Below are positions 1 through 64,000 of a stretch of 64,000 bases of DNA, piece by piece. Source of the DNA: Dongia mobilis. Lineage in GTDB: Bacteria > Pseudomonadota > Alphaproteobacteria > Dongiales > Dongiaceae. Made by a program: the position numbers and the translations under genes. The DNA is taken from contig NZ_SNYW01000011.1 of NCBI RefSeq assembly GCF_004363235.1, positions 186,001 through 250,000 on the forward strand, given 5' to 3'. The notes beneath the pieces are model-generated. The model was not told the DNA's origin. It saw nothing but the letters and a program-made list of their open reading frames with translations, and did no database searches. The number at the start of each line of letters is the position of its first letter. The stretch's first letter is position 1.

Positions 1-176
1 CCCTCGCTCATGGCATAGAGGATGCGGCGATGGACCGGCTTCAGGCCGTCGCGCACATCGGGCAGCGCGCGGGAAACGATGACGCTCATCGCGTAATCGA
101 GATAGGAGCGCTTCATCTCCTCTTCGATGGTGATCGGCGCGATGTCGAATCCGGGCGTGGCGGGCGTTTCGGTCAC
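1..176 (-). CDS. gyrA: DNA gyrase subunit A, N-terminal part (runs off the left edge)
   Basis: This is the 5' end of the gene for the GyrA subunit of DNA gyrase, the ATP-dependent enzyme that introduces negative supercoils. Only 58 codons lie in the window. Reading leftwards from a GTG at 176, the protein begins [10 protein letters not shown] and continues with [15 protein letters not shown] and [16 protein letters not shown], the hallmark start of GyrA. ParC proteins differ here (ALSTIMSR-type). The quinolone-resistance region and catalytic tyrosine lie outside the window. A plausible sigma70 promoter sits upstream at 243-271. The GTG start is the only initiator that gives the usual GyrA N-terminal length. 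Confidence 0.93.
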
Positions 177-242
177 TGGAAATTATGCCTTGCGATTCAA
201 TGTTTTAATGGCCGTCTCGGCATCCCCCGAAACCGCGTGCGG

Positions 243-271
243 AAGATAGCAGATCGGCCCCGGCCGAACAA
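243..271 (-). promoter_or_regulatory. Candidate sigma70 promoter of gyrA
   Basis: Read on the minus strand, TTGTTC (266-271) and TATCTT (243-248) are separated by 17 bases, about 70 bases upstream of the gyrA GTG. Spacing is ideal and each box matches consensus at four or more positions. No experimental support. Confidence 0.45.
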
Positions 272-312
272 CATAAGCGCGGCGGTTTTCGCACCGGCGA
301 TTTGCCTAAAAA

Positions 313-360
313 ACCCAATAAAAACAAAGGCCCGCCGGGTTCCGAGGAACGCGGCGGGCG
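313..360 (-). terminator. Rho-independent terminator after the DUF1127 gene
   Basis: On the minus strand a hairpin with arms GCCCGCCG...CGGCGGGC (330-359), extended inward by GTTCC/GGAAC around one mismatch, is followed by a T-rich run (CTTTGTTTTTATT). It lies about 80 bases past the stop of the DUF1127 gene and upstream of the gyrA promoter, so it insulates gyrA. Confidence 0.75.
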
Positions 361-437
361 CAAGTCAGGGATGTTCGGGAGAATCCGGCCGGGATCAGGC
401 GATCAGCGGCCGATTCGGGGGCCATAAGGATGCGGCC

Positions 438-680
438 TCAGGCCGCCTTCGGGCCCCCGAAATCCGTGGCGAAATCGTTCGCGACGCGACCGCCGAAACG
501 GCCGCCGACCCGCGGCAGATCGAAGGCATAGAATTCAGCCGGGGCGCGCATAAGCCGGTTGGCCGGATCGCGCAGCAGGCCGATATCGTCCAGGAGCCGG
601 TCATCGCAATCCGACAGGACGGTCTCCAGGCTGGGCGAGATCGCCCTGGCACGGCTGCGGAAAAAGAGACGGGTCAGCAT
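438..680 (-). CDS. DUF1127-like small protein
   Basis: An 80-residue protein beginning MLTRLFFRSRARA. The segment VLSDCDDRLLDDIGLLRD (about residues 20-37) resembles the DUF1127 motif, in which a short helix ends in LxDIGLxR. The basic N-terminus and acidic middle also fit that family. Members are small alphaproteobacterial proteins, some linked to phosphate or stress responses and RNA turnover, but no role can be assigned here. The ATG at 680 was chosen because GGAGAA lies 7 bases upstream; the frame stays open further upstream without a better initiator. It is transcribed away from the LysR gene at 847, and a strong hairpin terminator follows at 330-359. Confidence 0.6.
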   Translation of the reverse strand: MLTRLFFRSRARAISPSLETVLSDCDDRLLDDIGLLRDPANRLMRAPAEFYAFDLPRVGGRFGGRVANDFATDFGGPKAA

Positions 681-696
681 GGCGGTTCTCCGACGA

Positions 697-728
697 TCTG
701 GTTTGGCGTCACTCTGGTTTAGCGTCAC
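697..728. repeat. Two tandem 16-bp direct repeats between divergent genes
   Basis: TCTGGTTTGGCGTCAC (697-712) is followed directly by TCTGGTTTAGCGTCAC (713-728), with one mismatch, and then by TCTG, the start of a third copy. It sits just upstream of the DUF1127 gene, in the gap shared with the LysR gene. It may be a regulator binding site or a recent duplication. Confidence 0.6.
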
Positions 729-810
729 TCTGTCGCAGGAATGGCTGCTTCGGTTCGCCCATCCTGCACAGATCGCTCTGTTCTCCTTAAAATAGGGCGT
801 TTCCGGCACC

Positions 811-839
811 TTGACACGCGATACTTAGTAACGAATACG
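811..839 (+). promoter_or_regulatory. Possible promoter of the LysR gene, with a very short or absent leader
   Basis: A perfect TTGACA (811-816) is followed 17 bases later by AATACG (834-839), a weak -10 box. The predicted transcription start would fall at or next to the ATG at 847, so the mRNA could be leaderless. No Shine-Dalgarno is visible there. Confidence 0.3.
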
Positions 840-846
840 TTTAGCC

Positions 847-1791
847 ATGCTAAATCCGCCCGGTCCCCTGTCGCCCCTATCGAGCCGCCGCATGGCCTCC
901 CTGCCCGGCTTGCGCGCCTTCGAGGCCGTGGCACGCCTGGGATCCGTGCGCCAGGCGGCGGCAGAACTCCATGTGACGCCGGGCGCCGTCAGCCAGCAGG
1001 TCAAGGCGCTGGAGGCCGAGATCGGCGCGGCCCTGGTGCAGCGCCACGGCACCGGGCTGGTCCTCACCCGCATGGGCCAGGAAGTGAAGGACGATCTTGC
1101 CCAGGCCTTCCGCCTGCTGGGGCGCGTCTCCGATCGCCTGCGGCGTGGCATGAAGGGCCTCTCGCTGCGCCTGCGGATCGAGGACCCGGCGCTGGCCGCC
1201 AACTGGCTGCTGACCCGCCTGCAGCGCTATCGCGCCCGGGCGGACAGCGTCGACGTGGTGCTGGAGACGGCTACCAGCTGGGCGACGCTGGAGCCGGACG
1301 CGTTCGATTTCGACTTCCGCTTCGGCCTCGGCGACTGGCCGGATGTGGTGGCGCACCGTCTTTTTGCCGACGAGGTCTATCCGGTCTTCAGTCCGAAGGT
1401 GCTGGCACGGGCACCACTCACCGACCCGGCCGATCTCAAGCACCACACCCTCCTCCACCTCGACTGGAGCGGGCAATCCTACATCTGGCCGGACTGGCAG
1501 GCCTGGCTGCGCGCCGCCGGGATCGAGGACGTGGATGCGACGCGCGGCATCCATTTCACGGATTTCGCACTTTGCCTGCAGGCCGCGGTGGCCGGCCAGG
1601 GGGTGGCGTTGGGCACCACCGGCGCCGTCGCCGACCTCCTCGCCGAAGGGCGCCTGATCTGCCCGTTCGAAAAGAGCATCACGACCCCCTTTGCCTATTA
1701 CATCGTGCATGCGCCCGACGTGTTAAAGCGGCCGGAAGCGCAGGCCTTCCTCAACTGGATCCTGGAAGAAGCGAAGGCGACCGAGATCTAA
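847..1791 (+). CDS. LysR-family transcriptional regulator (GcvA-like)
   Basis: A 314-residue LysR-type regulator. The N-terminal winged helix-turn-helix (about residues 18-75) contains LRAFEAVARLGSVRQAAAEL and TPGAVSQQVKALE, typical of the GcvA/AmpR branch. The rest is a periplasmic-binding-like effector domain with PVFSPKVL and a C-terminal LNWILEEA. The effector and targets are unknown. LysR genes often control a divergent neighbour, here the DUF1127 gene. The start is uncertain: ATG 847 follows a possible promoter so closely that a leaderless message is likely, and an in-frame ATG at 892 would still keep the whole DNA-binding domain. The 3' end overlaps the convergent gene by 4 bases. Confidence 0.88.
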   Translation: MLNPPGPLSPLSSRRMASLPGLRAFEAVARLGSVRQAAAELHVTPGAVSQQVKALEAEIGAALVQRHGTGLVLTRMGQEVKDDLAQAFRLLGRVSDRLRRGMKGLSLRLRIEDPALAANWLLTRLQRYRARADSVDVVLETATSWATLEPDAFDFDFRFGLGDWPDVVAHRLFADEVYPVFSPKVLARAPLTDPADLKHHTLLHLDWSGQSYIWPDWQAWLRAAGIEDVDATRGIHFTDFALCLQAAVAGQGVALGTTGAVADLLAEGRLICPFEKSITTPFAYYIVHAPDVLKRPEAQAFLNWILEEAKATEI

Positions 1792-2867
1792 TCCAGCGCC
1801 GCGATGAGTTTAGCCGCCAGGGCAGGCGCCTCGGCCGGCGCTAAACGCGGCCATTCTTCCCCTAACAGAGCTTTGAGGGCGACCGCGCATTTCTCGGTGT
1901 AGATCACCGTGCCGTCCTTTTCGATGGCGCTGATGCCGTCGAAGACCAGGGCAGAGGCGTTGATGCCGAGGGCGTGTTCCAGAGGCCAGTCCGGCGGCAA
2001 GTCGATCTCGACCCCCTTGCGGCTGATCCTCACCGGATAGCCGCCGACGAGGCCATTGGGCGCCGGCGCGTGCAGGGCATGCGGCTCGGCGTCGAGCAGG
2101 GCCGCCAGCACGTCAAGGGCAGCTGAGGCGGTGATGCGGTTGATCTCGAGATCTTGCACGACCGGCATCTTCACGCTGCGGAGCTTGTCCTTCACCGCCA
2201 AGGAAATGTCATGGCCATGCCACAGCACCTGCAGCAGGAAGGGCGGCAATTCCTTCACCGCCTCTTCGCGATAGAAGAGATTGGAGAGCGCGTGGCTGCC
2301 CACCAGCTTGACGGCCAGTTCGGCAATCGGCGCATTCGCATGCTGGCTGGCGAGAAAGCGGATCTTCGGCAGGCATTCGCTGACATTGCCGATGCCGACG
2401 ATCGGCCCCTGCCCGGTCATGTGCAGGACGGCATTGACCACATCGGGATAGGTCGCCGAGACCCAGGGGCAGTGCAGTTCGGATTTCTCCCAGGCGGCAC
2501 GCAGGGCCAGCATGGGCGCCAAATGGCAGGCGAGCCAGCCGGCGAAGGGCAAGGCGCGCACCTTCGGGTTCGCATGGCCGAGAAGCTTCCACCAGGGAAG
2601 AAACGTCGGTGCCGCCATCATCAGATCGGGCTGGATCTTGCGCAAGGTATCGGCGGCATCGGGCGCGTTGAAATCGAAACCGACCACGTCGATGCGGGGA
2701 TATTCCCCCTCCAGCGCCGCACCGATCCTGGCGGCATTAGCGCGCATGCGGGCCTGCGCCACGTTCCTGGTTGCCACGATGATATGCGGGAATCGGCCAT
2801 CCCGCGCCGCGGCTTCCAGTACCGCGCCGTTCAGCTTTCCGAGCGATATCAGTAAAAGTTTGCTCAA
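1788..2867 (-). CDS. Conserved hypothetical protein with Rossmann-like N-terminus
   Basis: A 359-residue protein that I cannot place in a named family. The N-terminus (SKLLLISLGKLNGAVLEAAA, then IIVATRN) looks like the first beta-alpha-beta unit of a nucleotide-binding fold, although the usual GxGxxG is degenerate. Later features include NVSECLPKIR, a histidine-rich LWHGHDIS (about residues 214-221) and a C-terminal VIYTEKCAVALKALLG. Saccharopine- or opine-dehydrogenase-like reductases are one possible comparison. The start is a TTG at 2867 preceded by a G6 run (GGGGGG) about 4 bases upstream. It stands alone, convergent with the LysR gene, and is followed upstream by a palindromic intergenic repeat. 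Confidence 0.7.
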   Translation of the reverse strand: MSKLLLISLGKLNGAVLEAAARDGRFPHIIVATRNVAQARMRANAARIGAALEGEYPRIDVVGFDFNAPDAADTLRKIQPDLMMAAPTFLPWWKLLGHANPKVRALPFAGWLACHLAPMLALRAAWEKSELHCPWVSATYPDVVNAVLHMTGQGPIVGIGNVSECLPKIRFLASQHANAPIAELAVKLVGSHALSNLFYREEAVKELPPFLLQVLWHGHDISLAVKDKLRSVKMPVVQDLEINRITASAALDVLAALLDAEPHALHAPAPNGLVGGYPVRISRKGVEIDLPPDWPLEHALGINASALVFDGISAIEKDGTVIYTEKCAVALKALLGEEWPRLAPAEAPALAAKLIAALD

Positions 2868-2978
2868 GCCGCCCCCCGGGTCAGGGGCGGCAGCCTAGCC
2901 TGACAACGGCGCGTTGGCGATACCCCCTTGCCCTGCCTCTCTTCCGCAAAGAGAGAAGGGATGAGGTGCCATTTTCCA

Positions 2979-3054
2979 CGTCATCCCCGGGCTCGTCCCG
3001 GGGATCCAGTATTGCGCGAGAGACTGAATGCCAGGGTCAAGCCCGGGCATGACG
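2979..3054. repeat. Dispersed palindromic intergenic repeat, copy 1
   Basis: Two inverted arms face each other: CGTCATCCCCGGGCT (from 2979) and AGCCCGGGCATGACG (ending 3054; written AAGCCCGGGCATGACG with its preceding base). Related copies occur at 18031-18063, 41374-41405 and 43049-43136, always between genes. It has the look of a REP/RPE-like mobile palindrome common in alphaproteobacteria. Confidence 0.65.
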
Positions 3055-3071
3055 CAGAGCAGGTGGCGCCG

Positions 3072-5396
3072 TTACTTCTTGAACCCGGCTTTGGCGAAGG
3101 CTGCGGCGAGGGCGTTGTCGCTGCCGCCGCTCTTGCCCTGGGGCGCGCGGTTGTCCTGCATGAATTTGCGCTCGTTGCGGCCCAAGGGCCGATCCTTGGG
3201 CGCACCCTGTTCGCGCGGCTTCGCGGCCGCCTCGCCGGAGCGCATGGTGAGGGAGATGCGCTTCCTGGGGATATCGACCTCGACCACGCGCACAGTGACG
3301 ACGTCACCGGGTTTCACCACTTCGCGCGGGTCCTTCACGAAACGGTCGGCAAGCGCGGAGACATGCACAAGGCCGTCCTGGTGGACGCCGATATCGACAA
3401 AGGCACCGAAGGCCGCGACATTGGTGACGACACCCTCCAACTGCATGCCGGGCTTCAAATCCTTCAATTCCTCGACCCCTTCCTTGAAGGTCGCCGTCTT
3501 GAATTCCGGGCGCGGGTCGCGGCCGGGCTTTTCCAGTTCCTTCAGGATGTCGCTTACCGTCGGCACACCGAAGGTCTCGTCCGTGAACGCATCCGGCTTC
3601 AGCGTGCGCAGCAGCTTCGCGTCGCCAATGACGGCGCTCATATCCTTGCCAGTGAAGGCGAGGATGCGACGCACGACCGGATAGGCCTCGGGATGGACCG
3701 AGGAGGCGTCGAGCGGATCCTCGCCATCGCGGATGCGCAGGAATCCCGCCGCCTGCTCGAAGGCCTTGGGGCCCAATCGCGGCACCTGCAGGAGCTGCTG
3801 GCGCGACTTGAAGGGGCCGTTGGCGTCGCGGAAAGCAACGATGTTCTGGGCGAGGCTGTCGCCGAGGCCCGAAACGCGGGCCAGCAGTTTGGCGGACGCC
3901 GTATTGACCTCGACGCCGACCGCGTTGACGCAATCCTCGACCACGGCATCCAGCGCCTTGGAAAGCCGGAACTCCGCCACGTCATGCTGGTACTGGCCGA
4001 CACCGATGGATTTGGGATCGATCTTGACCAGTTCGGCGAGCGGATCCTGCAGGCGGCGCGCGATTGAAACCGCACCACGGATGGTGACGTCAAGCTCCGG
4101 CAGTTCCTTGGAGGCGTATTCCGAGGCGGAATAGACGGAAGCGCCGGCTTCCGACACCATCACCTTGGTGAGCTTCAATTCCGGGTGGCGCTTCATCAGG
4201 TCGTCGGCGAGCTTGTCTGTCTCGCGGCTGGCCGTGCCGTTGCCGATCGCCACCAGTTCGAGCTTGTGACGGTGGCAAAGGGCCGCCAGCACCGCGATCG
4301 ATTCATCCCATTTGCGCATCGGCTCGTGCGGATAGATGGTGGCGAATTCCAGCACCTTGCCGGTCGCCGCAATGGCGGCCACCTTGCAGCCGGTGCGCAG
4401 GCCCGGATCGAGGCCGAGAGTGGCCCGGCCACCGGCGGGGGCTGCCATCAGCACGTCCTTGAGGTTCGAGGCGAAGACGCGCACCGCCTCTTCCTCGGCA
4501 GCAAGGCGCAGGCGGCCCATCAAGTCTAGCTCGATCGAAAGCTTGAGCTTCACCCGCCAGCACCAATGCACGACATCGATCAGCCAGGGATCGGCGGCAC
4601 GGCCGCGGTCGCTGATGCCGGCAGCCGATGCGATGGCGCGCTCGGCCTCGTTGAGTGCTTTCCGATCCTCCGGCTCGTCGATGGCGAGGGAGAGCGAGAG
4701 CACCTCCTCCTTCTGGCCGCGGAACATGGCAAGTGCGCGGTGCGAGGGCACCTTGGCGATGGGTTCGGCGGCGTCGAAATAATCTGAGAACTTGGCGCCC
4801 TTGTCCTCCTTGCCGTCCATCACCTTGGAAACGAGGCGGCCCTTCTCCCAGATGAGGTCACGCAGGCGCCCAAGCAGATCGGCATTCTCGGCAAAGCGCT
4901 CGACCAGGATGTCGCGGGCACCATCGAGCGCCGCCTTTACATCGGCCACACCCTTTGAGGCATCGACGAAGGCTGCGGCCTCGGCCTGGGGCTGTTTCGC
5001 GGGATCACCGAGGAGCAGGTCGGCCAGCGGCTCCAGCCCCGCCTCGCGCGCGATCTGCGCCTTGGTACGGCGCTTCGGCTTGAACGGGAGATAAAGATCC
5101 TCGAGCCGCGCCTTGGTCTCGGCGGTCGCGATCTCGCGCGACAATTCGTCGGTCAGCTTGCCCTGTTCCTCGATGCTCTTGAAAATCGCGGCACGGCGAT
5201 CCTCAAGCTCGCGCAGGTAACCCAGGCGCTCCTCGAGCTTGCGCAACTGCGTGTCGTCTAGGCCACCCGTCACCTCCTTGCGGTAGCGGGCGATGAAGGG
5301 AACGGTCGCACCACCATCGAGCAATTCGACCGCCGCCCGAACCTGCGCCTCGCGCGCGTCCAGTTCGGCGGCAATCCTGGCTTCGATGGAAATCAT
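3072..5396 (-). CDS. tex: Tex family RNA-binding transcription accessory protein
   Basis: A 774-residue cytoplasmic nucleic-acid-binding protein of the Tex/Spt6 type, close to the 773 residues of E. coli YhgF. In order it shows the Tex N-terminal region ([17 protein letters not shown] near residue 35), the helical core, the YqgF/RNase H-like domain ([14 protein letters not shown]), helix-hairpin-helix segments ([14 protein letters not shown]) and a C-terminal S1 domain ([20 protein letters not shown]). The C-terminal tail is basic and low in complexity. ATG 5396 was preferred to an in-frame start 24 bases upstream because GGGAGAA lies at good spacing. Tex is linked to transcription and ribosome-associated RNA processes in several bacteria. 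It is transcribed divergently from the small cupin gene. Confidence 0.95.
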
Positions 5397-5493
5397 GCGT
5401 TTTCTCCCGAATCGGTCCAATCAGCGAAAGGCGGGCCTTGTAGCGGAGGCGGGACTGGGGTTCAATGGCCCCGCCAATACGGGGTACCGAAGC

Positions 5494-5790
5494 ATGAGCA
5501 CAGCGAGACCGGCAGCCACCGGCACCGTCCAGGTCGACAACGAACGCGTCATCGTCACCGAATGGCGTTTTGCGCCGGGCGCCGAAACTACCTGGCACCG
5601 CCACGGCTATGACTATGTCGTCGTGCCGCTGTCGAGCGGAAAGTTGCAGATCGATGACGGCAAGGAAACGCGCTTTGCCGAACTGACCGCCGGCAAGTCC
5701 TATTATCGCCCGGTCGGCGTCGAACACAATGTCATCAACGCGAACGATCACGAGTTCGTCTTTGTCGAAATCGAATTCAAGGCGCCCTGA
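5494..5790 (+). CDS. Small single-domain cupin protein
   Basis: A 98-residue protein consisting of one cupin barrel. Cupin motif 1 is visible as GAETTWHRHGYDYVVVPLSSG, with WHRHGYDY supplying the usual histidine pair, and motif 2 as YYRPVGVEHNV (about residues 70-80). Such small cupins bind a metal and serve as isomerases, dioxygenases or sensors; the substrate is not evident. The ATG at 5494 gives the complete domain. The downstream rnr gene begins 82 bases after the stop. Confidence 0.8.
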   Translation: MSTARPAATGTVQVDNERVIVTEWRFAPGAETTWHRHGYDYVVVPLSSGKLQIDDGKETRFAELTAGKSYYRPVGVEHNVINANDHEFVFVEIEFKAP

Positions 5791-5872
5791 AAAACCCGAG
5801 GGCGCCGCCCGTCAGGGCAAGCGTCCCCGCAGACAAAAGGGTGGCGAGGGTCGCACTGGCGGAGGCAAGGCC

Positions 5873-8197
5873 GTGCCCTTCCCCACCAGGGAGCAGGTGC
5901 TGGACTTCATCCGCACCTCGCCGACGCCGGTCGGAAAGCGTGAAATTGCCCGCGCCTTTCACCTGCGCGGGCAGGACCGCATCCCGCTCAAGGCCCTGCT
6001 GAAGGAACTGGAACAGGAGGGCGCCGTCGATCGCGGCCATGCCAAGCGCCTGGCTGCCTCCGGCGCGCTGCCGGAGGTGACGGTCATCCAGATCATCGGC
6101 CCGGATGCCGATGGCGACATCTGGGCGCGGCCAATCGATTTTCCGGAAGACGATGCCGAGCCGCAGATCGTCGTCATCGAGGACAAAAAGCTGGACCGGC
6201 CGCTGGCAGCCGGCGACCGCGTGCTGGCGCGCCTGGAGCGCACCGATGCCGATGTCTATGAGGCGCGCCCCATCCGACGCCTGCAGGCCCGTGCCGAGCG
6301 CGTCGTCGGCGTGTTCGAAAAGGGCCCGCATGGGGCGGGGCGGCTCATCCCCTCGTCGAAGCGGGTAAAGACGGAGTTCATCGTCGAGCCGCGGGACATC
6401 AACAACGCGCGGCCGGAGGAGATCGTCGTCGCCGAAGTCGAGCCGGCGCGGCGCCTCGGCCAGCCGAAGGCCCGGATCATCGAGCGCATCGGCCGTGTCG
6501 GCGAGCCGAAGGCGGTCAGCATCATCTCGATCGCCGAGCACCACATTCCGTTCCAGTTCTCGCCTGCCGCATTGGAACAGGCGGAAAACGCCGGACCGGC
6601 GCCGCTCGGCGACCGCACGGATCTGCGCCAGGTGCCGCTGGTCACCATCGACGGCGACGACGCGCGCGATTTCGACGATGCGGTCTGGGCGGCACCCGAC
6701 GACAATCCGAAGAATCCCGGCGGCTGGCGCATCATCGTGGCGATCGCGGATGTCGCCTGGTATGTGCGGCCGGGTGACGCGCTCGACCGCAACGCCTGGG
6801 AGCGCGGCAATTCGGTCTATTTCCCCGACCGGGTCGTGCCCATGCTGCCGGAAGAGCTTTCCAACGGCTGGTGTTCGCTGCGCCCCCATGAGGAGCGGCC
6901 TGTGATGGCGGTCGAGATGACCATCGATGCCGCGGGGCAGAAGCTGCATCACCGTTTCATGCGCGGGCTGATGCGCTCGGCCGCGCGCCTCACCTATGAG
7001 CAGGTGCAGGCGGCCGTTGACGGCAATCCCAATGACCTCACCGAACCCCTGCTGGGGCCGGTCATCCGGCCGCTTTACGGCGCCTTCCAGGCACTGCTGA
7101 AGGCGCGCGAGGCACGCGGCACGCTGGAGTTGGATCTGCCGGAACGGCGTGTCTTCATCACCCAGGACGGGCGGATCGACCGCATCGTGGCGCGCGAGCG
7201 GCTGGACAGCCACCGCCTGATCGAGGAATTCATGATCGCCGCCAATGTGGCGGCGGCGGAAGCGCTCGAGAAGAAGCGCTGGCCCTGCATGTATCGGGTC
7301 CACGACCGGCCGGATGAGAGCCGCATCGAGGCGCTGCGCGAATTCCTGGATACGCTCGACCTGCGCCTCGCCAAGGGCCAGGTGCTGCGACCGAAGCACT
7401 TCACGCAGCTTCTGGGTCAGGCGCGCGACACGCCCTTTGCCGAGATGATCTCGACCCTGGTGCTGCGCTCGCAATCGCAGGCGGTCTATGCGCCGGAGAA
7501 TCTGGGCCATTTCGGACTTGCCCTGCAGCGCTACGCACATTTCACCTCGCCGATCCGGCGTTATGCCGATCTGCTGGTGCATCGCGCCCTCATCGGCGCC
7601 TATGAGTTCGGCGAAGGTGCGCTGGAGAAGGTCGCCGCCAAGGAATTCGCGGAGACCGGAATCCACATCTCGGCGACCGAACGGCGTGCCGCGGCGGCCG
7701 AACGCGACGCCATCGACCGCTATGTCGCGGCCTTTCTCGCCGACCGGGTCGACGCGGAATTCGAGGGGCGAATTTCCGGCGTCGCGCGTTTTGGCCTGTT
7801 CATCAACCTGCGCGAAACCGGCGCAGACGGCATCGTGCCGATCTCGACCCTGCCCAACGACTTCTATGACCATGACGAGGGTCGTCACGCTCTCGTCGGA
7901 CGGCGCAGCGGGCGCATCTTCCAGCTTGGCCAGTCGGTCACCGTGCGCCTGGTCGCTGCCGATGCCCTGACCGGCGGCATCACGCTGGAATTGCTGGCGG
8001 CTGAACCCCTGGGCGCGACCGCCGCCACAACCGCGCGGCGCGCCAATCCGCCTGGCCGGCATGGCCGTACCCCGGGGGTTAAGGCCCCGCCCCGCAAGGG
8101 TGGCAAGCCGACGCAGCGCGGCCGGGCTCCCCAGGGTAAGACTGGAAATGGGGGAAAGACCGGAAAAGGGCGGAAACCTGCGAAGAAGCGGCGCTAG
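5873..8197 (+). CDS. rnr: Ribonuclease R
   Basis: RNase R is a processive 3'-to-5' exoribonuclease of the RNB family that degrades structured RNA. The 774-residue protein has an N-terminal helix-turn-helix (REQVLDFIRTSPTPVGKREIA, near residue 6), cold-shock domains, the RNB catalytic core with TIDGDDARDFDDAVW (the acidic cluster that binds magnesium), an S1 domain (FEGRISGVARFGLFINL) and a very basic glycine/lysine-rich tail that fits RNA binding. The frame is open back into the cupin gene, but the likely start is the GTG at 5873, with GGAGG seven bases upstream and the normal family N-terminus MPFPTREQ. Only the extra 48 in-frame residues upstream lack family character. Confidence 0.95.
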   Translation: MPFPTREQVLDFIRTSPTPVGKREIARAFHLRGQDRIPLKALLKELEQEGAVDRGHAKRLAASGALPEVTVIQIIGPDADGDIWARPIDFPEDDAEPQIVVIEDKKLDRPLAAGDRVLARLERTDADVYEARPIRRLQARAERVVGVFEKGPHGAGRLIPSSKRVKTEFIVEPRDINNARPEEIVVAEVEPARRLGQPKARIIERIGRVGEPKAVSIISIAEHHIPFQFSPAALEQAENAGPAPLGDRTDLRQVPLVTIDGDDARDFDDAVWAAPDDNPKNPGGWRIIVAIADVAWYVRPGDALDRNAWERGNSVYFPDRVVPMLPEELSNGWCSLRPHEERPVMAVEMTIDAAGQKLHHRFMRGLMRSAARLTYEQVQAAVDGNPNDLTEPLLGPVIRPLYGAFQALLKAREARGTLELDLPERRVFITQDGRIDRIVARERLDSHRLIEEFMIAANVAAAEALEKKRWPCMYRVHDRPDESRIEALREFLDTLDLRLAKGQVLRPKHFTQLLGQARDTPFAEMISTLVLRSQSQAVYAPENLGHFGLALQRYAHFTSPIRRYADLLVHRALIGAYEFGEGALEKVAAKEFAETGIHISATERRAAAAERDAIDRYVAAFLADRVDAEFEGRISGVARFGLFINLRETGADGIVPISTLPNDFYDHDEGRHALVGRRSGRIFQLGQSVTVRLVAADALTGGITLELLAAEPLGATAATTARRANPPGRHGRTPGVKAPPRKGGKPTQRGRAPQGKTGNGGKTGKGRKPAKKRR

Positions 8198-8341
8198 ACC
8201 CCGGCGAAAGCAACCAATTAGGTGTGCAGGATTAAGCACTTGAGGGCCTAGCCTGCGGCCGGATTTCTGCTAGATTGTGGCCGAACAAAGATGGTCCGCG
8301 CGCGGGCATGGCGCGATCGGCGGGCCTGAGGGTTGCAGCGG

Positions 8342-9994
8342 ATGCCAAGCGGTTCGAGTGCGCACATGAATGCCCAGGTGAAGTCGCAAGCGGTGGCCGG
8401 ACGGGCCCGGCGCAGGGCTTTGCTGCCCCTCGCCCTGATGCCGCTGCTGCTGGGTCTGGCCGCCTGTGCCGGCACCTCGGGCGGAGCGCCGGTCGCCGGG
8501 GATGCCGCCCTTGATCGCGACATGATGGTGAGCGGCCTCGGCGACATCAACTCGATCTACATCAACAAGCCGCGTCTGGACGAACTGACACTGGCCGGGA
8601 TGCAGCAATTGTCCAGCCTGGACCCGGCCATCCGGGTCGAGGGTGACAAGGACGACATCAAGCTGTTCCGCGAAGGCAGGCTGCTCGACGCCGAACGCAT
8701 CGCCGATGGCGAGGACGCCGGGGCCAAGGAATGGGGCCGCGCCGCCGCCGAACTGTTGGGCGAGGCGCGCCGGAATTCGCAAGCCGTCAGTGACGCCGGT
8801 AGCGAGCGAATCTACGAGGCGGTCTTTACCGGCATCATCGGCAAGCTGGACGGTTTCTCGCGCTATTCCGGCGCCTCGGCAGCGAAGGAGGAGCGCGCCG
8901 CGCGCGACGGCTTCGGCGGCATCGGCGTGCGCATCTCGGTCGAGGACGACCAGGTCCGCATCACCGCGGTCATGCATTACACGCCGGCCGAACGCATGGG
9001 CCTCCGGCGCGACGACATCATCCTGGAGATCAACGGCGATTCCGTCGAAGGGCTGACCCAGATCGACGTGGTCAACCTGCTGCGGGGCGAGGTGGACAGC
9101 CGGGTCAGCCTGCTGGTCGCCCGCGAAGGCCGCGACGACTCCTTTGAAGTCAGCGTCAAGCGCGCCCATGTGGTGCCGGAGACAGTGAGCTACCGGCGCG
9201 AAGGCAATATCGCCTATTTCCGCGTGTTCAGCTTCAATTCCGAGACGGCCAACACCCTTAAGCGCGAGATCAAGGACGCGAAGATCGAGATCGGCAAAAA
9301 GCTGAAGGGCATCGTGCTGGACCTGCGCGGCAATCCCGGCGGGCTGGTGCCGCAATCGGTGGCGGTCGCCAACCTGTTCCTGGAGGAAGGGCGCATCGTC
9401 TCGATCCATGGCCGCCATCCGGACAGCCACCAGTATTTCGAGGCCAGCGAAGGCGATGTCGCCGAGGGCAAGCCGATCGCCGTCCTGATCGACGGCAATT
9501 CCGCCTCGGCCGCCGAGATCGTGGCTGCCGCCCTGCAGGATAATGGCCGCGCCGTCGTGATCGGCTCCAACTCCTATGGCAAGGGCACGGTGCAGAACAT
9601 CAAGACCCTGCCCAACCAGGGTGAGATCAAGCTGACCTGGGCGCGTTTCCATGCCCCGTCGGGCTATACGCTGCATCATCTGGGCGTCCTGCCGACCGTG
9701 TGCACCAGCGGCAAGGTCAGTGCGGAAAAGCTGCTGGCCGAGCTCAAATCCGGGCAGGTGCCGCAAGTGCCGACCCTGCGCCGCAACAGCGCCAAGCCCG
9801 ACGACACCGCCGCCCTCGATGCGCTTCGACGCCTCTGCCCGGCACGCCGGGCAGAGGATCCGGTGGATCTCGAGCTTGCCCTGCGCCTGCTGGACCAGCC
9901 CAGTGTCTATGCCAGCGCCGTCGGCCTGGCGCAGCCGCCGGCCGCTGCGCAGCTGGATGACGCGGCCGAGGCGCAACTGCCTTTCGTGCCCTGA
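8342..9994 (+). CDS. S41-family carboxy-terminal processing protease, predicted lipoprotein
   Basis: A CtpA/Prc-like serine protease of about 550 residues that would act in the periplasm. A basic stretch (RARRRALLPLALMPLL) leads to a lipobox LGLAAC with the modified cysteine at residue 42. A PDZ domain follows (GFGGIGVRISVEDDQVRITAV ... RMGLRRDDIILEINGD), then the S41 core: LDLRGNPGGLV, the serine in DGNSASAAEI and the lysine in YGKGTVQ form the Ser-Lys dyad. Initiation is ambiguous: ATG 8342 has GAGGG nine bases upstream, while ATG 8366 would give a more usual signal-peptide length. The Nudix gene follows after 5 bases, so the two are probably co-transcribed. Confidence 0.9.
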   Translation: MPSGSSAHMNAQVKSQAVAGRARRRALLPLALMPLLLGLAACAGTSGGAPVAGDAALDRDMMVSGLGDINSIYINKPRLDELTLAGMQQLSSLDPAIRVEGDKDDIKLFREGRLLDAERIADGEDAGAKEWGRAAAELLGEARRNSQAVSDAGSERIYEAVFTGIIGKLDGFSRYSGASAAKEERAARDGFGGIGVRISVEDDQVRITAVMHYTPAERMGLRRDDIILEINGDSVEGLTQIDVVNLLRGEVDSRVSLLVAREGRDDSFEVSVKRAHVVPETVSYRREGNIAYFRVFSFNSETANTLKREIKDAKIEIGKKLKGIVLDLRGNPGGLVPQSVAVANLFLEEGRIVSIHGRHPDSHQYFEASEGDVAEGKPIAVLIDGNSASAAEIVAAALQDNGRAVVIGSNSYGKGTVQNIKTLPNQGEIKLTWARFHAPSGYTLHHLGVLPTVCTSGKVSAEKLLAELKSGQVPQVPTLRRNSAKPDDTAALDALRRLCPARRAEDPVDLELALRLLDQPSVYASAVGLAQPPAAAQLDDAAEAQLPFVP

Positions 9995-9999
9995 TTACG

Positions 10000-10716
10000 T
10001 TGTCGAACCGCAACATTCTGGACCGAAAATCCCCGGTGCGGCCAAAGGATGCCGCCGGGCTGGTGTTGATTCGGGTGCCGCGCCGCGGCGCACCGGAAAT
10101 CCTGATCGGCCGGCGACCGGCCAGGATGGGCTTCCTGCCGGGAATCCATGTGGTGCCGGGCGGACGGGTCGATGCTGCCGACCGGATCAAGCTCGGGCAG
10201 CCGCATCCCGATGTCGCGCGGCAGCTGGGCACCCCGAATCCCGCCATTTTCATCCAGGCCGCCCTGCGCGAGACCTTCGAGGAGACCGGCCTGCTGGTCG
10301 GGCGCCCGGGTGCCCTGCCCGACCGCGGCACCGAAACCCCGCTTTTGGCGGCCTATGCCGCAGCGGGACTTGCCCCCGACCTCGCCGGTTTCGACTATCT
10401 CTGCCGGGCGATCACGCCGGTCACATCACGGCGCCGCTTCAATACCCGGTTCTTTCTGGGCGATGGCGCGCTGGCGACCGGCGAGCTTAAGGGTGATGGG
10501 GAACTGGAGGACCTGGCCTGGCGGCCGCTCGGGGCCCTGTCCGGGCTCAATCTGGTCGACGTCACCGAATATGTCCTCAAAACCGCCATCCGGCGCTGGC
10601 AAGCCGGCGTGCCGATCGGCGCCGAAGCTCCCAAGCTTCTAAATTATCGCAATGATATCATGACATTAAGCCGACAGCAGCAGCCGCGTCAGGGACTTGC
10701 CCGGCACTTGCCTTGA
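10000..10716 (+). CDS. Nudix hydrolase, NUDT7/NUDT19-like
   Basis: A 238-residue Nudix-superfamily hydrolase. The Nudix box is split by an insertion, as in NUDT7/NUDT19-type enzymes that act on CoA or acyl-CoA: the leading part is VVPGGRVDAAD (about residues 50-60) and the catalytic helix is ALRETFEETGLL (about residues 88-99), with the glutamates that bind magnesium intact. CoA-type substrates are therefore an inference from architecture only. The start is a TTG at 10000, five bases after the protease stop and without a clear Shine-Dalgarno, which suggests translational coupling. Its 3' end overlaps the -35 box of rpmG. Confidence 0.85.
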   Translation: MSNRNILDRKSPVRPKDAAGLVLIRVPRRGAPEILIGRRPARMGFLPGIHVVPGGRVDAADRIKLGQPHPDVARQLGTPNPAIFIQAALRETFEETGLLVGRPGALPDRGTETPLLAAYAAAGLAPDLAGFDYLCRAITPVTSRRRFNTRFFLGDGALATGELKGDGELEDLAWRPLGALSGLNLVDVTEYVLKTAIRRWQAGVPIGAEAPKLLNYRNDIMTLSRQQQPRQGLARHLP

Positions 10717-10740
10717 CATTCGGCGGTTCCTCGCTATTTT
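10713..10740 (+). promoter_or_regulatory. Sigma70-type promoter of rpmG
   Basis: A perfect TTGACA (10713-10718) and TATTTT (10735-10740) are separated by 16 bases, some 45 bases before the rpmG ATG. The -35 box overlaps the last codons of the Nudix gene. Confidence 0.65.
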
Positions 10741-10783
10741 GCGCCATCCTTTTGCCGAGAAACGCATTTTTTGAGAGATCGCC

Positions 10784-10951
10784 ATGGCCAAGGCAAACAC
10801 CATCCTGGTGAAGCTGGTGAGCAGCGCCGACACCGGGTACTACTACGTCACCAAGAAGAATCCGCGCACCACCACCGAGAAGCTGGAATTCCGCAAGTAT
10901 GATCCGGTGGTGAAGAAGCACGTCGCCTTCAAGGAAGCCAAGATCAAGTAG
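10784..10951 (+). CDS. rpmG: 50S ribosomal protein L33
   Basis: A 55-residue ribosomal protein of the large subunit. The sequence [20 protein letters not shown] ... [19 protein letters not shown] ... [10 protein letters not shown] is typical of L33. It belongs to the form lacking the zinc-binding cysteine pairs, as is usual in proteobacteria. GAGAG lies upstream of the ATG. The gene has its own promoter (10713-10740) and a strong terminator (10976-11014), so it is expressed as a single unit. It is too short for many gene finders but unmistakable. Confidence 0.97.
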
Positions 10952-10975
10952 GATCGGGCTTCCGGATCAAGATTG

Positions 10976-11014
10976 GAAACGGGGCGCTGCCGCTGGCAGC
11001 GCCCCGTTTCGTTT
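10976..11014 (+). terminator. Rho-independent terminator of rpmG
   Basis: A perfect 16-bp stem, GAAACGGGGCGCTGCC (10976-10991) with its complement at 10995-11010, closes on a 3-base loop and ends in GTTTCGTTT. Confidence 0.9.
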
Positions 11015-11096
11015 GAGCGGTTCGATTCCGCCGATCTGGGTTTGCGCTCCCCCTCGCCCCACAGCGCAAAGTGCGGAAAGGGGTGAACGAGAAATT

Positions 11097-11927
11097 CTAC
11101 GCGGCCTTCAATCCGAGAAGCTGGCGAGCTTCCGCCGGGCTTGCCGGGTGGCGGTCATACTTGCCGCAGAGATCGGCGACGCGCTTCACCAGTTCGGCAT
11201 TGCTGGCAGCGAGGCGTCCCTTCTCGAAATAGATGTTGTCCTCCAGCCCGGTGCGCACATGGCCGCCGCGCTTCAGCGCCCAGTGATTGGCTTCGAGTTG
11301 CATGCGCCCGATGGCTGCCGCCGTCCAGGTGGCATCCGGCAGCAATTCCTGCAATTCCTCCAGCATGAAATCGACGATCTTTTCGCGCGCCGGCAGGGCG
11401 CCCGGAATGCCGAGCACAAATTGCACATGGGCGGGGCACTTCAGCAGGCCGCGATCCACCAGGGCCTTGGCGTTGTAGAGCATGGCGAGGTCAAACAGCT
11501 CGCATTCCGGCTTCACGTCGTATTTCAGCATGTCGCTGGCAAGTTCGTCGATCAACTGCGGGGGATTCTCGTAGATGATCGTGGCGAAATTAACCGAACC
11601 GGTGGCGAGCGAACCCATATCGGGCTTCAGCTTCAGGGCGGCACCGCGCTCCGACGCTTCGCGGCCGCGGCCGCCGGTCGAGAACTGGATGATCATGCCG
11701 GGGCAGTGCTTCGCGATCCCTTCCTGCACCTGGCGGAACTTCTCGATATCCGACGAGGATTTGTCCTGGTCGTCGCGAACGTGGATATGGACCAGGCTGG
11801 CACCGGCCTCGAAGGCCTCGTGGGTGCTTTCGACCTGTTCGGCGGGCTGGGTCGGCAGGGCCGGATTCTGTGCCTTCGACGGCTGGCTGCCGGTGATGGC
11901 GACGGTGATGATGGCTGGCGTGCTCAT
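11097..11927 (-). CDS. BKACE (DUF849) beta-keto acid cleavage enzyme
   Basis: A 276-residue TIM-barrel enzyme of the DUF849/BKACE family, which condenses a beta-keto acid with acetyl-CoA and cleaves it into acetoacetate and a new CoA ester using zinc. Family motifs seen are ITVAITGS at the N-terminus, LVHIHVRD (about residue 45, holding two zinc-ligand histidines), FSTGGRGR, NFATIIYENPP and GGHVRTGLEDN near the C-terminus. The substrate (3-keto-5-aminohexanoate, dehydrocarnitine or another) cannot be read from the sequence. ATG 11927 gives the family N-terminus. It follows the NDUFAF6-like gene by 61 bases on the same strand. Confidence 0.88.
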   Translation of the reverse strand: MSTPAIITVAITGSQPSKAQNPALPTQPAEQVESTHEAFEAGASLVHIHVRDDQDKSSSDIEKFRQVQEGIAKHCPGMIIQFSTGGRGREASERGAALKLKPDMGSLATGSVNFATIIYENPPQLIDELASDMLKYDVKPECELFDLAMLYNAKALVDRGLLKCPAHVQFVLGIPGALPAREKIVDFMLEELQELLPDATWTAAAIGRMQLEANHWALKRGGHVRTGLEDNIYFEKGRLAASNAELVKRVADLCGKYDRHPASPAEARQLLGLKAA

Positions 11928-11988
11928 AGGGCTGGCGTTTCGTTCCCGGGGTGATTTTTCATATGGCGACAATTGAGACGGCGACAAT

Positions 11989-12873
11989 TCAGATCCTGGC
12001 GCTCCAGCGCGCAGTCAGCAGGCGCCAGATATCCAGGCCGGATTCGGCGACGGCGCCGGCGGCGAACGGATCGTACCCGTACCGTGCGAGCCGCTCAAGC
12101 TGTGCCGCGGCAAGGCGGGCGGGCAACAGGGCACCGATGCCGGCGCGCCGTTCGGCAGTACCCTGCGCAATGCCGCGTGCCTCAAGGAGCAGGGACCGGG
12201 CGCGGTCCGCCACTTCGGCCGTGACCCGGGGCAGGTTGGCGTCGGGCCGGAGGTCGCGCAGGCGATCTGCCGAACTTCCCGCCTCGCGCATCAGATCGAT
12301 CGGCAGGCGCACGATACGGCGGCGCGCCAGATGTGGGGTAGCCCGCAACAGGCCGACCAAGCCATAGGCGGTGCCAGCCGACCGCGCCGCCTGACGCAGT
12401 TCGGCCCCCGCCCCCGCCCCCGCCACGCAGAGGGTTGCGGCGGCTTCACCGAGCGCACCGGCCGTGGCCTCGGCATAGGCCACCATCGCCGCGAGATCGG
12501 GCATGGTCGCATCCCTGTCGGCATCGATTTCCCGCGCATCCAGCAGGCGCCGCAGCGGCGCGAGATCCAGCCCTTCCGCCGCCAGTTCCTGCAGCGCGCG
12601 GACCAGATAGTGGCGGTGGCGGCCACCGGCGGCAATTTCGTCGAGAGCGTCGCGCCACCATTGCAGCCGGATGAGCGCCAGCATCGGTTCCGAGACTTTC
12701 TCGGCGATGCCGGCAATCTCGAGATTGAAGGCATAGAGCGTGGCGAGCCCTGCGCGCTGCCGGGGCGGTGCTGCCAGGACGCAGAGAAAGCGGTCGCGGT
12801 CGCCCTGACGAAGCGCCCGCAACGATTCCTGCACATAGGTCGCGCCGGCGTCACCTTCGACTGGCTCTGTCAC
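11989..12873 (-). CDS. Squalene/phytoene synthase-like protein, NDUFAF6 homologue
   Basis: A 294-residue member of the trans-isoprenyl diphosphate synthase family in the branch related to mitochondrial NDUFAF6, a complex I assembly factor. FLCVLAAPPRQRAGLATLYAF and IRLQWWRDALDEIAAG are the usual conserved segments. The second Asp-rich motif of true synthases is not intact, which favours a non-enzymatic assembly role. The GTG at 12873 with GGGA upstream is preferred over a TTG 21 bases earlier. A stretch of repeated CCCCCG units near 12404-12423 encodes an Ala-Gly repeat. An NDUFAF3-like gene lies 1.6 kb away next to secF. Confidence 0.8.
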   Translation of the reverse strand: MTEPVEGDAGATYVQESLRALRQGDRDRFLCVLAAPPRQRAGLATLYAFNLEIAGIAEKVSEPMLALIRLQWWRDALDEIAAGGRHRHYLVRALQELAAEGLDLAPLRRLLDAREIDADRDATMPDLAAMVAYAEATAGALGEAAATLCVAGAGAGAELRQAARSAGTAYGLVGLLRATPHLARRRIVRLPIDLMREAGSSADRLRDLRPDANLPRVTAEVADRARSLLLEARGIAQGTAERRAGIGALLPARLAAAQLERLARYGYDPFAAGAVAESGLDIWRLLTARWSARI

Positions 12874-12913
12874 GACATTCCCACACTTTCTCAATGGATT
12901 AGGGGGAATCAGT

Positions 12914-12939
12914 TTGTTCAGTTAACGCCATCCTATAAT
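12914..12939 (+). promoter_or_regulatory. Candidate promoter of the PuuD-like gene
   Basis: A perfect TATAAT (12934-12939) lies 47 bases before the ATG. TTGTTC at 12914-12919 is the best -35 match but only 14 bases away, so the -35 assignment is weak. Confidence 0.45.
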
Positions 12940-12986
12940 ATGCGACTCATAGCCACACCGCTTTTGCTTATCTAAGGGGGATAGCC

Positions 12987-13571
12987 ATGGGCAAAATTCT
13001 CGAAAACCTGCACCGCACCTTGGTGGCAGGTCTTGTTCTTACCGTCATCGTCTTCCTGATCATCAACCTGGGCAGCTTCGACCCGGCCAGCTACTTCGCG
13101 TTCCTGTTTCGCTGGCTGCACGTCATGGCCGGCATCCTCTGGATCGGCCTGCTCTATTATTTCAACTTCGTCCAGATTCCCTCGATGCCCAAGATTCCGG
13201 ACGAACACAAGCCGGCGATCGGCAAGGTGATCGCGCCGACGGCGCTCTTCTTTTTCCGCTGGGCGGCCCTCGCCACCGTCGTCTTCGGTCTGCTGACGGC
13301 GATGCATCTCGGCTATCTGGTCGAGGCGCTGACCTTCCAGGCCGGCTTCGTCACCATCGGCATCGGCATGTGGCTGGCGCTGATCATGGCCTTCAACGTT
13401 TGGTTCCTGATCTGGCCCAACCAGAAGAAGGCACTGGGCATCGTCGAAGCCGACGCCGACACCAAGAAGGCTGCGGCGCGCACGGCCATGCTGTTCTCGC
13501 GGACCAACACCATGCTGTCGATTCCGATGCTCTATTGCATGGTCGCGTATCAGCAGGGCTATACCGGCTGA
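12987..13571 (+). CDS. PuuD-like (urate hydroxylase membrane-domain) protein
   Basis: A 194-residue inner-membrane protein with about five hydrophobic segments (roughly residues 12-28, 40-60, 85-105, 115-140 and 175-190). FRWLHVMAGILWIGLLYYFNF and FNVWFLIWPNQKKALG match the membrane domain of PuuD, the urate hydroxylase of alphaproteobacteria. The C-terminal cytochrome c domain of full-length PuuD is missing, so urate oxidation should not be assumed. Such stand-alone membrane domains are common and uncharacterised. No purine catabolic genes lie nearby. The ATG at 12987 has AGGGGGA upstream. A terminator follows directly. Confidence 0.75.
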   Translation: MGKILENLHRTLVAGLVLTVIVFLIINLGSFDPASYFAFLFRWLHVMAGILWIGLLYYFNFVQIPSMPKIPDEHKPAIGKVIAPTALFFFRWAALATVVFGLLTAMHLGYLVEALTFQAGFVTIGIGMWLALIMAFNVWFLIWPNQKKALGIVEADADTKKAAARTAMLFSRTNTMLSIPMLYCMVAYQQGYTG

Positions 13572-13595
13572 TACCGGCGGCACCGAAGCCACTGG

Positions 13596-13626
13596 AACGG
13601 GGCCCTTCGGGGCCCCGTTTTCTTTT
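13596..13626 (+). terminator. Rho-independent terminator after the PuuD-like gene
   Basis: The perfect stem AACGGGGCCC (13596-13605) pairs with GGGCCCCGTT (13610-13619) around a TTCG tetraloop and is followed by TTCTTTT. Confidence 0.9.
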
Positions 13627-13750
13627 GGAAAAGACCACTTTTCAAATCCGCGCCAATCGGCCGCGCCCTAAATGTCCTGGGTCGGAACCCATCCGACATC
13701 CATCTGTTCTAAGGTGATACCCGCGAATTGCCGCGCTCCGATCGTGACAG

Positions 13751-13786
13751 CGGTCGCACTGTCCGGTCGCACTACCCGGTCGCTCT
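13751..13786. repeat. Three tandem 13-bp repeats upstream of sodB
   Basis: CGGTCGCACT occurs at 13751 and 13764, and CGGTCGCTCT at 13777, an exact 13-base period. The array ends about 45 bases before the sodB ATG. It could be a regulator binding array. Confidence 0.6.
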
Positions 13787-13831
13787 GCGCGGCGATCGTC
13801 ATTGAAACGCCCAGAACATGAAAGGCACGCC

Positions 13832-14455
13832 ATGACGAACCACTTCCTTCCCGACCTGCCCTACGCCATGGATGCGCTCGCGCCGCACATCTCCAGGGAG
13901 ACGCTGGAGTTCCACTACGGCAAACACCACCGGGCCTATGTCGACAATTTGAACAAGCTGGTGGCCGGCACCGAATTCGAGAATGCGCCGCTGGAAAAGA
14001 TCGTGAAAAAATCCTCCGGCGGCATCTTCAACAACGCGGCTCAGGTGTGGAACCATACCTTCTACTGGAACTGCCTCGCCCCCAAGGCCGGCGGCGCGCC
14101 CGAGGGCGAGCTTGCCGCCGCGATCAACAGGAAATGGGGCACCTTCGACACTTTCAAGGCGGAGTTCACCAAGCAGGCAACCGGCAATTTCGGTTCCGGC
14201 TGGACCTGGCTGGTGCGCAAGCCGGACGGCGATCTCGACATCGTCAACACCAGCAACGCGCAGACGCCCCTCACCAGCGAGAATTTGCCGCTGATGACCT
14301 GCGATGTGTGGGAACACGCTTACTACATCGATTACCGGAACAAGCGCCCGGACTATCTTGGCGCCTTCTGGCAGCTGGTGAACTGGAAATTCGTGGCATC
14401 GAACCTCGCCGACGCGGCGGTCCAGCAGACCAGGACGATCCGCAAGGCGGGCTGA
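13832..14455 (+). CDS. sodB: Iron-type superoxide dismutase
   Basis: SodB converts superoxide into oxygen and hydrogen peroxide in the cytoplasm. The 207-residue protein carries the four metal ligands: H28 (EFHYGKHH), H75 (VWNHTFYWN), D158 and H162 (CDVWEHAYY). [13 protein letters not shown] and NFGSGWTWL are typical of the Fe/cambialistic branch. ATG 13832 has AAGG upstream and gives the family N-terminus; an in-frame ATG 30 bases earlier adds only atypical residues. Three 13-bp tandem repeats precede it. It lies between the complex I assembly factor homologues but is transcribed in the opposite direction. Confidence 0.96.
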
Positions 14456-14464
14456 GGCGCGGCT

Positions 14465-14842
14465 CTACTCGATCGCAATGAGGGCCGCCGCCACATGGCG
14501 GCCCTCCGCCATCAGCACATTGTAGGTGCGCGCGGCCGCGCCGGTATCCATCGGTTCGAGCACGATTCCCTGCTCGCGCAATTGCTGACGCAGCGATTTC
14601 GGCAACAGGGCAAGGCGCGGGCCGCAGCCCAGCAGCAACAATTCGATCTCAGCCGCCCGCGCGATGACCGGGGCGAAGCTCTCCACGGCAAGTTCCGCCA
14701 TGCCAGCCACGGGCCAGGCCAATGTCGCCTGCGGAAAGACCAGGATCGAGCCCTCATGGAGCATGCCGCCGACACGAAAGCGCCCGTCGCCATAGCTCTC
14801 GATGATCTGGCGACCGGCGGGTATGAGCGGCGTCAGATCCAA
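14465..14842 (-). CDS. Mth938/NDUFAF3-like protein
   Basis: A 125-residue DUF498 (Mth938-like) protein, related to NDUFAF3, a mitochondrial complex I assembly factor. The fold markers seen are IIESYGDGRFRVGG near the N-terminus, IELLLLGCGPRLALLP in the middle and MDTGAAARTYNVLMAEGR towards the end. In many alphaproteobacteria this gene sits next to secDF, as here: it starts at a TTG 14 bases after the secF stop, with GGAGCG upstream. Co-transcription with yajC-secD-secF is therefore likely. Its direct biochemical activity is unknown. Confidence 0.82.
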   Translation of the reverse strand: MDLTPLIPAGRQIIESYGDGRFRVGGMLHEGSILVFPQATLAWPVAGMAELAVESFAPVIARAAEIELLLLGCGPRLALLPKSLRQQLREQGIVLEPMDTGAAARTYNVLMAEGRHVAAALIAIE

Positions 14843-14856
14843 GGCAAGCGCTCCGC

Positions 14857-15795
14857 TCAGGCCGAGGGCGCGTCGGCGGCTTCCGCCTTCGCCTTGGCGC
14901 CCGGCCGCAGATTGGCATAGAGCAGCAGCGGCGTCGCCATGAACAGCGTCGAATAGGTCCCGATGACGATGCCCCAGATCAGCGCCACGGCGAAGCCGCG
15001 CATTGCCTCGCCGCCCCAGATGGCCAGCGCCAGGACCGAGAGCAGCGTCAGGCCGGAGGTGACCGTGGTACGGCTGAGCGTGGTGTTGAGCGCAAGATTG
15101 ATCACGTCGCGCACGGCCATGGTCTTGTAGCGCCGCAACTCGAACCGGATGCGATCGAACACGACCACGGTGTCATTGACCGAATAGCCGGCGATGGTCA
15201 GAACCGCCGCCACCGTGGTGAGGTTGAACTCCATACCGGTGAGGGCGAAAAGGCCGACCGTGGTGACGCAATCATGCACCAGGGCGATGAGCGCATTGAC
15301 GCCGTAATTCCACTCATAGCGGAACCAGATATAAGCCATGATGCCGCCCATCGCGAGCAGGAAGGCGAGTGCCGCGCTCTCGATGAGCTCGCTGCCCACT
15401 TTGGGGCCCACGGTCTCGGTGCGACGGTACTCCCAGGCGCTGCCCAGCTTCTCCTGCACCTTGGTGACGGCCTGTTGGGTCGCCGCTTCGCCGCCCTCCT
15501 GCTGCGGGATGCGAATGAGCACCACATCGGGCGCGCCGAACTCCTGCAGCGACACCTCGCCGAGGCCGAGATTGTTGAGATCGGTCCGCATGACGGAGAG
15601 GTCGGCGCTCGGCTCCGGACTCTTCACTTCCATGACGATGCCGCCGGCAAAGTCGATGCCGAAATTGAGGCCCTTGGTCATGACCAGACCGATCGAGCAC
15701 AGCACCATCACGATCGAGAGCACGAAGGTGAATTTGTGAAAGCGCAGGAAGTCGATGCGCGTATCGTGCGGTATCAGTCGCGGGGGTTTCCACAT
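14857..15795 (-). CDS. secF: Protein translocase subunit SecF
   Basis: SecF is an inner-membrane RND-family subunit that with SecD uses the proton motive force to complete protein export. The 312-residue protein has a first membrane helix near residues 25-45, a periplasmic domain, and five more helices from about residue 140. GLNFGIDFAGGIVMEV, the SGMEFNL-like turn (TGMEFNLTTVAA) and GYSVNDTVVVFDRIRE-type segment (SVNDTVVVFDRIRFEL) are diagnostic. It follows secD by 12 bases and precedes the NDUFAF3-like gene by 14. Confidence 0.97.
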   Translation of the reverse strand: MWKPPRLIPHDTRIDFLRFHKFTFVLSIVMVLCSIGLVMTKGLNFGIDFAGGIVMEVKSPEPSADLSVMRTDLNNLGLGEVSLQEFGAPDVVLIRIPQQEGGEAATQQAVTKVQEKLGSAWEYRRTETVGPKVGSELIESAALAFLLAMGGIMAYIWFRYEWNYGVNALIALVHDCVTTVGLFALTGMEFNLTTVAAVLTIAGYSVNDTVVVFDRIRFELRRYKTMAVRDVINLALNTTLSRTTVTSGLTLLSVLALAIWGGEAMRGFAVALIWGIVIGTYSTLFMATPLLLYANLRPGAKAKAEAADAPSA

Positions 15796-15807
15796 GCGCC
15801 CTTACTC

Positions 15808-17367
15808 CTAAAGCGGCAGGACCTTGGGTCGCGCACGCCGCAACCAGATCGAAGTGATGAGCCGAGTCACCACGACCGCGGTGAAGACCGAGGTCACGAT
15901 GCCGACCGAAAGCGTTACGGCAAAGCCCTTGATCGGGCCCGAGCCGAAGCCGAACAGGAACAGCGTCGATATGAGCGTAGTGAGGTTGCTGTCCATGATG
16001 GTGGCCTGCGCCTCGCGATAGCCGGCCTCCATCGCGTTGACCGGCGAGCGGCCGTTGCGGACCTCCTCACGCACGCGCTCGAGGATGAGCACATTGGCAT
16101 CGACCGCCATGCCGAGCGTCAGCACGATGCCGGCGATGCCAGGCAGGGTCAGGGTCGCCTGCAACAGCGAGAGGATGCCGAGCAGCAACACGGCATTGAA
16201 GACGAGCGCGACATTGGCGACCAGGCCAAAGAATCCGTAGAGAACCACCATCGCCACCACGACCATGACGATGGCAATCATGAAGGCCTGCTTGCCAGCC
16301 TCGATCGAATCGGCGCCGAGATCGGCGCCGACCGTGCGTTCCTCCAGCACGGTGAGCGGCGCCGGCAGGGCGCCGGCGCGCAGCAACAGGGCGAGGTTGC
16401 CGGCCGATTGCGTGGTGAAATTGCCGCTGATGACGCCGCGACCGCCGAGGATGGCATCGCGAATGACGGGCGCGCTGATGATCTTTCCATCGAGGACGAT
16501 GGCAAAGCGCTTGCCGACATTGCGCGCTGTCGCATCGCCGAACTTGCGGGCGCCGACCGAATCGAAGTTGAACTGGACCACCGGCAGGCCCTGGTCGAAG
16601 GTCTGCTGCGCGTCGGTCAGATTCTCGCCGGAGACGAGCACGGCGCGCTGCACCCAGAGACGCTGGCCGGGCGCACCCTCGCCGTCCGCCATCGGCAGCT
16701 GGATCGAGGTAGGCGAGCCGGTGCCGGTCGCCTCGGCTGTTTCGTCGACCATCTGGAAGGTCATCTTGGCGGTGGCGCCGATCAGGGCCTTCAGATTCTG
16801 CGGATCCTTGACGCCCGGCAGCTGCACGACGATGCGGTCTTCGCCCTGACGGATGATGGTCGGTTCCTTGGTGCCGGTCTCGTCAATGCGGCGGCGGATG
16901 ATCTCGATCGACTGGTCAACCGCATGGGTGCGCGCCTGCGTGATCGCCGCCTCGGTGAAGCCGAGGCGAACCGCGCCGTCCGGCGCGATGTCGAGTTCCA
17001 TACCGCTGGCAAGCGGGGCCAGCGCTTCGCGCGCACGCTCGATGGCGGTGGCATCGGAAATCCGGACGATCACCTGCTCGCCATCGAGGCCAAGACCGGT
17101 ATAACCCAGGCCGGCGCCGCGCAGGGCAGCGCGAACCTCGTTGACTGTCCCCTCCAGGCGCTCCTTGACCAGCGCGTTGGTATCGACTTCGAACAGCAGA
17201 TGCGAGCCGCCCTGGAGATCGAGGCCGAGGCTGACCGCCCGCGCCGGCAGCCAGGATGGCAGGCGCTGCAACTGCCCTTCGCTGAAAAAATTCGGCATCA
17301 CCGCATAGATACCGATGATCAGCGTGAGCAGGATCAGGGTGACCTTGAACTTGGAGAACTGCAGCAT
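15808..17367 (-). CDS. secD: Protein translocase subunit SecD
   Basis: SecD partners SecF in the Sec export motor. The 519-residue protein starts with a membrane helix (residues 8-25), has a large periplasmic P1 domain beginning GLDLQGGSHLLFEVD, and ends in five membrane helices. VVQLPGVKDPQNLK, GMAVDANVLILERVREE and the C-terminal SVGIVTSVFTAVVVTRL are family landmarks. ATG 17367 gives the normal N-terminus MLQFSKFKV; the frame remains open upstream without homology. It lies between yajC (96 bases upstream) and secF. Confidence 0.97.
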   Translation of the reverse strand: MLQFSKFKVTLILLTLIIGIYAVMPNFFSEGQLQRLPSWLPARAVSLGLDLQGGSHLLFEVDTNALVKERLEGTVNEVRAALRGAGLGYTGLGLDGEQVIVRISDATAIERAREALAPLASGMELDIAPDGAVRLGFTEAAITQARTHAVDQSIEIIRRRIDETGTKEPTIIRQGEDRIVVQLPGVKDPQNLKALIGATAKMTFQMVDETAEATGTGSPTSIQLPMADGEGAPGQRLWVQRAVLVSGENLTDAQQTFDQGLPVVQFNFDSVGARKFGDATARNVGKRFAIVLDGKIISAPVIRDAILGGRGVISGNFTTQSAGNLALLLRAGALPAPLTVLEERTVGADLGADSIEAGKQAFMIAIVMVVVAMVVLYGFFGLVANVALVFNAVLLLGILSLLQATLTLPGIAGIVLTLGMAVDANVLILERVREEVRNGRSPVNAMEAGYREAQATIMDSNLTTLISTLFLFGFGSGPIKGFAVTLSVGIVTSVFTAVVVTRLITSIWLRRARPKVLPL

Positions 17368-17463
17368 CTGGCGTTGGGTCCCAGCGGATTTTGGCGCGCA
17401 ACTTGGCGCGGATATCGGCCAGAATGGCGCGACCGGGCACATGGCCCGGCCGCATCATCCGGA

Positions 17464-17862
17464 TCAGGCGTCGTTGGCGCCGTTTTTCGTTTCGACAGTC
17501 TTGGCCTCCGCCTTGGCATCGGCCTTGGCGCCCTTGGCAGGCAGGGTGCGGTTGGTCACCTCCGCGACCGCCGAGCGGACGACGCGGACGCGCACGTTCG
17601 GCGCGATCTCGACCTCGACATCGTTCTCGCCATCGACCGCCTTGGTGACGACACCGAGGATGCCGCCATTGGTGACGACCTTGTCGTTCTTCTTGAGCGA
17701 GGCGACGAGGGCACGATGTTCCTTCATCCGCTTCTGCTGCGGGCGGATCATCAGGAACCAGAAGACGACGAAAATGAGAATGAGCGGCAGAAAGCTGGCC
17801 AGCATGTCGGCACCGCCCGGCGAGGCCCCCGCGGCCTGGGCGTAAGCTTCGGAAATGAACAT
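17464..17862 (-). CDS. yajC: Preprotein translocase subunit YajC
   Basis: YajC is a small inner-membrane protein associated with SecDF. The 132-residue sequence has an N-terminal MFISEAYAQAAG, one membrane helix (about residues 22-42) ending FWFLMIRPQQKRMKEH, and the conserved cytoplasmic segment LKKNDKVVTNGGILGVV. The C-terminal tail is rich in Ala, Lys and Glu. It is the first gene of the yajC-secD-secF-NDUFAF3-like unit and has a candidate promoter upstream. Confidence 0.96.
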   Translation of the reverse strand: MFISEAYAQAAGASPGGADMLASFLPLILIFVVFWFLMIRPQQKRMKEHRALVASLKKNDKVVTNGGILGVVTKAVDGENDVEVEIAPNVRVRVVRSAVAEVTNRTLPAKGAKADAKAEAKTVETKNGANDA

Positions 17863-17933
17863 CCCTCGAAATCTCCCTGAATAAGGTTACCGTCAGGGTC
17901 CGGCGCGCCGCCCCAACCCTCCCGAAAGGCGCG

Positions 17934-17961
17934 ACTATAACCATCGGGCGGAGAAAAGCAA
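17934..17961 (-). promoter_or_regulatory. Candidate promoter of the yajC-secDF operon
   Basis: On the minus strand TTGCTT (17956-17961) and TATAGT (17934-17939) are separated by 16 bases, about 70 bases before the yajC ATG. Confidence 0.5.
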
Positions 17962-18030
17962 TCCGCCCTTTTCTTTGTAGTTACAGTCGGTTAGCGCAAT
18001 TTCATGTGACACCGGCCAACCGCCTCAACA

Positions 18031-18063
18031 CGCCATCCCCGGGGCTTGGCCCGGGCATCCACG
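18031..18063. repeat. Dispersed palindromic intergenic repeat, copy 2
   Basis: A single arm-loop-arm copy beginning CGCCATCCCCGGGGCTTGG and ending GGGCATCCACG, between the yajC promoter region and the transglycosylase stop. It is the same family as 2979-3054. Confidence 0.55.
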
Positions 18064-18081
18064 CGAAGTGCCGCGATTGCC

Positions 18082-19437
18082 TCAGCCCGCCATGCGACGG
18101 CGCATCTCCAGGAGCAGGGATTTGGTGGCGAATCCATCCGCCGGCAAGCCCGCCTGCAACTGGAACAGCCGGATCGCCTTGCGGGTCTTGAGCCCGATGA
18201 CGCCATCGACCGCACCCTCCAGGTGACCAAGGCCGACCAGGCGCTGCTGGATCTCTTCGCGCTCCTCCAGATTGAGAGGCGGTTCGTCTACCGGCCATCT
18301 GCCCTGGATCCCCTTGCCGCCCATCACCCGGTCACCGAGATAGGCGACAGAAAGGGCATAGGAAGTGGAGTAGTTGTATTTGAGGATGGCCTTGAAATTC
18401 TGCGTCGTGAGGAAAGCCGGGCCCTTATGTCCAGCCAGCAGCAGGATCGAGGTGTCGCCGGCAAGCGCCGGCAGGGGCGAACCATCGAAGCGGGTGACGC
18501 CCAGTTTCTTCCACTCGGAAATCGGCTTGGTGATGTCGAGTTCCGCGTTCTGATAGGGAAAGCCGGCCGGCAGTTTCACCTCGAAACCCCAGGGCAGGCC
18601 GCGCTGCCAGCCATCGCGCACGAGGTGATTGGCGGTCGAGGCAAACACGTCCGGCATCGAGGTCCAGAGGTCGGGCGCACCCGAGCGGTCGCGGTCGACG
18701 GCGATGGTGAGATAGTTCGACGGCAGGAACTGGCTGTGACCCATGGCGCCGGCCCAGGAGCCGATCATGTCCTTGGGCGCGACATATCCCTTGGCCGCAA
18801 TCTTGAGGGCCGAAAGCAATTCGGTGCAGGCAAAATCCTTGCGCCGGGTACCATAGCCGACATTCGAGAGCGCCTCGAACACATTGACGTTGCCGAAGTT
18901 GTTGCCGAAATCGGTCTCGATGCCCCAGATTCCCATGAGGATGTTGGCATTGGTGCCGAAATCGCGCTCGATCTCGGCCAGTATGGCGCGATTTTCCGGC
19001 AGCCTGGCCTGACCCTTGGCGATGCGCTCGGCCGAGACGGCGCGGTCCAGATAGGTCCAGACGGGTGTCACGAATTCCGGCTGCTTGGCAGCGCGGTCTC
19101 GGATCTCGGGGTTCTCGTAGACTCCGGCAAAGGCAGTGCGGATGACCTGTTCCGGCTGGCCCTGGTGGAGCGCATAGGCGCCGAATCGAGCCACCCATTC
19201 TTCGTAGCTGGACGCTTCCTTGGGGCAAGTGGTCTGGGTGAGCGTCGTCATGTCTGGCACGGCAAGGCTGGCGGTCGCGGGTGTGGCACCGGGTTCGGCC
19301 GGCGCCTGCTCGCTGGCGGGGGCCGATGCCGCCGGCTGGGTCGCAGTTGCTGACGGTGTTGCCGCGCAACCGCCCATCAGCGCCGCTGCCAGCAGCGTCG
19401 CCCCGTACCAACGTCGCTCTTTCAGAAAAGCCGCCAT
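18082..19437 (-). CDS. Lytic murein transglycosylase, MltB-like lipoprotein
   Basis: A 451-residue enzyme that cleaves peptidoglycan glycan strands with formation of 1,6-anhydro ends. A lipoprotein signal ends in LMGGC near residue 24. The SLT_2/MltB catalytic domain follows, with the catalytic glutamate in IWGIETDFGNNFG and the downstream SWAGAMGHSQFLPSNYL. The last 60 residues form a peptidoglycan-binding domain (LVGLGHLEGAVDGVIGLKT ... LFQLQAG). It is predicted to act at the outer membrane facing the periplasm. GTG 19440 and ATG 19437 are adjacent; both sit just after GAGG. Confidence 0.92.
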   Translation of the reverse strand: MAAFLKERRWYGATLLAAALMGGCAATPSATATQPAASAPASEQAPAEPGATPATASLAVPDMTTLTQTTCPKEASSYEEWVARFGAYALHQGQPEQVIRTAFAGVYENPEIRDRAAKQPEFVTPVWTYLDRAVSAERIAKGQARLPENRAILAEIERDFGTNANILMGIWGIETDFGNNFGNVNVFEALSNVGYGTRRKDFACTELLSALKIAAKGYVAPKDMIGSWAGAMGHSQFLPSNYLTIAVDRDRSGAPDLWTSMPDVFASTANHLVRDGWQRGLPWGFEVKLPAGFPYQNAELDITKPISEWKKLGVTRFDGSPLPALAGDTSILLLAGHKGPAFLTTQNFKAILKYNYSTSYALSVAYLGDRVMGGKGIQGRWPVDEPPLNLEEREEIQQRLVGLGHLEGAVDGVIGLKTRKAIRLFQLQAGLPADGFATKSLLLEMRRRMAG

Positions 19438-19602
19438 CACGCCTCGCTACACCCGAATCACCTGGCAATTGCCTCGGCCAAACTACCGGGAAAGGGGGGA
19501 AAAGTCACCGGAATCAGCATAGTTAGGCGCGGCACCGACGTCAGGCGACGGGATGATTCGCCGATGCCCTGCGGCGCCGGATGCGGGGAATGCTGACATC
19601 GC

Positions 19603-20355
19603 TCAGCCCATCAGCAGGGCAATCCCGCGGACCAGGCAGACCAGCCCCACCAATGCCGCCAGCCAGCGCGTCCAAAGCTGGAATGCGCGGTTGGTCAATC
19701 GATCGATCACGAATTTGGCCAGCGTCGTGCCGGTGATGGCAGAGACGATGGAGATGGCGAAGATCCAGAGCGGCAGTTCGTTGACCACATCGGCCATGCC
19801 GGCCACAAGCAGGAAGTAGGCGAGCTTGAAGAGATGGCCGAGGGTCTGCGAACAGGCCTTGGTGGCGACGATCTGGCGCCGGTCGAGATCGGTCCGGAAG
19901 AAGAAGATGTCGAGCAACGCACCGGAGACGCCGGCGACAACGTGAATCGCCATCACGATCATGCCGAGGATGACCGGCGCAAATGGCCGGCGAATGTCCG
20001 GCGCCAATCCTGCAGGCACGACGAGGGCGAAGAAGGGAATGACGCCAAGGCCGATATAGACCCAGGCGGTATCGGGCTGGAAGCTGATCCAGGTGAGGAT
20101 GGCAAAGGCCAATGCCGAACCGGCGATATAGCCGGGCATGACGCGCCAGAGGATATAGCGGTGCCAGAGCAGGGCACGCCAGCCATTGGCGGTCATCTGG
20201 GTCACCGCATGCAGGCTCATCGCCGCGGGCACAGGCAAGGCAAGCAGCAGCAGAGCCATGAGGATCAGACCGCCCAGCATGCCGAAGATGCCGGAGAGGA
20301 AAGATGTCGCCAGGACGGCGGCGATCAGGGATAGCAGGGTGGCGAGGCCGACCAT
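19603..20355 (-). CDS. TauE/SafE family membrane protein (sulfite exporter-like)
   Basis: A 250-residue inner-membrane protein with about eight hydrophobic helices. The inverted-repeat organisation and the segments SFLSGIFGMLGGLILM (first repeat) and GVSGALLDIFFFRTDLDRRQ (second repeat) mark it as TauE/SafE (DUF81). Members export sulfite, sulfoacetate or other anions, and none of the neighbours indicates which. It starts at ATG 20355 and is divergent from the LysR gene at 20466, a possible controller. Confidence 0.85.
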   Translation of the reverse strand: MVGLATLLSLIAAVLATSFLSGIFGMLGGLILMALLLLALPVPAAMSLHAVTQMTANGWRALLWHRYILWRVMPGYIAGSALAFAILTWISFQPDTAWVYIGLGVIPFFALVVPAGLAPDIRRPFAPVILGMIVMAIHVVAGVSGALLDIFFFRTDLDRRQIVATKACSQTLGHLFKLAYFLLVAGMADVVNELPLWIFAISIVSAITGTTLAKFVIDRLTNRAFQLWTRWLAALVGLVCLVRGIALLMG

Positions 20356-20465
20356 TGAAAACCCGCGGCAGAACTGCGTCTGCCGCCGTTATGCCTTGCC
20401 GGCCCTATCGGAACCAGCCCGATTCTGCCAGACTAGGCCAAGTAATTATTGGGGTGATCCGTGTC

Positions 20466-21356
20466 ATGTCCCCATCATTGAAAGGCCTGAAGGCCGTCGA
20501 GGCTGCTCTCCGTTTGGGCAGCTTTGCCGCCGCCGCACTGGAACTCAACGTCACCCAGACGGCCATCAGCCGTCTGGTCAAACTGGTCGAAGGCCAGATC
20601 GGGCAGCGCCTGTTCGAGCGCCAGGCCAACAGCCTTGCCCCGACGCCGGCCGGGCGCAGCCTGGCACCGCTGCTGGCTGACGCGTTCCGGCGCCTTGATG
20701 CCGCGGTCGATACCGTGCGGCGGGCAACGCCGCCCGGCCTCTCGGTCGCCATCGGCCCGACCTTTGCGATGCGCTGGCTGATCCCGCGGCTGCATCACTT
20801 CCAGATGCGCCATCCCGGCATCGAAGTGCGCCTGGTCACCGCCATCGAGGACGACATCACGCTGCGCCCGGATTGGGCGGCGACCATCCGGCTGAGTGCC
20901 GCCCCCCTGCCCGGCCTCGCCGCCGAAAGATTGTTCTCGGCGGTCCTCATTCCCGTTGCCGCCCCCCAGATCGCCGAGAAGATAAAACGGCAGACAGACC
21001 TGCTGCATCACACCCTGCTCGAGGTCGCCAATGCGCCGCAGGCGTGGCCGCGCTGGCTCGCAGCCAGCGGCCTCGACCCCGCCCGCTTCCGCCGCCGGCT
21101 TTCCTTCGACTACTCGACCTATGCCATTCAGGCCGCTCTCGACGGCCTCGGCATCGCCCTGGTCAGGCCGCCTTATGTGCAGGACGACCTCGATGCCGGG
21201 CGGCTGATCCGGCTGTTCGACCTGGCGCTGGATGATCCCGACAAGGCTTGGCACCTGATCTATCGGCCGGAAGCGCTGGCCGATCCGCCTTTCGTTGCCT
21301 TCCGCACCTGGCTGCTGGGTGAAATAGGAAAAACTGGCGAAACTGCCGACAACTGA
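20466..21356 (+). CDS. LysR-family transcriptional regulator
   Basis: A 296-residue LysR-type regulator. The winged helix-turn-helix (residues 5-65) reads LKGLKAVEAALRLGSFAAAA and TQTAISRLVKLVEG. The effector domain begins after GLSVAIGPTFAMRWLIPRL, the usual GcvA-branch layout. The effector is unknown. It is divergent from the TauE/SafE gene and 77 bases upstream of the DMT transporter, so it could regulate either. The ATG at 20466 was chosen because it gives the normal domain start; upstream in-frame sequence lacks homology. Confidence 0.88.
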   Translation: MSPSLKGLKAVEAALRLGSFAAAALELNVTQTAISRLVKLVEGQIGQRLFERQANSLAPTPAGRSLAPLLADAFRRLDAAVDTVRRATPPGLSVAIGPTFAMRWLIPRLHHFQMRHPGIEVRLVTAIEDDITLRPDWAATIRLSAAPLPGLAAERLFSAVLIPVAAPQIAEKIKRQTDLLHHTLLEVANAPQAWPRWLAASGLDPARFRRRLSFDYSTYAIQAALDGLGIALVRPPYVQDDLDAGRLIRLFDLALDDPDKAWHLIYRPEALADPPFVAFRTWLLGEIGKTGETADN

Positions 21357-21433
21357 TGCATATCAGCCATGAGGCGCCGATCCTTGCGCAAGGCGGATGC
21401 CCCATTATGCTGCGCCTGGACAGAGGGGGAACA

Positions 21434-22345
21434 ATGACCACGGCATCGACAGAGGCGCAGCGCATCCACACCCAAAGGCTGGGGACGCTGCTGGTCGTCG
21501 GCGCTGCCATCTGCTGGAGCCTCGGCGGCCTGATCGCCCGGCAGATCCACCTCGACCCCTGGACCATTGTTGCCTGGCGCGGCGCCATCGCCGCCACATC
21601 ACTGCTGATCTTCCTGCTGATCCGCGATCGCAGCGGCACCTGGGGACTGTTCCGTGGCATGGGTGTGGGCGGCATCGGCGTCGCCATCTGCTTTGCCACT
21701 GCCTCGATCTCGTTCGTCATCGCCCTGCAGCACGCAACCGTTGCCCTCATCCTGGTCGTACAGTCGACGGCGCCGCTGATCGCCGGCATCATCGCCTGGG
21801 CCTGGATGCGCGAGCGGCTCGGCTGGGCCAGCATCGCGGCGATGGCGGTTGCCTTTGCCGGCATCCTGCTGATGGTCAGCAAGGCCGAGGGGCACGCCGA
21901 TGCGCTCGGCCTCACCCTCTCCGGCGTGATCGCGGTCAGCTTTGCCGTGGCAACAGTGCTGACCCGGCGCTATGCCCATGTTCGCATGACTCCGGCGACC
22001 TGCCTCGGCACGGCGATCATGGGACTGATCGGCTTTGCCCTGGCCGGCCTTGATGCGTTCTCGATCAGCGCCGTGGATTTCGGCTATCTGTTCCTGTTCG
22101 GCGCGGTGCAGTTGGCAATCGGCCTCATCCTGTTCACAACAGGCGCGCGCCATATTCCGGCGGCGCAAGCCGCCCTGCTTTCGCTGGTCGAAACGGTTCT
22201 CGGTGCCTTCTGGGTCTTCCTGTTCCTCGGCGAGAATCCCGGCATTTATGCGCTCTATGGCGGCGTGCTCGTGGTCGGCGCCGTTGCCGCCAACACGATC
22301 TATGGCCAGCGGCGCGTTGCACGCCAGCCGCTCAACGTCGCCTGA
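21434..22345 (+). CDS. EamA/DMT-superfamily transporter
   Basis: A 303-residue drug/metabolite transporter with ten predicted membrane helices in two EamA repeats (about residues 17-145 and 160-295). GAAICWSLGGLIARQI and APLIAGIIAWAWMRERLGW mark the first repeat, and ETVLGAFWVFLFLGENPG the second. Such proteins export amino acids, nucleotides or other metabolites; the substrate is unknown. ATG 21434 has a G-rich Shine-Dalgarno (AGAGGGGG). It overlaps neither neighbour, and the MFS gene starts 4 bases after its stop. Confidence 0.9.
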   Translation: MTTASTEAQRIHTQRLGTLLVVGAAICWSLGGLIARQIHLDPWTIVAWRGAIAATSLLIFLLIRDRSGTWGLFRGMGVGGIGVAICFATASISFVIALQHATVALILVVQSTAPLIAGIIAWAWMRERLGWASIAAMAVAFAGILLMVSKAEGHADALGLTLSGVIAVSFAVATVLTRRYAHVRMTPATCLGTAIMGLIGFALAGLDAFSISAVDFGYLFLFGAVQLAIGLILFTTGARHIPAAQAALLSLVETVLGAFWVFLFLGENPGIYALYGGVLVVGAVAANTIYGQRRVARQPLNVA

Positions 22346-22349
22346 ACCG

Positions 22350-23561
22350 ATGATGCCGCTCTCCAAGCAGGTCCTGCTGCGCGCATTGGCGCCGTTTGCG
22401 GCCGGCTATTTCACCTCCTATTTGTTCCGCGTGGTCAACGCCGCGATCTCGGACGACCTGATTGCCGAACTGGGCTTGAGCAACACCGATCTCGGCTTCA
22501 TGACGGCGATGTATCTCTATGGCTTCGTGCTCATCCAACTGCCGCTGGGGTTGCTGCTCGACAGGTTCGGCCCGCGCCTGGTCCAGACCTTCCTGCTTCT
22601 GGTCGCGGCGGCGGGCGCCGCCTGGTTCAGCTTCGCCGACCATACGCTGTCGCTGGCGCTCGCCCGCTTCCTCATCGGTCTTGGCCTCGGTGGATGCCTC
22701 ATGTCGGCCTTCAAGGCCAATGCCATGTGGCTGCCGAGCGACCGGCTGGCGCTTGGCAATTCTGCCGTCGTGACTTTCGGCGCGCTCGGTTTCCTGGCCG
22801 GCACCTATCCCGCCAACCTGCTGGCCGATCTCATCGGCTGGCGGCCGCTCTTCTGGCTGCTGACGCTGTTCACCCTTGCCGTCGCGGCGACGATCTTCCT
22901 GGTGGTGCCGAAGCGTGACGACGACCATCGGCCGGTCGCGCTGTCAACGCAGTTGAGGGGCTACTGGGGCATCTTCCTCGATCCCGTCTTCTGGCGCGTG
23001 GCACCGGTGGTCGCCGCGATCTCCGGCACCTTCATCGCGACGCAGAGCCTGTGGGCGACGCGCTGGATGACGGATGTCATGGGGCTGGACCAGCAAAGCG
23101 CCAACGCGCAACTGATGATACTGGGGCTCGCCTTTGCCGTAGGTTCGCTGTCGACCGGCCTTATCGCCGACCGGCTGCAGCGTCACGGTATCGGCCTGAA
23201 GACCGTCGTCGCCGGCGCCTTTGCTCTTTTCGCGGCGGCGCAATTGGCGATGATTTTTGCGCTGCCGCTGCCGCTCCCCGTCATCTGGATCGCCTATGGC
23301 TTCACCGGCCAGGCCGCCAATCTGGGCTATGCCACCCTCGCCACCCATTTCGGCCGGGATCTTGCCGGGCGCGCGCAATCCGCTGCAAACCTCTTGCTGT
23401 TCCTGGCCTCGGCCCTGTTCCAGTCGGGCACCGGCTGGGTGCTGGATCACGTCGGCGACGTGGATCGCGGCTATCAGATCGCCTTCGGCCTGCTGCTCGT
23501 CCTCGAGGTCGCGGCCTTCGCCTGGTACGCCGCTGGCCGCTACGATGCGCGGCGCCCCTGA
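22350..23561 (+). CDS. Major facilitator superfamily transporter
   Basis: A 403-residue, twelve-helix MFS permease. LLLDRFGPRLVQT (about residues 66-78) is the conserved loop 2-3 motif, and FLIGLGLGGCLMSAFKAN lies in helix 4. The second half begins near FWRVAPVVAAISG. The substrate is not recognisable. It starts at the ATG 4 bases after the DMT gene stop without its own Shine-Dalgarno, so translation is probably coupled. Its 3' end overlaps the convergent DoxX gene by 22 bases. Confidence 0.9.
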   Translation: MMPLSKQVLLRALAPFAAGYFTSYLFRVVNAAISDDLIAELGLSNTDLGFMTAMYLYGFVLIQLPLGLLLDRFGPRLVQTFLLLVAAAGAAWFSFADHTLSLALARFLIGLGLGGCLMSAFKANAMWLPSDRLALGNSAVVTFGALGFLAGTYPANLLADLIGWRPLFWLLTLFTLAVAATIFLVVPKRDDDHRPVALSTQLRGYWGIFLDPVFWRVAPVVAAISGTFIATQSLWATRWMTDVMGLDQQSANAQLMILGLAFAVGSLSTGLIADRLQRHGIGLKTVVAGAFALFAAAQLAMIFALPLPLPVIWIAYGFTGQAANLGYATLATHFGRDLAGRAQSAANLLLFLASALFQSGTGWVLDHVGDVDRGYQIAFGLLLVLEVAAFAWYAAGRYDARRP

Positions 23562-24001
23562 GCCATCGTGGCGCCGACCCGCTGGCTTGCCAGCAGATGA
23601 TCCAGCGACAGCCGGCCGGCGCCGAATATCACCAGATAGAGCATCGCCGCCGCCCAGACGGCGTGGGTATCGAAGGCGTTGGGATAGACGAAGACCTGGA
23701 TCACCGCCGTCATGCCGAGCAATGCAAGTGCTGCAAAGCGCGTGCCCAGACCCAGGAAAAGCAGGAACGGCAGGGACAATTCCACCGCCATTGCCAGCGG
23801 GGCGGCAATCTCCGGCGGCAGGAACGGCAGGCGGTATTCGCTCTCGAACAGCGCCAGGGTCAGCCCGCTTTCCCAGCCATCCAGTTTGAGCAGTCCGGAG
23901 CGCAGGAAAATGGCACCGATGCCGAGCCGTGCCAGCACGGCAACAAAATCGGCCGGGATGCGGGTGAAGAGGGAATTGAGGCGGTCGATGATGGCGATCA
24001 T
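23540..24001 (-). CDS. bufD: DoxX-family membrane protein of the bufferin operon
   Basis: A 153-residue inner-membrane protein with four hydrophobic helices. LARLGIGAIFLRSGLLKLDGW (residues 22-42) and AMAVELSLPFLLFLGLGTR are DoxX signatures. DoxX proteins are the usual fourth member of bufferin (gig-type) operons, in which their role is still unclear; involvement in redox or membrane handling is suggested. The ATG overlaps the stop of the HvfC-like gene by 4 bases, which indicates translational coupling. The gene ends inside the convergent MFS gene. Confidence 0.85.
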   Translation of the reverse strand: MIAIIDRLNSLFTRIPADFVAVLARLGIGAIFLRSGLLKLDGWESGLTLALFESEYRLPFLPPEIAAPLAMAVELSLPFLLFLGLGTRFAALALLGMTAVIQVFVYPNAFDTHAVWAAAMLYLVIFGAGRLSLDHLLASQRVGATMAQGRRAS

Positions 24002-24795
24002 GCGGGGTCACTCCGTCTGGCAGCGTCGTCGCTGACTGGAAAAAAGCCGGTGAGAATCCCGGCGCTCAACAGGAAGGCAAGGGCTGCGGTCAAATCGGCA
24101 CCGACCAGATTGGTCGCATCCCCCAGCGCAACACCCGCCTGCAGGCGTTCGACAAAATCCGCGCGCGACGCCGGCACGGCATGGATCTCGGCGACCAGAC
24201 CGGGACGGACCAGGAGGGCGTTCTCGCCGGGCAGACCGGCCGGCACGACGGCCGGGTTGGCGGGGTCAATATTCGCGCGCCAGATCGAGACGATCGGGAA
24301 AGGCGAGCGGAGAATGGCGAGGCTGGGATGCAGGGTGAAGCGAAGCCGCGCCATGACATCCGGCGGCTGGGCCGCCAGAGCGGCGCGATCGATCGGCGCC
24401 GCATCCGCCGCCAGCAAGGCGCAGTGCCGCAGCCATTCCAGGCGCGCCACATCGGCGAGATAGGCAAGATGCTGCGACGGCGGAAACCGCTCGACAAAGT
24501 TTGGAAAAAGGGCGCCGTATTCCAACAGAACCGGCCCGGCGGGCGGATGCTGCCGGATGAAGGCGTCCGTCAGTGCTGCGAAAAAATCGGCACCAAGCAG
24601 ACGACGCAGCACGGGGAATCGATCCGCCAAGACGCGCCCAAGGCCCGCCGCCATGTTGTTGCGATAGATGGCGAAGCGAACCGCGGGATCGACGCCCGGA
24701 CGCGCGGCAAGCCTCGCCGGGATGGCGCTGCGCGGCTCCCGCAGGGCGGCAGCGAAGGCCTCCGGAAATGCAGCTTGCTCAGGCGATGGCGACAT
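23998..24795 (-). CDS. bufC: HvfC/BufC-like (DUF2063) partner protein
   Basis: A 265-residue protein with an N-terminal DUF2063 domain: FAAALREP, then VRFAIYRNNMAAGLGRVLADRFPVL-type sequence (residues 20-75) and AFIRQHPPAGPVLLEYGALF. This family pairs with MNIO enzymes, contacts the precursor peptide and is needed for its modification. Although called a DNA-binding domain in some databases, a peptide-recognition role fits this operon better. ATG 24795 lies inside the 3' end of bufB (17-base overlap), and the stop overlaps bufD by 4 bases, so all three are tightly coupled. Confidence 0.88.
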   Translation of the reverse strand: MSPSPEQAAFPEAFAAALREPRSAIPARLAARPGVDPAVRFAIYRNNMAAGLGRVLADRFPVLRRLLGADFFAALTDAFIRQHPPAGPVLLEYGALFPNFVERFPPSQHLAYLADVARLEWLRHCALLAADAAPIDRAALAAQPPDVMARLRFTLHPSLAILRSPFPIVSIWRANIDPANPAVVPAGLPGENALLVRPGLVAEIHAVPASRADFVERLQAGVALGDATNLVGADLTAALAFLLSAGILTGFFPVSDDAARRSDPA

Positions 24796-25699
24796 GACGC
24801 GCCTCGGCCAACGCATTCCCGGCCAGCTGACGAGCCAGCGACGCCTCGCTGACGAGGCGCGGCCAATCGGGCAAATCCTGGTCCCATTCGATCAGGACCG
24901 GCACCCCGGCCAGCCGCGGCGCAATCGCCGCAAACAGGTCCCAGACCGGATCGGCAACGGGCATGCCATGCGTGTCGATGAGCAGGCTGCCTCCGTCGGC
25001 ATCCCGGCAATGATCATGGCCGGCCAGATGGATCTGTGCCACAGCGTCTTGCGGGAATTCGGCGAGCATCGCCCAGGAATCCCAGCCGGCATTGATGGCC
25101 GAGACGTAGAGATTGTTGATATCCAGCAGCAGCCGGCAGCCGCTGCGCCGGGAGAGTTCGGCCAGAAACTCCGCCTCGCTCATCTCGCTCTCGGCGAAGG
25201 TGAGATAAAGCGACGGATTCTCAATCAGGATCTGACGGCCAAGGCAATCCTGCGTCTCGGCCACATGCGCGCTCATCCGCGCCAGATTGGCCTGCGTATA
25301 GGGCAGTGGCAGCAGGTCGTTGAAATAGGTGCCGCCATGGCTGGACCAGGCGAGGTGCTCGGAGAAATGGAACGGTTGGTAGCGATCGACAAGCTGGCGC
25401 AGCCGCGCCAGATGGCGGCGATCCGGCCGGTCGGCACCGCCAAGCGAAAGGCCGACGCCATGAAAGGACAGCGGCAAGTCCTGACGCAGCGCTGTCAGGA
25501 AGTGATGCTGCGGCCCACCATCGCACAGGTAGTTCTCGGGATGTACCTCAAGGAAATCCACCGCCCCCGGTTCAGCGAGTGCCGCGCGAAAGTGCGGCGG
25601 CCGCAGGCCGACCCCGGCCGGTGGGGACAATCCGGCCGGGGTCGGGCGTGAGGCCGGCACCGCGCTGGTGGACAGGCTGGGGATGCGGCGCGGCGCCAT
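24779..25699 (-). CDS. bufB: MNIO (DUF692) enzyme of the bufferin operon
   Basis: A 306-residue multinuclear non-heme iron oxidative enzyme. After a 25-residue leader the TIM barrel begins GVGLRPPHF. Metal-ligand segments expected for the family are present: FLEVHPENY, LSFHGVGLSLG, HFSEHLAWSS, ILIENPSLYL, LLLDINNLYVS and AQIHLAGHDH. In characterised bufferin systems MNIO enzymes convert precursor cysteines into thiooxazole groups. The gene begins 8 bases after the precursor gene and overlaps bufC. The frame is open far upstream, but ATG 25699 is the only start after the precursor stop that gives the family N-terminus. Confidence 0.92.
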   Translation of the reverse strand: MAPRRIPSLSTSAVPASRPTPAGLSPPAGVGLRPPHFRAALAEPGAVDFLEVHPENYLCDGGPQHHFLTALRQDLPLSFHGVGLSLGGADRPDRRHLARLRQLVDRYQPFHFSEHLAWSSHGGTYFNDLLPLPYTQANLARMSAHVAETQDCLGRQILIENPSLYLTFAESEMSEAEFLAELSRRSGCRLLLDINNLYVSAINAGWDSWAMLAEFPQDAVAQIHLAGHDHCRDADGGSLLIDTHGMPVADPVWDLFAAIAPRLAGVPVLIEWDQDLPDWPRLVSEASLARQLAGNALAEARHVAIA

Positions 25700-25707
25700 C
25701 GGCGGCC

Positions 25708-25995
25708 TCAGGACTCGATCGGCGCCAGGGAACCGGGACGTGTGCTGCCGTCGGGCAGGGTCACCATGGTGGTTTCGCAGGTGCCGGCAGGCACCAGTTT
25801 CCAGGCCTGCTTGTCGAAATCGACCTTCGACGTGCCGGCGCAGGAATTGCCGCCGGTCGAGGCACAATCGTTCTGGCCGGCAAGCGAGATGCCATAGCAC
25901 TTTTCGGTTCCCTCGGCCGCGGCCGGAACGGCCGACAATGCCAATGCCGAAAGCAGGGAGCCGGCGATGGTCAGGCCGGCGGTTCGACGGTTCAT
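25708..25995 (-). CDS. bufA1: DUF2282 bufferin precursor peptide, BufA1 type
   Basis: A 95-residue exported precursor. The signal peptide ([20 protein letters not shown], cleavage likely after AAA at residue 27) is followed by a core with four cysteines at residues 33, 44, 52 and 73, in the family context [24 protein letters not shown] and [11 protein letters not shown]. Related peptides carry modified cysteines, bind copper and buffer the periplasm against the metal (established for Caulobacter-type bufferins; not shown here). ATG 25995 has GAGGAA six bases upstream. A GTG 12 bases earlier is less likely. An ECF-type promoter lies at 26045-26070. Confidence 0.92.
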
Positions 25996-26044
25996 GTGGT
26001 TCCTCACAGTTGCAGTTGGGCCGGGATCGGCTTACAGGAGGCAA

Positions 26045-26070
26045 TACGCCGCAGGAACGGGCACCGTTAC
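26045..26070 (-). promoter_or_regulatory. ECF-type promoter of the bufferin operon
   Basis: On the minus strand GTAACG (26065-26070) and CGTA (26045-26048) are separated by 16 bases, about 50 bases upstream of the precursor ATG. It mirrors the sigF-side promoter GTAACA-N15-CGAA. The elements agree with the GTAAC/CG(A/T)A type expected for SigF-like ECF factors (inference). Confidence 0.65.
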
Positions 26071-26130
26071 GCCGCATTGGGCGGCGCAACTGCAATTTCG
26101 ACTGATGGCAATTTCGACCGATTCCGGCCT

Positions 26131-26155
26131 GTAACATTGTCAATCCGCCGGCGAA
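26131..26155 (+). promoter_or_regulatory. ECF-type autoregulatory promoter of the sigma factor gene
   Basis: GTAACA (26131-26136) and CGAA (26152-26155) are separated by 15 bases. The predicted transcription start falls about 10 bases before the GTG at 26171. The same -35 core GTAAC occurs in the divergent bufferin promoter. Confidence 0.65.
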
Positions 26156-26170
26156 CAGAATGGTAAAGGC

Positions 26171-26725
26171 GTGAGAGAAATCGAGTTGGATCTGGCCGCG
26201 GCAATGCGGAGCGCCCTGGACGGCGACGAAACGGCCTATCGGCGGCTGCTCGGCGACCTCGCCGGTTTGCTGCGCGGCTGGATCCGGCGCGAGCTTGCCC
26301 GTCAGGGTTACAACGTTGCGGATGCCGAGGACATCGTGCAGGAAACATTGATCGCCATTCACCTGAAGCGGGGCACCTGGGACCGGGAGCGTCCGTTCCT
26401 GCCCTGGCTGCGGGCGATCAGTCGGCACAAGATGGTCGACAACCTGCGCCGTCGCGGGCGTCGCATCGTCATACCGATCGAGGAGTTTGCCGAGGTGCTG
26501 GCAGCGCCTGAACCGGAGGAGAGCCTGCCAGCCGATGCCCTTGACCGGCATCTGGCGCAATTGCCCAAGGGCCAGGAGAAAGTGGTGCGCGCAATTTCGG
26601 TCGACGGCATGAGCATCGCGGAAACGGCGCAGCACCTGATGATGAAGGAAGGCGCCGTCCGCGTGGCACTCCATCGCGGCTTGACCGCCCTCGCCCGTGC
26701 CGCGCGGCGCGCCGAAACGACATGA
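26171..26725 (+). CDS. sigF: ECF RNA polymerase sigma factor, SigF-like
   Basis: A 184-residue extracytoplasmic-function sigma factor. Region 2 contains NVADAEDIVQETLIAIH and FLPWLRAISRHKMVDNLRRR (-10 recognition); region 4 contains LPKGQEKVVRAISVDGMS and AETAQHLMMKEGAVRVALHR (-35 recognition). Its pairing with a DUF1109 anti-sigma gene and its position opposite a bufferin operon match the SigF-NrsF system of Caulobacter, which responds to heavy metals. The GTG at 26171 sits just after AAAGG. The leader from the predicted promoter would be very short. The stop is followed 10 bases later by the anti-sigma gene. Confidence 0.9.
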   Translation: MREIELDLAAAMRSALDGDETAYRRLLGDLAGLLRGWIRRELARQGYNVADAEDIVQETLIAIHLKRGTWDRERPFLPWLRAISRHKMVDNLRRRGRRIVIPIEEFAEVLAAPEPEESLPADALDRHLAQLPKGQEKVVRAISVDGMSIAETAQHLMMKEGAVRVALHRGLTALARAARRAETT

Positions 26726-26735
26726 AGAAGACGAT

Positions 26736-27371
26736 ATGAAGACCGATCAACTCATCGACAGCCTCGTTGCCGACCAAGGGCGCCGGGTGAACGGCAGTGG
26801 AATGACGCTGCTGGCCTCCTTGCCGATCGCGTTGCTGGTCAGTATCGCCCTCTTTGCCTATGTCCTTGATATGCGTGACGACCTCGCGGCGGCGCTGGAA
26901 TCTTGGCGCTATCTGCTGAAGCTGTTGCTGCCCGCGCTCGTCGCTGTCGCCGCCATCGCGCTGATGCTGCATTTGGCGCGACCGCAAGCCGCCGCCGCGG
27001 TACTCCGCTGGCTGGCCTGGCTGGCTGTGCCGCTGGTCCTCGGGTTGCTAGCCGAGGCGGTTCTGGTCCCCCGCGAATCATGGGGAGTAGTCGCGATCGG
27101 ACAGAATCCGCTCTTCTGCCTGTTCTTCGTGCCGGCACTGTCACTGCCGCCACTGGCCGCCGCCCTATGGTCCCTCTCGCGCGGCGCCCCGCAATCCCCG
27201 ACGGCCGCGGGTATCGTTGCAGGACTTGCAGCCGGCGGAATCGGCGCACTCCTCTATGCCGCGCATTGCGACAACGACTCACCTTTCTATCTGGCCCTTT
27301 GGTATCTGGGCGGGATCTCCATAGTCACCCTGCTGGGTGGGTTGATCGGGCACCGCTATCTGCGCTGGTAA
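26736..27371 (+). CDS. nrsF: NrsF-like (DUF1109) membrane anti-sigma factor
   Basis: A 211-residue inner-membrane protein with about six helices (from residue 24). It starts MKTDQLIDSLVAD, the cytoplasmic segment expected to hold the sigma factor. Two conserved cysteines are seen at 128 (FCLFFVPALSLPPL) and 178 (AAHCDNDSPFYLALWY). In Caulobacter NrsF equivalent cysteines are needed to sense metals and release SigF (established for that protein). It is co-transcribed with the sigma factor. Membrane sensing of copper or a related stress would close the loop with the bufferin operon (inference). Confidence 0.9.
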   Translation: MKTDQLIDSLVADQGRRVNGSGMTLLASLPIALLVSIALFAYVLDMRDDLAAALESWRYLLKLLLPALVAVAAIALMLHLARPQAAAAVLRWLAWLAVPLVLGLLAEAVLVPRESWGVVAIGQNPLFCLFFVPALSLPPLAAALWSLSRGAPQSPTAAGIVAGLAAGGIGALLYAAHCDNDSPFYLALWYLGGISIVTLLGGLIGHRYLRW

Positions 27372-27456
27372 GCGCTCCGTTCACTGTGGGTTCCAACATA
27401 GGTCAAAGGCTGCGCCATGGTTGGCGGCGCCCGGCCTTTCGATTATGCTGGCGCCC

Positions 27457-28179
27457 ATGGGAACGACACCGACTCAGCCTGCCGAACGCACCCTGCGCGC
27501 TTTTCCGCTCCTCGAGGGCCTGTCAGATTCCGATCTGAAGGCGCTGGAATCGCGCTGCCGCTGGCGTACCTGTGACAAGGGGCAGACCATCCTCGACAAG
27601 GGGGCGACCTCGCGCGATGTGTTCTTCGTGCTGCGCGGTTCGGTCGCCGTGGTGACCTTTTCGCCCACCGGCAAGGAAGTCACGCTGGCGACGGTAAAGC
27701 CCGGCGAGTCATTCGGCGAACTGGCCGCGATCGACGAGCAGCCGCGCTCTGCCAGCGTCACCGCGATCGAGAAGTCGGAACTGTGCATCATGCCGCCGGA
27801 GATATTCGTCGACCTGGTGCGGACCAATGCCGTCGTCTCGTTCCGCCTGCTGCAGCGCATGGCCCGGCTGGTACGACAAAGCGGGTTGCGCATCATGGAA
27901 TTGTCGACCCTGCAGGCGGCGCAACGCGTCTACGCCGAATTGCTGCGCATGGCGCAGCCGGAACCGGCCGTGCCGGGGCTCTGGGTGGTGCGGCCGCTGC
28001 CGCCGATGCATGAGATTGCCGGCATGACCAGCACGACGCGCGAAACCGTGAACCGCGCGGTCAGCCAGCTCTATCCCAGCGGGCTGCTGAAGCGGAAGGG
28101 GCGCAACCTCTATCTGATGGACCGCAACAAGCTGGAAGAGCTGGTGCAGTCGCTGCAGGCCCACCACAATCACAAATAG
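27457..28179 (+). CDS. Crp/Fnr-family transcriptional regulator
   Basis: A 240-residue regulator with a cyclic-nucleotide-binding-like barrel (about residues 18-125; FFVLRGSVAVVTFSPTGKEV, GESFGELAAIDEQPRSASVTA) and a Crp-type helix-turn-helix (about residues 165-220; MHEIAGMTSTTRETVNRAVSQL). PGESFGELAAIDEQPRSAS resembles the phosphate-binding cassette of cAMP-binding members, with the Arg-Ser pair present, so cAMP is a plausible ligand. There is no Fnr-type cysteine cluster. ATG 27457 is one of several possible starts (ATG 27445, TTG 27421). A 10-bp tandem duplication covers the stop codon. Confidence 0.88.
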   Translation: MGTTPTQPAERTLRAFPLLEGLSDSDLKALESRCRWRTCDKGQTILDKGATSRDVFFVLRGSVAVVTFSPTGKEVTLATVKPGESFGELAAIDEQPRSASVTAIEKSELCIMPPEIFVDLVRTNAVVSFRLLQRMARLVRQSGLRIMELSTLQAAQRVYAELLRMAQPEPAVPGLWVVRPLPPMHEIAGMTSTTRETVNRAVSQLYPSGLLKRKGRNLYLMDRNKLEELVQSLQAHHNHK

Positions 28180-28234
28180 GCACAAATAGGCGTCGGCAAG
28201 GCCGTACGAGGAAGCCCGGGCAACGCCCAGGCGC

Positions 28235-29032
28235 TCAATCCTGCTCGACCTCGATTTCCGTCTCGCCGTGCGAGGCAAGCGGCCGTTGTGCCTGAAGCCG
28301 CCGCTGTGACTGGTAGGAAAACGGAATCGTGCACAGATAGGCAAGCAGGGTGAAGAACAGCGTCGCCCAGGGCAGGCTGACCAGCAGTGCTGCATAGATG
28401 GCGACACCGGTCATGGTGGGCAGGACCAGACGCTGCGTGATGCGGACGCGCTTGAAGGAAAAGGTCGGCAGGCGGCTGACTGCCAGGGCCCCGACACCAA
28501 CGATGACCAGGCCGGCGAAGACCGGTGCGCGCAGGAAGGCCGCGCCGAATTCCAGCCAGGCGATGAGCGGCATGAGAACCAGCCCGGCCGCGGCCGGCGC
28601 CGGAACCCCGGTGAAGAAGCGGCTGTGCCAGGCAGGAAGATCGTCATTCTCCATCTTGGTATTGAAGCGCGCCAGGCGCAGCGCCATGCAGGCACTGAAG
28701 GCGAGAACCAGCGCCCAGCCGACGCCCTTTATCTCATGCGTACTCCAGAGAAACACCACCACCGCCGGTGCCACGCCGAAGCTGACGAAATCGCTGAGGG
28801 AATCGAGCTCGGCGCCGAACTTGCTGGTGGAATCGAGCAGCCGGGCGATGCGCCCGTCGAGCGCGTCGAAGATCGCCGCCACCAGAATGGCAATGACCGC
28901 GAGGTCCCAGCGATCCAGCAGGGCAAAGCGGATGCTGCTCAGCCCGGCGAACAAGGCGCACAGCGTCAGCATGTTGGGGATGAGGCGGTTGATCGAATGA
29001 TCACGCAGGCGATGGCGCTTGATCATATCCAT
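28235..29032 (-). CDS. pssA: CDP-diacylglycerol-serine O-phosphatidyltransferase
   Basis: PssA makes phosphatidylserine from CDP-diacylglycerol and L-serine at the inner membrane, the first step towards phosphatidylethanolamine. The 265-residue protein has about eight hydrophobic helices. The CDP-alcohol phosphotransferase motif is complete: FDALDGRIARLLDSTSKFG followed by AELDSLSDFVSFG. ATG 29032 has AGGAAAGGG upstream. It follows psd by 22 bases, the usual alphaproteobacterial psd-pssA order. Confidence 0.95.
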   Translation of the reverse strand: MDMIKRHRLRDHSINRLIPNMLTLCALFAGLSSIRFALLDRWDLAVIAILVAAIFDALDGRIARLLDSTSKFGAELDSLSDFVSFGVAPAVVVFLWSTHEIKGVGWALVLAFSACMALRLARFNTKMENDDLPAWHSRFFTGVPAPAAAGLVLMPLIAWLEFGAAFLRAPVFAGLVIVGVGALAVSRLPTFSFKRVRITQRLVLPTMTGVAIYAALLVSLPWATLFFTLLAYLCTIPFSYQSQRRLQAQRPLASHGETEIEVEQD

Positions 29033-29054
29033 ATCCCTTTCCTGAGGCTGCCGC

Positions 29055-29741
29055 TCAGCGCATCTCGCCGAGCCGCGCCGCCTCTTCCGAACGCAGATCC
29101 GCCAGCACGGTTTCACCGGCAATCGCGGTCTGGCCGACGCTGACCAGCGGCTGCACACCGTCCGGCAGATAGACGTCGACCCGGCTGCCGAAACGGATGA
29201 GGCCGAAGCGCTCGCCCGCCTTGAGGTGCTGACCGACGCGTGTCCAGCAGATGATGCGGCGCGCAACCAGGCCGGCGATCTGAACCGTGCAGATGTCCTG
29301 TCCGTCCGGCGTGCGCAGCCAGAGCGATTGCCGCTCGTTCTCGTCGCTGGCCTTGTCCAGGGCCGCGTTCAGGAACTTGCCGGGCCGGTAGGCGCTGGCC
29401 ACGACCTCGGCATCGACCGGTGCGCGGTTCACATGGACATTGAAGACATTCATGAAGACGCTGATCCGCGTCCGCGGCCGCTGGTCGAGGCCCAATTCCG
29501 AGGGTGGCACTGCCGGCTGGATCATCTGCACGACGCCGTCGGCCGGGCTTATCACCAGCCCGGCGCGCAGCGGTGTCACCCGATCCGGATCACGAAAAAA
29601 GTAGGCACACCAGAGCGTTAGAACCAGGCCCATGAGGCCGAGGGGAAGCCAAAGCCACCACAACAGGACCGTTGCGGCGGCGAAGATCGCGATGAAGGGC
29701 CAACCGGCGCGATGGATTGGACAGAGTACCTTTGGTGTCAA
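29055..29741 (-). CDS. psd: Phosphatidylserine decarboxylase proenzyme
   Basis: Psd decarboxylates phosphatidylserine to phosphatidylethanolamine. It is made as a proenzyme that cuts itself to create a pyruvoyl group. The 228-residue length fits the short alphaproteobacterial/Bacillus-like type. Two membrane helices (residues 12-50) precede [10 protein letters not shown], and the self-cleavage site lies in [16 protein letters not shown], with the serine of FGS becoming the pyruvoyl residue. The start is a TTG at 29741, because an in-frame stop lies two codons upstream and [10 protein letters not shown] matches the family N-terminus; AGAGAG lies upstream. It forms an operon with pssA. Confidence 0.95.
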
Positions 29742-29793
29742 CGGTCATGCTCTCTTAACGGTTACCGGCGTCCACTGCCATGACGGGCAAGCC

Positions 29794-29943
29794 CTAACGG
29801 TTTGATTTGCCACAGATCGGGCATGGCGTCACGGCTGAAATCGCCACATCATTTAGGGTGAATTCGGCCTTATGCCAGCAACTTTTACAAATCGTTAAGC
29901 GACCTGCCTTAGCATCGTCGCGCGCCATGGCATAGGGTGGCAT
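29794..29943 (-). CDS. Candidate small zinc-ribbon protein
   Basis: A 49-codon frame whose product has two CxxC pairs, C19/C22 (TICKSCWHKAE) and C41/C44 (TPCPICGKSN), spaced as in a zinc ribbon and ending shortly after the second pair. ATG 29943 or ATG 29928 could start it. Against it: no Shine-Dalgarno is seen, and many third positions are A or T, unlike its neighbours. For it: the motif fills the whole frame, and the gap between psd and the next gene is otherwise empty. It may be a horizontally acquired or leader-type gene, or chance. Confidence 0.35.
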   Translation of the reverse strand: MPPYAMARDDAKAGRLTICKSCWHKAEFTLNDVAISAVTPCPICGKSNR

Positions 29944-29961
29944 CAGGAGGGGCGCGGAATT

Positions 29962-30429
29962 GTGACGATGAACATGTTGGCCAAGAAGCTGCTGCCCGAA
30001 GACGTCAGCCACCTGCACCTCGACGACAGTGGCAAACTGTCGATCGGTCGCAGCGGCGGCCTGGTCGAGTTCGGCTTCACCTACATGGACGTCGCCTTTG
30101 CCGCCAATACGCGCCTGATCGAATCGGGTCCGGTCGTTCAGATTTCCGGCGAGGTGGCACCTCTGCCCTATTCCGCCGAAGGCGTCGCCGTGCGGCGCTC
30201 GGCGATGGCGATCATCAATGCCAGCCAGAGCCTCGGCCACACCCGTTTCGCCATCAGCAAGCACAAAATGATCATTTGCGTCGGCAAGGCGCCGATCGAG
30301 CAGCCATGGGGGCCGGTCGATCTGATATCCGCGGCGGCCACCATCATTCTCGAGATTCGCCCCTGCCTGCAAATGCTGGCCGAGATCCTGCCGGCCTGGC
30401 CGGCCCGCCGGCAAAGTCATGTCACCTGA
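29962..30429 (+). CDS. Hypothetical protein, conserved-looking
   Basis: A 155-residue soluble protein that I do not recognise. It begins MTMNMLAKKLLPEDVSHLHL and contains FGFTYMDVAFAANTR, LPYSAEGVAVRRSAMAI and HTRFAISKHKMIICVGKAP. The alternation of short beta strands suggests an alpha/beta fold of the secretion-chaperone or YbjN size class, but this is only an impression. The GTG at 29962 lies about 11 bases after AGGAGG; an ATG follows at 29968. The stop lies just before that of the convergent LysM gene. Confidence 0.6.
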   Translation: MTMNMLAKKLLPEDVSHLHLDDSGKLSIGRSGGLVEFGFTYMDVAFAANTRLIESGPVVQISGEVAPLPYSAEGVAVRRSAMAIINASQSLGHTRFAISKHKMIICVGKAPIEQPWGPVDLISAAATIILEIRPCLQMLAEILPAWPARRQSHVT

Positions 30430-30438
30430 CCGACCGGG

Positions 30439-31596
30439 TTATGGTTGCGGCAGGTCGAACACCTGACCCGGATAGATCAGATCCGGATCGCGGATGCGGT
30501 CCTTGTTGGCCTCATAGATGATGCTGTAGCGCATGCCCTCGCCATAGGTGCGCCTTGCCAGGCGCCAGAGCGAGTTGCCAGGCTGGACGATAACCTTGTC
30601 CGCGTCCGGCGACAGGGCGGCAAGATCCGGTTGCTGCACCGGTTGCACGATCCGATTGACGACGTTGCCGGCGCCATCCACCTGGTCGATTCGCAATTCA
30701 TGCGTTCCGACGGGCAATTGCTCGTCCGGTAGATAGGCCCAGCGCCCATCCTGGTCGACCTCGGCGGCACCCAGCAACTGGTTATTGAGGTAGAGCCGGA
30801 CTTCGCCGCCGGCCGGTGCCCGGCCGGACATCGCCATGCGGCCGGATTGGTCAAAATCGAGTACATCCAGGGTCGGCGCCTCGACCGGGCCGGAGCCAGA
30901 CTCGTCCCCCGCGGTCGGCAGGTTGAGGATCTGGCTGGCACCCTCGCCGCTTTGCGGCACCGAGAGCGCCAGCGCGCCCGCCGGTTCGGTCACCGGGTTG
31001 CCAGCGATGTCCTTGGCCGGCGCCGGCACCACAACGATCACCATGCGCTCGGATTGTGCACCGCCGCCGCCATCCTGCCTGATCTGAAGAGTGAATTTGT
31101 GCGTGCCTGGCTCGATCGCGCTGTCGGGCAGCAGGACCCATTCGCCGCGATCATCGGCCTCGGCCTCGCCGATCGGCTTGCCATCATCGAGCAGAACCAC
31201 CCTGGCGCCCGGCGCCGCGCGGCCGGCAATGACGGCATCGCCATTCGGATTGACCCGCACAACGTCAAAGCTGGGGAGGACGGTTTCCGGCGCCGCCACC
31301 TCGGCAGCCGGATTGGCAACCGCACCGGTTTCCGTGCCGCCCGACGACGCTGCGCCGGTCGTTGAACTGTCGGCGGTCGAGGCGCCGGATGTTGCATCGC
31401 CGGTCGCCGCCGGCTGGGCGCCGGTACTTTCAGGCGTGACCTCTGGCGTGGCGGAGGGCGCACTTTCCGTCGCTTCCGCGACCGCCGGCGTCTCCTGCGT
31501 ATCGTCGTCTTCCTGCTGGCCGATGGCGTAAATAAGGCCCGCGGCCACAATCACGACAACCGCACCGGCGGTGCCTATAAGTGCCAATCTCGTCAT
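30439..31596 (-). CDS. LysM-domain protein with Ig-like repeats
   Basis: A 385-residue membrane-anchored cell-envelope protein. An N-terminal helix (residues 5-25, LIGTAGAVVVIVAAGLIYA) is followed by a 75-residue Thr/Ser/Ala/Glu-rich linker, then two Ig-like modules with recurring sequences (FDVVRVNPNGDAVIAGRAAPG and LDVLDFDQSGRMAMSGRAPAG), and a C-terminal LysM domain (VIVQPGNSLWRLARRTYGEG ... IYPGQVFDLPQP). The layout suggests a peptidoglycan-tethered scaffold or regulator. Similar proteins are widespread in Rhodospirillales without a known function. Confidence 0.85.
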   Translation of the reverse strand: MTRLALIGTAGAVVVIVAAGLIYAIGQQEDDDTQETPAVAEATESAPSATPEVTPESTGAQPAATGDATSGASTADSSTTGAASSGGTETGAVANPAAEVAAPETVLPSFDVVRVNPNGDAVIAGRAAPGARVVLLDDGKPIGEAEADDRGEWVLLPDSAIEPGTHKFTLQIRQDGGGGAQSERMVIVVVPAPAKDIAGNPVTEPAGALALSVPQSGEGASQILNLPTAGDESGSGPVEAPTLDVLDFDQSGRMAMSGRAPAGGEVRLYLNNQLLGAAEVDQDGRWAYLPDEQLPVGTHELRIDQVDGAGNVVNRIVQPVQQPDLAALSPDADKVIVQPGNSLWRLARRTYGEGMRYSIIYEANKDRIRDPDLIYPGQVFDLPQP

Positions 31597-31758
31597 AGCG
31601 ACCTCGTTCCCATCCGCAGCCCCCAGCCGCCACCGTGCCGGGAATCGAGGCTAAACCGGCCTGCGCGTTCAGGCAATCATTCCGCGGCCGCCCCACATTT
31701 CCGGCAGCCGGACGACGAGCTAGCCAGCAACCGACCCCGTTGCCGCAATGCAGCGTCA

Positions 31759-31787
31759 TTGAACTGACCGGGAAGCTGGCTCATATT
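31759..31787 (+). promoter_or_regulatory. Candidate promoter of the LOG-family gene with overlapping palindrome
   Basis: TTGAAC (31759-31764) and CATATT (31782-31787) are separated by 17 bases. A perfect 12-bp palindrome ATTGGCGCCAAT (31785-31796) overlaps the -10 box and the likely start site. The rest of the 31597-31883 gap shows nothing else clear. Confidence 0.4.
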
Positions 31788-31883
31788 GGCGCCAATGAAC
31801 AACCACCACCCCCGCCATCGGCCGCCCACCGCCGCGGCCGCAGCGAATCCCACCAGGTCAATCACAGGAGCCTCGGTTTCGGC

Positions 31884-32468
31884 ATGAATCCGATCAAATC
31901 GCTTTGCGTCTATTGCGGATCGTCCCGCGGCAGCAACCCCGCCTTTGCCCGCCTCGCCGATGAACTGGGACGGGAACTGGCCCGCCGCGGCATCCGACTT
32001 GTCTATGGCGGCGGCAGGGTCGGGCTGATGGGCGCCTGTGCCGACGCCGTCATGGCAAATGGCGGGGCGGTGATTGGCGTCATTCCACAGCATCTGCAGG
32101 AACGCGAAGTCGGCCATACCGGCCTCACCGAATTGAAGGTCGTCGACAACATGCATACCCGCAAGCGCATGATGTTCGACCTGTCCGATGCCTTCTGCGT
32201 GCTGCCCGGCGGGCTCGGCACGCTGGAAGAGTATTTCGAGGTCGTGACCTGGCGGCAACTCGGCATTCACGACAAGCCGATCATCCTGCTCAACGCCGAA
32301 GGCTATTGGGACGGGCTGGTCGGCATGCTGGACGGCATTATCGACCAGGGATTCGCACAACCCTCGGTCCGGCAGTTCTATTCCGTTGCCGGTTCGGTGG
32401 GGCGTCTGTTCGACCTGCTGACTTCGCCGCCCGACACGCAGGAGCCGGATTATCCCGAACGACTGTGA
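31884..32468 (+). CDS. LOG-family protein (cytokinin-type phosphoribohydrolase)
   Basis: A 194-residue protein of the LOG family (formerly lysine-decarboxylase-like, TIGR00730). Plant and bacterial LOG enzymes remove ribose 5-phosphate from nucleoside monophosphates. The Rossmann-like fold is shown by SLCVYCGSSRGSNPAF at the start, YGGGRVGLMGACAD, and the catalytic PGGLGTLEEYFEV (PGGxGTxxE). Conserved MHTRKRMMFDLSDAF precedes it. ATG 31884 follows AGGAG at a long distance. The physiological substrate (AMP, CMP or cytokinin nucleotides) is not evident. Confidence 0.92.
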   Translation: MNPIKSLCVYCGSSRGSNPAFARLADELGRELARRGIRLVYGGGRVGLMGACADAVMANGGAVIGVIPQHLQEREVGHTGLTELKVVDNMHTRKRMMFDLSDAFCVLPGGLGTLEEYFEVVTWRQLGIHDKPIILLNAEGYWDGLVGMLDGIIDQGFAQPSVRQFYSVAGSVGRLFDLLTSPPDTQEPDYPERL

Positions 32469-32488
32469 TTGAGCCCTTGGTCCGGCCG

Positions 32489-33781
32489 CTAGCGCCCGGC
32501 GTAACGCTGGCGCCAGGCATGGCTGACAGGCGTCCGCTGGGCCGCCAGGACATGATGGGCATAACACTCTGCGAGGCGCCCGATGCCGGCCGGCACGTCA
32601 TGGGTGCGCTGGATCATGTCGCAGCCTGATTGCACGTTGCCCTCGACGATGACCGGCCCCTCATCGGTGATGGCGACGTCCCAGCCGATGGTGACCCGGT
32701 CCGGGAAGGCGGCGTGGCCGCGGCAAAGCAAGTCCTTGGTTTCCTGCCAGAAGGGCAATTGACGACCAGTAATAGTCGCCCCCGTCGTCGGATGCGTGTC
32801 GAACCAAACGCAGGGCTGCTTTGTGCCGGCGTCGGAGGCAGGCCCAAGTTCGCCGGTCGCCACATCGACGCGGCTGACGATGCCGCCCTTGTGGAAATTG
32901 TCGACCACGGAGTCTGAGCGCGTCGACGACTTGAACACGGCATGGGTAACTTCATAGCCGCCGGTCTCGTTCTTTACCGACATGACGCGGCAGGTGGTGA
33001 GGACGTTGATGGCGAGATCGCGCAATGCGCTGTGCCCGAAGAGTGCTTCCTGCACGACGATCGGCTCTTTTTTCGCCTGGACCGTGATGTGCTCCAGCAA
33101 CTCTCCGACCGACTTCCGGTTGCCGTGCTGATCGGCATAGGAGCCGTCAGTCTGCCTGAGCCAGCGCTCGCAGCCGCGCCCGCCGCGACCCTTGAAAGGT
33201 TTGAAGAAGATGTCGACCGGCGGCAGGTCACCGGCAAACTCCATCAGGCGTTCGACGCGGCCGTCGCCATGGACCAGCATGTAGGTCGGTATGCTGTGAA
33301 CCCCGGCCTGCTCGCAGTGCAGGAAGAACGCGGCCTTGTCGTTGAGGATGCTGCGGCTCGATCGTTCGATGCGGGATTCAATCAGATTGTGGAGGCCGCC
33401 CTTGAACTCGTAGCGAGCGATATAGGCGCCGGCATTGGCATAGCGCTCGGGCCGGAACAGTTCGAACACGTAGTATTTCTTGGGCGAGATCGAGTGGCAG
33501 AAGGCGACGACCAGCTGTTCCCAGACCTGGCGCATCCTTCCCTTGCCGGAGACCTCGCGCACCCTATCGCCCAGCCGGCTGGTATGCTTCCAGGAGAGAT
33601 AGGCGAACATCGCCGGCCAGGCGACGCTGTAGAAGGCCACCCGCGGCCAGACCTTGCGGCCATGCATGGACCAGACATAGCTGGCATAGGATTTATGGAT
33701 GATATCTGCCGGGGTTTTGGCGGGGCCCAGGGACCAGAACAGCTTGTAGGGAGAACAAAACGGCAACCGAAGATAGGCCAT
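32489..33781 (-). CDS. Sugar-transfer-associated ATP-grasp protein
   Basis: A 430-residue protein with an ATP-grasp fold of the ATPgrasp_ST type. The N-terminal 100 residues (SPYKLFWSLGPAKTPADIIH ...) are family-specific. The ATP-grasp core carries DKAAFFLHCEQAGV, FFKPFKGRGGRGCERW (nucleotide lysine and glycine loop), IVVQEAL and the magnesium-ligand segment PVIVEGNVQSGCDM. Members are thought to ligate amino acids or other groups during polysaccharide or envelope assembly, yet no glycosyltransferase lies nearby. ATG 33781 was chosen; a GTG at 33820 is possible. Confidence 0.85.
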   Translation of the reverse strand: MAYLRLPFCSPYKLFWSLGPAKTPADIIHKSYASYVWSMHGRKVWPRVAFYSVAWPAMFAYLSWKHTSRLGDRVREVSGKGRMRQVWEQLVVAFCHSISPKKYYVFELFRPERYANAGAYIARYEFKGGLHNLIESRIERSSRSILNDKAAFFLHCEQAGVHSIPTYMLVHGDGRVERLMEFAGDLPPVDIFFKPFKGRGGRGCERWLRQTDGSYADQHGNRKSVGELLEHITVQAKKEPIVVQEALFGHSALRDLAINVLTTCRVMSVKNETGGYEVTHAVFKSSTRSDSVVDNFHKGGIVSRVDVATGELGPASDAGTKQPCVWFDTHPTTGATITGRQLPFWQETKDLLCRGHAAFPDRVTIGWDVAITDEGPVIVEGNVQSGCDMIQRTHDVPAGIGRLAECYAHHVLAAQRTPVSHAWRQRYAGR

Positions 33782-33910
33782 CTGACCGGAATCTCTGCAA
33801 AAGTTTAGAGCGCGCCCCACGCCCGAGGAGCACCCGATATACCAACTTCCACGTCAGGAGTCAGTAAGGCTGCTGAACGCGGCCTTACTTCGCTGCAGGG
33901 CGCAAAATCC

Positions 33911-33939
33911 TTCAAATCGGCCGGCCCAGACACTAGACT
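33911..33939 (+). promoter_or_regulatory. Candidate promoter of icd
   Basis: TTCAAA (33911-33916) and TAGACT (33934-33939) are separated by 17 bases, about 70 bases before the ATG. Upstream, AGTAAGGC (33863-33870) and GCCTTACT (33882-33889) form a perfect 8-bp inverted repeat with an 11-base loop, without a T-run. Confidence 0.4.
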
Positions 33940-34010
33940 GCCGCCGATTTTGCGTCATTCCCGGCACATCGCCGCCTCCCAGGCGCTTCAATCGGAAGGA
34001 AAATCGCTAC

Positions 34011-35225
34011 ATGGCTAAGATCAAGGTCAAGAATCCAGTCGTCGAACTCGATGGCGACGAGATGACCCGAATCATCTGGGCGTTCATCAAGAACAAGCTG
34101 ATCCTGCCCTATCTCGACATCGACCTTAAGTATTACGACCTTGGCGTCGAAAGCCGCGACCAGACCGGCGACCAGATCACGGTGGATGCCGCCAATGCGA
34201 TCAAGCAATTCGGGGTCGGCGTCAAATGCGCCACCATCACGCCGGACGAAGGCCGCGTGAAGGAGTTCAACCTGAAATCCATGTGGAAGTCGCCCAACGG
34301 CACGATCCGCAACATCCTGGACGGCACCGTCTTCCGCCAGCCGATCATCTGCAAGAACGTTCCGCGCCTGGTGCCGGGCTGGACCCAGCCCATCGTCATC
34401 GGCCGCCATGCATTCGGCGACCAGTACCGCGCCACCGATTTCATCGTGCCCGGCAAGGGCAAGCTGACCATGAAGTTCGTGCCGGAGGATGGCAGCGCGC
34501 CGATCGAGAAGGATATCTTCAGCTTCCCCGGCGCCGGTGTCGCCATGGGCATGTACAATCTCGACGATTCGATCCGCGGCTTTGCGCGCGCCTGCTTCAA
34601 TTACGGTCTGATGCTGGGCTGGCCGGTCTATCTGTCGACCAAGAACACGATCCTGAAGATCTATGACGGTCGTTTCATGGACATCTTCCAGGAGGTCTAT
34701 GACAAGGAATTCGCCGACCAGTTCAAGGCGAAGAAAATCCATTACGAGCACCGCCTGATCGACGACATGGTGGCATCGGCGCTGAAATGGTCAGGCGGCT
34801 TCGTCTGGGCCTGCAAGAACTATGACGGCGACGTGCAGTCGGACACCGTGGCGCAGGGCTTCGGCTCGCTGGGCCTGATGACCTCGGTGTTGCTGTCGCC
34901 CGACGGCAAGACGGTCGAGGCGGAAGCGGCCCACGGCACGGTGACGCGCCACTACCGCGAACACCAGAAGGGCAAGGAAACCTCGACCAACCCGATCGCC
35001 TCGATCTATGCCTGGACCCGCGGGCTCTGGTATCGCGGCAAGTTCGACGGCACGCCCGAGGTGCAGAAGTTCGCCGAGAACCTGGAGAAGGTCTGCGTCG
35101 ACACGGTCGAGTCCGGCTTCATGACCAAGGACCTCGCCCTCCTCATCAGCCCGGACCAGAAATGGCTGACGACCAACCAGTTCCTCGACAAGCTGGACGA
35201 AAACCTCAAGAAGGCGATGGGCTGA
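34011..35225 (+). CDS. icd: NADP-dependent isocitrate dehydrogenase, eukaryote-like type
   Basis: Icd oxidises isocitrate to 2-oxoglutarate and CO2 in the TCA cycle, reducing NADP. At 404 residues with [32 protein letters not shown] and [14 protein letters not shown]-like sequence ([16 protein letters not shown]), it is the homodimeric type II enzyme found in eukaryotes and many alphaproteobacteria, not the E. coli type. The phosphate-binding and metal segments [18 protein letters not shown] and [17 protein letters not shown] are intact. AAGGAAAA lies upstream of the ATG. The cyclophilin gene starts 6 bases after the stop. Confidence 0.97.
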
Positions 35226-35230
35226 ATATC

Positions 35231-35770
35231 ATGCTGAAACGATTCCTTCTGGCGCTGGCTTTTGTTATCGGCATGAGCGCCCCCAGTCACGCGGCGGACC
35301 CCGAGAACACGCTCTATCTCGATTTGAAGGACGGGCGCGTGGTGATCGAATTGCTGCCCGACGTGGCACCCCAGACCGTGGCCCGCATCAAGCAGCTGGC
35401 ACGCCAGGGTTTCTACGACGGCACGCCGATCCATCGCGTCATCCCGGGGTTCATGGCGCAGATGGGCGATCCGACCGGCACAGGCACGGGTGGGTCGGGG
35501 CAAAACCTGCCGGCCGAGTTCAGCAACCTGCGCCACCTGCGCGGCGCCGTCTCGATGGCCCGCGCGTCCGACCCCAACAGCGCCGACAGCCAGTTCTTCA
35601 TCTGCCTAGGCGACGCAACGTTCCTGGACGGCAAATACACAATCTTCGGTCAGGTGATCGACGGCATGCATTTCGTCGACCGCATCACGGCAGGCACCGA
35701 GGCCAATAACGGCATCGTCGCCAATCCGGACCGGATCGTGAAGGTACAGGTCGCCGCCGACGCGCAGTAA
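35231..35770 (+). CDS. Periplasmic peptidyl-prolyl cis-trans isomerase (cyclophilin)
   Basis: A 179-residue cyclophilin with a signal peptide (MLKRFLLALAFVIGMSAPSHA, cleavage near residue 21), so it should assist protein folding in the periplasm. The catalytic arginine segment FYDGTPIHRVIPGFMAQMGDP and SMARASDPNSADSQFFICLGD are typical of the PpiA/PpiB family. It starts six bases after the icd stop and lacks a good Shine-Dalgarno, so coupling with icd is likely. A strong terminator follows. Confidence 0.93.
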   Translation: MLKRFLLALAFVIGMSAPSHAADPENTLYLDLKDGRVVIELLPDVAPQTVARIKQLARQGFYDGTPIHRVIPGFMAQMGDPTGTGTGGSGQNLPAEFSNLRHLRGAVSMARASDPNSADSQFFICLGDATFLDGKYTIFGQVIDGMHFVDRITAGTEANNGIVANPDRIVKVQVAADAQ

Positions 35771-35790
35771 GCACGAGCGATCAATTGACA

Positions 35791-35827
35791 GGGGCGATGC
35801 GGTCAACCGCATCGCCCCTTTCTTTTT
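35791..35827 (+). terminator. Rho-independent terminator after icd-cyclophilin
   Basis: A perfect 12-bp stem GGGGCGATGCGG (35791-35802) with its complement at 35807-35818, loop TCAA, followed by TTTCTTTTTATT. Confidence 0.9.
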
Positions 35828-35862
35828 ATTGGTCCTTTGGAAGCCGCCGAGGACCGAAACAG

Positions 35863-36495
35863 CTAGCGGCCGATCAGGCGCTGGAATTCGCGCCGGGTTT
35901 CCGGGTTGTCGCGGAAGGAGCCGAGCAAGGTCGAGGTGGTCATGGCAACACCCGGCTTGTTGACGCCGCGCGTTGTCATGCAATGGTGCTCGGCCTCGAT
36001 CACCACGCCCACGCCCAAGGGATCGAGCACCTGCTGGATGGTGTTGGCAATCTGCGCCGTCATCTTTTCCTGGATCTGCATGCGGCGGGCATAGACCTCG
36101 ACCACGCGGGCCAGCTTGCTGATGCCGACCACGCGCGAGCGCGGCAGATAGCCGACATGGGCTCGACCGATGATGGGTGCCAGGTGGTGCTCGCAATGGC
36201 TGACGAAGGGAATATCCTTCAGCAGAACCAGTTCGTCATAGCCCTCGATCTCCTCGAAGGTACGCTGCAGGATGGCGACGGGATCCTCGAAATAGCCACC
36301 ATAAAATTCGTCGAACGAGCGCGCGACGCGTTCCGGCGTTCCCTTGAGACCTTCCCGGTCCGGGTCATCGCCGGCATAGGCGATGAGGGTGCGGATTGCC
36401 GCCTCGGCCGCCGCCTTGCTGGGTCGGCGCGCGGCCGCCTGGCTGCGCTCGGCGGTGAGGTTTTCGGCCAGGGTCAGATGACGATGCATGTTCAT
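35863..36495 (-). CDS. folE: GTP cyclohydrolase I
   Basis: FolE turns GTP into 7,8-dihydroneopterin triphosphate, the first step of folate (and pterin) synthesis. The 210-residue protein contains [17 protein letters not shown], the zinc ligands C101 and H104 in [10 protein letters not shown], and C172 in [10 protein letters not shown], followed by [10 protein letters not shown]. It is therefore the canonical zinc-dependent FolE1. It sits convergent with the icd-cyclophilin unit and 92 bases downstream of the PrsW-like gene. Confidence 0.97.
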
Positions 36496-36586
36496 TGGGG
36501 GACTCCGACTGGGATTACCCTGACTTTACGCGGTCTGGTTACCCCCGGATCACTCCCTATCACACGGCCCGATTCAAGCCGCGGCG

Positions 36587-37387
36587 TCAGCCAATCGCCG
36601 CCGTCCCCCGCGCCAGCCGGCGCAGGCGGCGGCGCGCCAGGAACACGGTGACAATGGCACAGATGACGACCGTGGGAATAAGGATTGCCGCCAGCATGAT
36701 GTGAGGCAGCAGCGTCACAACATTGACCTCGTCGATGTCGCGACCGCCGCGCAGCAACTGGAAGGCAACGGCGATCAGGCCCCAATTGACCGCCGCATGA
36801 CCGATCACGGCGGCGGCATAGGCAGCCAGGGCAGCCGACCAGTTGAGGCCGCGCGCGCTGACAAAGCGGGTCAGGAAGAATCCCATGAGGCAACCCAGTG
36901 AGGCATGCAGCATGCTCGCCATCAACGTCCGCGCCAGGGGAATGACCAGCGGATGGCCGAACTGTGCCGCCGCCATCTGGGCGAGATTGGCGTTCACGCT
37001 GTAGGCCACGTTCTCGACTGCGGCAAAGCCGAGGCCGCAGAGGATCGGCAGGCGGAAGGCGGTCGATTGATCCAGTTCCTGATGGAATACGGAGAAATGC
37101 CGCAGCAGCAGGATGGCGATGAGGACGGCGACACCCTTGACCAATTCTTCCGGCACAGCCGCCAGCACGAAACTGGCCGAGAGCGCATCGCCAAGGCCGG
37201 GATTTTCGGGAAACGGAATCGCTCCCTTGAGATCAAGCGCCAGGAAGATCGGCAGGGGCGAGAGGGCGCCGAGAACGAGCGCCAGCGCCACCACGCGCCA
37301 TTTGATCCGCGCCGGCAGCAGCACCTGAACGACCAGCACCCATATGCCGGTCAAGGTCAGGACGATGGCGATTGCGGCGGCCGTCAC
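36587..37387 (-). CDS. PrsW-like intramembrane protease family protein
   Basis: A 266-residue inner-membrane protein with about eight helices. It carries the PrsW-type motifs: a glutamate pair and lysine in VPEELVKGVA, GLGFAAVENVAYS, RTLMASMLHASLG and GHAAVNWG, which together suggest a metal-dependent membrane protease of the glutamic-type superfamily. In Bacillus PrsW cleaves an anti-sigma factor; no target is known here. GTG 37387 has GGAG eight bases upstream; a second GTG nine bases earlier overlaps that site. It begins 28 bases after the alaS stop, so the two may be co-transcribed. Confidence 0.78.
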   Translation of the reverse strand: MTAAAIAIVLTLTGIWVLVVQVLLPARIKWRVVALALVLGALSPLPIFLALDLKGAIPFPENPGLGDALSASFVLAAVPEELVKGVAVLIAILLLRHFSVFHQELDQSTAFRLPILCGLGFAAVENVAYSVNANLAQMAAAQFGHPLVIPLARTLMASMLHASLGCLMGFFLTRFVSARGLNWSAALAAYAAAVIGHAAVNWGLIAVAFQLLRGGRDIDEVNVVTLLPHIMLAAILIPTVVICAIVTVFLARRRLRRLARGTAAIG

Positions 37388-37415
37388 ACCCGTCACTCCG
37401 GCGCCGCCATCGGCA

Positions 37416-40088
37416 TCAGGCGGCCTTTACATGGTCACGCAGCATCGCCTCGATGGCAGCTATGGCCTCGGCCGCCCGCGCCGCATCCGGCCCACCGGCC
37501 TGGGCCATGTCCGGGCGGCCGCCGCCGCCCTGCCCGCCGATCGCCGCACTCGCCGCCTTGACGAGGTCGACGGCGCTGAATCGCTTGGTGAGGTCGTCCG
37601 TGACGCCGACCACGATGGACGCCTTGCCGTCGGCGGTCGCAACCAGGGCGACGACGCCCGTGCCCAGCTTCCTTTTCAGCTCGTCGGCCATGCCCTTCAG
37701 CTCCTTGGCCGGAACACCTTCCAGGACGCGGCCGTAGAACTTGACGCCGTTCATATCCTGCACCTCGGCCGCGGCACCGCTGCCGCCGGTGGCGATCACC
37801 TTGCGGGCTTCGGCCAGTTCGCGCTCCAGTTTCCTGCGCTCTTCAAGCAGGCTGACGATGCGCGCCGGCAATTCCTGCGGCAGCGCCTTGATGGCGGCCG
37901 CCGCCTCGGCAAGCTGTTTCTGCTGTTCGGCCACATAGGCCTCGGCAGCGGCGCCGGTCACTGCCTCGATGCGGCGCAGACCGGCTCCGACGGCGCCTTC
38001 GGAAACGATCTTCAGGAAGCCGATATCGCCGGTACGGCCGACATGGGTGCCGCCGCACAATTCGGTCGAGAACTCCTTCGGCTCTTCGCTCTCGCGCCCG
38101 CCCATGGAAACGACGCGCACCTCCTCGCCATATTTCTCGCCGAACAGCGCCATGGCGCCAGCCGCGATGGCATCGTCCGGCGTCATCAGCTTGGTCGCCA
38201 CATCGGCATTGGCGCGGATGCGCCTGTTCACCTCATGCTCAACCCAGGCGATGTCCTCGGGGCTCATCCCCTTGGTATGCGAGAAGTCGAAGCGCAGGCG
38301 GTCCGGGGCCACCAGCGAGCCCTTCTGGGTCACATGGGTGCCCAGGCGGCGGCGCAGGGCCTCGTGCAGCAGGTGAGTTGCCGAATGGTGCGCGCGCAGG
38401 CCCGACCGCCTGGCGTGGTCAACCAGCATCTCGACCGCATCGCCTGCCTTCACATGGCCCTTCACGACCTTGCCCAGATGGACATGGAGATCGCCCAGCT
38501 TTTTCTGGGTGTCCGATACCTCGATCACGGCGCCGCCGGCCGTGACCAGCCGGCCGGCATCGCCCATCTGGCCGCCGGATTCACCATAGAACGGCGTCTG
38601 GTTGGCAACGAGGGCGACTACGTCGCCGGCCTTGGCCTCCGCCACCTCCTGACCGTCCTTCACCAGCGACAGCACCTGGCCTTCCGCCTTCTCGGTCGAG
38701 TAGCCGAGGAAGTCGGTGGCGCCGAGGCGCTGGCGGATTTCGAACCAGATCTTTTCCGTGGCCGCCTCGCCGGAGCCGGCCCAGGCGGCGCGGCTGCGCT
38801 CGCGCTGCTTCTCGAGCTCGGCATTGAAGCCGTCGACATCGACCTCCATCCCCTTGTCGCGCAGGATCGACTGGGTGAGATCGAGCGGGAAGCCGCGGCT
38901 GTCGGAGAGCGCAAAGGCGACGCTGCCGGAAAGCTTGCCATCGGCGGTGAGGCCGCTTTTGGTCGCGATGGCGCCCTCGAGTTCTTTCAGGCCCGTTTCG
39001 AGCGTCTGCTTGAAGCGGGTCTCCTCCAGCTTCAGCGTCTCCGTGATCACCGCCTCGGCACGACCGAGTTCGGGATAGGCCTGTCCCATCTCGCCAACCA
39101 GCGCCGGGACCAGCTTCCACATCAGCGGGTCCTTGGCACCGAGGAGATGCGCATGGCGCATGGCGCGCCGCATGATCCGGCGCAGCACATAGCCACGGCC
39201 GTCATTAGAGGGCATGACACCGTCCGCCACTAGGAAGGCGCTGGAGCGCAGATGGTCGGCGATCACGCGATGGCTGACATTGAGCGGGCCGTCGGGATCG
39301 GTGCCGGACGCGTGCGCCGACGCCTCGATCAGGTTGCGCATGAGGTCGATGTCGTAATTGTCGTGCTTGCCCTGGAGCACGGCGGCGAGACGCTCGAGCC
39401 CCATGCCGGTATCGATCGAGGGACGCGGCAGGTTGATGCGCTCGGTCTTGGTCACCTGCTCGAACTGCATGAAGACCAGGTTCCAGATCTCGATGAAGCG
39501 ATCGCCATCCGCATCGGGCGAGCCCGGGGGTCCGCCCGGAATGCCCTCGCCATGATCGTAGAAGATTTCCGAGCACGGGCCGCAGGGACCGGTATCGCCC
39601 ATGGCCCAGAAATTGTCCGAGGTCGGGATGCGGATGATGCGCTGATCCGGGAGACCGGCGATCTTCTTCCACAGGTTGAACGCCTCGTCGTCGTCGATAT
39701 AGACGGTGACGGTGAGCTTGTCCTTCGGCAGGCCGTATTCCCGGGTGATCAGATTCCAGGCAAGTTCGATCGCGCGGTCCTTGAAATAGTCGCCGAAGCT
39801 GAAATTGCCCAGCATCTCGAAAAAGGTGTGGTGCCGGGCGGTATAGCCGACATTCTCGAGGTCGTTATGCTTGCCACCGGCACGGACACATTTCTGGGCG
39901 GTGGAGGCGCGGACATAGTCGCGCTTCTCTGCCCCGGTGAAGACGTTCTTGAACTGGACCATGCCCGAATTCACGAACATCAAGGTGGGGTCGTTGCGCG
40001 GGACAAGCGGCGAAGAGGGGACGATCTCGTGACCCTGTTGACGGAAATAATCCAGGAAAACCCGGCGGATATCGTTGGCGGTCTGCAT
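37416..40088 (-). CDS. alaS: Alanine-tRNA ligase
   Basis: AlaS charges tRNA-Ala with alanine. The 890-residue protein begins [20 protein letters not shown], has the class II catalytic core (motif 2 [16 protein letters not shown]), the editing domain with [12 protein letters not shown] and [14 protein letters not shown] (zinc-binding HxxxH and Cys/His), and the C-Ala domain at the end ([33 protein letters not shown]). The C-terminal Gly-rich motif GGxGGGRPxxAxxGG is intact. A candidate promoter is seen at 40138-40166. Confidence 0.98.
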
Positions 40089-40137
40089 CTTTGAACCCGA
40101 AAGCGTGGCTGCTGGCCGTGTTGCGGCGCGAAAGATG

Positions 40138-40166
40138 ATTATTTAGAGTTTTTCCAGCCCAAACAA
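40138..40166 (-). promoter_or_regulatory. Candidate promoter of alaS
   Basis: On the minus strand TTGTTT (40161-40166) and AATAAT (40138-40143) are separated by 17 bases, 50 bases before the ATG, in an unusually AT-rich patch. Confidence 0.4.
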
Positions 40167-40296
40167 GGCATTTAAGGGCGGAATTCCCCTGATTGCCCCT
40201 GGATTTGCGGGGCCATCGCCCGCCCCCGGCGCATGGCTGGAAACCCCTTTGACAATTGGGGAGGAAAATCCGCCCTGCTCCCCCTATATTCCGCCC

Positions 40297-41361
40297 ATGG
40301 ACACGCCCGTCACCAGCCAGGCCCGGGAAGGGGCCGAGCAACAGCCAGCGCCGAAGATCGACCCGCCCATGATCGATCCGTTCGGCCGGCGCATTTCCTA
40401 TCTGCGCGTCTCGGTGACCGACCGCTGCGATTTCCGCTGCGTTTATTGCATGGCGGAGGACATGACCTTCCTGCCAAAGGCGGAAATCCTCAGCCTGGAG
40501 GAATTGGACCGGCTGTGCTCGGCCTTCGTTGGGCTGGGCGTCCGCAAGCTGCGTCTGACCGGCGGCGAACCGCTGGTGCGCAAGGGGATAATGGGGCTGA
40601 TCCGCAACCTGTCCCGGCATCTCGACAGCGGTGCGCTGGAGGAACTGACCCTCACCACCAATGGCAGCCAGCTCGGCAAGTATGCCCGGGAACTGGCCGA
40701 TTGCGGCGTAAGGCGGGTCAATGTCTCGATCGATTCGCTCGACCCCGAGAAATTCACCCGCATCACCCGCTGGGGGAAGCTGGAGCCGGTGCTGGCGGGC
40801 ATCCAGGCCGCCAAGGATGCGGGCATCCGCGTCAAGCTGAATACCGTGGCGCTCAAGGGCGTCAATGACGACGAGTTCTATCGCCTCATCGAATGGTGCG
40901 GCGAGAACGGCCACGACATCACCTTCATCGAGGTGATGCCGATGGGCGATATCGGCGGCGAGAACCGGGTCGACCAGTTCTATCCCATCTCGCTGCTCCG
41001 GTCACATCTCGCCAAGCGCTGGACGCTGACCGAGAACAGCCATCGCAGTGGCGGCCCGGCGCGTTATGTGACACTGGAGGAAACCGGCCAGCGGGTCGGC
41101 TTCATCACGCCGCTTACCCATAATTTCTGTGAATCCTGTAACCGCGTGCGCCTGACCTGTACCGGCACGCTCTATATGTGCCTGGGGCAGGACGATGCGG
41201 CGGATCTCAGGGCACCGCTGCGCCAGAGCGAATCGGACGAGGCGCTGGTCGCCGCCATCCGCGAGGCGATCACCCGCAAACCGAAGGGACATGATTTCAT
41301 CATCGACCGCCGCCACAGCGGCCCGGCCGTCGAGCGGCATATGAGCGTCACCGGCGGCTGA
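40297..41361 (+). CDS. moaA: GTP 3',8-cyclase (molybdenum cofactor biosynthesis)
   Basis: MoaA is a radical SAM enzyme that converts GTP to 3',8-cyclo-7,8-dihydro-GTP, the first step of molybdopterin synthesis. The 354-residue protein has the radical SAM cluster C44, C48 and C51 ([14 protein letters not shown]), the SAM-binding [11 protein letters not shown], a C-terminal second iron-sulfur cluster ([19 protein letters not shown]) and the C-terminal GG needed for activation by MoaC partner chemistry (SVTGG). ATG 40297 gives the family N-terminus after a short extension. Other moa/moe genes are not in the window. Confidence 0.97.
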
Positions 41362-41373
41362 CCCACTAAATCG

Positions 41374-41405
41374 TCATGGCCCGATTTCGTCGGGCCACCC
41401 ACGCA
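41374..41405. repeat. Dispersed palindromic intergenic repeat, copy 3
   Basis: CGTCATGGCCCGATTTCGTC then GGGCCACCCACG: arms GGCCCGA and TCGGGCC flank TTTCG. A divergent member of the 2979-3054 family in the moaA 3' gap. Confidence 0.5.
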
Positions 41406-41471
41406 TGGCGGCCGTCGCCGACGGGGGGCGGGGGCGGGGAATGACCGCAACGCCGAATCTTACGGAAAGTC

Positions 41472-42104
41472 CTAGTTGATAATCACCTGGTGGGCGAAGT
41501 CCCTGCCGTCCGAGATGGTGACCTGGGTGAAGCCCAGCAGTTTCAGGAGATCGAAGAAGGTGGCCTCTTCCGGCTGGGTGTTCTTCTGGAAGAACGGCGT
41601 CGAGCGCGCCACCAGCGTCAGGGTCGCGAACAGGGCCCGCGCGCGGTAGAGCGTATCCAGCGAGCCGTCATGCAGCGCCACGATGATCAGTTTCTGCGAA
41701 TGGTCGCCCTTGGTGAAGATAGCGTAATCGGGCGCGTATTGCGCCGCCAACTGTTGGCGCGCCATGCCGATGACGAAACCCTGGCGACGAATCTCGTCGC
41801 TGTCGGGCAGGGTCACGACGCGGCTCGGATAATGTTCGACCGTTTCCGGTTTCGGATAGTAGTAGCCCTCGTGGTGGTCGCCCACCTCTTCATCGGCCTG
41901 TTGCGCCATGTCCTCGATCGAGGTGCCCTCCGGCAGGATCAGATCGGGATCGATGATGATGTCGGTGCTCGGCGTCTCGATCGCTGGCGCCCCGGTCTGG
42001 GTTTCCTGGGCCAGGCTGGAGCCAATAGGAAACGCCGTCAGCAGGACGCCCCCGCACAGCGCCGCCAGGCACAATCCTCGCCGGAAAATCCCCAAAGCAC
42101 GCAT
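41472..42104 (-). CDS. Exported protein of unknown function, DUF4174-like
   Basis: A 210-residue protein with a signal peptide ([20 protein letters not shown], cleavage near SLAQ, about residue 32) and an acidic linker. The C-terminal half ([20 protein letters not shown] ... [17 protein letters not shown] ... [11 protein letters not shown]) has the length and strand order of a thioredoxin-like or DUF4174-like domain, but there is no CxxC and I do not recognise it with certainty. ATG 42104 has GGGGGAT upstream. It is divergent from nadK with 158 bases between. Confidence 0.65.
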
Positions 42105-42262
42105 ACCATCCCCCAATGGCCATAAACGAAGCGGGGCCTAGACTGCGTCGCCCCGGCCGCTTTGGCAAGCCGCTCCGCAAGCCACTACCTATCGCCGCAA
42201 TCCTCTGGCTATACTGCCGCCCGCCAGAGAACCTGGGGCCGGGGGCAGAGGGGGATAAAAGC

Positions 42263-43027
42263 TTGAGCCTGTCCAACATCGCCTTTGTCGCCGCCGAATC
42301 CCCGGATGCCCAGGCAGCCCTCAGGGAGCTGACCGCCCGCTATGGGCCAGGAGATCCCGGTGCGGAAACAATCGTGGTACTGGGCGGCGACGGCACCATG
42401 CTGCGCGCCCTCCATGACACGATGACCCGGCCGGTGCGCATCTTCGGCATGAATTGCGGCACCGTCGGCTTCCTGATGAACCGCTACGACGCGGCCGGCC
42501 TTGCCGAGCGCATTGCGCGAGCCGAGCAGGTCACGCTGCACCCGCTGCAGATGGTGGCCAAGACCAGCGACGGCGTCGAACATCGCCTGCTGGCCGTCAA
42601 CGAGGTGTCCCTGCTGCGCGAATCCGCCCAGGCCGCCAAGATCAAGCTGGAGATCGACGGTCGCCAGCGTATGGACGAACTGGTTTGCGACGGCGTCATC
42701 GTGGCAACACCGGCCGGCAGTACCGCCTACAACCTGTCAGCCCATGGGCCGATCCTGCCGCTTTCCTCGGCCGTGCTGGCCTTGACGCCGATCAGCCCGT
42801 TCCGGCCACGGCGCTGGCGCGGCGCCATCCTGCCGCAGCGCGCAAGGCTGCGTTTCGTCATCCACGAGCCGGAACGCCGGCCGGTCAGCGCCACCGCCGA
42901 TTTCACCGAGGTCCGCGCCGTCTCGGAAGTGACCGTGTGCCAGGATCAGAGCATCGCGCTCACCCTGCTCTTCGACCCCGAGCATCACCTGGAAGAGCGC
43001 ATCCTGCAGGAGCAGTTCCAGGGGTAG
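42263..43027 (+). CDS. nadK: NAD kinase
   Basis: NadK phosphorylates NAD to NADP. The 254-residue protein has the family signature [12 protein letters not shown] (about residues 40-51) with the catalytic aspartate, [22 protein letters not shown] and the NAD-binding [18 protein letters not shown]. The start is a TTG at 42263: it lies 9 bases after GAGGGGG and gives the usual N-terminus [13 protein letters not shown]; the frame is open further back but without homology. A -10-like TATACT occurs at 42210-42215. Confidence 0.94.
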
Positions 43028-43048
43028 CGGGCTCTATGCCGCGAGGCT

Positions 43049-43136
43049 GGATCGCCGGGTCAAGCCCCGAGACGAAAATGAAATTGCGCCGAAATCGATA
43101 AGGCCGTCATGCCCGGGCTGGTCCCCGGCATCCACT
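43049..43136. repeat. Dispersed palindromic intergenic repeat, copy 4
   Basis: GGATCGCCGGGTCAAGCCCC (from 43049) and GTCATGCCCGGGCTGGTCCC (from 43106) are opposed arms of the 2979-3054 family. The unit fills the gap between nadK and the convergent amidohydrolase and touches its stop codon. Confidence 0.6.
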
Positions 43137-44007
43137 ATCGTTGTCCGCCAGCCTGTTCCTGCGCAAAGCTGCAGATGTCGCCCATCAGCCGCTCGATATC
43201 CGCCTTCAGGCCGGGAAAGCCGTCATGCTTCTCGATCCGGTCCTCGTCCATGTAGAGGCCGCGATTGACCTCGATCTGCAGGGAATGGCGCCCCTGCCAC
43301 GGGCGACCGAAACGCTGTACCAGCTCGGCCCCCTTGAACGGGTGGTTGATCTCCACCGAATAGCCCATGTCGCGCAGGCGCATTGCCACGAATTCGGTGA
43401 AGGCCGGATCGCAGCTTTCCCCCTCGCGATCGCCCAAAACAAAATCGTCGCGCGGGATGCTCCTGCCCTGCTGCCGTCCGGTCGTGCGCATGGAGTGGCA
43501 ATTGACGTGCCAGACGGCGCCGAACCGCGCCACGCGGTCGTCCAGCATGGCTTCGAGTTCGGCAAAATAGGGACGGTGATAGCCTTCGATCCGGGCCATG
43601 ATCTCGGCGACGCGCAAGGGGCGGTCATAGATGTCGACGCGGCCCTTGATCAGCCGGCGCACCAGGCCGAGGCCCATCTCGGCCTTCTCCGTCGCGCGAA
43701 CGGGACGCGGCCAGGGTTCCGCCAGCATGGCGCAATCGATCTCGTCCTCGTGCCGATTGGGATCGATATAGGCGCGCGGAAACAGCGCCTTGAGGAACCC
43801 GGCGCCACGTTCGGGCGCCGCTTCATAGAGGTCGTCGACAAAGGCATCCTCGGCCCGGCGCAACAGGTCGCGCGGCACGGCATGATTGAAATCCGTCGGA
43901 TAGGCATACCCGGAATGGGGCGAATCGAATACGACCGGCGCCGCCGCGATGTCTGCATCGGGCTCGTAGCGCACCAGGACACCTGGCAGGTGCTTGATCC
44001 GTTCCAC
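43135..44007 (-). CDS. N-formylglutamate amidohydrolase family protein
   Basis: A hydrolase of the FGase (HutG2-like) family, which releases glutamate and formate in histidine breakdown; no other hut gene is near, so the substrate may differ. The conserved segments are VVFDSPHSGYAYP near the N-terminus, AFVDDLYEAAP, RAYIDPNRHEDEID (metal-binding region), WHVNCHSMRTTG and SVEINHPFKGAELVQRFG. The start is unclear: the frame is open to a TTG at 44073, but GTG 44007 keeps the domain and leaves room for control sequences before argE. About 290 residues from GTG 44007. Confidence 0.88.
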   Translation of the reverse strand: MERIKHLPGVLVRYEPDADIAAAPVVFDSPHSGYAYPTDFNHAVPRDLLRRAEDAFVDDLYEAAPERGAGFLKALFPRAYIDPNRHEDEIDCAMLAEPWPRPVRATEKAEMGLGLVRRLIKGRVDIYDRPLRVAEIMARIEGYHRPYFAELEAMLDDRVARFGAVWHVNCHSMRTTGRQQGRSIPRDDFVLGDREGESCDPAFTEFVAMRLRDMGYSVEINHPFKGAELVQRFGRPWQGRHSLQIEVNRGLYMDEDRIEKHDGFPGLKADIERLMGDICSFAQEQAGGQR

Positions 44008-44087
44008 CAAGGTCGCCGTACCTGACTTGCCAATACCTGCCTCCCCGGTATGCTCTCCCCATTCGTCCGTCAATAGGAGTTCGCATA

Positions 44088-45248
44088 TTGGCCCCGCGAC
44101 CGGAAAGCCTGGAAATGATCCGCCGCCTGGTGGCCTTCGACACCACCAGCCGGAATTCCAATCTCGATCTCATCGCCTTCGTCCAGGACTACCTCGACGG
44201 CTTCGGTATCAGGAGCCAGTTGATGAAGGACGATACGGGGCAGAAAGCCAATCTCTATGCCACCATCGGGCCGGATGACCGGGCGGGCTATGCCCTTTCC
44301 GGCCATACCGACGTGGTGCCGGTGGACGGGCAAGACTGGTCGAGCGATCCCTGGACCGTCAGGGAGGCGGACGGGCGTCTCTACGGCCGCGGCACCACCG
44401 ACATGAAGGGTTTCGTGGCGGCGGTGCTCAATATCGTGCCGAAACTGACCGCGCGGGAACTTTCAACACCGGTCCACCTGCTGTTCTCCTATGACGAGGA
44501 AGTGGGTTGTCTTGGCGTGCGCAAGGCGCTGGAGGTCATCAAGGACTTTCCCGTCAAGCCCAAGGGCTGCGTCATCGGCGAGCCCACGGCGATGAAGGTC
44601 GCCATCGCCCACAAGGGCAAGAAGAGCCTGCGCTGCCATGTCCACGGTTTCGAGTGCCACTCCTCGCTGGCGCCGCAGGGCGTCAATGCGGTCGAATATG
44701 CCGCCGAGGTAATCGGCTACCTCAAGCGCATGGGCCGCCGCTTCGCCAAGGAAGGCCCCTTCGACCACGACTACGACGTGCCACATACCACCGTGCATAC
44801 CGGCATCGTCAAAGGCGGCACAGCGCTCAACATCGTGCCCAAGGATTGCAGTTTCGACTTCGAGTTCCGCTATCTGCCGATGCAGAAACCGGACGACCTG
44901 GTGGGCGAGGTGAAGCGCTTTGCCGAGCAGGAATTGCTGCGCGAGATGCGGTCCGTCAATGGCGAGAGCGGGTTTTCCTGGGAGCCGATTTCAGCCTTTC
45001 CCGGCCTGGATACCGCCGAGGATGCCGAGATCACGGTGATCGCCAAGGCGCTGACCCAGGCCAATGACACGATCAAGATCGCCTTCGGTACGGAAGGCGG
45101 CCTTATCCAGCAGATCGACATCCCGACCGTGATCTGCGGGCCCGGCTCGATCGAACAGGCGCACAAACCCGATGAATGGGTGGCGCTCGACCAGATCGCG
45201 CAATGCGAGGCGTTCCTGGAGCGCCTGGTGGCTAAGGTGAGCGCCTAG
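44088..45248 (+). CDS. argE: Acetylornithine deacetylase
   Basis: ArgE removes the acetyl group from N-acetylornithine in arginine synthesis. The 386-residue M20 peptidase-family protein has the two-metal site: GHTDVVPVDGQDW (His and Asp), YGRGTTDMKGF (bridging Asp), SYDEEVGCLG (Glu pair) and IGEPTAMKVAIAHKG, with GTEGGLIQQ and GPGSIEQAHKPDEWV near the end. The initiator is a TTG at 44088 with AGGAG nine bases upstream. Its 3' end overlaps the convergent panE gene by 4 bases. Confidence 0.93.
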   Translation: MAPRPESLEMIRRLVAFDTTSRNSNLDLIAFVQDYLDGFGIRSQLMKDDTGQKANLYATIGPDDRAGYALSGHTDVVPVDGQDWSSDPWTVREADGRLYGRGTTDMKGFVAAVLNIVPKLTARELSTPVHLLFSYDEEVGCLGVRKALEVIKDFPVKPKGCVIGEPTAMKVAIAHKGKKSLRCHVHGFECHSSLAPQGVNAVEYAAEVIGYLKRMGRRFAKEGPFDHDYDVPHTTVHTGIVKGGTALNIVPKDCSFDFEFRYLPMQKPDDLVGEVKRFAEQELLREMRSVNGESGFSWEPISAFPGLDTAEDAEITVIAKALTQANDTIKIAFGTEGGLIQQIDIPTVICGPGSIEQAHKPDEWVALDQIAQCEAFLERLVAKVSA

Positions 45249-46219
45249 ACAAGCCCGGCCACCGCCGCCTTCTGGCGGGTGAGCGCATAGATCATGTCGA
45301 TCGCAGGCGTGGGCACCGAAACCAGGCGGCCAAGCTCGGCGACGGCCCCGACGATCGCGTCGAGTTCGATTGGCCGGCCGCGTTCGAAATCCTGCAGCAT
45401 CGAGGTCTTGTGGGCACCGATGGCGGCGGCACCGTCGATGCGGCGTTCGATATCAACCGGCATCTTGACTCCCAGCGCATTCGCCACCGCCTCGGCCTCA
45501 AGCATCATGGCCTTGGCGACGGCGCGGGTGCCGGGTTCGGTGCAGAGGCGGTCGAGGGTGGCGCCGGTCAGCGCCGTCAACGGATTGAAGGCGACATTGC
45601 CCCAGAGCTTGACCCACATTTCCGTGCGGATGTCGGTGCGGACCGGCGCCTTGAGGCCGGCAGCGATGAGAGCGCGGCTGAATTTCGTGACACGATCGGA
45701 TTTCTCGCCGGTGGGCTCGCCGAGGGTAAAGCGGTCGCCCTCGACATGCTTCAGGATGCCAGGTTCAACGATCTCGGCCGCCGGATAGACCACACAGCCG
45801 ATTATCCGTTCCGGCCCGATATGCCGCCATTGCGCGTCACCCGGATCGACGCTGGCTAGGCGGCGGCCCTCAAGCGCGCCGCCCACCCCATGGAAATACC
45901 ACCAGGGTACGCCGTTGACCGCCATCACCACAGCCGTGTCCGGGCCGAACATGGGGGCAAGCTTGTCGGCCAGCGGCGGTACGGATTGCGCCTTCAGGGC
46001 GATGATGACGAAATCCTGGATACCGGCAGAGGCGGGATCGTCAGTTGCCTGGGGCCGAACGGTGAAACTGTCCCCACCATGCTGCACGACGAGGCCGTTT
46101 TGCTTCATGGCGGCGAGATGTGCGCCGCGCGCGATCAGGGTCACCTCCTCGCCGGCGCGGGCGAGATAGGCACCCATGAGGCCGCCGATGGCACCGGCAC
46201 CGTAGATCGCGATCTTCAT
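45245..46219 (-). CDS. panE: 2-dehydropantoate 2-reductase (ketopantoate reductase)
   Basis: A 324-residue reductase of the ketopantoate reductase family. The dinucleotide fold starts MKIAIYGAGAIGGLMGAYLA, followed by LIARGAHLAAMKQNGL and VIIALKAQSV. The C-terminal catalytic domain contains KLWGNVAFNPLTALTGAT and AHKTSMLQDFERGRPIELDAIVG, with the lysine/asparagine/glutamate residues of the active site. It overlaps the acyl-CoA synthetase gene upstream by 4 bases, so it may serve the same pathway rather than pantothenate synthesis. Confidence 0.88.
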   Translation of the reverse strand: MKIAIYGAGAIGGLMGAYLARAGEEVTLIARGAHLAAMKQNGLVVQHGGDSFTVRPQATDDPASAGIQDFVIIALKAQSVPPLADKLAPMFGPDTAVVMAVNGVPWWYFHGVGGALEGRRLASVDPGDAQWRHIGPERIIGCVVYPAAEIVEPGILKHVEGDRFTLGEPTGEKSDRVTKFSRALIAAGLKAPVRTDIRTEMWVKLWGNVAFNPLTALTGATLDRLCTEPGTRAVAKAMMLEAEAVANALGVKMPVDIERRIDGAAAIGAHKTSMLQDFERGRPIELDAIVGAVAELGRLVSVPTPAIDMIYALTRQKAAVAGLV

Positions 46220-47733
46220 GAAGAGAGGCCCAGCTTCTGCGCCAGGCCGATTCGCTGCAGCTTGCCGGTGGCACCCTTGGGGATTTCGGCCAGGAAGAGG
46301 ATCTTCTTCGGCACCTTGAAATCGGCAAGACGCTGTGCCGCAAACTCGCGCAGGTCACGTTCGGTCGCAGCGGTTCCGTCCTTCAGCACGACGGCCGCCG
46401 CCACCTCCTCCCCCAACTTGTCGTGCGGCATGGCGAAGGTGACGATCTGCGCCACCGCCGGGTGTTCCATCAGCACGTCATCGACCTCGCGGGGCGAAAT
46501 CTTTTCGCCGCCGCGGTTGATGATCTCCTTGAGGCGGCCGGTCAGGCTGACATAGCCCTCGCCGTCCATCACCCCCTGGTCGCCGGTGCGGAACCAGCCG
46601 TCGCGGAAGGCCTCGGCATTGGCCTTCGGGTTGTTGGCATAGCCCGGCGTCACGTTGGCGCCCCGGATCACGATTTCGCCCACCTCACCGGATTTCAGGA
46701 ACAATCCGTCCTCGCCCATGATGGCGACCTCGGGCCCGGCGGCGATGCCGACCGAACCTGGCTTGCGCGCAGCCGGCGGCAGCGGGTTGCTGGCCATCTG
46801 ATGCGCGGCCTCGGTCATGCCGTAGGATTCGATTACCGGGCAGCCGAAGGTCGCTTCCAGTTCCTTCATCACCGGCGGCGGCAGCGAGGCGGAGGACGAA
46901 CGTATGAAGCGCAGCTTGCGCCGGGCGATGATCTCGGCATTGCCCTTGGCGCGCGCCAGGACCGTCTGGTGCATGGTCGGCACGGCAGAGTACCAGGTGG
47001 CCGCCGCTTCATCCAGTTGCGCGAAGAATTTTAGCGCATTGAAGCCAGACGGGCAGAAGACCGAGCCGCCGGCATGAAGCGAGGACAGGAGCGCGCCCAC
47101 CAGGCCGTGGATATGGAAGAGAGGCATGATGACGAGGCTGCGGTCCCGGGGCGTGAGCGCCAGCGTGCGCGCGATGTTGCCGGCCGAGGTCATCAGATTG
47201 CGTTGGGTCAGCGGCACGATCTTCGGCCGTGAGGTCGTGCCGGAGGTGTGCAGCACCAGCGCCACGTCATCGGGCGAGGCAGCGTCCGCTACATCGCCGC
47301 CCGCCGGCACCGAAAGCGAGAAGGCGCCGGCCGGGCCGGCGAGATCGGGGGCGAGTTCGATCACGCGGATCTTGCGCTTGGCGGCGATCTCGCGCGCCGG
47401 CGATTCGGCGCCTGCCGGCAGGATCAGTGCCTGCGCGTCGAGGTCGGAGAGGTAGAAATCGAATTCGTCGGCACGATAGGCGGCGTTGAGTGGGGCGGCG
47501 ACGCAGTTCGCGGCAACGGCGAGGAAGGCTGCGGCCATTTCCGGACCATTTGGCATGACGATGGCGACCGCGTCGCGGCGGGCGATACCGATGCCCCGCA
47601 GATCGGCGCCGACCCTTCTCGCCAATGCCGCCAGTTCACCGCGCGACATGTCACGGCGATCGGGCGCGCCGATCGCCGGCGCCTTTGCGTCGCCGTCGCT
47701 GAGCATTTCGGCAATGGCGGAAAACTGACTCAT
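46216..47733 (-). CDS. Acyl-CoA synthetase, oxalate-CoA ligase-like (AAE3/Pcs60 type)
   Basis: A 505-residue AMP-forming CoA ligase. ATP-binding motif LHTSGTTSRPKIVPLTQRN, VPTMHQTVL, YGMTEAAHQMASNPLP with RKPGSVG, WFRTGDQGVMD and the catalytic-lysine region KGATGKLQR are present. The YGMTEAAHQM...RKPGSVG combination is characteristic of Pcs60/AAE3 oxalyl-CoA synthetases, so a short dicarboxylate is a plausible substrate. It lies 43 bases below the small lipoprotein gene and overlaps panE, in one leftward row with the GMC oxidase. Confidence 0.88.
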   Translation of the reverse strand: MSQFSAIAEMLSDGDAKAPAIGAPDRRDMSRGELAALARRVGADLRGIGIARRDAVAIVMPNGPEMAAAFLAVAANCVAAPLNAAYRADEFDFYLSDLDAQALILPAGAESPAREIAAKRKIRVIELAPDLAGPAGAFSLSVPAGGDVADAASPDDVALVLHTSGTTSRPKIVPLTQRNLMTSAGNIARTLALTPRDRSLVIMPLFHIHGLVGALLSSLHAGGSVFCPSGFNALKFFAQLDEAAATWYSAVPTMHQTVLARAKGNAEIIARRKLRFIRSSSASLPPPVMKELEATFGCPVIESYGMTEAAHQMASNPLPPAARKPGSVGIAAGPEVAIMGEDGLFLKSGEVGEIVIRGANVTPGYANNPKANAEAFRDGWFRTGDQGVMDGEGYVSLTGRLKEIINRGGEKISPREVDDVLMEHPAVAQIVTFAMPHDKLGEEVAAAVVLKDGTAATERDLREFAAQRLADFKVPKKILFLAEIPKGATGKLQRIGLAQKLGLSS

Positions 47734-47776
47734 CTATCCATCCTCCCGATCGTTTAACGTTTTCGGCTGCGCCGCG

Positions 47777-48220
47777 TTATGGGGCAGTCGTCATTTCTAG
47801 CGGCTCGCAGGCGATCCTGCCACCCTGTGACGGCATGGCGCAGCGCGCCGCAAGCGCTCGCACTTTCCCGCGTCGCGCCGGCGTGAAGTCAACCTGCCCG
47901 ACCGTGCCCAGCCAATCCGGATATTGGGCGCATTGCACGGTCTCGATCATCATGCGCGCAGCGCCATCGGGGCGCATGGTGAAGAGGCCACCGTCGCCCT
48001 GCTGGGCAAAACTGTCCTGCCGGCTTTCGCGCGGTGCCAGTTCGCCGTAATCGCGCTCGACCCAATGGCCATAGATCAGGCGACAGGAAATGGGTGTCGT
48101 GCCGGTATTCTGCAAACTGAACCGGACCGGGGCAGCGTCCGTTTGACCCGCCACGCCGGTGCAGGCGGCAGTCAAAGCCAGCAATGGCAGCAAGAAAGCA
48201 GGTCCTATCCGCACACCCAA
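47777..48220 (-). CDS. Small predicted lipoprotein of unknown function
   Basis: A protein of about 147 residues with a signal sequence ending in a lipobox, PLLALTAAC (cysteine near residue 18), followed by a periplasmic domain with NTGTTPISCRLIYGHWV and VQCAQYPDWLGTVGQ. It is not recognised. The initiator is uncertain: TTG 48220 follows AAGGACGGG closely and gives a classic lipoprotein leader; GTG 48214 and ATG 48280 are in frame too. It lies between the GMC oxidase (76 bases) and the CoA ligase (43 bases), all leftward. Confidence 0.6.
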   Translation of the reverse strand: MGVRIGPAFLLPLLALTAACTGVAGQTDAAPVRFSLQNTGTTPISCRLIYGHWVERDYGELAPRESRQDSFAQQGDGGLFTMRPDGAARMMIETVQCAQYPDWLGTVGQVDFTPARRGKVRALAARCAMPSQGGRIACEPLEMTTAP

Positions 48221-48296
48221 TCCCGTCCTTGTTCGTGAAATCCGCCAGAAGTGGTGCGCATGGCGCCCGAGAGAGACCATCCTGTCAAGCATTGCC

Positions 48297-49868
48297 TCAC
48301 GGCACATGCACCTGACCATGCGGCAACCTTGGAGCAAGCGGCACGCGATCCGCCAGCAGATCGCTGAAGCGCTCGGCCATGGCCACGATAGCGGCGTTGA
48401 CTGGTCCGGTGGTAATGGTGGGCATGACGGAGGCATCGCAGACATAGAGCCCGTCGACTCCGCGCAGGGCGAGGCCCGGCCCCACCACCGAACCGGCATC
48501 CACGCCCATGCGGCAGGTGCCGACCGGATGATGGTGCGTGAATGCCGCTTTCGCGAGAAAGGCGAACTTGTCGGCGCGGCCGAGGCTGGCCGCGCCCGGC
48601 AGGATTTCGGCAGCGCGCCAGTCGTCGAGGGCGCGGGCGGCACCAATTTCCCGCGCCGTGTCGAGCGCCTCGAGATAGACCTCCCGATCGTAGCTTTCGG
48701 CCAGGTAGTTGGGATCGATCAGCGGCGGGACGGCTGGATCGGCCGAAGCCAGGCGCAGGCTGCCGCGGCTGCGGGGATGGGTGAAGCCGAACATCAGCGT
48801 ATAGGCCTCGCCCATGGGCGGGGCCGCGAACTGCTCGGTCACGACCGGCGCCACGACGCAGGCCAGCACCATCTCCGGCGCCGCCGCCGGATCCGCGCCG
48901 GCACGGTGCAGGTACATGAGCGATTCCGAGTTCTGGTAGCGCGAGGGCGGAACCGTATGCCGGGCGCGATAGACATTCCCGCCCGACAGCAGATGATCAT
49001 GAAGGTTGCGCCCGACCCCCGGCAGGTCGCACTGGACGGCGATCCCCAGGGCCCGCAATTCGTCGGCCGGCCCGATGCCCGAGCGCAGCAGCAGCAGGGG
49101 CGAACCGATGGCGCCCGCGGCAAGGACGACCTTGTCGGCGCCATAGGTGATGGAGCCGGCGCATATGCCGGTGACCCGTCCGTTTTCCAACACCAGACGC
49201 GAAACCTCGGTCGTCTGCAGGACGAACAGATTCTGCCGCCCGCGTAGGGGAGCGAGATAGGCGTCGGCGATGGTCTGGCGACGACCGTCCTTGATGGTGA
49301 GTGTGTTGAGACAGGGCCCGTCCATCCGCGCCCCGTTGTGGTCGGGCGTGGGCTGGCGCCCGCGCTCCTCTCCCGCCGCCATATAGGCAAGGGTAACCGG
49401 ATGGGGCTCGGTCGGCCGGATGAGGTGGAGCGGCCCGTTCTGCCCGTGATAGGGATCCGGGCCGGGAACATAAGTCTCGGATTTCAGGAAATAGGGAAAG
49501 AGATCGGCGAACCCCCAGCCGGCACAACCCGCCGCCGCCCAGCGGTCGAAATCGGATGGATGGCCGCGCACATGGGCCATGGCGTTGATGGCGGTGGAGC
49601 CACCGATCACGCGGCCGCGCGGCCAGTCATGCTGGCGCCCAGCGGTATGGACTTGCGGAACGGTGCGGTATCCCCAGTCGACCTCGCTGCCCTGTAGCAG
49701 CGGCCATTTGGCTGGTTCGGCGATGAACGGATGGGTGGCCGCACCACCGGCTTCAACCAGGCCGACGCGCCGCGCCGGGTCGGCGGATAGGCGCGCGGCC
49801 AGGACAGCGCCAGCGGTCCCTGAACCAATAATCAGCACGTCGAACCAATTATCCCGCCTTGTCGCCAT
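48297..49868 (-). CDS. GMC-family FAD oxidoreductase, candidate pyridoxine 4-oxidase
   Basis: A 523-residue GMC flavoenzyme. The FAD-binding N-terminus reads FDVLIIGSGTAGAVLAARLS and VGLVEAGG; RGRVIGGSTAINAMAHVRGHP is GMC signature 1 and AAGAIGSPLLLLRSGIGP signature 2. The C-terminal FTHHHPVGTCRMG and PVNAAIVAMAER carry the active-site His/Asn. Pyridoxine 4-oxidase is a GMC enzyme, and the divergent neighbours are pyridoxamine and pyridoxal enzymes, so that role is the best guess (inference). ATG 49868 has AGGTG upstream; the frame is open beyond it. Confidence 0.85.
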   Translation of the reverse strand: MATRRDNWFDVLIIGSGTAGAVLAARLSADPARRVGLVEAGGAATHPFIAEPAKWPLLQGSEVDWGYRTVPQVHTAGRQHDWPRGRVIGGSTAINAMAHVRGHPSDFDRWAAAGCAGWGFADLFPYFLKSETYVPGPDPYHGQNGPLHLIRPTEPHPVTLAYMAAGEERGRQPTPDHNGARMDGPCLNTLTIKDGRRQTIADAYLAPLRGRQNLFVLQTTEVSRLVLENGRVTGICAGSITYGADKVVLAAGAIGSPLLLLRSGIGPADELRALGIAVQCDLPGVGRNLHDHLLSGGNVYRARHTVPPSRYQNSESLMYLHRAGADPAAAPEMVLACVVAPVVTEQFAAPPMGEAYTLMFGFTHPRSRGSLRLASADPAVPPLIDPNYLAESYDREVYLEALDTAREIGAARALDDWRAAEILPGAASLGRADKFAFLAKAAFTHHHPVGTCRMGVDAGSVVGPGLALRGVDGLYVCDASVMPTITTGPVNAAIVAMAERFSDLLADRVPLAPRLPHGQVHVP

Positions 49869-49978
49869 GGCACCTGCACCAATTTTCCCGATCGTGCGGA
49901 TAAGTATTTTCACTTTCCGCCGCGCCAGTCTATCATTCATTGTAGATATCAAATGTCGCGGTCGGAACGATGCCGCCA

Positions 49979-50008
49979 CGAACCAAATCAGGGGAGGCCG
50001 AACCAAAT
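49979..50008. promoter_or_regulatory. Direct repeat of a GAACCAA half-site at the aminotransferase start
   Basis: CGAACCAAAT occurs exactly at 49979-49988 and 49999-50008, a 20-bp period (two turns of DNA). The Shine-Dalgarno GGGGAGG lies between them and the second copy runs into the ATG. The half-site matches the palindrome arm at 62205-62213. Confidence 0.5.
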
Positions 50009-51191
50009 GTCTTTCAAAGCCAGCGTCAAGGAGCCGGTGATCACCCTGTCGGCGGGACCGGTGGCGGCCTATCCCAGCATCCTGCAGGCCCTCTCCCGCC
50101 CCGTGCAGTACGACTACGACCCCTGGTTCCAGGAATTCTACGAAGCCGTCGCCCGCAAATGCGCCAGGGCAATGCGGGTGAAGGAGCCCGCGCTGATCCT
50201 GCATTGCGAGCCGGCACCGGGCATCGAGGCCACGGCCGCATCGCTGATCGGGCCGGAGGATACCGTCCTCAACCTGGCGTCGGGCGTCTATGGCAAGGGT
50301 TTCGGCTATTGGTCGGCGCGCTATCACAAGGACATGGTCGAGATCGAGGTCCCCTATAACGAGGCAATTTCACCGAAGGCGGTTGCTGCCGCGTTCAAGA
50401 AGAACCCGGGAATCAAGATCGTGTCGCTGGTGCACCACGACACCCCCTCCGGCACGATCAACCCCGCCCGCGAGATCGGCAAGATCGTGCGCGACAACAA
50501 TGCCCTGCTGATCGTGGACGCGGTCTCGTCCTTCGGCGGCATGGACATCCATCCCGACGACTGCTTCGCCGACGTCTTCATCACCGGCCCCGGCAAATGC
50601 CTCGGCGGCGCGCCGGGCCTCACCGTGATGGCAGTCAGCGACCGGGCCTGGAAGCATATCGAGAAGAATCCGAAGGCGCCGTTCGCCTCGGCCCTCAGCC
50701 TCAAGGACTGGAAGGATGCCTGGAGCAGGAAGAAGCCGTTCCCCTTCACGCCCTCGGTCGCCGAGGTGAACGGCCTTGACGCGGCTCTCGACCAGTATCT
50801 GGACGAGGGGCCGGAAAAGGTCTGGCATCGCCACGCGCTGACCGCCAGGGCGACCCGCGCCGGCATCCGGGCGATGGGCCTGGAGCTTTGGGCGAAAAGC
50901 GAAGCCATCGCCTCGCCCACCTGCACTGCGGTCAGGGTCCCGAAAGGCCTCAAGGATACCGACATTATCGCCGCCGCCCGCGCCGAATACGGCGTGGTGC
51001 TCTCCACCGGGCGCAATGACACCCTCGGCAAGCTCATCCGCATCGGCCATATGGGCCCGGTGGCGGAGCCGATCTATGCCGTCGTCGCTGTCACCGCCTT
51101 TGGCGGCGCGCTCCGGAAACTGGGCCGCAGAGTCGATATCGGTGCCGGCGTCGAGGCGGCAACCAGGGTGATCGCCAAGGGCAAGGCATAG
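50007..51191 (+). CDS. ppaT: Pyridoxamine-pyruvate aminotransferase
   Basis: A 394-residue class V PLP-fold aminotransferase that closely matches, from memory, the Mesorhizobium loti enzyme converting pyridoxamine and pyruvate to pyridoxal and alanine. Shared stretches include VITLSAGPVAAYP, NLASGVYGKGFGYW, VEVPYNEAI-like sequence, HHDTPSGTINP, VDAVSSFGGM, PFPFTPSVAEVNGLD and LIRIGHMGP. The active-site lysine falls at K197 (ITGPGKCLGG), as in M. loti. The enzyme uses pyridoxamine as substrate rather than as a bound cofactor. ATG 50007 has GGGGAGG upstream. The dehydrogenase gene follows after 38 bases. Confidence 0.92.
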   Translation: MSFKASVKEPVITLSAGPVAAYPSILQALSRPVQYDYDPWFQEFYEAVARKCARAMRVKEPALILHCEPAPGIEATAASLIGPEDTVLNLASGVYGKGFGYWSARYHKDMVEIEVPYNEAISPKAVAAAFKKNPGIKIVSLVHHDTPSGTINPAREIGKIVRDNNALLIVDAVSSFGGMDIHPDDCFADVFITGPGKCLGGAPGLTVMAVSDRAWKHIEKNPKAPFASALSLKDWKDAWSRKKPFPFTPSVAEVNGLDAALDQYLDEGPEKVWHRHALTARATRAGIRAMGLELWAKSEAIASPTCTAVRVPKGLKDTDIIAAARAEYGVVLSTGRNDTLGKLIRIGHMGPVAEPIYAVVAVTAFGGALRKLGRRVDIGAGVEAATRVIAKGKA

Positions 51192-51229
51192 GAAACCAAT
51201 CAGCAAACACGATGAGCAGGGAGTTCGAA

Positions 51230-51970
51230 ATGCGCAGATTTGAAGGTCGCGTGGCAGTGGTGAGCGGTGCGGCACAGGGCATGGGCAAGGCCGTCGCCTT
51301 GCGCCTGGGCTCGGAAGGCGCCACCGTGGTCGCGGCCGACATCAACGGTGCCGGCGCCGAGGCGACCGCCAGGGAAATCGGCGGCAAGTCGTTCGGCCAT
51401 CAAGTTGATATCGGCGACCCGGACTCGGTCTCGAATCTGTTCGGGGCGGTCGCCGCCAAGGCCGGCAAGCTCGACGTTCTGGTCAATGTCGCCGCCATCG
51501 TGCCCTTCGTGAAGTGGGATGAGCTTACCTTCGAGGAATGGCGCCGCGTCGCCCGCGTCAATTATGACGGGCTCTATCTCATGTGCCGGGCTGGTTCCGA
51601 CATGATGCGCAAGAACAATTACGGCCGCATCGTCAATTTCGGCTCGAACTCGATGCTGGCGGGAACGCCGAACATGGCGCATTACGTCGCCTCGAAGGGC
51701 GGCGTGCTGGCCTTCGGCCGTGCACTCGCGACCGAGCTTGGCGCCTACAAGATCACCGTCAACACAGTGCTGCCGGGCCTTGTCGATACCGAAGGCGTGC
51801 AGCAGACGCCGCACAAGGAGGCCTTCGGCTTCGTCGAGATGCTGCAGGCGATCAAGGGCCACGGCAAGCCCAATGACATCGTGCCGGCGGTCGCCTTCCT
51901 CGCCTCGGAGGAAGCGCATTGGATCACCGGCCAGGCGCTCAATGTCGATGCCGGCATGGTGCGCTACTAG
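51230..51970 (+). CDS. pldH: Pyridoxal 4-dehydrogenase (SDR family)
   Basis: A 246-residue short-chain dehydrogenase. The NAD-binding motif is VVSGAAQGMGKAVA, followed by the catalytic serine region SNSMLAGTPN (139-141), Y152 and K156 (HYVASKGG). From memory it closely resembles M. loti pyridoxal 4-dehydrogenase, which makes 4-pyridoxolactone with NAD; shared stretches include VPFVKWDE, ATELGAYKITVN, NEAFGFVEMLQA-like KEAFGFVEMLQAIKG and ITGQALNVDAGMVRY. ATG 51230 has AGGGAG at good spacing; an in-frame ATG 18 bases earlier is less likely. It forms an operon with the aminotransferase. Confidence 0.9.
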   Translation: MRRFEGRVAVVSGAAQGMGKAVALRLGSEGATVVAADINGAGAEATAREIGGKSFGHQVDIGDPDSVSNLFGAVAAKAGKLDVLVNVAAIVPFVKWDELTFEEWRRVARVNYDGLYLMCRAGSDMMRKNNYGRIVNFGSNSMLAGTPNMAHYVASKGGVLAFGRALATELGAYKITVNTVLPGLVDTEGVQQTPHKEAFGFVEMLQAIKGHGKPNDIVPAVAFLASEEAHWITGQALNVDAGMVRY

Positions 51971-52003
51971 CAGGATTACCCTGGAGAAACGTCCCTAAAG
52001 ACT

Positions 52004-52039
52004 GGGGCCCGCCTCTTGCCTGAGGCAGGCCCCTTTTTC
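52004..52039 (+). terminator. Terminator after the pyridoxal dehydrogenase gene
   Basis: The stem GGGGCC-c-GCCTC (52004-52015) pairs with GAGGC-a-GGCCCC (52022-52033) with one mismatch, closed by TTGCCT, and is followed by TTTTTCTT. It separates the convergent operons. Confidence 0.8.
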
Positions 52040-52056
52040 TTGCTACCCGGCCTGCC

Positions 52057-52863
52057 TCACGAATAGTAGTTGGCGCCGGTCTGGTAGGTCTTGAAGCTTT
52101 CGAGGTCGTGGGAATAGAACAACTCGGCGTCGTACTTCTCGGCCAGCGCTTTCAGGCGCTTCATCGAATTGAGGCTCGCCGTCGGGTCGAGGTGGAAGCT
52201 GGAGATGCACATCATGTCCATGTTCTTCTGACTGTAGCAGGCATCGGCTGTGAACAGCATCGGACGGCGGTTCTTGAGCTCCACCATCAGGCTGTAATGG
52301 CCGGCCGTGTGGCCCGGCGTCTCGAACAGCCAGAGCCCCTTGGCGATCTCCTGATCGCCGGAGAGCGTCTCGAATTTCGGGGTATAGACGTCGAGCACGG
52401 GATCGGGCGGCAGTTCGACGCCTTTCGCCTTCATGATTTCCGGCGAGAAGGTAAGGTCCGAATAGCCGAGATGCTCGAAGGGCTGGCAATTGGCACTCTG
52501 CTCCAGCTCCTTGGCGTGGCAGATGGTGCAGGCATTGTGCAGGTGCTTGTTCCCGCCGCAATGATCGAAATGATAGTGCGAATTGATCACATAGTTGATG
52601 TCGCCCGGCTTCAAGCCGATCTTGGCGAGCTGACCGGGGATCTTCTGGCTTTCGTCCTGGATCGGCTTCTCGAACGGGAGAACGCGCATGACATGGTCGA
52701 AATCGTAGCCGGTGTCGAACATGTAGCGTCCGTCCTTGTGTTCGATCACGACGGAATAGCAGGGAAAGCGCACCTCACCGGCCGGGCCACGGTTCCAGAA
52801 GGCGTGGAAACCGTCGATAACCAATGTACCACCATCGAGCAGATAGACTTTCGTATCGGTCAT
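52057..52863 (-). CDS. 4-Pyridoxolactonase
   Basis: A 268-residue metallo-beta-lactamase-fold hydrolase that opens 4-pyridoxolactone to 4-pyridoxic acid. From memory it matches the M. loti enzyme along its length: KVYLLDGGTLVIDGFHAFWN, NRGPAGEVRFP, VLPFEKPIQ, FEHLGYSDLTFS and YSHDLESFKTYQTG. The zinc ligands are H96, H98, D100 and H101 (SHYHFDHCGG), with PGHTAGHYS and TADACYS further on. GGAGG lies upstream of the ATG. It is the last gene of the leftward operon, 35 bases after the ABC permease. Confidence 0.93.
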   Translation of the reverse strand: MTDTKVYLLDGGTLVIDGFHAFWNRGPAGEVRFPCYSVVIEHKDGRYMFDTGYDFDHVMRVLPFEKPIQDESQKIPGQLAKIGLKPGDINYVINSHYHFDHCGGNKHLHNACTICHAKELEQSANCQPFEHLGYSDLTFSPEIMKAKGVELPPDPVLDVYTPKFETLSGDQEIAKGLWLFETPGHTAGHYSLMVELKNRRPMLFTADACYSQKNMDMMCISSFHLDPTASLNSMKRLKALAEKYDAELFYSHDLESFKTYQTGANYYS

Positions 52864-52898
52864 TCTCCAACCTCCCTTGAAACGGATCCGGGTCGTCG

Positions 52899-53834
52899 TC
52901 AGCGGTCACCCCGCACATAGGGCAATCCCAGTGCCGGCGGCAGCACGCTGTGCCGGGCGAAGATTACCAGAACCAGCATGACCATGGTGAATGGTAGCAT
53001 CTGGACCACATCGGTGGGAATGTTGACGCCGGCCACCTGCAGCGCCGTGGTCATGGATAGGCTGACCCCGAAGAGCAGCGCGCCGAGCAGCACCCAGAGG
53101 GGCCGCCCCCGCGCCAGCATGGCGAGCACGATGCCGATGAAACCGGCGCCGCCGGTCATGAAGGGGACGAAGATGCCGGCGCCGACATTGGCCATATAGG
53201 CGCCGCCGACCCCCGCCAGCAAGCCGGTGCAAAGGACCGCGATGGTGCGGGTCTTCATGACGTCGATACCGGCGGCGTCGAGGGCGGCAGGCTTGTTGCC
53301 GGCCGCCTCCAGGTTGAGGCCGAAATAGGTGTGGCGGAAAGCCCAGGCCAGCACCGCCACGAGGGCGACAGCCAGATAGACCATGGCATTGTGACTGAAG
53401 AGGCCAGGACCGATCACGGGAATGGCGGCAAGGCCCGGAATGTCGACGACAGGTGCCGCAGCAAGGCGCGGATAGGTCCGGCTGAACTGAAAATGATGCA
53501 GGATCGCGGTCAGGCCCTCGAAGCCGAGGGTGACGGCGATGCCGATCACGATCTGGTTGAGACCGAAGCGGATGCAGAGCAGCATGACCAGGGCAGCGAC
53601 CAATGCACCGCCGAGGCCGCCGACGACGAACCCGACCAGGAAGGAACCGGAATAATAGGCGGCGACGAAGCCGGCATAGGCGCCGAACAACATCATACCT
53701 TCGATGCCGATATTGAGGACACCCGCCTTCTCGGAGATCTGCTCGCCAAGGCCAGCCAGCAGCAGCGGGATGCCGGCGGTGATCGCCCCGAAAACGAGGG
53801 CGGTGAGGAAGGGTTGGGCCAGAAGCGCGTTCAT
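52899..53834 (-). CDS. ABC transporter permease, BMP-type importer (second permease)
   Basis: A 311-residue inner-membrane permease of the branched-chain amino acid/nucleoside ABC family (YufQ/RbsC-like). It has about nine helices. GIPLLLAGLGEQISEKAGVL and NIGIEGMMLFGAYAGF are the family N-terminal segment, and EAAGNKPAALDAAGIDV is the EAA-type loop that contacts the ATPase. It is followed 35 bases later by the lactonase and preceded 4 bases earlier by the other permease. The likely substrate is a vitamin B6 compound (inference from the operon). Confidence 0.9.
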   Translation of the reverse strand: MNALLAQPFLTALVFGAITAGIPLLLAGLGEQISEKAGVLNIGIEGMMLFGAYAGFVAAYYSGSFLVGFVVGGLGGALVAALVMLLCIRFGLNQIVIGIAVTLGFEGLTAILHHFQFSRTYPRLAAAPVVDIPGLAAIPVIGPGLFSHNAMVYLAVALVAVLAWAFRHTYFGLNLEAAGNKPAALDAAGIDVMKTRTIAVLCTGLLAGVGGAYMANVGAGIFVPFMTGGAGFIGIVLAMLARGRPLWVLLGALLFGVSLSMTTALQVAGVNIPTDVVQMLPFTMVMLVLVIFARHSVLPPALGLPYVRGDR

Positions 53835-53838
53835 GAAG

Positions 53839-54927
53839 TCAGGCCCCCGCTTTCTTGCGGCGCAGATGGTCGAGATATTCGACCACGGCCAGGAAGATCA
53901 GCAGCAATGCCACCAGCACCAGGACGAAGTCATTGGGCACGCCGACGCGCCGTGCAGCGCTGTCGCCGCCGATCATGAGCGCCGAGAAGAACAGCGTAAA
54001 GCCAATCGTCGCATAGCCGTTGAAACGCGCGAGGAACACCAGCGGCACCACGAGCAGGCCAAAAGCCGGATTCCAATCCGCCCGCACCACACCCCAGACG
54101 CCGAGAATTTCGACAGCGCCGCCAAGCCCGATCAATCCCGCGCTGATGGCGAAAGTGGCGATGGTAAGCCAGCCCACTCTGAGGCCGGCATGGACAGCTG
54201 CCGCCGGATTGGCCCCGACTACCTGCAATTTCAGGCCGAAGGCGGTCCGCGTCATCATGACATGGACCAGGACGATGACGACAAGGGCGATGATGAGCCC
54301 CAGATGGATCGTGGTGTCGAAGAGGCGCGGCAGGCGATCCTCAACCGCCAGGCTCATGGTCTGTGGCACCGTGGTCGCGGGATCGCGGAAGAAGAGCTTT
54401 ACCAGGACATTGGCGAAACTGACGCCGAGGAAGCTCATCATCAGCGAGGTGATGATCTCGTTGATGCCATAGCGTGCCTTGAGGATTGCCGGGATGAGCG
54501 ACCAGATCGCCGCCGCCAGCATCGACACCACCATGCAGATGATGATGGTCAACGCATCCGGCAGGACGGTGATGAGAGCCGGCGCCAAGGCCGCGGACAG
54601 CACAGCGGCAATCAGGAACTGGCCGTCGGTGCCGAGATTCCATATGCCGGCCCGGAAGGCGACGATGAGCCCGGCGCCAATCAGCAGCAGGGGTGCCATG
54701 CGGGTGAGCGTTTCCTGCAGGCCGCCCCAGGTGAGCAGGCCGCGCCGCAGGACGAAACCGTAATAGTCGAGCGGATTCTTGCCGAGGATGAGCAGGATGA
54801 TTCCGCCCATCACCAGGGCAGCCATGACCGGAATGAGAACGCGCAGGACCGCCGCCAGGATCTCCCGCCGGCGTTCCTGCCGCTCCTGCTCGGCAGCGGT
54901 CAAATCGATGTCGGCGCTGGCACTCAT
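53839..54927 (-). CDS. ABC transporter permease, BMP-type importer (first permease)
   Basis: A 362-residue permease (YufP-like) with about ten helices. A charged N-terminus (AEQERQERRREILAAVLR) precedes the first helix. Characteristic stretches are LLLIGAGLIVAFRAGIWNLG, IPAILKARYGINEIITSLMM and LQVVGANPAAAVHAGLRVGW, the last being the ATPase-contact loop. It overlaps the ATPase gene by 4 bases and is 4 bases from the second permease, so the three are translationally coupled. It forms the membrane channel with the other permease. Confidence 0.9.
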   Translation of the reverse strand: MSASADIDLTAAEQERQERRREILAAVLRVLIPVMAALVMGGIILLILGKNPLDYYGFVLRRGLLTWGGLQETLTRMAPLLLIGAGLIVAFRAGIWNLGTDGQFLIAAVLSAALAPALITVLPDALTIIICMVVSMLAAAIWSLIPAILKARYGINEIITSLMMSFLGVSFANVLVKLFFRDPATTVPQTMSLAVEDRLPRLFDTTIHLGLIIALVVIVLVHVMMTRTAFGLKLQVVGANPAAAVHAGLRVGWLTIATFAISAGLIGLGGAVEILGVWGVVRADWNPAFGLLVVPLVFLARFNGYATIGFTLFFSALMIGGDSAARRVGVPNDFVLVLVALLLIFLAVVEYLDHLRRKKAGA

Positions 54928-56501
54928 GCCGCTTCCACTCCCGTCATCAGCAGGCCGACGCGGCGTTCGATGTCAGGGCCGTTCTCGACGATGCCGGCAA
55001 GACGCCCCTGGAACATCACGCCGATGCGGTCGCTGACCTTGATGAGTTCGTCGAGATCGGTTGAGATCACCACGATGGCAATTCCGTGATCGGCGCTGGC
55101 GATGATGCGTTCATGGGCCAGCCGCGTGTTCTGCAGGTCGAGACCGTAGGTCGGCTTGTTGAAGACAACCACCTGCGCCTCGCTGTTGATCTCGCGCGCC
55201 AGCAGCACCTTCTGGATGTTGCCGCCGGAAAGCTTGGCGACGGGCGTCCTTTCGGAGGGCGTGCGGATGTCGTTGCGGCCGATCTGGTCGCGGGCATGGC
55301 CGTGGATGCCGTCCCAATCGCTCCATCCCCTGCTCCAATAGGGCGGCCGGCCGATCTCCTTGAGAACCAGATTGGTGGCGACCGAGAAGATGCCGACGGT
55401 GCCCTCGCCCAGGCGTTCGTCGGTAACGTAGCGGATCCCCGCCTGGCGCCGCGCCGGGACGCCGGCCCCGGTGATGTCGCCGCCATTGAGTTCGATCCGC
55501 CCGGCACTAACGCCTCGCTGTCCCGCCAGCACTTCGGCAAGATGCTTCTGACCGTTGCCGTCGACACCGGCAATGCCGAGAACCTCGCCAGGCCAGAGCT
55601 CGAAACTCACTTCGCGGAGCGGACACTCGCCACGCGCCGCCTCGGTACTGACGCCGCGCAGGGTCAGGCGCGGCGCCCGGTCGCGCGCCACCTGGCGCTG
55701 CCGATGCGCGGTGTCGACCAGGGTCTCTGCCTCGCCCGAGCGCGCCGCCTCCTTGCCGAACATCAGCTCGATGATGGCATCCGTCGCTTCCGCCTCGCCC
55801 ATCGCCGAGAGGCGCTCCGGCGGAATATCGCCGACGACGCGGCCTAATCGCAGGACCGATATGCGGTCACCGAACTCATAGGCTTCGAGCAGCTTGTGGG
55901 TAATGAGGATGACCGCTACCCCCTTGGCGCGCAGGCGCTTGATGACCTCGCCCAGATCCCGCACCCCCTGGGGCGTCAGCATCGAGGTCGGTTCGTCCAG
56001 AATGAGTACCTTCTCGCCGCGCCAGAGGGCGCGCATGATTTCGACCTGCTGCTGCTCGCCGAGCGAAAGGCGCCCCACGATCGCGTCCGGATCGATGGCG
56101 ACGCCGAGCAGCGTCGACAGCTCTCGGAAGCGGGCGAGCGCCGGCGCCTTGACGAGGCGACCCCACCAGCCGCCGCCCAGCATCAGGTTTTCGATGACGC
56201 TCAGGCTCGGCACCAGCAGGACATGCTGGAACACGGTGCCGATACCGAATTCAAGGCTCTGTCGCGGCGAGCCGATACGCACCGCCTGGCCGTCGATCAG
56301 GATCTCGCCCTCGTCCGGCTGCTGCATGCCGGCCAGAATACCGATCAGTGTCGACTTGCCGGCGCCATTCTCACCGAGGAGTACATGCACCTCGCCGGCA
56401 TGGAACGCCAGCGAAACACGGTCGTTCGCGAGCACCCCCGGGAACCTCTTGGTGACGTTACGAACGGCGACAACTGGGCTGGGCGCGGTGATTGCGTTCA
56501 T
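54924..56501 (-). CDS. ABC transporter ATP-binding protein with two ABC domains
   Basis: A 525-residue tandem ATPase of the sugar/nucleoside (RbsA/YufO) type. Domain 1 is canonical: Walker A LLGENGAGKSTLIG, signature LSLGEQQQVEIMR and Walker B VLILDEPTSML. Domain 2 is degenerate: the Walker A site reads IAGVDGNGQKHL, lacking GKST, while the signature LSGGNIQKVLLARE is intact and the Walker B region is VVVFNKPTYGLDL, with Asn where Asp is usual. This asymmetry is normal for the family. It lies between the binding protein and the permeases. Confidence 0.93.
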   Translation of the reverse strand: MNAITAPSPVVAVRNVTKRFPGVLANDRVSLAFHAGEVHVLLGENGAGKSTLIGILAGMQQPDEGEILIDGQAVRIGSPRQSLEFGIGTVFQHVLLVPSLSVIENLMLGGGWWGRLVKAPALARFRELSTLLGVAIDPDAIVGRLSLGEQQQVEIMRALWRGEKVLILDEPTSMLTPQGVRDLGEVIKRLRAKGVAVILITHKLLEAYEFGDRISVLRLGRVVGDIPPERLSAMGEAEATDAIIELMFGKEAARSGEAETLVDTAHRQRQVARDRAPRLTLRGVSTEAARGECPLREVSFELWPGEVLGIAGVDGNGQKHLAEVLAGQRGVSAGRIELNGGDITGAGVPARRQAGIRYVTDERLGEGTVGIFSVATNLVLKEIGRPPYWSRGWSDWDGIHGHARDQIGRNDIRTPSERTPVAKLSGGNIQKVLLAREINSEAQVVVFNKPTYGLDLQNTRLAHERIIASADHGIAIVVISTDLDELIKVSDRIGVMFQGRLAGIVENGPDIERRVGLLMTGVEAA

Positions 56502-56596
56502 CTATCCACTCGACAGGCGGGCCACGCCGTGCACACGGGCGCGGCGTGGCCCCCTATGGATCGTCGCCGTTGGGCGACGTATCTGCTGGTCAATAC

Positions 56597-57661
56597 TTAC
56601 TGGGCCGGGGCATCCGTCACCGAGCTCATCAGAGCGCGGACGTCCTTGGCATCCCAGATCGGATCGATCTTCAGGCTGCCGTCGACGATCTGCTTCTTGA
56701 CCTCGTCCACAGCGGCCCAGGCCTCGGCAGAGCCGTTGTCAGTCTTGATCAGCTGCACGGAATCATCGGCCAGCTGGATCGAGTAGCCGCGCGTGCCGAA
56801 CTTGTCGGCCTGCAGATCCTCGACCATGGCCGTATAGACCGGCACCAGGTTCCAGACCACCGAGGAGAGCAGGCTGGTCGCCCCCTCCATGCCGGTCTTG
56901 TCACCGATCACGTCGATGAAAAAGACCTTGCCGCCGGAAGCGGACTTTGCCGTTTCGGTCGCCTGCAGCATGCCGAAAGTGGCACCGTCGCCCTGACCGA
57001 AGATCACATCCGCACCCGCGGCGATGACCTGGTCGGTCACACGGCGGCCGCCCGCCGCATCGGAATAGGCAGCCGGGCCGATGACGGCATAGAGCACCTT
57101 CACGGACGGATCCGCCGCCTTGACGCCCTGGGCGAATGCGGCCGATTGCGAGTTCCATGAGGGCGGCTCGCCGGAAACAACGATGCCGACGGACTTGGTG
57201 GTCGTGGTCTTCGCCGCGAGAATGCCGGCGAGATAGGCGCCTTCATGGCCGGAGAGGGTGTAATCGGCCACGGCTCCCGGCTTGTTGGCGTCGGGGCGGT
57301 CGACGATCGCCACGGGAACGCCCTTCTCGGCACCCACTTCCGGTGCGGCTGTGTTGTAGCCGCTGGCATGGGCGATGATCAGGCTGGCGCCGTCATCGGC
57401 CACTTCGCGCAGCTGCGGATGGACATCGCCATAGCCGAGGCCGGTGGCCGGGATGAATTCCAGGCCGAACTTCTCGGCCACCGCCTTGGCGGCATCATGG
57501 CCCTGCTGGTTCCAGCCGTAATCGGTCGGCTCCTCCGGCGTCAGCACTGCGATCGATTTCACGTCCGCCGCCAGCGCACCGCCGGCAAGCGCGAACATGC
57601 TGGTCATCATTGCCGCAGCGAGCGCAGACCGTGCTGCATTCCGTCTCGAAATCTTGATCAT
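56597..57661 (-). CDS. BMP-family substrate-binding lipoprotein-like protein of the ABC importer
   Basis: A 354-residue periplasmic binding protein of the Bmp/PnrA family. The signal peptide runs to about residue 31 (cleavage near GGALA), without a lipobox cysteine. Typical segments: AVLTPEEPTDYGWNQQGHD, IIAHASGYNTAAPEV, GHEGAYLAGILAAKT and FGQGDGATFGMLQAT. Known relatives bind nucleosides (PnrA) or other cyclic compounds. Position between FHMPC dehydrogenase and the ATPase, and the lactonase at the end, suggest pyridoxine, pyridoxamine or pyridoxal as ligand (inference). Confidence 0.92.
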   Translation of the reverse strand: MIKISRRNAARSALAAAMMTSMFALAGGALAADVKSIAVLTPEEPTDYGWNQQGHDAAKAVAEKFGLEFIPATGLGYGDVHPQLREVADDGASLIIAHASGYNTAAPEVGAEKGVPVAIVDRPDANKPGAVADYTLSGHEGAYLAGILAAKTTTTKSVGIVVSGEPPSWNSQSAAFAQGVKAADPSVKVLYAVIGPAAYSDAAGGRRVTDQVIAAGADVIFGQGDGATFGMLQATETAKSASGGKVFFIDVIGDKTGMEGATSLLSSVVWNLVPVYTAMVEDLQADKFGTRGYSIQLADDSVQLIKTDNGSAEAWAAVDEVKKQIVDGSLKIDPIWDAKDVRALMSSVTDAPAQ

Positions 57662-57786
57662 GTCGAAAGCCTCCTGCTCTTTCTCGATGTTGTACTCGTC
57701 GCAAACAGTCTGTTGCAGAGTTCAGTTGTCATCTTGCGGCCGGATCTCGGGCTCCCGCCGGTACTTCCTGGTTCCTCCCGCCCGTC

Positions 57787-58701
57787 TTATTCCTGCAATA
57801 TCCGCCGTACCGCCACCAGCTTGCGCGCGCGCTCGTCGCGCAGAGCTGCGATCCCTTCCGGCGTATAGTCGTAGATACCACCGCCGGTCTTCATGCCGAG
57901 CCTGCCCGCAGCGACGCGCTCGGTCACATAGGGTGCCACGTCGGCACGATCACACAACTCACGATTCAGATAGGAACCGACGGCGTTGTAAATGTCGAGA
58001 CCAGCCATATCGAGGAGCGACATGGGGCCAACCACGGCCAGCTTGTAGCCGATGCCCCAGGATACGCAGGTATCGAGGTCTTGCGCGTCTATAACCCCCC
58101 GCTCCACCAGATCGACGCATTCGCGCATCACGGAATAGAGCACCCGGTTCTCGACGAAACCCGGCACGTCCTTCCGGATGACGACCGGCAGATGGCCAAT
58201 GCGACGCGCGAATGCCTTCATCCAGTCGACGGTGTCCGGCTTGGTCTCGCGGCCGGCGATCACCTCTATCATCGGAATGATATGCGGCGGATTGGACCAA
58301 TGCATGCCGACGATCCGGCCAGGGTTTGCCATGCCGGCCTGGATGTCGGTGATGGGAATGCCGGAGGTATCGCTGGCCAAGATCGCGCCATCGCCGGCGA
58401 CCCGGCAGATCGCCGTGAAGATCTCCCGCTTGAGTTCCAGCTTCTCCGGCACGTTCTCGATGACGAGATCAGCCCCGGCCACGGCACGGTCGAGCGATTC
58501 GACAATGCCGACCGAGCCACCCGGGACGAGGTTAACGCCGAGCTTCTCCAGCACCTGCGTTGCCATGTCGACCATGGCCGGCGCCCTGGCGCACTGCTCG
58601 GCACTGAGATCGAAGGCAGCGACGGTCAACCCAGCCCGCGCCAGCGTCGCGCAGATTCCAGGTCCCATGGTGCCCAAGCCGATAACGGCTGCCTTGGTCA
58701 T
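57787..58701 (-). CDS. FHMPC 5-dehydrogenase (3-hydroxyacyl-CoA dehydrogenase fold)
   Basis: A 304-residue NAD-dependent enzyme of the 3-hydroxyacyl-CoA dehydrogenase family. From memory it matches M. loti 5-formyl-3-hydroxy-2-methylpyridine-4-carboxylate 5-dehydrogenase, which forms the 4,5-dicarboxylate. The nucleotide motif is IGLGTMGPG (7-15). Shared stretches are VIENVPEKLELK, SDTSGIPIT, GMHWSNPPHIIPMIEVI with the catalytic H134, DVPGFVENRVLYSVMRE, and DTCVSWGIGYKLAVVGPM. A general acyl-CoA role is unlikely given these pyridine-type residues. It sits 125 bases upstream of the binding-protein gene. Confidence 0.88.
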   Translation of the reverse strand: MTKAAVIGLGTMGPGICATLARAGLTVAAFDLSAEQCARAPAMVDMATQVLEKLGVNLVPGGSVGIVESLDRAVAGADLVIENVPEKLELKREIFTAICRVAGDGAILASDTSGIPITDIQAGMANPGRIVGMHWSNPPHIIPMIEVIAGRETKPDTVDWMKAFARRIGHLPVVIRKDVPGFVENRVLYSVMRECVDLVERGVIDAQDLDTCVSWGIGYKLAVVGPMSLLDMAGLDIYNAVGSYLNRELCDRADVAPYVTERVAAGRLGMKTGGGIYDYTPEGIAALRDERARKLVAVRRILQE

Positions 58702-58790
58702 GCCGCCCCCAGACGGAATAGAGCCAGATCCTGTTCTTGTTTCTTCTTCGTCGGCGGTCTTTTTGCCGCCTGCGGAATTCCGAACCTGCG

Positions 58791-59390
58791 TCAGCCGATG
58801 GCCTTCTTGAAGGCCGGGCGCGATGTCACCTTGTCGCGCCAGGCGCGCAAGGAGTCGAGGCCCGGCAGATCGACCGGGAAATCGAGACAGCGATGTACGA
58901 TGGGCCCGAGGCAGACATCTGCCAGCGAGAAGTCATTGCCGGCAAGGAACGGCCGGCCAGCGGTTCCCCTGGCGAGGATTTCCAGTTGCGCCCTCAGTTC
59001 CTTGGCATCGGCATCGAAACTGGCCCCACGTTCAGCGGCCGGTTTCTTGGATTCCTTGAAGATCGCCACATAGGGAGCGTTCAGCGAGGCCAGCAGCCAG
59101 TCCATCCAGCGCTCGACCTGCGTCCGCGCGACGAGATCGGTCGGATAGAGTGCGCTTTTATGCTTGGACGCCAGGTAGCGCAGGATTGTGTTCGATTCCC
59201 AGATGACCGCATCACCGTCCACCAGGGTCGGCACCTTGCCATTCGGATTGAGGGAGAGATAGGTCTCGTCCTGGGTATTGTTGAACTGGCGACCGTAATC
59301 CTCGCGGTTGTAGGGCACACCCAGTTCCTCCAGCAGGAACAGAACCTTCTGCACGTTGCCCGACGTGGAACGGCCCAGAACTCGCAGCAT
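58791..59390 (-). CDS. Glutathione S-transferase-like protein
   Basis: A 199-residue cytosolic GST: an N-terminal thioredoxin-like domain (GRSTSGNVQKVLFLLEELGV, LNPNGKVPTLVDGDAVIWES) with the cis-proline and the Glu-Ser glutathione contact, and a C-terminal helical domain (GNDFSLADVCLGPIV). The catalytic residue is probably Ser in STSGN. Such GSTs may isomerise ring-cleavage products (maleylpyruvate isomerase type) or detoxify. Here it follows RidA and a bicupin in the B6 operon, which favours a catabolic role (inference). ATG 59390 has GGGAGAAGAGAG upstream. Confidence 0.85.
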   Translation of the reverse strand: MLRVLGRSTSGNVQKVLFLLEELGVPYNREDYGRQFNNTQDETYLSLNPNGKVPTLVDGDAVIWESNTILRYLASKHKSALYPTDLVARTQVERWMDWLLASLNAPYVAIFKESKKPAAERGASFDADAKELRAQLEILARGTAGRPFLAGNDFSLADVCLGPIVHRCLDFPVDLPGLDSLRAWRDKVTSRPAFKKAIG

Positions 59391-59450
59391 CTCTCTTCTC
59401 CCTGTCACGGCGGAGACAAACCGCCGGTTCGATTTCTACCCGATTTCGCC

Positions 59451-59828
59451 TCAGCGCTTCGGCTTGTAGGCGACGGCATCCATCTCGATTTTGCACTCGA
59501 TCACCGCGCGCGCCTCGACGGTGGTGCGCGAAACGCGACCCTCCGGGAAGTACTCGGCGAAGACCCTGTTGTAGCGACCGAAGTTGCGCGCGTCCTCGAG
59601 ATAGACGGTCACTTTCACGACGTCGCTCAGATCGGCGCCGTCCTCGGCCAGGATGCGCCGGATCGACTCGATCGTCCAGCGTGTTTCCTCCTCGATATTA
59701 CCGTGGCACATATTGCCGTTCGCATCCTTGGCAACTTGTCCCGATACAAATATGAAGTCGCCCGCACGGACCGCCGGATGGAATGGCAGATTGGGGTTCT
59801 TCTTGCCGATGGTGGTGATATCGCTCAT
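59451..59828 (-). CDS. RidA family protein (Rid deaminase-like)
   Basis: A 125-residue RidA/YjgF protein. Typical segments: PFHPAVRAGDFIFVSGQVAKD, IRRILAEDGADLSDVVKVTVYL and the C-terminal arginine-containing strand VSRTTVEARAVIECKIEMDAVAY. The canonical arginine that binds the carboxylate appears in SRTTVEARA-region as a shifted Arg, so substrate specificity may differ from true 2-aminoacrylate deaminases. In this operon it could hydrolyse an enamine/imine made when the pyridine ring opens (inference). It lies between the beta-propeller gene and the GST. Confidence 0.85.
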   Translation of the reverse strand: MSDITTIGKKNPNLPFHPAVRAGDFIFVSGQVAKDANGNMCHGNIEEETRWTIESIRRILAEDGADLSDVVKVTVYLEDARNFGRYNRVFAEYFPEGRVSRTTVEARAVIECKIEMDAVAYKPKR

Positions 59829-59863
59829 TTCAGATCCCCGTTTCTTCCGTCAAGCCGTTCAAA

Positions 59864-60991
59864 TCAGAGCACCGAGGTTTCGATGATGTCGACGCCGCGC
59901 TGCCGGTCGATCAGATAGCACAGACCGCGATCATCGATGGTGACATCATTGGATGATGACAATTCGAACCCCTTCGGCGGATCCGGCTCATAGAACGCCA
60001 CTTCCCTGGGGTTGAAGGGATCGGCAATGTCGAGAATGCGCAAACCCTGCGCGAACCAGGCAAAGGGGATGGTCGTTCCCTTGAACCGCTCCGAAGGCTG
60101 GTGGCAACCCATCATCGGCGGCTGCGGCGCCCCGTCCCTGTCAAGCCCCTCGACCTGGAAGGTCGAGATGGGAATCGGGCAATGCTCGTTGGTGATGTCG
60201 TAGATCCAGGTAAAGGCAGGCGCTGCCGGCCACAGTTTTGCCACGTCCTCATCCGCAACCACCATGATCCTGCGCCCCTTCAGGGGTTCCGGGATCGGCA
60301 GGCAGGTATGGGTCGGGTGCGGGAAGGTAGGCGAGGTATTGACCGCGGAGATCAGCTGCGGCTTCGCCATGTCGGCGATGTCGAGAATGAAGAAGCCATG
60401 ATGCCAGTAGCTGACATAGAGCCGGTCGCCCATGCGCAGGGGATGATGGCACCGGGGTGGCGTCCAGTTGTCCCAGGGATATTCCTCGCCGCCGGCTTGC
60501 CACTGCCCCGGAATCCACCAGCGTCCGACCTCTTCCGGCTTCTCCGGATCCTTCAGATCGAGGATCATGGCGATATTGCCGACATATCCTTCCGCGGTCG
60601 GCGAGATATAGGCGTAGCGGCCGTCAAAATCGTAGCGATGCACACCCTTGCCATGGGTGCGCCATTTCGAGATCAGGCGCGGATTGGCGGGCCTGGAGAC
60701 ATCATAGATGCCGAGCCCGCCACCGAATTCGGCATCGCCTTCCATGCCCTGGCGCTCGTGATTGACCACCATGATTCCGTTGGCAACGCGCACCTTGTGC
60801 GAGTGCCAGCCCACCGGCATGTCGATACGGGCCAGCGTCTTCGGATTCTTCGGATCGGAAACGTCGACGATGGTCGTTCCCGTCGGTTGGCGCATGTGGC
60901 CGATATAGAGAATGTTGCCATCGATCCAGACCTGACCACCACCGGGGCAGTCGATATTGGCCAACAGCTTGGTATTCTTCGCGCGTGCCAT
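59864..60991 (-). CDS. LVIVD-repeat beta-propeller protein
   Basis: A 375-residue protein without a signal peptide, made of repeated units with the pattern xxIVDVSDPxNP: TIVDVSDPKNPKTLARID, LGIYDVSRPANPRLIS, LDLKDPEKPEEVG, LDIADMAKPQLIS and LDIADPFNPREVAF. This is the LVIVD (beta-propeller) repeat. Several histidine-rich loops (GWHSHKVRV, RYDFDGRYAY, HHPLRMGD, FPHPTHTCLP, GCHQPSERF) could bind a metal, as in selenium-binding/methanethiol-oxidase-like propellers. Its part in the operon is unknown; a metal enzyme of the pathway is possible (inference). Confidence 0.82.
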   Translation of the reverse strand: MARAKNTKLLANIDCPGGGQVWIDGNILYIGHMRQPTGTTIVDVSDPKNPKTLARIDMPVGWHSHKVRVANGIMVVNHERQGMEGDAEFGGGLGIYDVSRPANPRLISKWRTHGKGVHRYDFDGRYAYISPTAEGYVGNIAMILDLKDPEKPEEVGRWWIPGQWQAGGEEYPWDNWTPPRCHHPLRMGDRLYVSYWHHGFFILDIADMAKPQLISAVNTSPTFPHPTHTCLPIPEPLKGRRIMVVADEDVAKLWPAAPAFTWIYDITNEHCPIPISTFQVEGLDRDGAPQPPMMGCHQPSERFKGTTIPFAWFAQGLRILDIADPFNPREVAFYEPDPPKGFELSSSNDVTIDDRGLCYLIDRQRGVDIIETSVL

Positions 60992-61018
60992 AATTTCCTG
61001 TCCGTAGCGAAGCCGCGC

Positions 61019-62182
61019 CTAGGCAAGCTTCACAATGTCGCCGTTCTGGTTTCTGCCGTGTTTCTGGTAGAAGGCGAGCGCCTTCAGCGCCGGCTCGTCG
61101 CTGGCCACGAACAGGATTGCCGGGTCGCGATCCGACGTATTGACGTGCTGGCACCAGGAAGCACCCGGCACGGCCACCGTGTCGAACTGGTTCCACTCGA
61201 TCTTCTGGTCGTTGACGATGCTGTAGCCCTCACCCTCGAAGGGGGAGATCACGAGGCTGGCGCTCTGCTTCAGGGGCAGCGTCCTTTCGCCAGGCCGCAG
61301 CATCTGCATGAAGAAGGTGATGGTCTTGAATACCGGCTGGCCGCTGGTCGGGTCGACATACTCGATCATGATACCTTCATGCGGGTCGCCGTCCCAGTCG
61401 CGGAACCTTTCTAGCGCCTCGCGCATCATGTCGTAGCGATAGACATACATCGGCGATGCCGCGCCGGCACCGCGATGATGCGAGACGAAGCGCGGCAGCA
61501 GGCCGCCATGGCCATAGACCATCTGGGAATAGGTCGGCGGAAAGCGCTCCGACTGCATCTTGCGCGCGACCCGGATGCCCTCTTCCTCCTCCGTGTAGTC
61601 GTGCTCGAAATACATGCAATTCATGGTCTCGGCCAGGGGCAGGTCGAGGACCGAGAGGTTGATGGCGTTGTCGTCACCCTGGTTGCCGTGATTGTGCCAC
61701 GTGTCATGGGGAGTCAGCACCAGATCGCCCGGTCCGAAGGTGATATTCTCGCCCTCGACGCCGGTGAAGTTCTGCTTGCCGGTTAGGCCAAGGCGGATCG
61801 CGTTCGGCGAATGCCGGTGTGGCGGCATGATCTCGCGCGGATCATTCAGCCGATAGGCGACATACATGTTGGTGGTGGTGGCGCGCTTCGGCGCCAGCCC
61901 GGGATTGACCAGGACAAGCGAGCGACGCTCGGAGCTTTCGGTGGTGATGAGTTCGGCCGAGCGGTAGAGCAGCGGTTCGATCTCGGACTTGTACTTCCAT
62001 GAAAACGGGATGGCCTTGCGCTTGTCCATCACCTGGCGGTCTTCGTCGTTCTTGACGGTACGGTCGACCACCCAATAGCCGGCCATGTTCGCCTTCTCGA
62101 CATCGGCGTGTAACTGGTCGAGCGCCGCTTGGAGATTGCTACCCTCGAGCCGGGCGCCGGTCTTGCCTTGTGCCGACATCAT
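61019..62182 (-). CDS. Gentisate/salicylate 1,2-dioxygenase-like bicupin
   Basis: A 387-residue two-domain cupin that would use iron(II) to split an aromatic ring. The first cupin holds the likely metal ligands: PPHRHSPNAIRLGL (two His) and TPHDTWHNHGNQG (third His). The second domain reads QMLRPGERTLPLKQSASLV and VAVPGASWCQHVN, with fewer ligands, as in gentisate 1,2-dioxygenases. The family also includes enzymes that cleave salicylate-like monohydroxy acids. 4-Pyridoxate and HMPDC are salicylate-like, so one of them is a candidate substrate (inference). ATG 62182 or 62179 follows GGAGGG. First gene of the ten-gene operon. Confidence 0.85.
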   Translation of the reverse strand: MMSAQGKTGARLEGSNLQAALDQLHADVEKANMAGYWVVDRTVKNDEDRQVMDKRKAIPFSWKYKSEIEPLLYRSAELITTESSERRSLVLVNPGLAPKRATTTNMYVAYRLNDPREIMPPHRHSPNAIRLGLTGKQNFTGVEGENITFGPGDLVLTPHDTWHNHGNQGDDNAINLSVLDLPLAETMNCMYFEHDYTEEEEGIRVARKMQSERFPPTYSQMVYGHGGLLPRFVSHHRGAGAASPMYVYRYDMMREALERFRDWDGDPHEGIMIEYVDPTSGQPVFKTITFFMQMLRPGERTLPLKQSASLVISPFEGEGYSIVNDQKIEWNQFDTVAVPGASWCQHVNTSDRDPAILFVASDEPALKALAFYQKHGRNQNGDIVKLA

Positions 62183-62204
62183 CACCCTCCGCTATTCGCC
62201 GTTC

Positions 62205-62227
62205 CGAACCAATTCGGCATTGGTTCG
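62205..62227. promoter_or_regulatory. Candidate operator: perfect inverted repeat upstream of the bicupin operon
   Basis: CGAACCAAT (62205-62213) and ATTGGTTCG (62219-62227) form a perfect 9-bp inverted repeat around TCGGC, 23 bases upstream of the bicupin start. Its arm recurs as CGAACCAAAT at 49979 and 49999. Confidence 0.65.
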
Positions 62228-62341
62228 TTTCCCGGGCGTCCTTCTGGCCGAGAACGTAACCATTTCTTTCCGACAGCGTCAACGGGAAGTCGGAGCCAGA
62301 TCGGGCGCCAGCGTTGTATCCAGCAGATTGCGGCCTAATGG

Positions 62342-62400
62342 TGCGACAATTGTCGCAGTCTGCAGATCGTGGTATCAATTGTCGGAACATTGGTACCAAT
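62342..62400 (+). promoter_or_regulatory. Candidate promoter and operators of the GntR gene
   Basis: A perfect 16-bp palindrome TGCGACAATTGTCGCA (62342-62357) and a perfect 12-bp palindrome ATTGGTACCAAT (62389-62400) flank TTGTCG (62350-62355)-N17-TATCAA (62373-62378), a possible promoter. The second palindrome resembles operators of FCD-type GntR regulators (VanR-like ATTGG...CCAAT). Autoregulation is inferred. Confidence 0.45.
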
Positions 62401-62451
62401 GCTTCCCCTGTTGCCCGCCTTTGAAAGAGAAAGCCGGTTCCGGAACACTGC

Positions 62452-63228
62452 ATGGAACGCGTGGACCCAACCTTGAGCAAATTGCGGCGCCTGATCGCGC
62501 GCCAGGAGGCCGATTCGCGCGTGCCGCCGGAGCGGACCCTGGCGCTCGAACTCGGGGTCGGGCGGCGTTCGCTGCGCCGCGCCCTCGATGTGCTTGAGCA
62601 GGAAGGCCAGATCTCGCGACATCAGGGCCGCGGCACCTTCGTCAGCCGCCAGCGCAATGGCGAAAACGGCTCCGGCCGCAATGGCGGCGGGCTTGCCGCC
62701 GTTGCGGTGGCCGCCGAGAGAGTATCTCTCGGCGCCCTCGCCGATGCTGCGGTGACCGGCGCCTTCGACGGCATTCTCGACCATACCAATCCGCTGGAAG
62801 TTATCGAAGTGCGGCTTGCTATCGAGCCGGTCATGGCCCGGCTTGCCGCCTTTCGCGCCTCGCAGACCGAGATCAATCGCCTCCAGATCCTGGTCGAGGA
62901 AACGCGCAGCGCCAGCGACACGATCAGTTATCAGGAGGCCGATTCGCGCTTCCACCGCACGATCGCCGAGATCGCCCGCAACACGCTGTTCCTTGCCATC
63001 TACGATACGCTGCAATCGAGCCGGCGCGACAGCGGCTGGCAGCGCCTCGGCGAAAATGCCAATTGCTACAAGCGCCAGGCGGTCTATGCCGATTTTCACC
63101 GCGACATCGCCGCGGCGATCGCGGCGCGCCAGGGCGACCGCGCCCAGGAACTGATGCAGCAGCACCTCAGTGACGTGCAGCGCTATATCTTCCAGCACGC
63201 CTTTCCCGCCGGCAGCGCGCAGCAATAG
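62452..63228 (+). CDS. GntR-family (FCD/FadR type) transcriptional regulator
   Basis: A 258-residue regulator with an N-terminal winged helix (about residues 10-62; VPPERTLALELGVGRRSLRRAL, QISRHQGRGTFVS) and a C-terminal all-helical FCD effector domain (LEVIEVRLAIEPVMARLAAFRA; EADSRFHRTIAEIARN; ADFHRDIAAAIAARQGDRAQEL), with the D/H residues that usually bind a metal and a carboxylate ligand. It is divergent from the ten-gene B6 operon and faces palindromic operators on both sides, so it is the likely regulator of the locus, with a pyridine carboxylate as possible ligand (inference). ATG 62452 gives the expected N-terminus. Confidence 0.92.
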   Translation: MERVDPTLSKLRRLIARQEADSRVPPERTLALELGVGRRSLRRALDVLEQEGQISRHQGRGTFVSRQRNGENGSGRNGGGLAAVAVAAERVSLGALADAAVTGAFDGILDHTNPLEVIEVRLAIEPVMARLAAFRASQTEINRLQILVEETRSASDTISYQEADSRFHRTIAEIARNTLFLAIYDTLQSSRRDSGWQRLGENANCYKRQAVYADFHRDIAAAIAARQGDRAQELMQQHLSDVQRYIFQHAFPAGSAQQ

Positions 63229-63326
63229 CCGATTGCCGGTACCAGCCGCGGCGTCCAGGTTCAGCGCCCGGGCGCTTGTCGCCCCGCCTTGCCCGTGTTA
63301 ACGATTGGTAACGGCAAAAGCCGGAT

Positions 63327-63357
63327 TGGTTCACATTCCGCCGGATGGCGTGAACCA
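63327..63357. promoter_or_regulatory. Candidate operator upstream of the GMC dehydrogenase
   Basis: TGGTTCAC (63327-63334) and GTGAACCA (63350-63357) form a perfect 8-bp inverted repeat with 15 bases between, 27 bases before the ATG. The core TGGTTC/GAACCA is shared with 62205-62227 and 49979-50008. Confidence 0.5.
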
Positions 63358-63383
63358 TTTTTGCGCAAACAGGGATGGCGGTC

Positions 63384-64000
63384 ATGGCGCGGGCTTCGGA
63401 ATTCGATTACGTCATCGTTGGCGCCGGGTCTGCCGGCTGTGTGCTCGCCAACCGGCTGAGCGAAGACGGCGGCGCATCGGTTCTCATCCTGGAGGCCGGC
63501 GACTGGGATCGAGATCCCTGGATTCATATCCCGCTGGGCTGGGGCAAGATCCTGCAGAAGCGGCTTCATGACTGGATGTATTTCTGCGAGCCGGAGCCCA
63601 GCGTCGACGGACGTGCCGTGGAGTGTGCGCGCGGCAAGGTAGTTGGCGGCTGTTCCTCGACCAACGCGATGGCCTATGTGCGCGGCAACAAGGGTGATTT
63701 CGACCGCTGGGCTGCGGCGGGACTTGCCGGCTGGTCCTATGACGATGCCCTGCCCTATTTCCGCAAACAGGAAAGCTGGGAGGGTGGCGCCGATGCCTAT
63801 CGCGGTGGCGACGGGCCGCTCGGCACGCAATTCTGCCATTACCAGGATCCGCTGCTGGAAAGCTTCGCCGAATCCGGCAAGCGCGCCGGGCATGCCTGGA
63901 CTGCGGACTACAACGGCGCCAGCCAGGACGGTTTTGGCCGCCTGCAGATGACCATTCGCAACGGCCGCCGCTCAAGCTGCGCCACCGCCTATCTGAAGCC
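63384..64000 (+). CDS. GMC-family FAD oxidoreductase, N-terminal part; candidate 4-pyridoxate dehydrogenase
   Basis: The first 205 codons of a GMC flavoenzyme that runs off the right edge. [20 protein letters not shown] with [12 protein letters not shown] binds FAD, and [20 protein letters not shown] is GMC signature 1. The catalytic C-terminus is missing from the window. 4-Pyridoxate dehydrogenase of M. loti, the one pathway step not covered between the lactonase and FHMPC dehydrogenase here, is reported as a membrane-bound FAD enzyme of the GMC family, so this gene fits that gap (inference). ATG 63384 has AGGG nine bases upstream; an ATG nine bases earlier is possible. Confidence 0.82.

Follow-up and report, generated by a model that had tools for sequence, protein, structure and literature searches.

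The window (the whole 64,000-nucleotide stretch of Dongia DNA analysed here) carries what we regard, with good confidence, as a bufferin-1 operon governed by an ECF16-type sigma switch whose regulon extends in trans to other parts of the genome. Genes, cysteines, sites and their conservation were observed directly, and the rest of this explanation is carried over from relatives or, for the wider regulon, predicted. Homology, and also matches to the ECF16 promoter motif, support reading the locus as a bufferin-1 operon paired with an ECF16-type SigF-NrsF switch. The module contains six genes:

23540-24001, minus strand: doxX-type gene (bufD), 153 aa; Pfam DoxX PF07681, 61.6 bits (cut-off 23.6)
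23998-24816, minus strand: bufC, DUF2063 partner of the MNIO enzyme, 272 aa; Pfam DUF2063 PF09836, 85.1 bits (cut-off 27.2)
24779-25699, minus strand: bufB, MNIO bufferin maturase, 306 aa; NCBIfam NF050167, 374 bits (cut-off 310)
25708-25995, minus strand: bufA1, DUF2282 bufferin precursor, 95 aa; PF10048, 81.9 bits (cut-off 22.4)
26171-26725, plus strand: sigF, ECF sigma factor, 184 aa, GTG start; Sigma70_r2 43.5 bits, Sigma70_r4_2 42.2 bits
26736-27371, plus strand: nrsF, membrane anti-sigma factor, 211 aa; Pfam NrsF PF06532, 161.9 bits (cut-off 26.8)

The Pfam matches of all six genes exceed the curated cut-offs, including that of BufB to MbnB_TglH_ChrH (PF05114, 340.8 bits), whose nearest solved chain is 3bww (E 7.8e-40). 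With NCBIfam, the models for NrsF, BufA2 and the DoxX and HvfC partners matched the module proteins only below their cut-offs; the doxX product reached 47.3 bits with the HvfX-family model (cut-off 80) and BufC 53.2 bits with the HvfC model (cut-off 142). The elements of a Buf1 cluster were found together: a four-cysteine DUF2282 precursor, a bufferin-type MNIO maturase that passes the NF050167 cut-off, and a DUF2063 partner in one operon with the usual DoxX gene. The doxX and bufC genes overlap by 4 bases, bufC and bufB by up to 38 (less with the downstream bufC ATG), and 8 bases separate bufB from bufA1. This agrees with the sequence-only reading, which had proposed a DUF2282 precursor with cysteines 33, 44, 52 and 73 followed by MNIO, DUF2063 and DoxX genes with overlapping or near-touching ends. 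All four cysteines are kept in 28 of 28 aligned rows, and by inspection the BufA1 N-terminus is basic, then hydrophobic and signal-like, ending in AAAE. Regarding gene starts, that of bufA1 was taken as the ATG (the listed frame begins at a GTG, 26007), the bufB ATG sits within a longer listed open frame, and the alternative downstream ATG of bufC would give a slightly shorter protein.

The divergent pair was also read correctly from the start, as an ECF sigma factor with an NrsF-like protein carrying cysteines 128 and 178; Pfam matches and the residues themselves confirm it. SigF, with regions 2 and 4, scored 240.6 bits against NCBIfam NF009165 (cut-off 198) and lies beside the sole NrsF match in the genome, whose hydropathy profile has about six hydrophobic stretches, as in the six-span anti-sigma proteins of the ECF16/NrsF (DUF1109) type; the group label comes from homology and the motif, not from an ECF classifier. 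Both of the conserved anti-sigma cysteines are present. In the alignment, the C128 column holds Cys in 20/20 rows and the C178 column in 14/20; in some relatives the second position is His, which could be a metal ligand.

The published ECF16 consensus is (T/C)GTAAC-N17-CGAA (PMC8315932), and a promoter of this type was predicted for each transcription unit of the divergon:

26045-26070, minus strand: ECF16/SigF-like predicted promoter of bufA1, GTAAC-N17-CGTA, 75 bases upstream of the ATG of bufA1
26131-26155, plus strand: ECF16/SigF-like predicted promoter of sigF, GTAAC-N16-CGAA, 40 bases upstream of the GTG of sigF

Each site shows a single departure from the consensus, the bufA1 site having N17 but CGTA and the sigF site CGAA but N16. 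When the 163-base stretch was shuffled with its dinucleotides preserved, any site appeared in 43 of 20,000 shuffles and one on each strand in 0/20,000. Among same-genus divergons, in a comparison taking in all 181 motif sites of the seven genomes, the bufA1-side site stands at the matching place in 6/6, and a sigF-side site is present in 6/6. The position of the sigF site implies a very short leader. Two loci are left out of the spacer comparison: L011, which has a pair of N16 sites on the bufA side and none on the sigF side, and L009, whose only site is on the sigF side.

Divergent DUF2282 and NrsF matches less than 1 kb apart occur in six of the seven same-genus genomes, and in 8 of 27 named related loci SigF and NrsF relatives adjoin bufABC on the opposite strand, which indicates that the arrangement is not due to chance. 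Motif sites were present in 8/8 named loci carrying NrsF and in 0/19 without it, and every named locus with a site has its own sigF-nrsF pair; L002 is the same stretch as the G002 contig and is therefore counted in both sets, named loci and genomes. The locus had been presented as a module in a new host. The bufferin and sigma module is indeed present here; the claim nevertheless adds little, since the arrangement already exists in Caulobacter, S. meliloti, Pseudooceanicola, Tropicimonas, Primorskyibacter and a Caulobacter-MAG. Searching plasmids with NrsF yielded 45 records, and among the 40 listed the names begin with Rhizobium, Shinella, Ensifer, Sinorhizobium and Agrobacterium, plus three others.

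Within this Dongia genome, the motif also stands in front of msrQ, of a DUF1223 gene with a thioredoxin fold and of a bufferin-2 operon that is not linked to the module, and sites lie upstream of a DsbD-like gene and msrA. The bufferin-2 operon, on contig C3, comprises a six-cysteine BufA2-type precursor (NF050166, 89.5 bits, cut-off 60), an MNIO (NF050167, 383.7 bits, cut-off 310) and a DUF2063-type partner that remains under the cut-off of the HvfC model (39.3 bits, cut-off 142). In the same-genus comparison, the motif was found 5' of the unlinked bufferin-2 operon in 5/5 genomes where such an operon was read, upstream of the DUF1223 gene in 6/6 co-orthologues, and upstream of msrQ in five of the six genomes having it; the spacers of these unlinked sites vary between species. 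Of the 16 other DUF1223 copies, 7 of them paralogues within the genus and 9 from other genera, none has a site, and the DUF1223 link is missing in the NrsF genomes G008 and G012. Across the family, the bufferin loci read had a site in 15/18 cases within NrsF genomes, the other 3/18 having none, and in 0/7 within genomes without NrsF; this count leaves out L100 (G010), where the contig starts inside the precursor, and other DUF2282 places in G008 (C7), G009, G010, G011, G013 and G014. Six of the 14 msrQ copies in the family carried a site, all in NrsF genomes (0/6 without NrsF; one-sided Fisher 0.009, a test that takes no account of shared ancestry); the msrQ genes of G004 and G008 have none, though these are NrsF genomes. 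The values 15/18, 0/7, 10/10 and 0/6 and the spacer tables were counted by hand and then entered into the test.

This genome contains 22 motif sites, many of which we consider noise because the script placed 11 inside coding frames. Open-frame calling was crude, and the genome's own DUF1223 and msrA sites were flagged as inside another frame. Weaker candidates were a molybdo-oxidoreductase, DegP-like, TPR and cyclase genes, rpoH (4 genomes have a site, but its position is +56 here and +208 to +271 in the three others, and so it was not counted as conserved) and a MerA-like oxidoreductase (site in one genome only). From the comparative set, a cluster that we read as M16-peptidase-like was dropped, its site lying within a conserved reading frame, and the msrP-like gene was rejected as a target here, having no strict site in the stretch read.

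From the distribution of these sites, SigF probably also drives the second bufferin operon, as well as genes for protein repair at other places in the genome. By analogy with relatives, NrsF would hold SigF at the inner membrane; excess copper or another thiol-reactive periplasmic stress would change NrsF through its cysteines, and the freed SigF would read GTAAC-N16/17-CGWA promoters at its own gene and at bufA1BCD. In trans, it would act on the unlinked bufA2BC, the DUF1223 gene and msrQ, and probably on the DsbD-like reductase and msrA. BufB and BufC would convert the two central cysteines of BufA to thiooxazoles; once exported, the peptide may sequester periplasmic copper. Thiooxazole formation and copper binding are established for bufferin 1 in relatives (PMC12452194, PMC13097082). 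For Dongia we infer from relatives metal sensing and copper binding, NrsF control and switching of SigF and the bufferin chemistry, and from the motif sites the wider regulon.

The module had also been described as self-contained, with SigF-NrsF controlling only itself and the adjacent bufABCD. The two strongest motif sites do face each other in the divergon, and the evidence for the wider set does not extend to four of the family's NrsF genomes from other genera. We set this reading aside as unlikely because of the unlinked sites before bufA2, DUF1223 and msrQ, found here and in most same-genus genomes having these genes, with spacers that differ between species; in addition, the Caulobacter regulon takes in the unlinked CC2907-2905 operon and CC2748 (PMC3511200). 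It is still less probable that another sigma factor of similar preference reads the conserved sites and that SigF controls little here: in Caulobacter, SigF is not the sole user of the sigF promoter (PMC3511200), but sites track the presence of NrsF across the family and the named loci, each of which has its own sigF-nrsF pair where a site occurs.

A more serious alternative, which we find possible though doubtful, is that the system responds mainly to oxidative, chlorine or other thiol stress and not to copper, which would act through the damage it causes, and that bufferins belong to the output of a general response to redox damage in the periplasm. In relatives of this sigma group, the signal is H2O2 (Bradyrhizobium EcfF/OsrA) or HOCl (Brucella BcrS) and not a metal, which we counted against the main explanation, and the predicted targets here (msrQ, msrA, the DsbD-like protein, DUF1223) fit such a response. 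However, the SigF targets of Caulobacter show no induction with agents generating reactive oxygen species (PMC3511200), while copper induces them under four conditions (PMC8224329), and the His in some NrsF relatives could be a metal ligand.

The bufferin-1 operon with its in-trans regulon is thus retained as the preferred reading. As an operon of its kind it is unremarkable; its value lies in the predicted regulon. In a published survey, sigma/NrsF genes occurred in Buf1 clusters and not in Buf2 clusters, as far as the available part of that source shows (PMC12452194); a Buf1-linked switch with matching sites before a Buf2 operon makes both testable as one unit. The predicted regulon also ties the uncharacterised DUF1223 thioredoxin-fold family and methionine repair to copper buffering; our literature search found no functional report linking DUF1223 to a sigma factor. 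We lean slightly towards a genus-wide joint periplasmic programme, in which one NrsF-gated SigF would control two copper-capturing bufferin operons and the repair of copper damage (MsrQ, MsrA, DsbD-like reductase, DUF1223 protein). If so, the programme would combine the metal-related half of the regulon of Caulobacter and S. meliloti with the redox-repair half of the Bradyrhizobium regulon, and DUF1223 would gain a place in copper-damage repair.

The comparison with known systems draws on the accessible parts of the papers cited. In Cupriavidus metallidurans, rpoQ-rsqA is likewise divergent from a bufferin-type operon, gigPABT, a copper-responsive operon with a part in copper resistance; evidence for initiation of gig transcription by RpoQ was not obtained (PMC10304878), a result counted against our main explanation. 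The Bradyrhizobium japonicum EcfF-OsrA pair is of ECF16 type and has cysteines 129/179, and among the genes under its control are those for methionine sulfoxide reductases and for a DsbD-like protein with a thioredoxin; it answers H2O2, and bufferin genes go unmentioned in that part of PMC3420878. S. meliloti RpoE7-EcfR7 has its ECF16 sigma gene divergent from the DUF692/DUF2063 operon SMb20527-SMb20530, with N17 in the operon promoter and N16 in the sigma-gene promoter, as in Dongia (rpoE7 promoter in Table 1, GTAAC-N16-CGAA, spacing counted for this comparison). Overexpressed RpoE7 has seven targets, with no mention of a bufferin-2 operon in the part seen, and reporters of rpoE7 and its target showed no response to H2O2, Cd or chromate (PMC6180224); this reporter result was also counted against our explanation. 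The operon layout is not new and matches both S. meliloti rpoE7/SMb20527-30 and Caulobacter CC3252-CC3257. In Caulobacter crescentus, CC3253-CC3252 and CC3254-CC3257 have the same gene order beside the sigma pair (PMC3511200, PMC8224329), SigF is controlled by the same type of anti-sigma factor, NrsF, with two periplasmic cysteines (131/181, corresponding to 128/178 in Dongia), the promoter is of the same type (GTAACC-N16-CGAA; PMC3511200), a second unlinked operon (CC2907-CC2905) carries the motif, and SigF matters for growth with copper (PMC8224329). Its regulon under chromium stress consists of eight genes including msrP (CC2748); in Dongia, by contrast, the msrP-like gene lacks a strict site, and msrQ, DUF1223, the DsbD-like gene and msrA have one. 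One NrsF-gated regulon would here join copper buffering, as in Caulobacter, to periplasmic methionine and thiol repair, as in Bradyrhizobium EcfF.

The sequence-only reading had proposed a bufferin operon facing a sigma/anti-sigma pair, and its six genes, with the cysteines assigned to them, were borne out by gene ends, family matches and residues:

23540-24001, minus strand, doxX
23998-24816, minus strand, bufC (DUF2063)
24779-25699, minus strand, bufB (MNIO maturase)
25708-25995, minus strand, bufA1 (DUF2282 four-cysteine precursor)
26171-26725, plus strand, sigF (ECF sigma factor)
26736-27371, plus strand, nrsF (anti-sigma factor)

The MNIO protein scored 374 bits on the NCBIfam bufferin maturase model, above the cut-off; among solved structures, 3bww is its best relative. 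nrsF is followed by a gene for a Crp/Fnr-type regulator (27421-28179), which was left out of the module. The host genome (4.19 Mb, 14 contigs) carries one DUF2282 gene, one NrsF gene and two MNIO genes.

The Caulobacter SigF motif is GTAACC-N16-CGAA (PMC3511200), and that of ECF16 is (T/C)GTAAC-N17-CGAA (PMC8315932). A search of the whole Dongia mobilis genome for GTAAC-N15..18-CGWA returned 45 sites, 22 of them with an N16 or N17 spacer. The 163-base divergent region holds two sites, one per direction:

26045-26070, minus strand, ECF16/SigF-like site directed to bufA1
26131-26155, plus strand, ECF16/SigF-like site directed to sigF

When this region was submitted to 20,000 dinucleotide shuffles, any site appeared in 43 of them and a site on each strand in none. 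The sites of locus L002 are identical to those of G002, whose contig covers the same stretch. Among 11 divergons with two sites, the spacer was N17 at all 11 bufA sites versus N16 at 7 of the 11 sigF sites (Fisher 0.002); the shorter spacer in front of sigF may limit the strength of autoregulation. In six of six same-genus genomes, the distance from the start of the motif to the start codon of sigF is 39-43 bases (26131-26171 in the window), so the sigF transcript would be almost leaderless.

Ahead of the second MNIO gene is one for a precursor with six cysteines, which scores above the cut-off of the BufA2 model, in an unlinked bufferin-2 operon on contig C3 (L059:1124-3122 and L114:5836-7731), with a GTAAC-N17-CGAA site 130 bases before the bufA2 start. 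A bufA2 operon was read in five of seven same-genus genomes, and in all five the precursor gene has a site upstream, at a distance of 117 to 145 bases. Since each of these five genomes has a single NrsF match, a second sigma/NrsF pair is not needed for bufA2. A gene encoding an FGE-sulfatase domain lies downstream of the D. mobilis operon, in convergent orientation; bufferin fusions with this domain exist, and such enzymes have been called cuproenzymes (PMC12452194).

Among named related loci, SigF and NrsF lie beside the operon in 8 of 27, and strict sites were present in exactly those eight and in none of the others. Sites were likewise found at 15 of the 18 bufferin loci read in the 10 NrsF genomes and at none of the seven read in six of the seven NrsF-free genomes, counts that ignore shared ancestry, as do all these association tests, several of the compared loci coming from close groups. 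In two further DUF2282/MNIO loci, L102 (G005, contig C13) and L103 (G006, contig C169), the precursor and MNIO genes lie about 2.8 kb apart; unlike at the remaining bufferin loci of G005 and G006, a strict site was not found. At L108 (contig C60 of G015, a genome without NrsF), three DUF2282 precursor matches lie on one strand near a single MNIO.

The regulon comparison drew on 181 sites from the full set of seven same-genus genomes and considered reading frames beginning between 20 and 300 bases beyond a site. DUF1223, sigF and bufA1 were behind a site in six genomes each, msrQ and bufA2 in five, rpoH in four (at differing places), and a DegP-like protease, a molybdopterin oxidoreductase, MsrA and a TPR protein in three each. 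In the comparison without G004, a DsbD-like gene, a cyclase-type gene and a small thiol-motif protein were behind a site in two genomes each. The genome-wide density puts the probability that any one 150-base upstream stretch contains a site at about 0.00045, a lower bound because intergenic density is higher. The MsrA candidate scored 219.6 bits (cut-off 108.1), the MsrQ candidate 117.6 bits, slightly below its cut-off of 130, and the DUF1223 candidate 190.3 bits; the DegP-like protein matches Trypsin_2 and PDZ, the oxidoreductase PF00174, and the DsbD-like protein DsbD_N, DsbD_TM and Thioredoxin_7. The D. mobilis DsbD-like gene (L303:3869-5862, contig C3) starts 35 bases after its site, and the corresponding site of G006 has almost the same spacer. 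As this shared spacer includes TATAAT, its conservation may have a different cause.

DUF1223 and MsrQ relatives were also gathered by protein search, independently of the motif, and their upstream DNA was then checked. A strict site preceded 6 of 6 same-genus DUF1223 co-orthologues versus 0 of 16 other copies. For MsrQ it preceded 6 of 14 copies, all in NrsF genomes (D. mobilis, G003, G005, G006, G007 and G012); it was found upstream of none of the six copies from genomes without NrsF, nor of the two from the NrsF genomes G004 and G008. With the best copy per genome, one-sided Fisher values were 0.010 for DUF1223 and 0.009 for MsrQ, shared ancestry being ignored. Of these results, it is the predicted joint regulon that merits experimental work.

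In the NrsF alignment, all 20 rows have Cys in the first cysteine column, and the second (residue 178 of the NrsF in the window) is Cys in 14, His in four and Gln in two. The His variants (rows L069, L072, L073 and L070) belong to G016, G008 (contig C50), G012 (contig C91) and G004; they carry an extra Cys roughly 20 residues N-terminal to the first conserved one, and those of G016, G008 and G012 have a DUF2282 gene nearby on the same contig. These variants make a metal-ligand role of NrsF worth testing, without demonstrating it. In Bradyrhizobium japonicum OsrA, the two cysteines have been given different jobs (PMC3420878).

Genes, residues, motif sites and their conservation were established directly, whereas induction and chemistry in D. 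mobilis are wholly what we infer. In relatives, sigF is needed under copper (PMC8224329), and bufferins carry thiooxazoles and bind copper (PMC12452194, PMC13097082). Against a simple metal reading, Sinorhizobium meliloti rpoE7 gave no reporter response to Cd, chromate or H2O2 (PMC6180224), work on Cupriavidus metallidurans yielded no evidence that RpoQ starts gig transcription (PMC10304878), and sister systems respond to H2O2 or HOCl (PMC8315932, PMC3420878).

The module is real and complete, of a kind already well described and found here in a further genus. SigF control and the NrsF cysteines are known in Caulobacter, as is SigF control in trans of a second operon, CC2907-2905 (PMC3511200), and S. 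meliloti has the same N17/N16 spacer pair, by spacing counted from a published table (PMC6180224).
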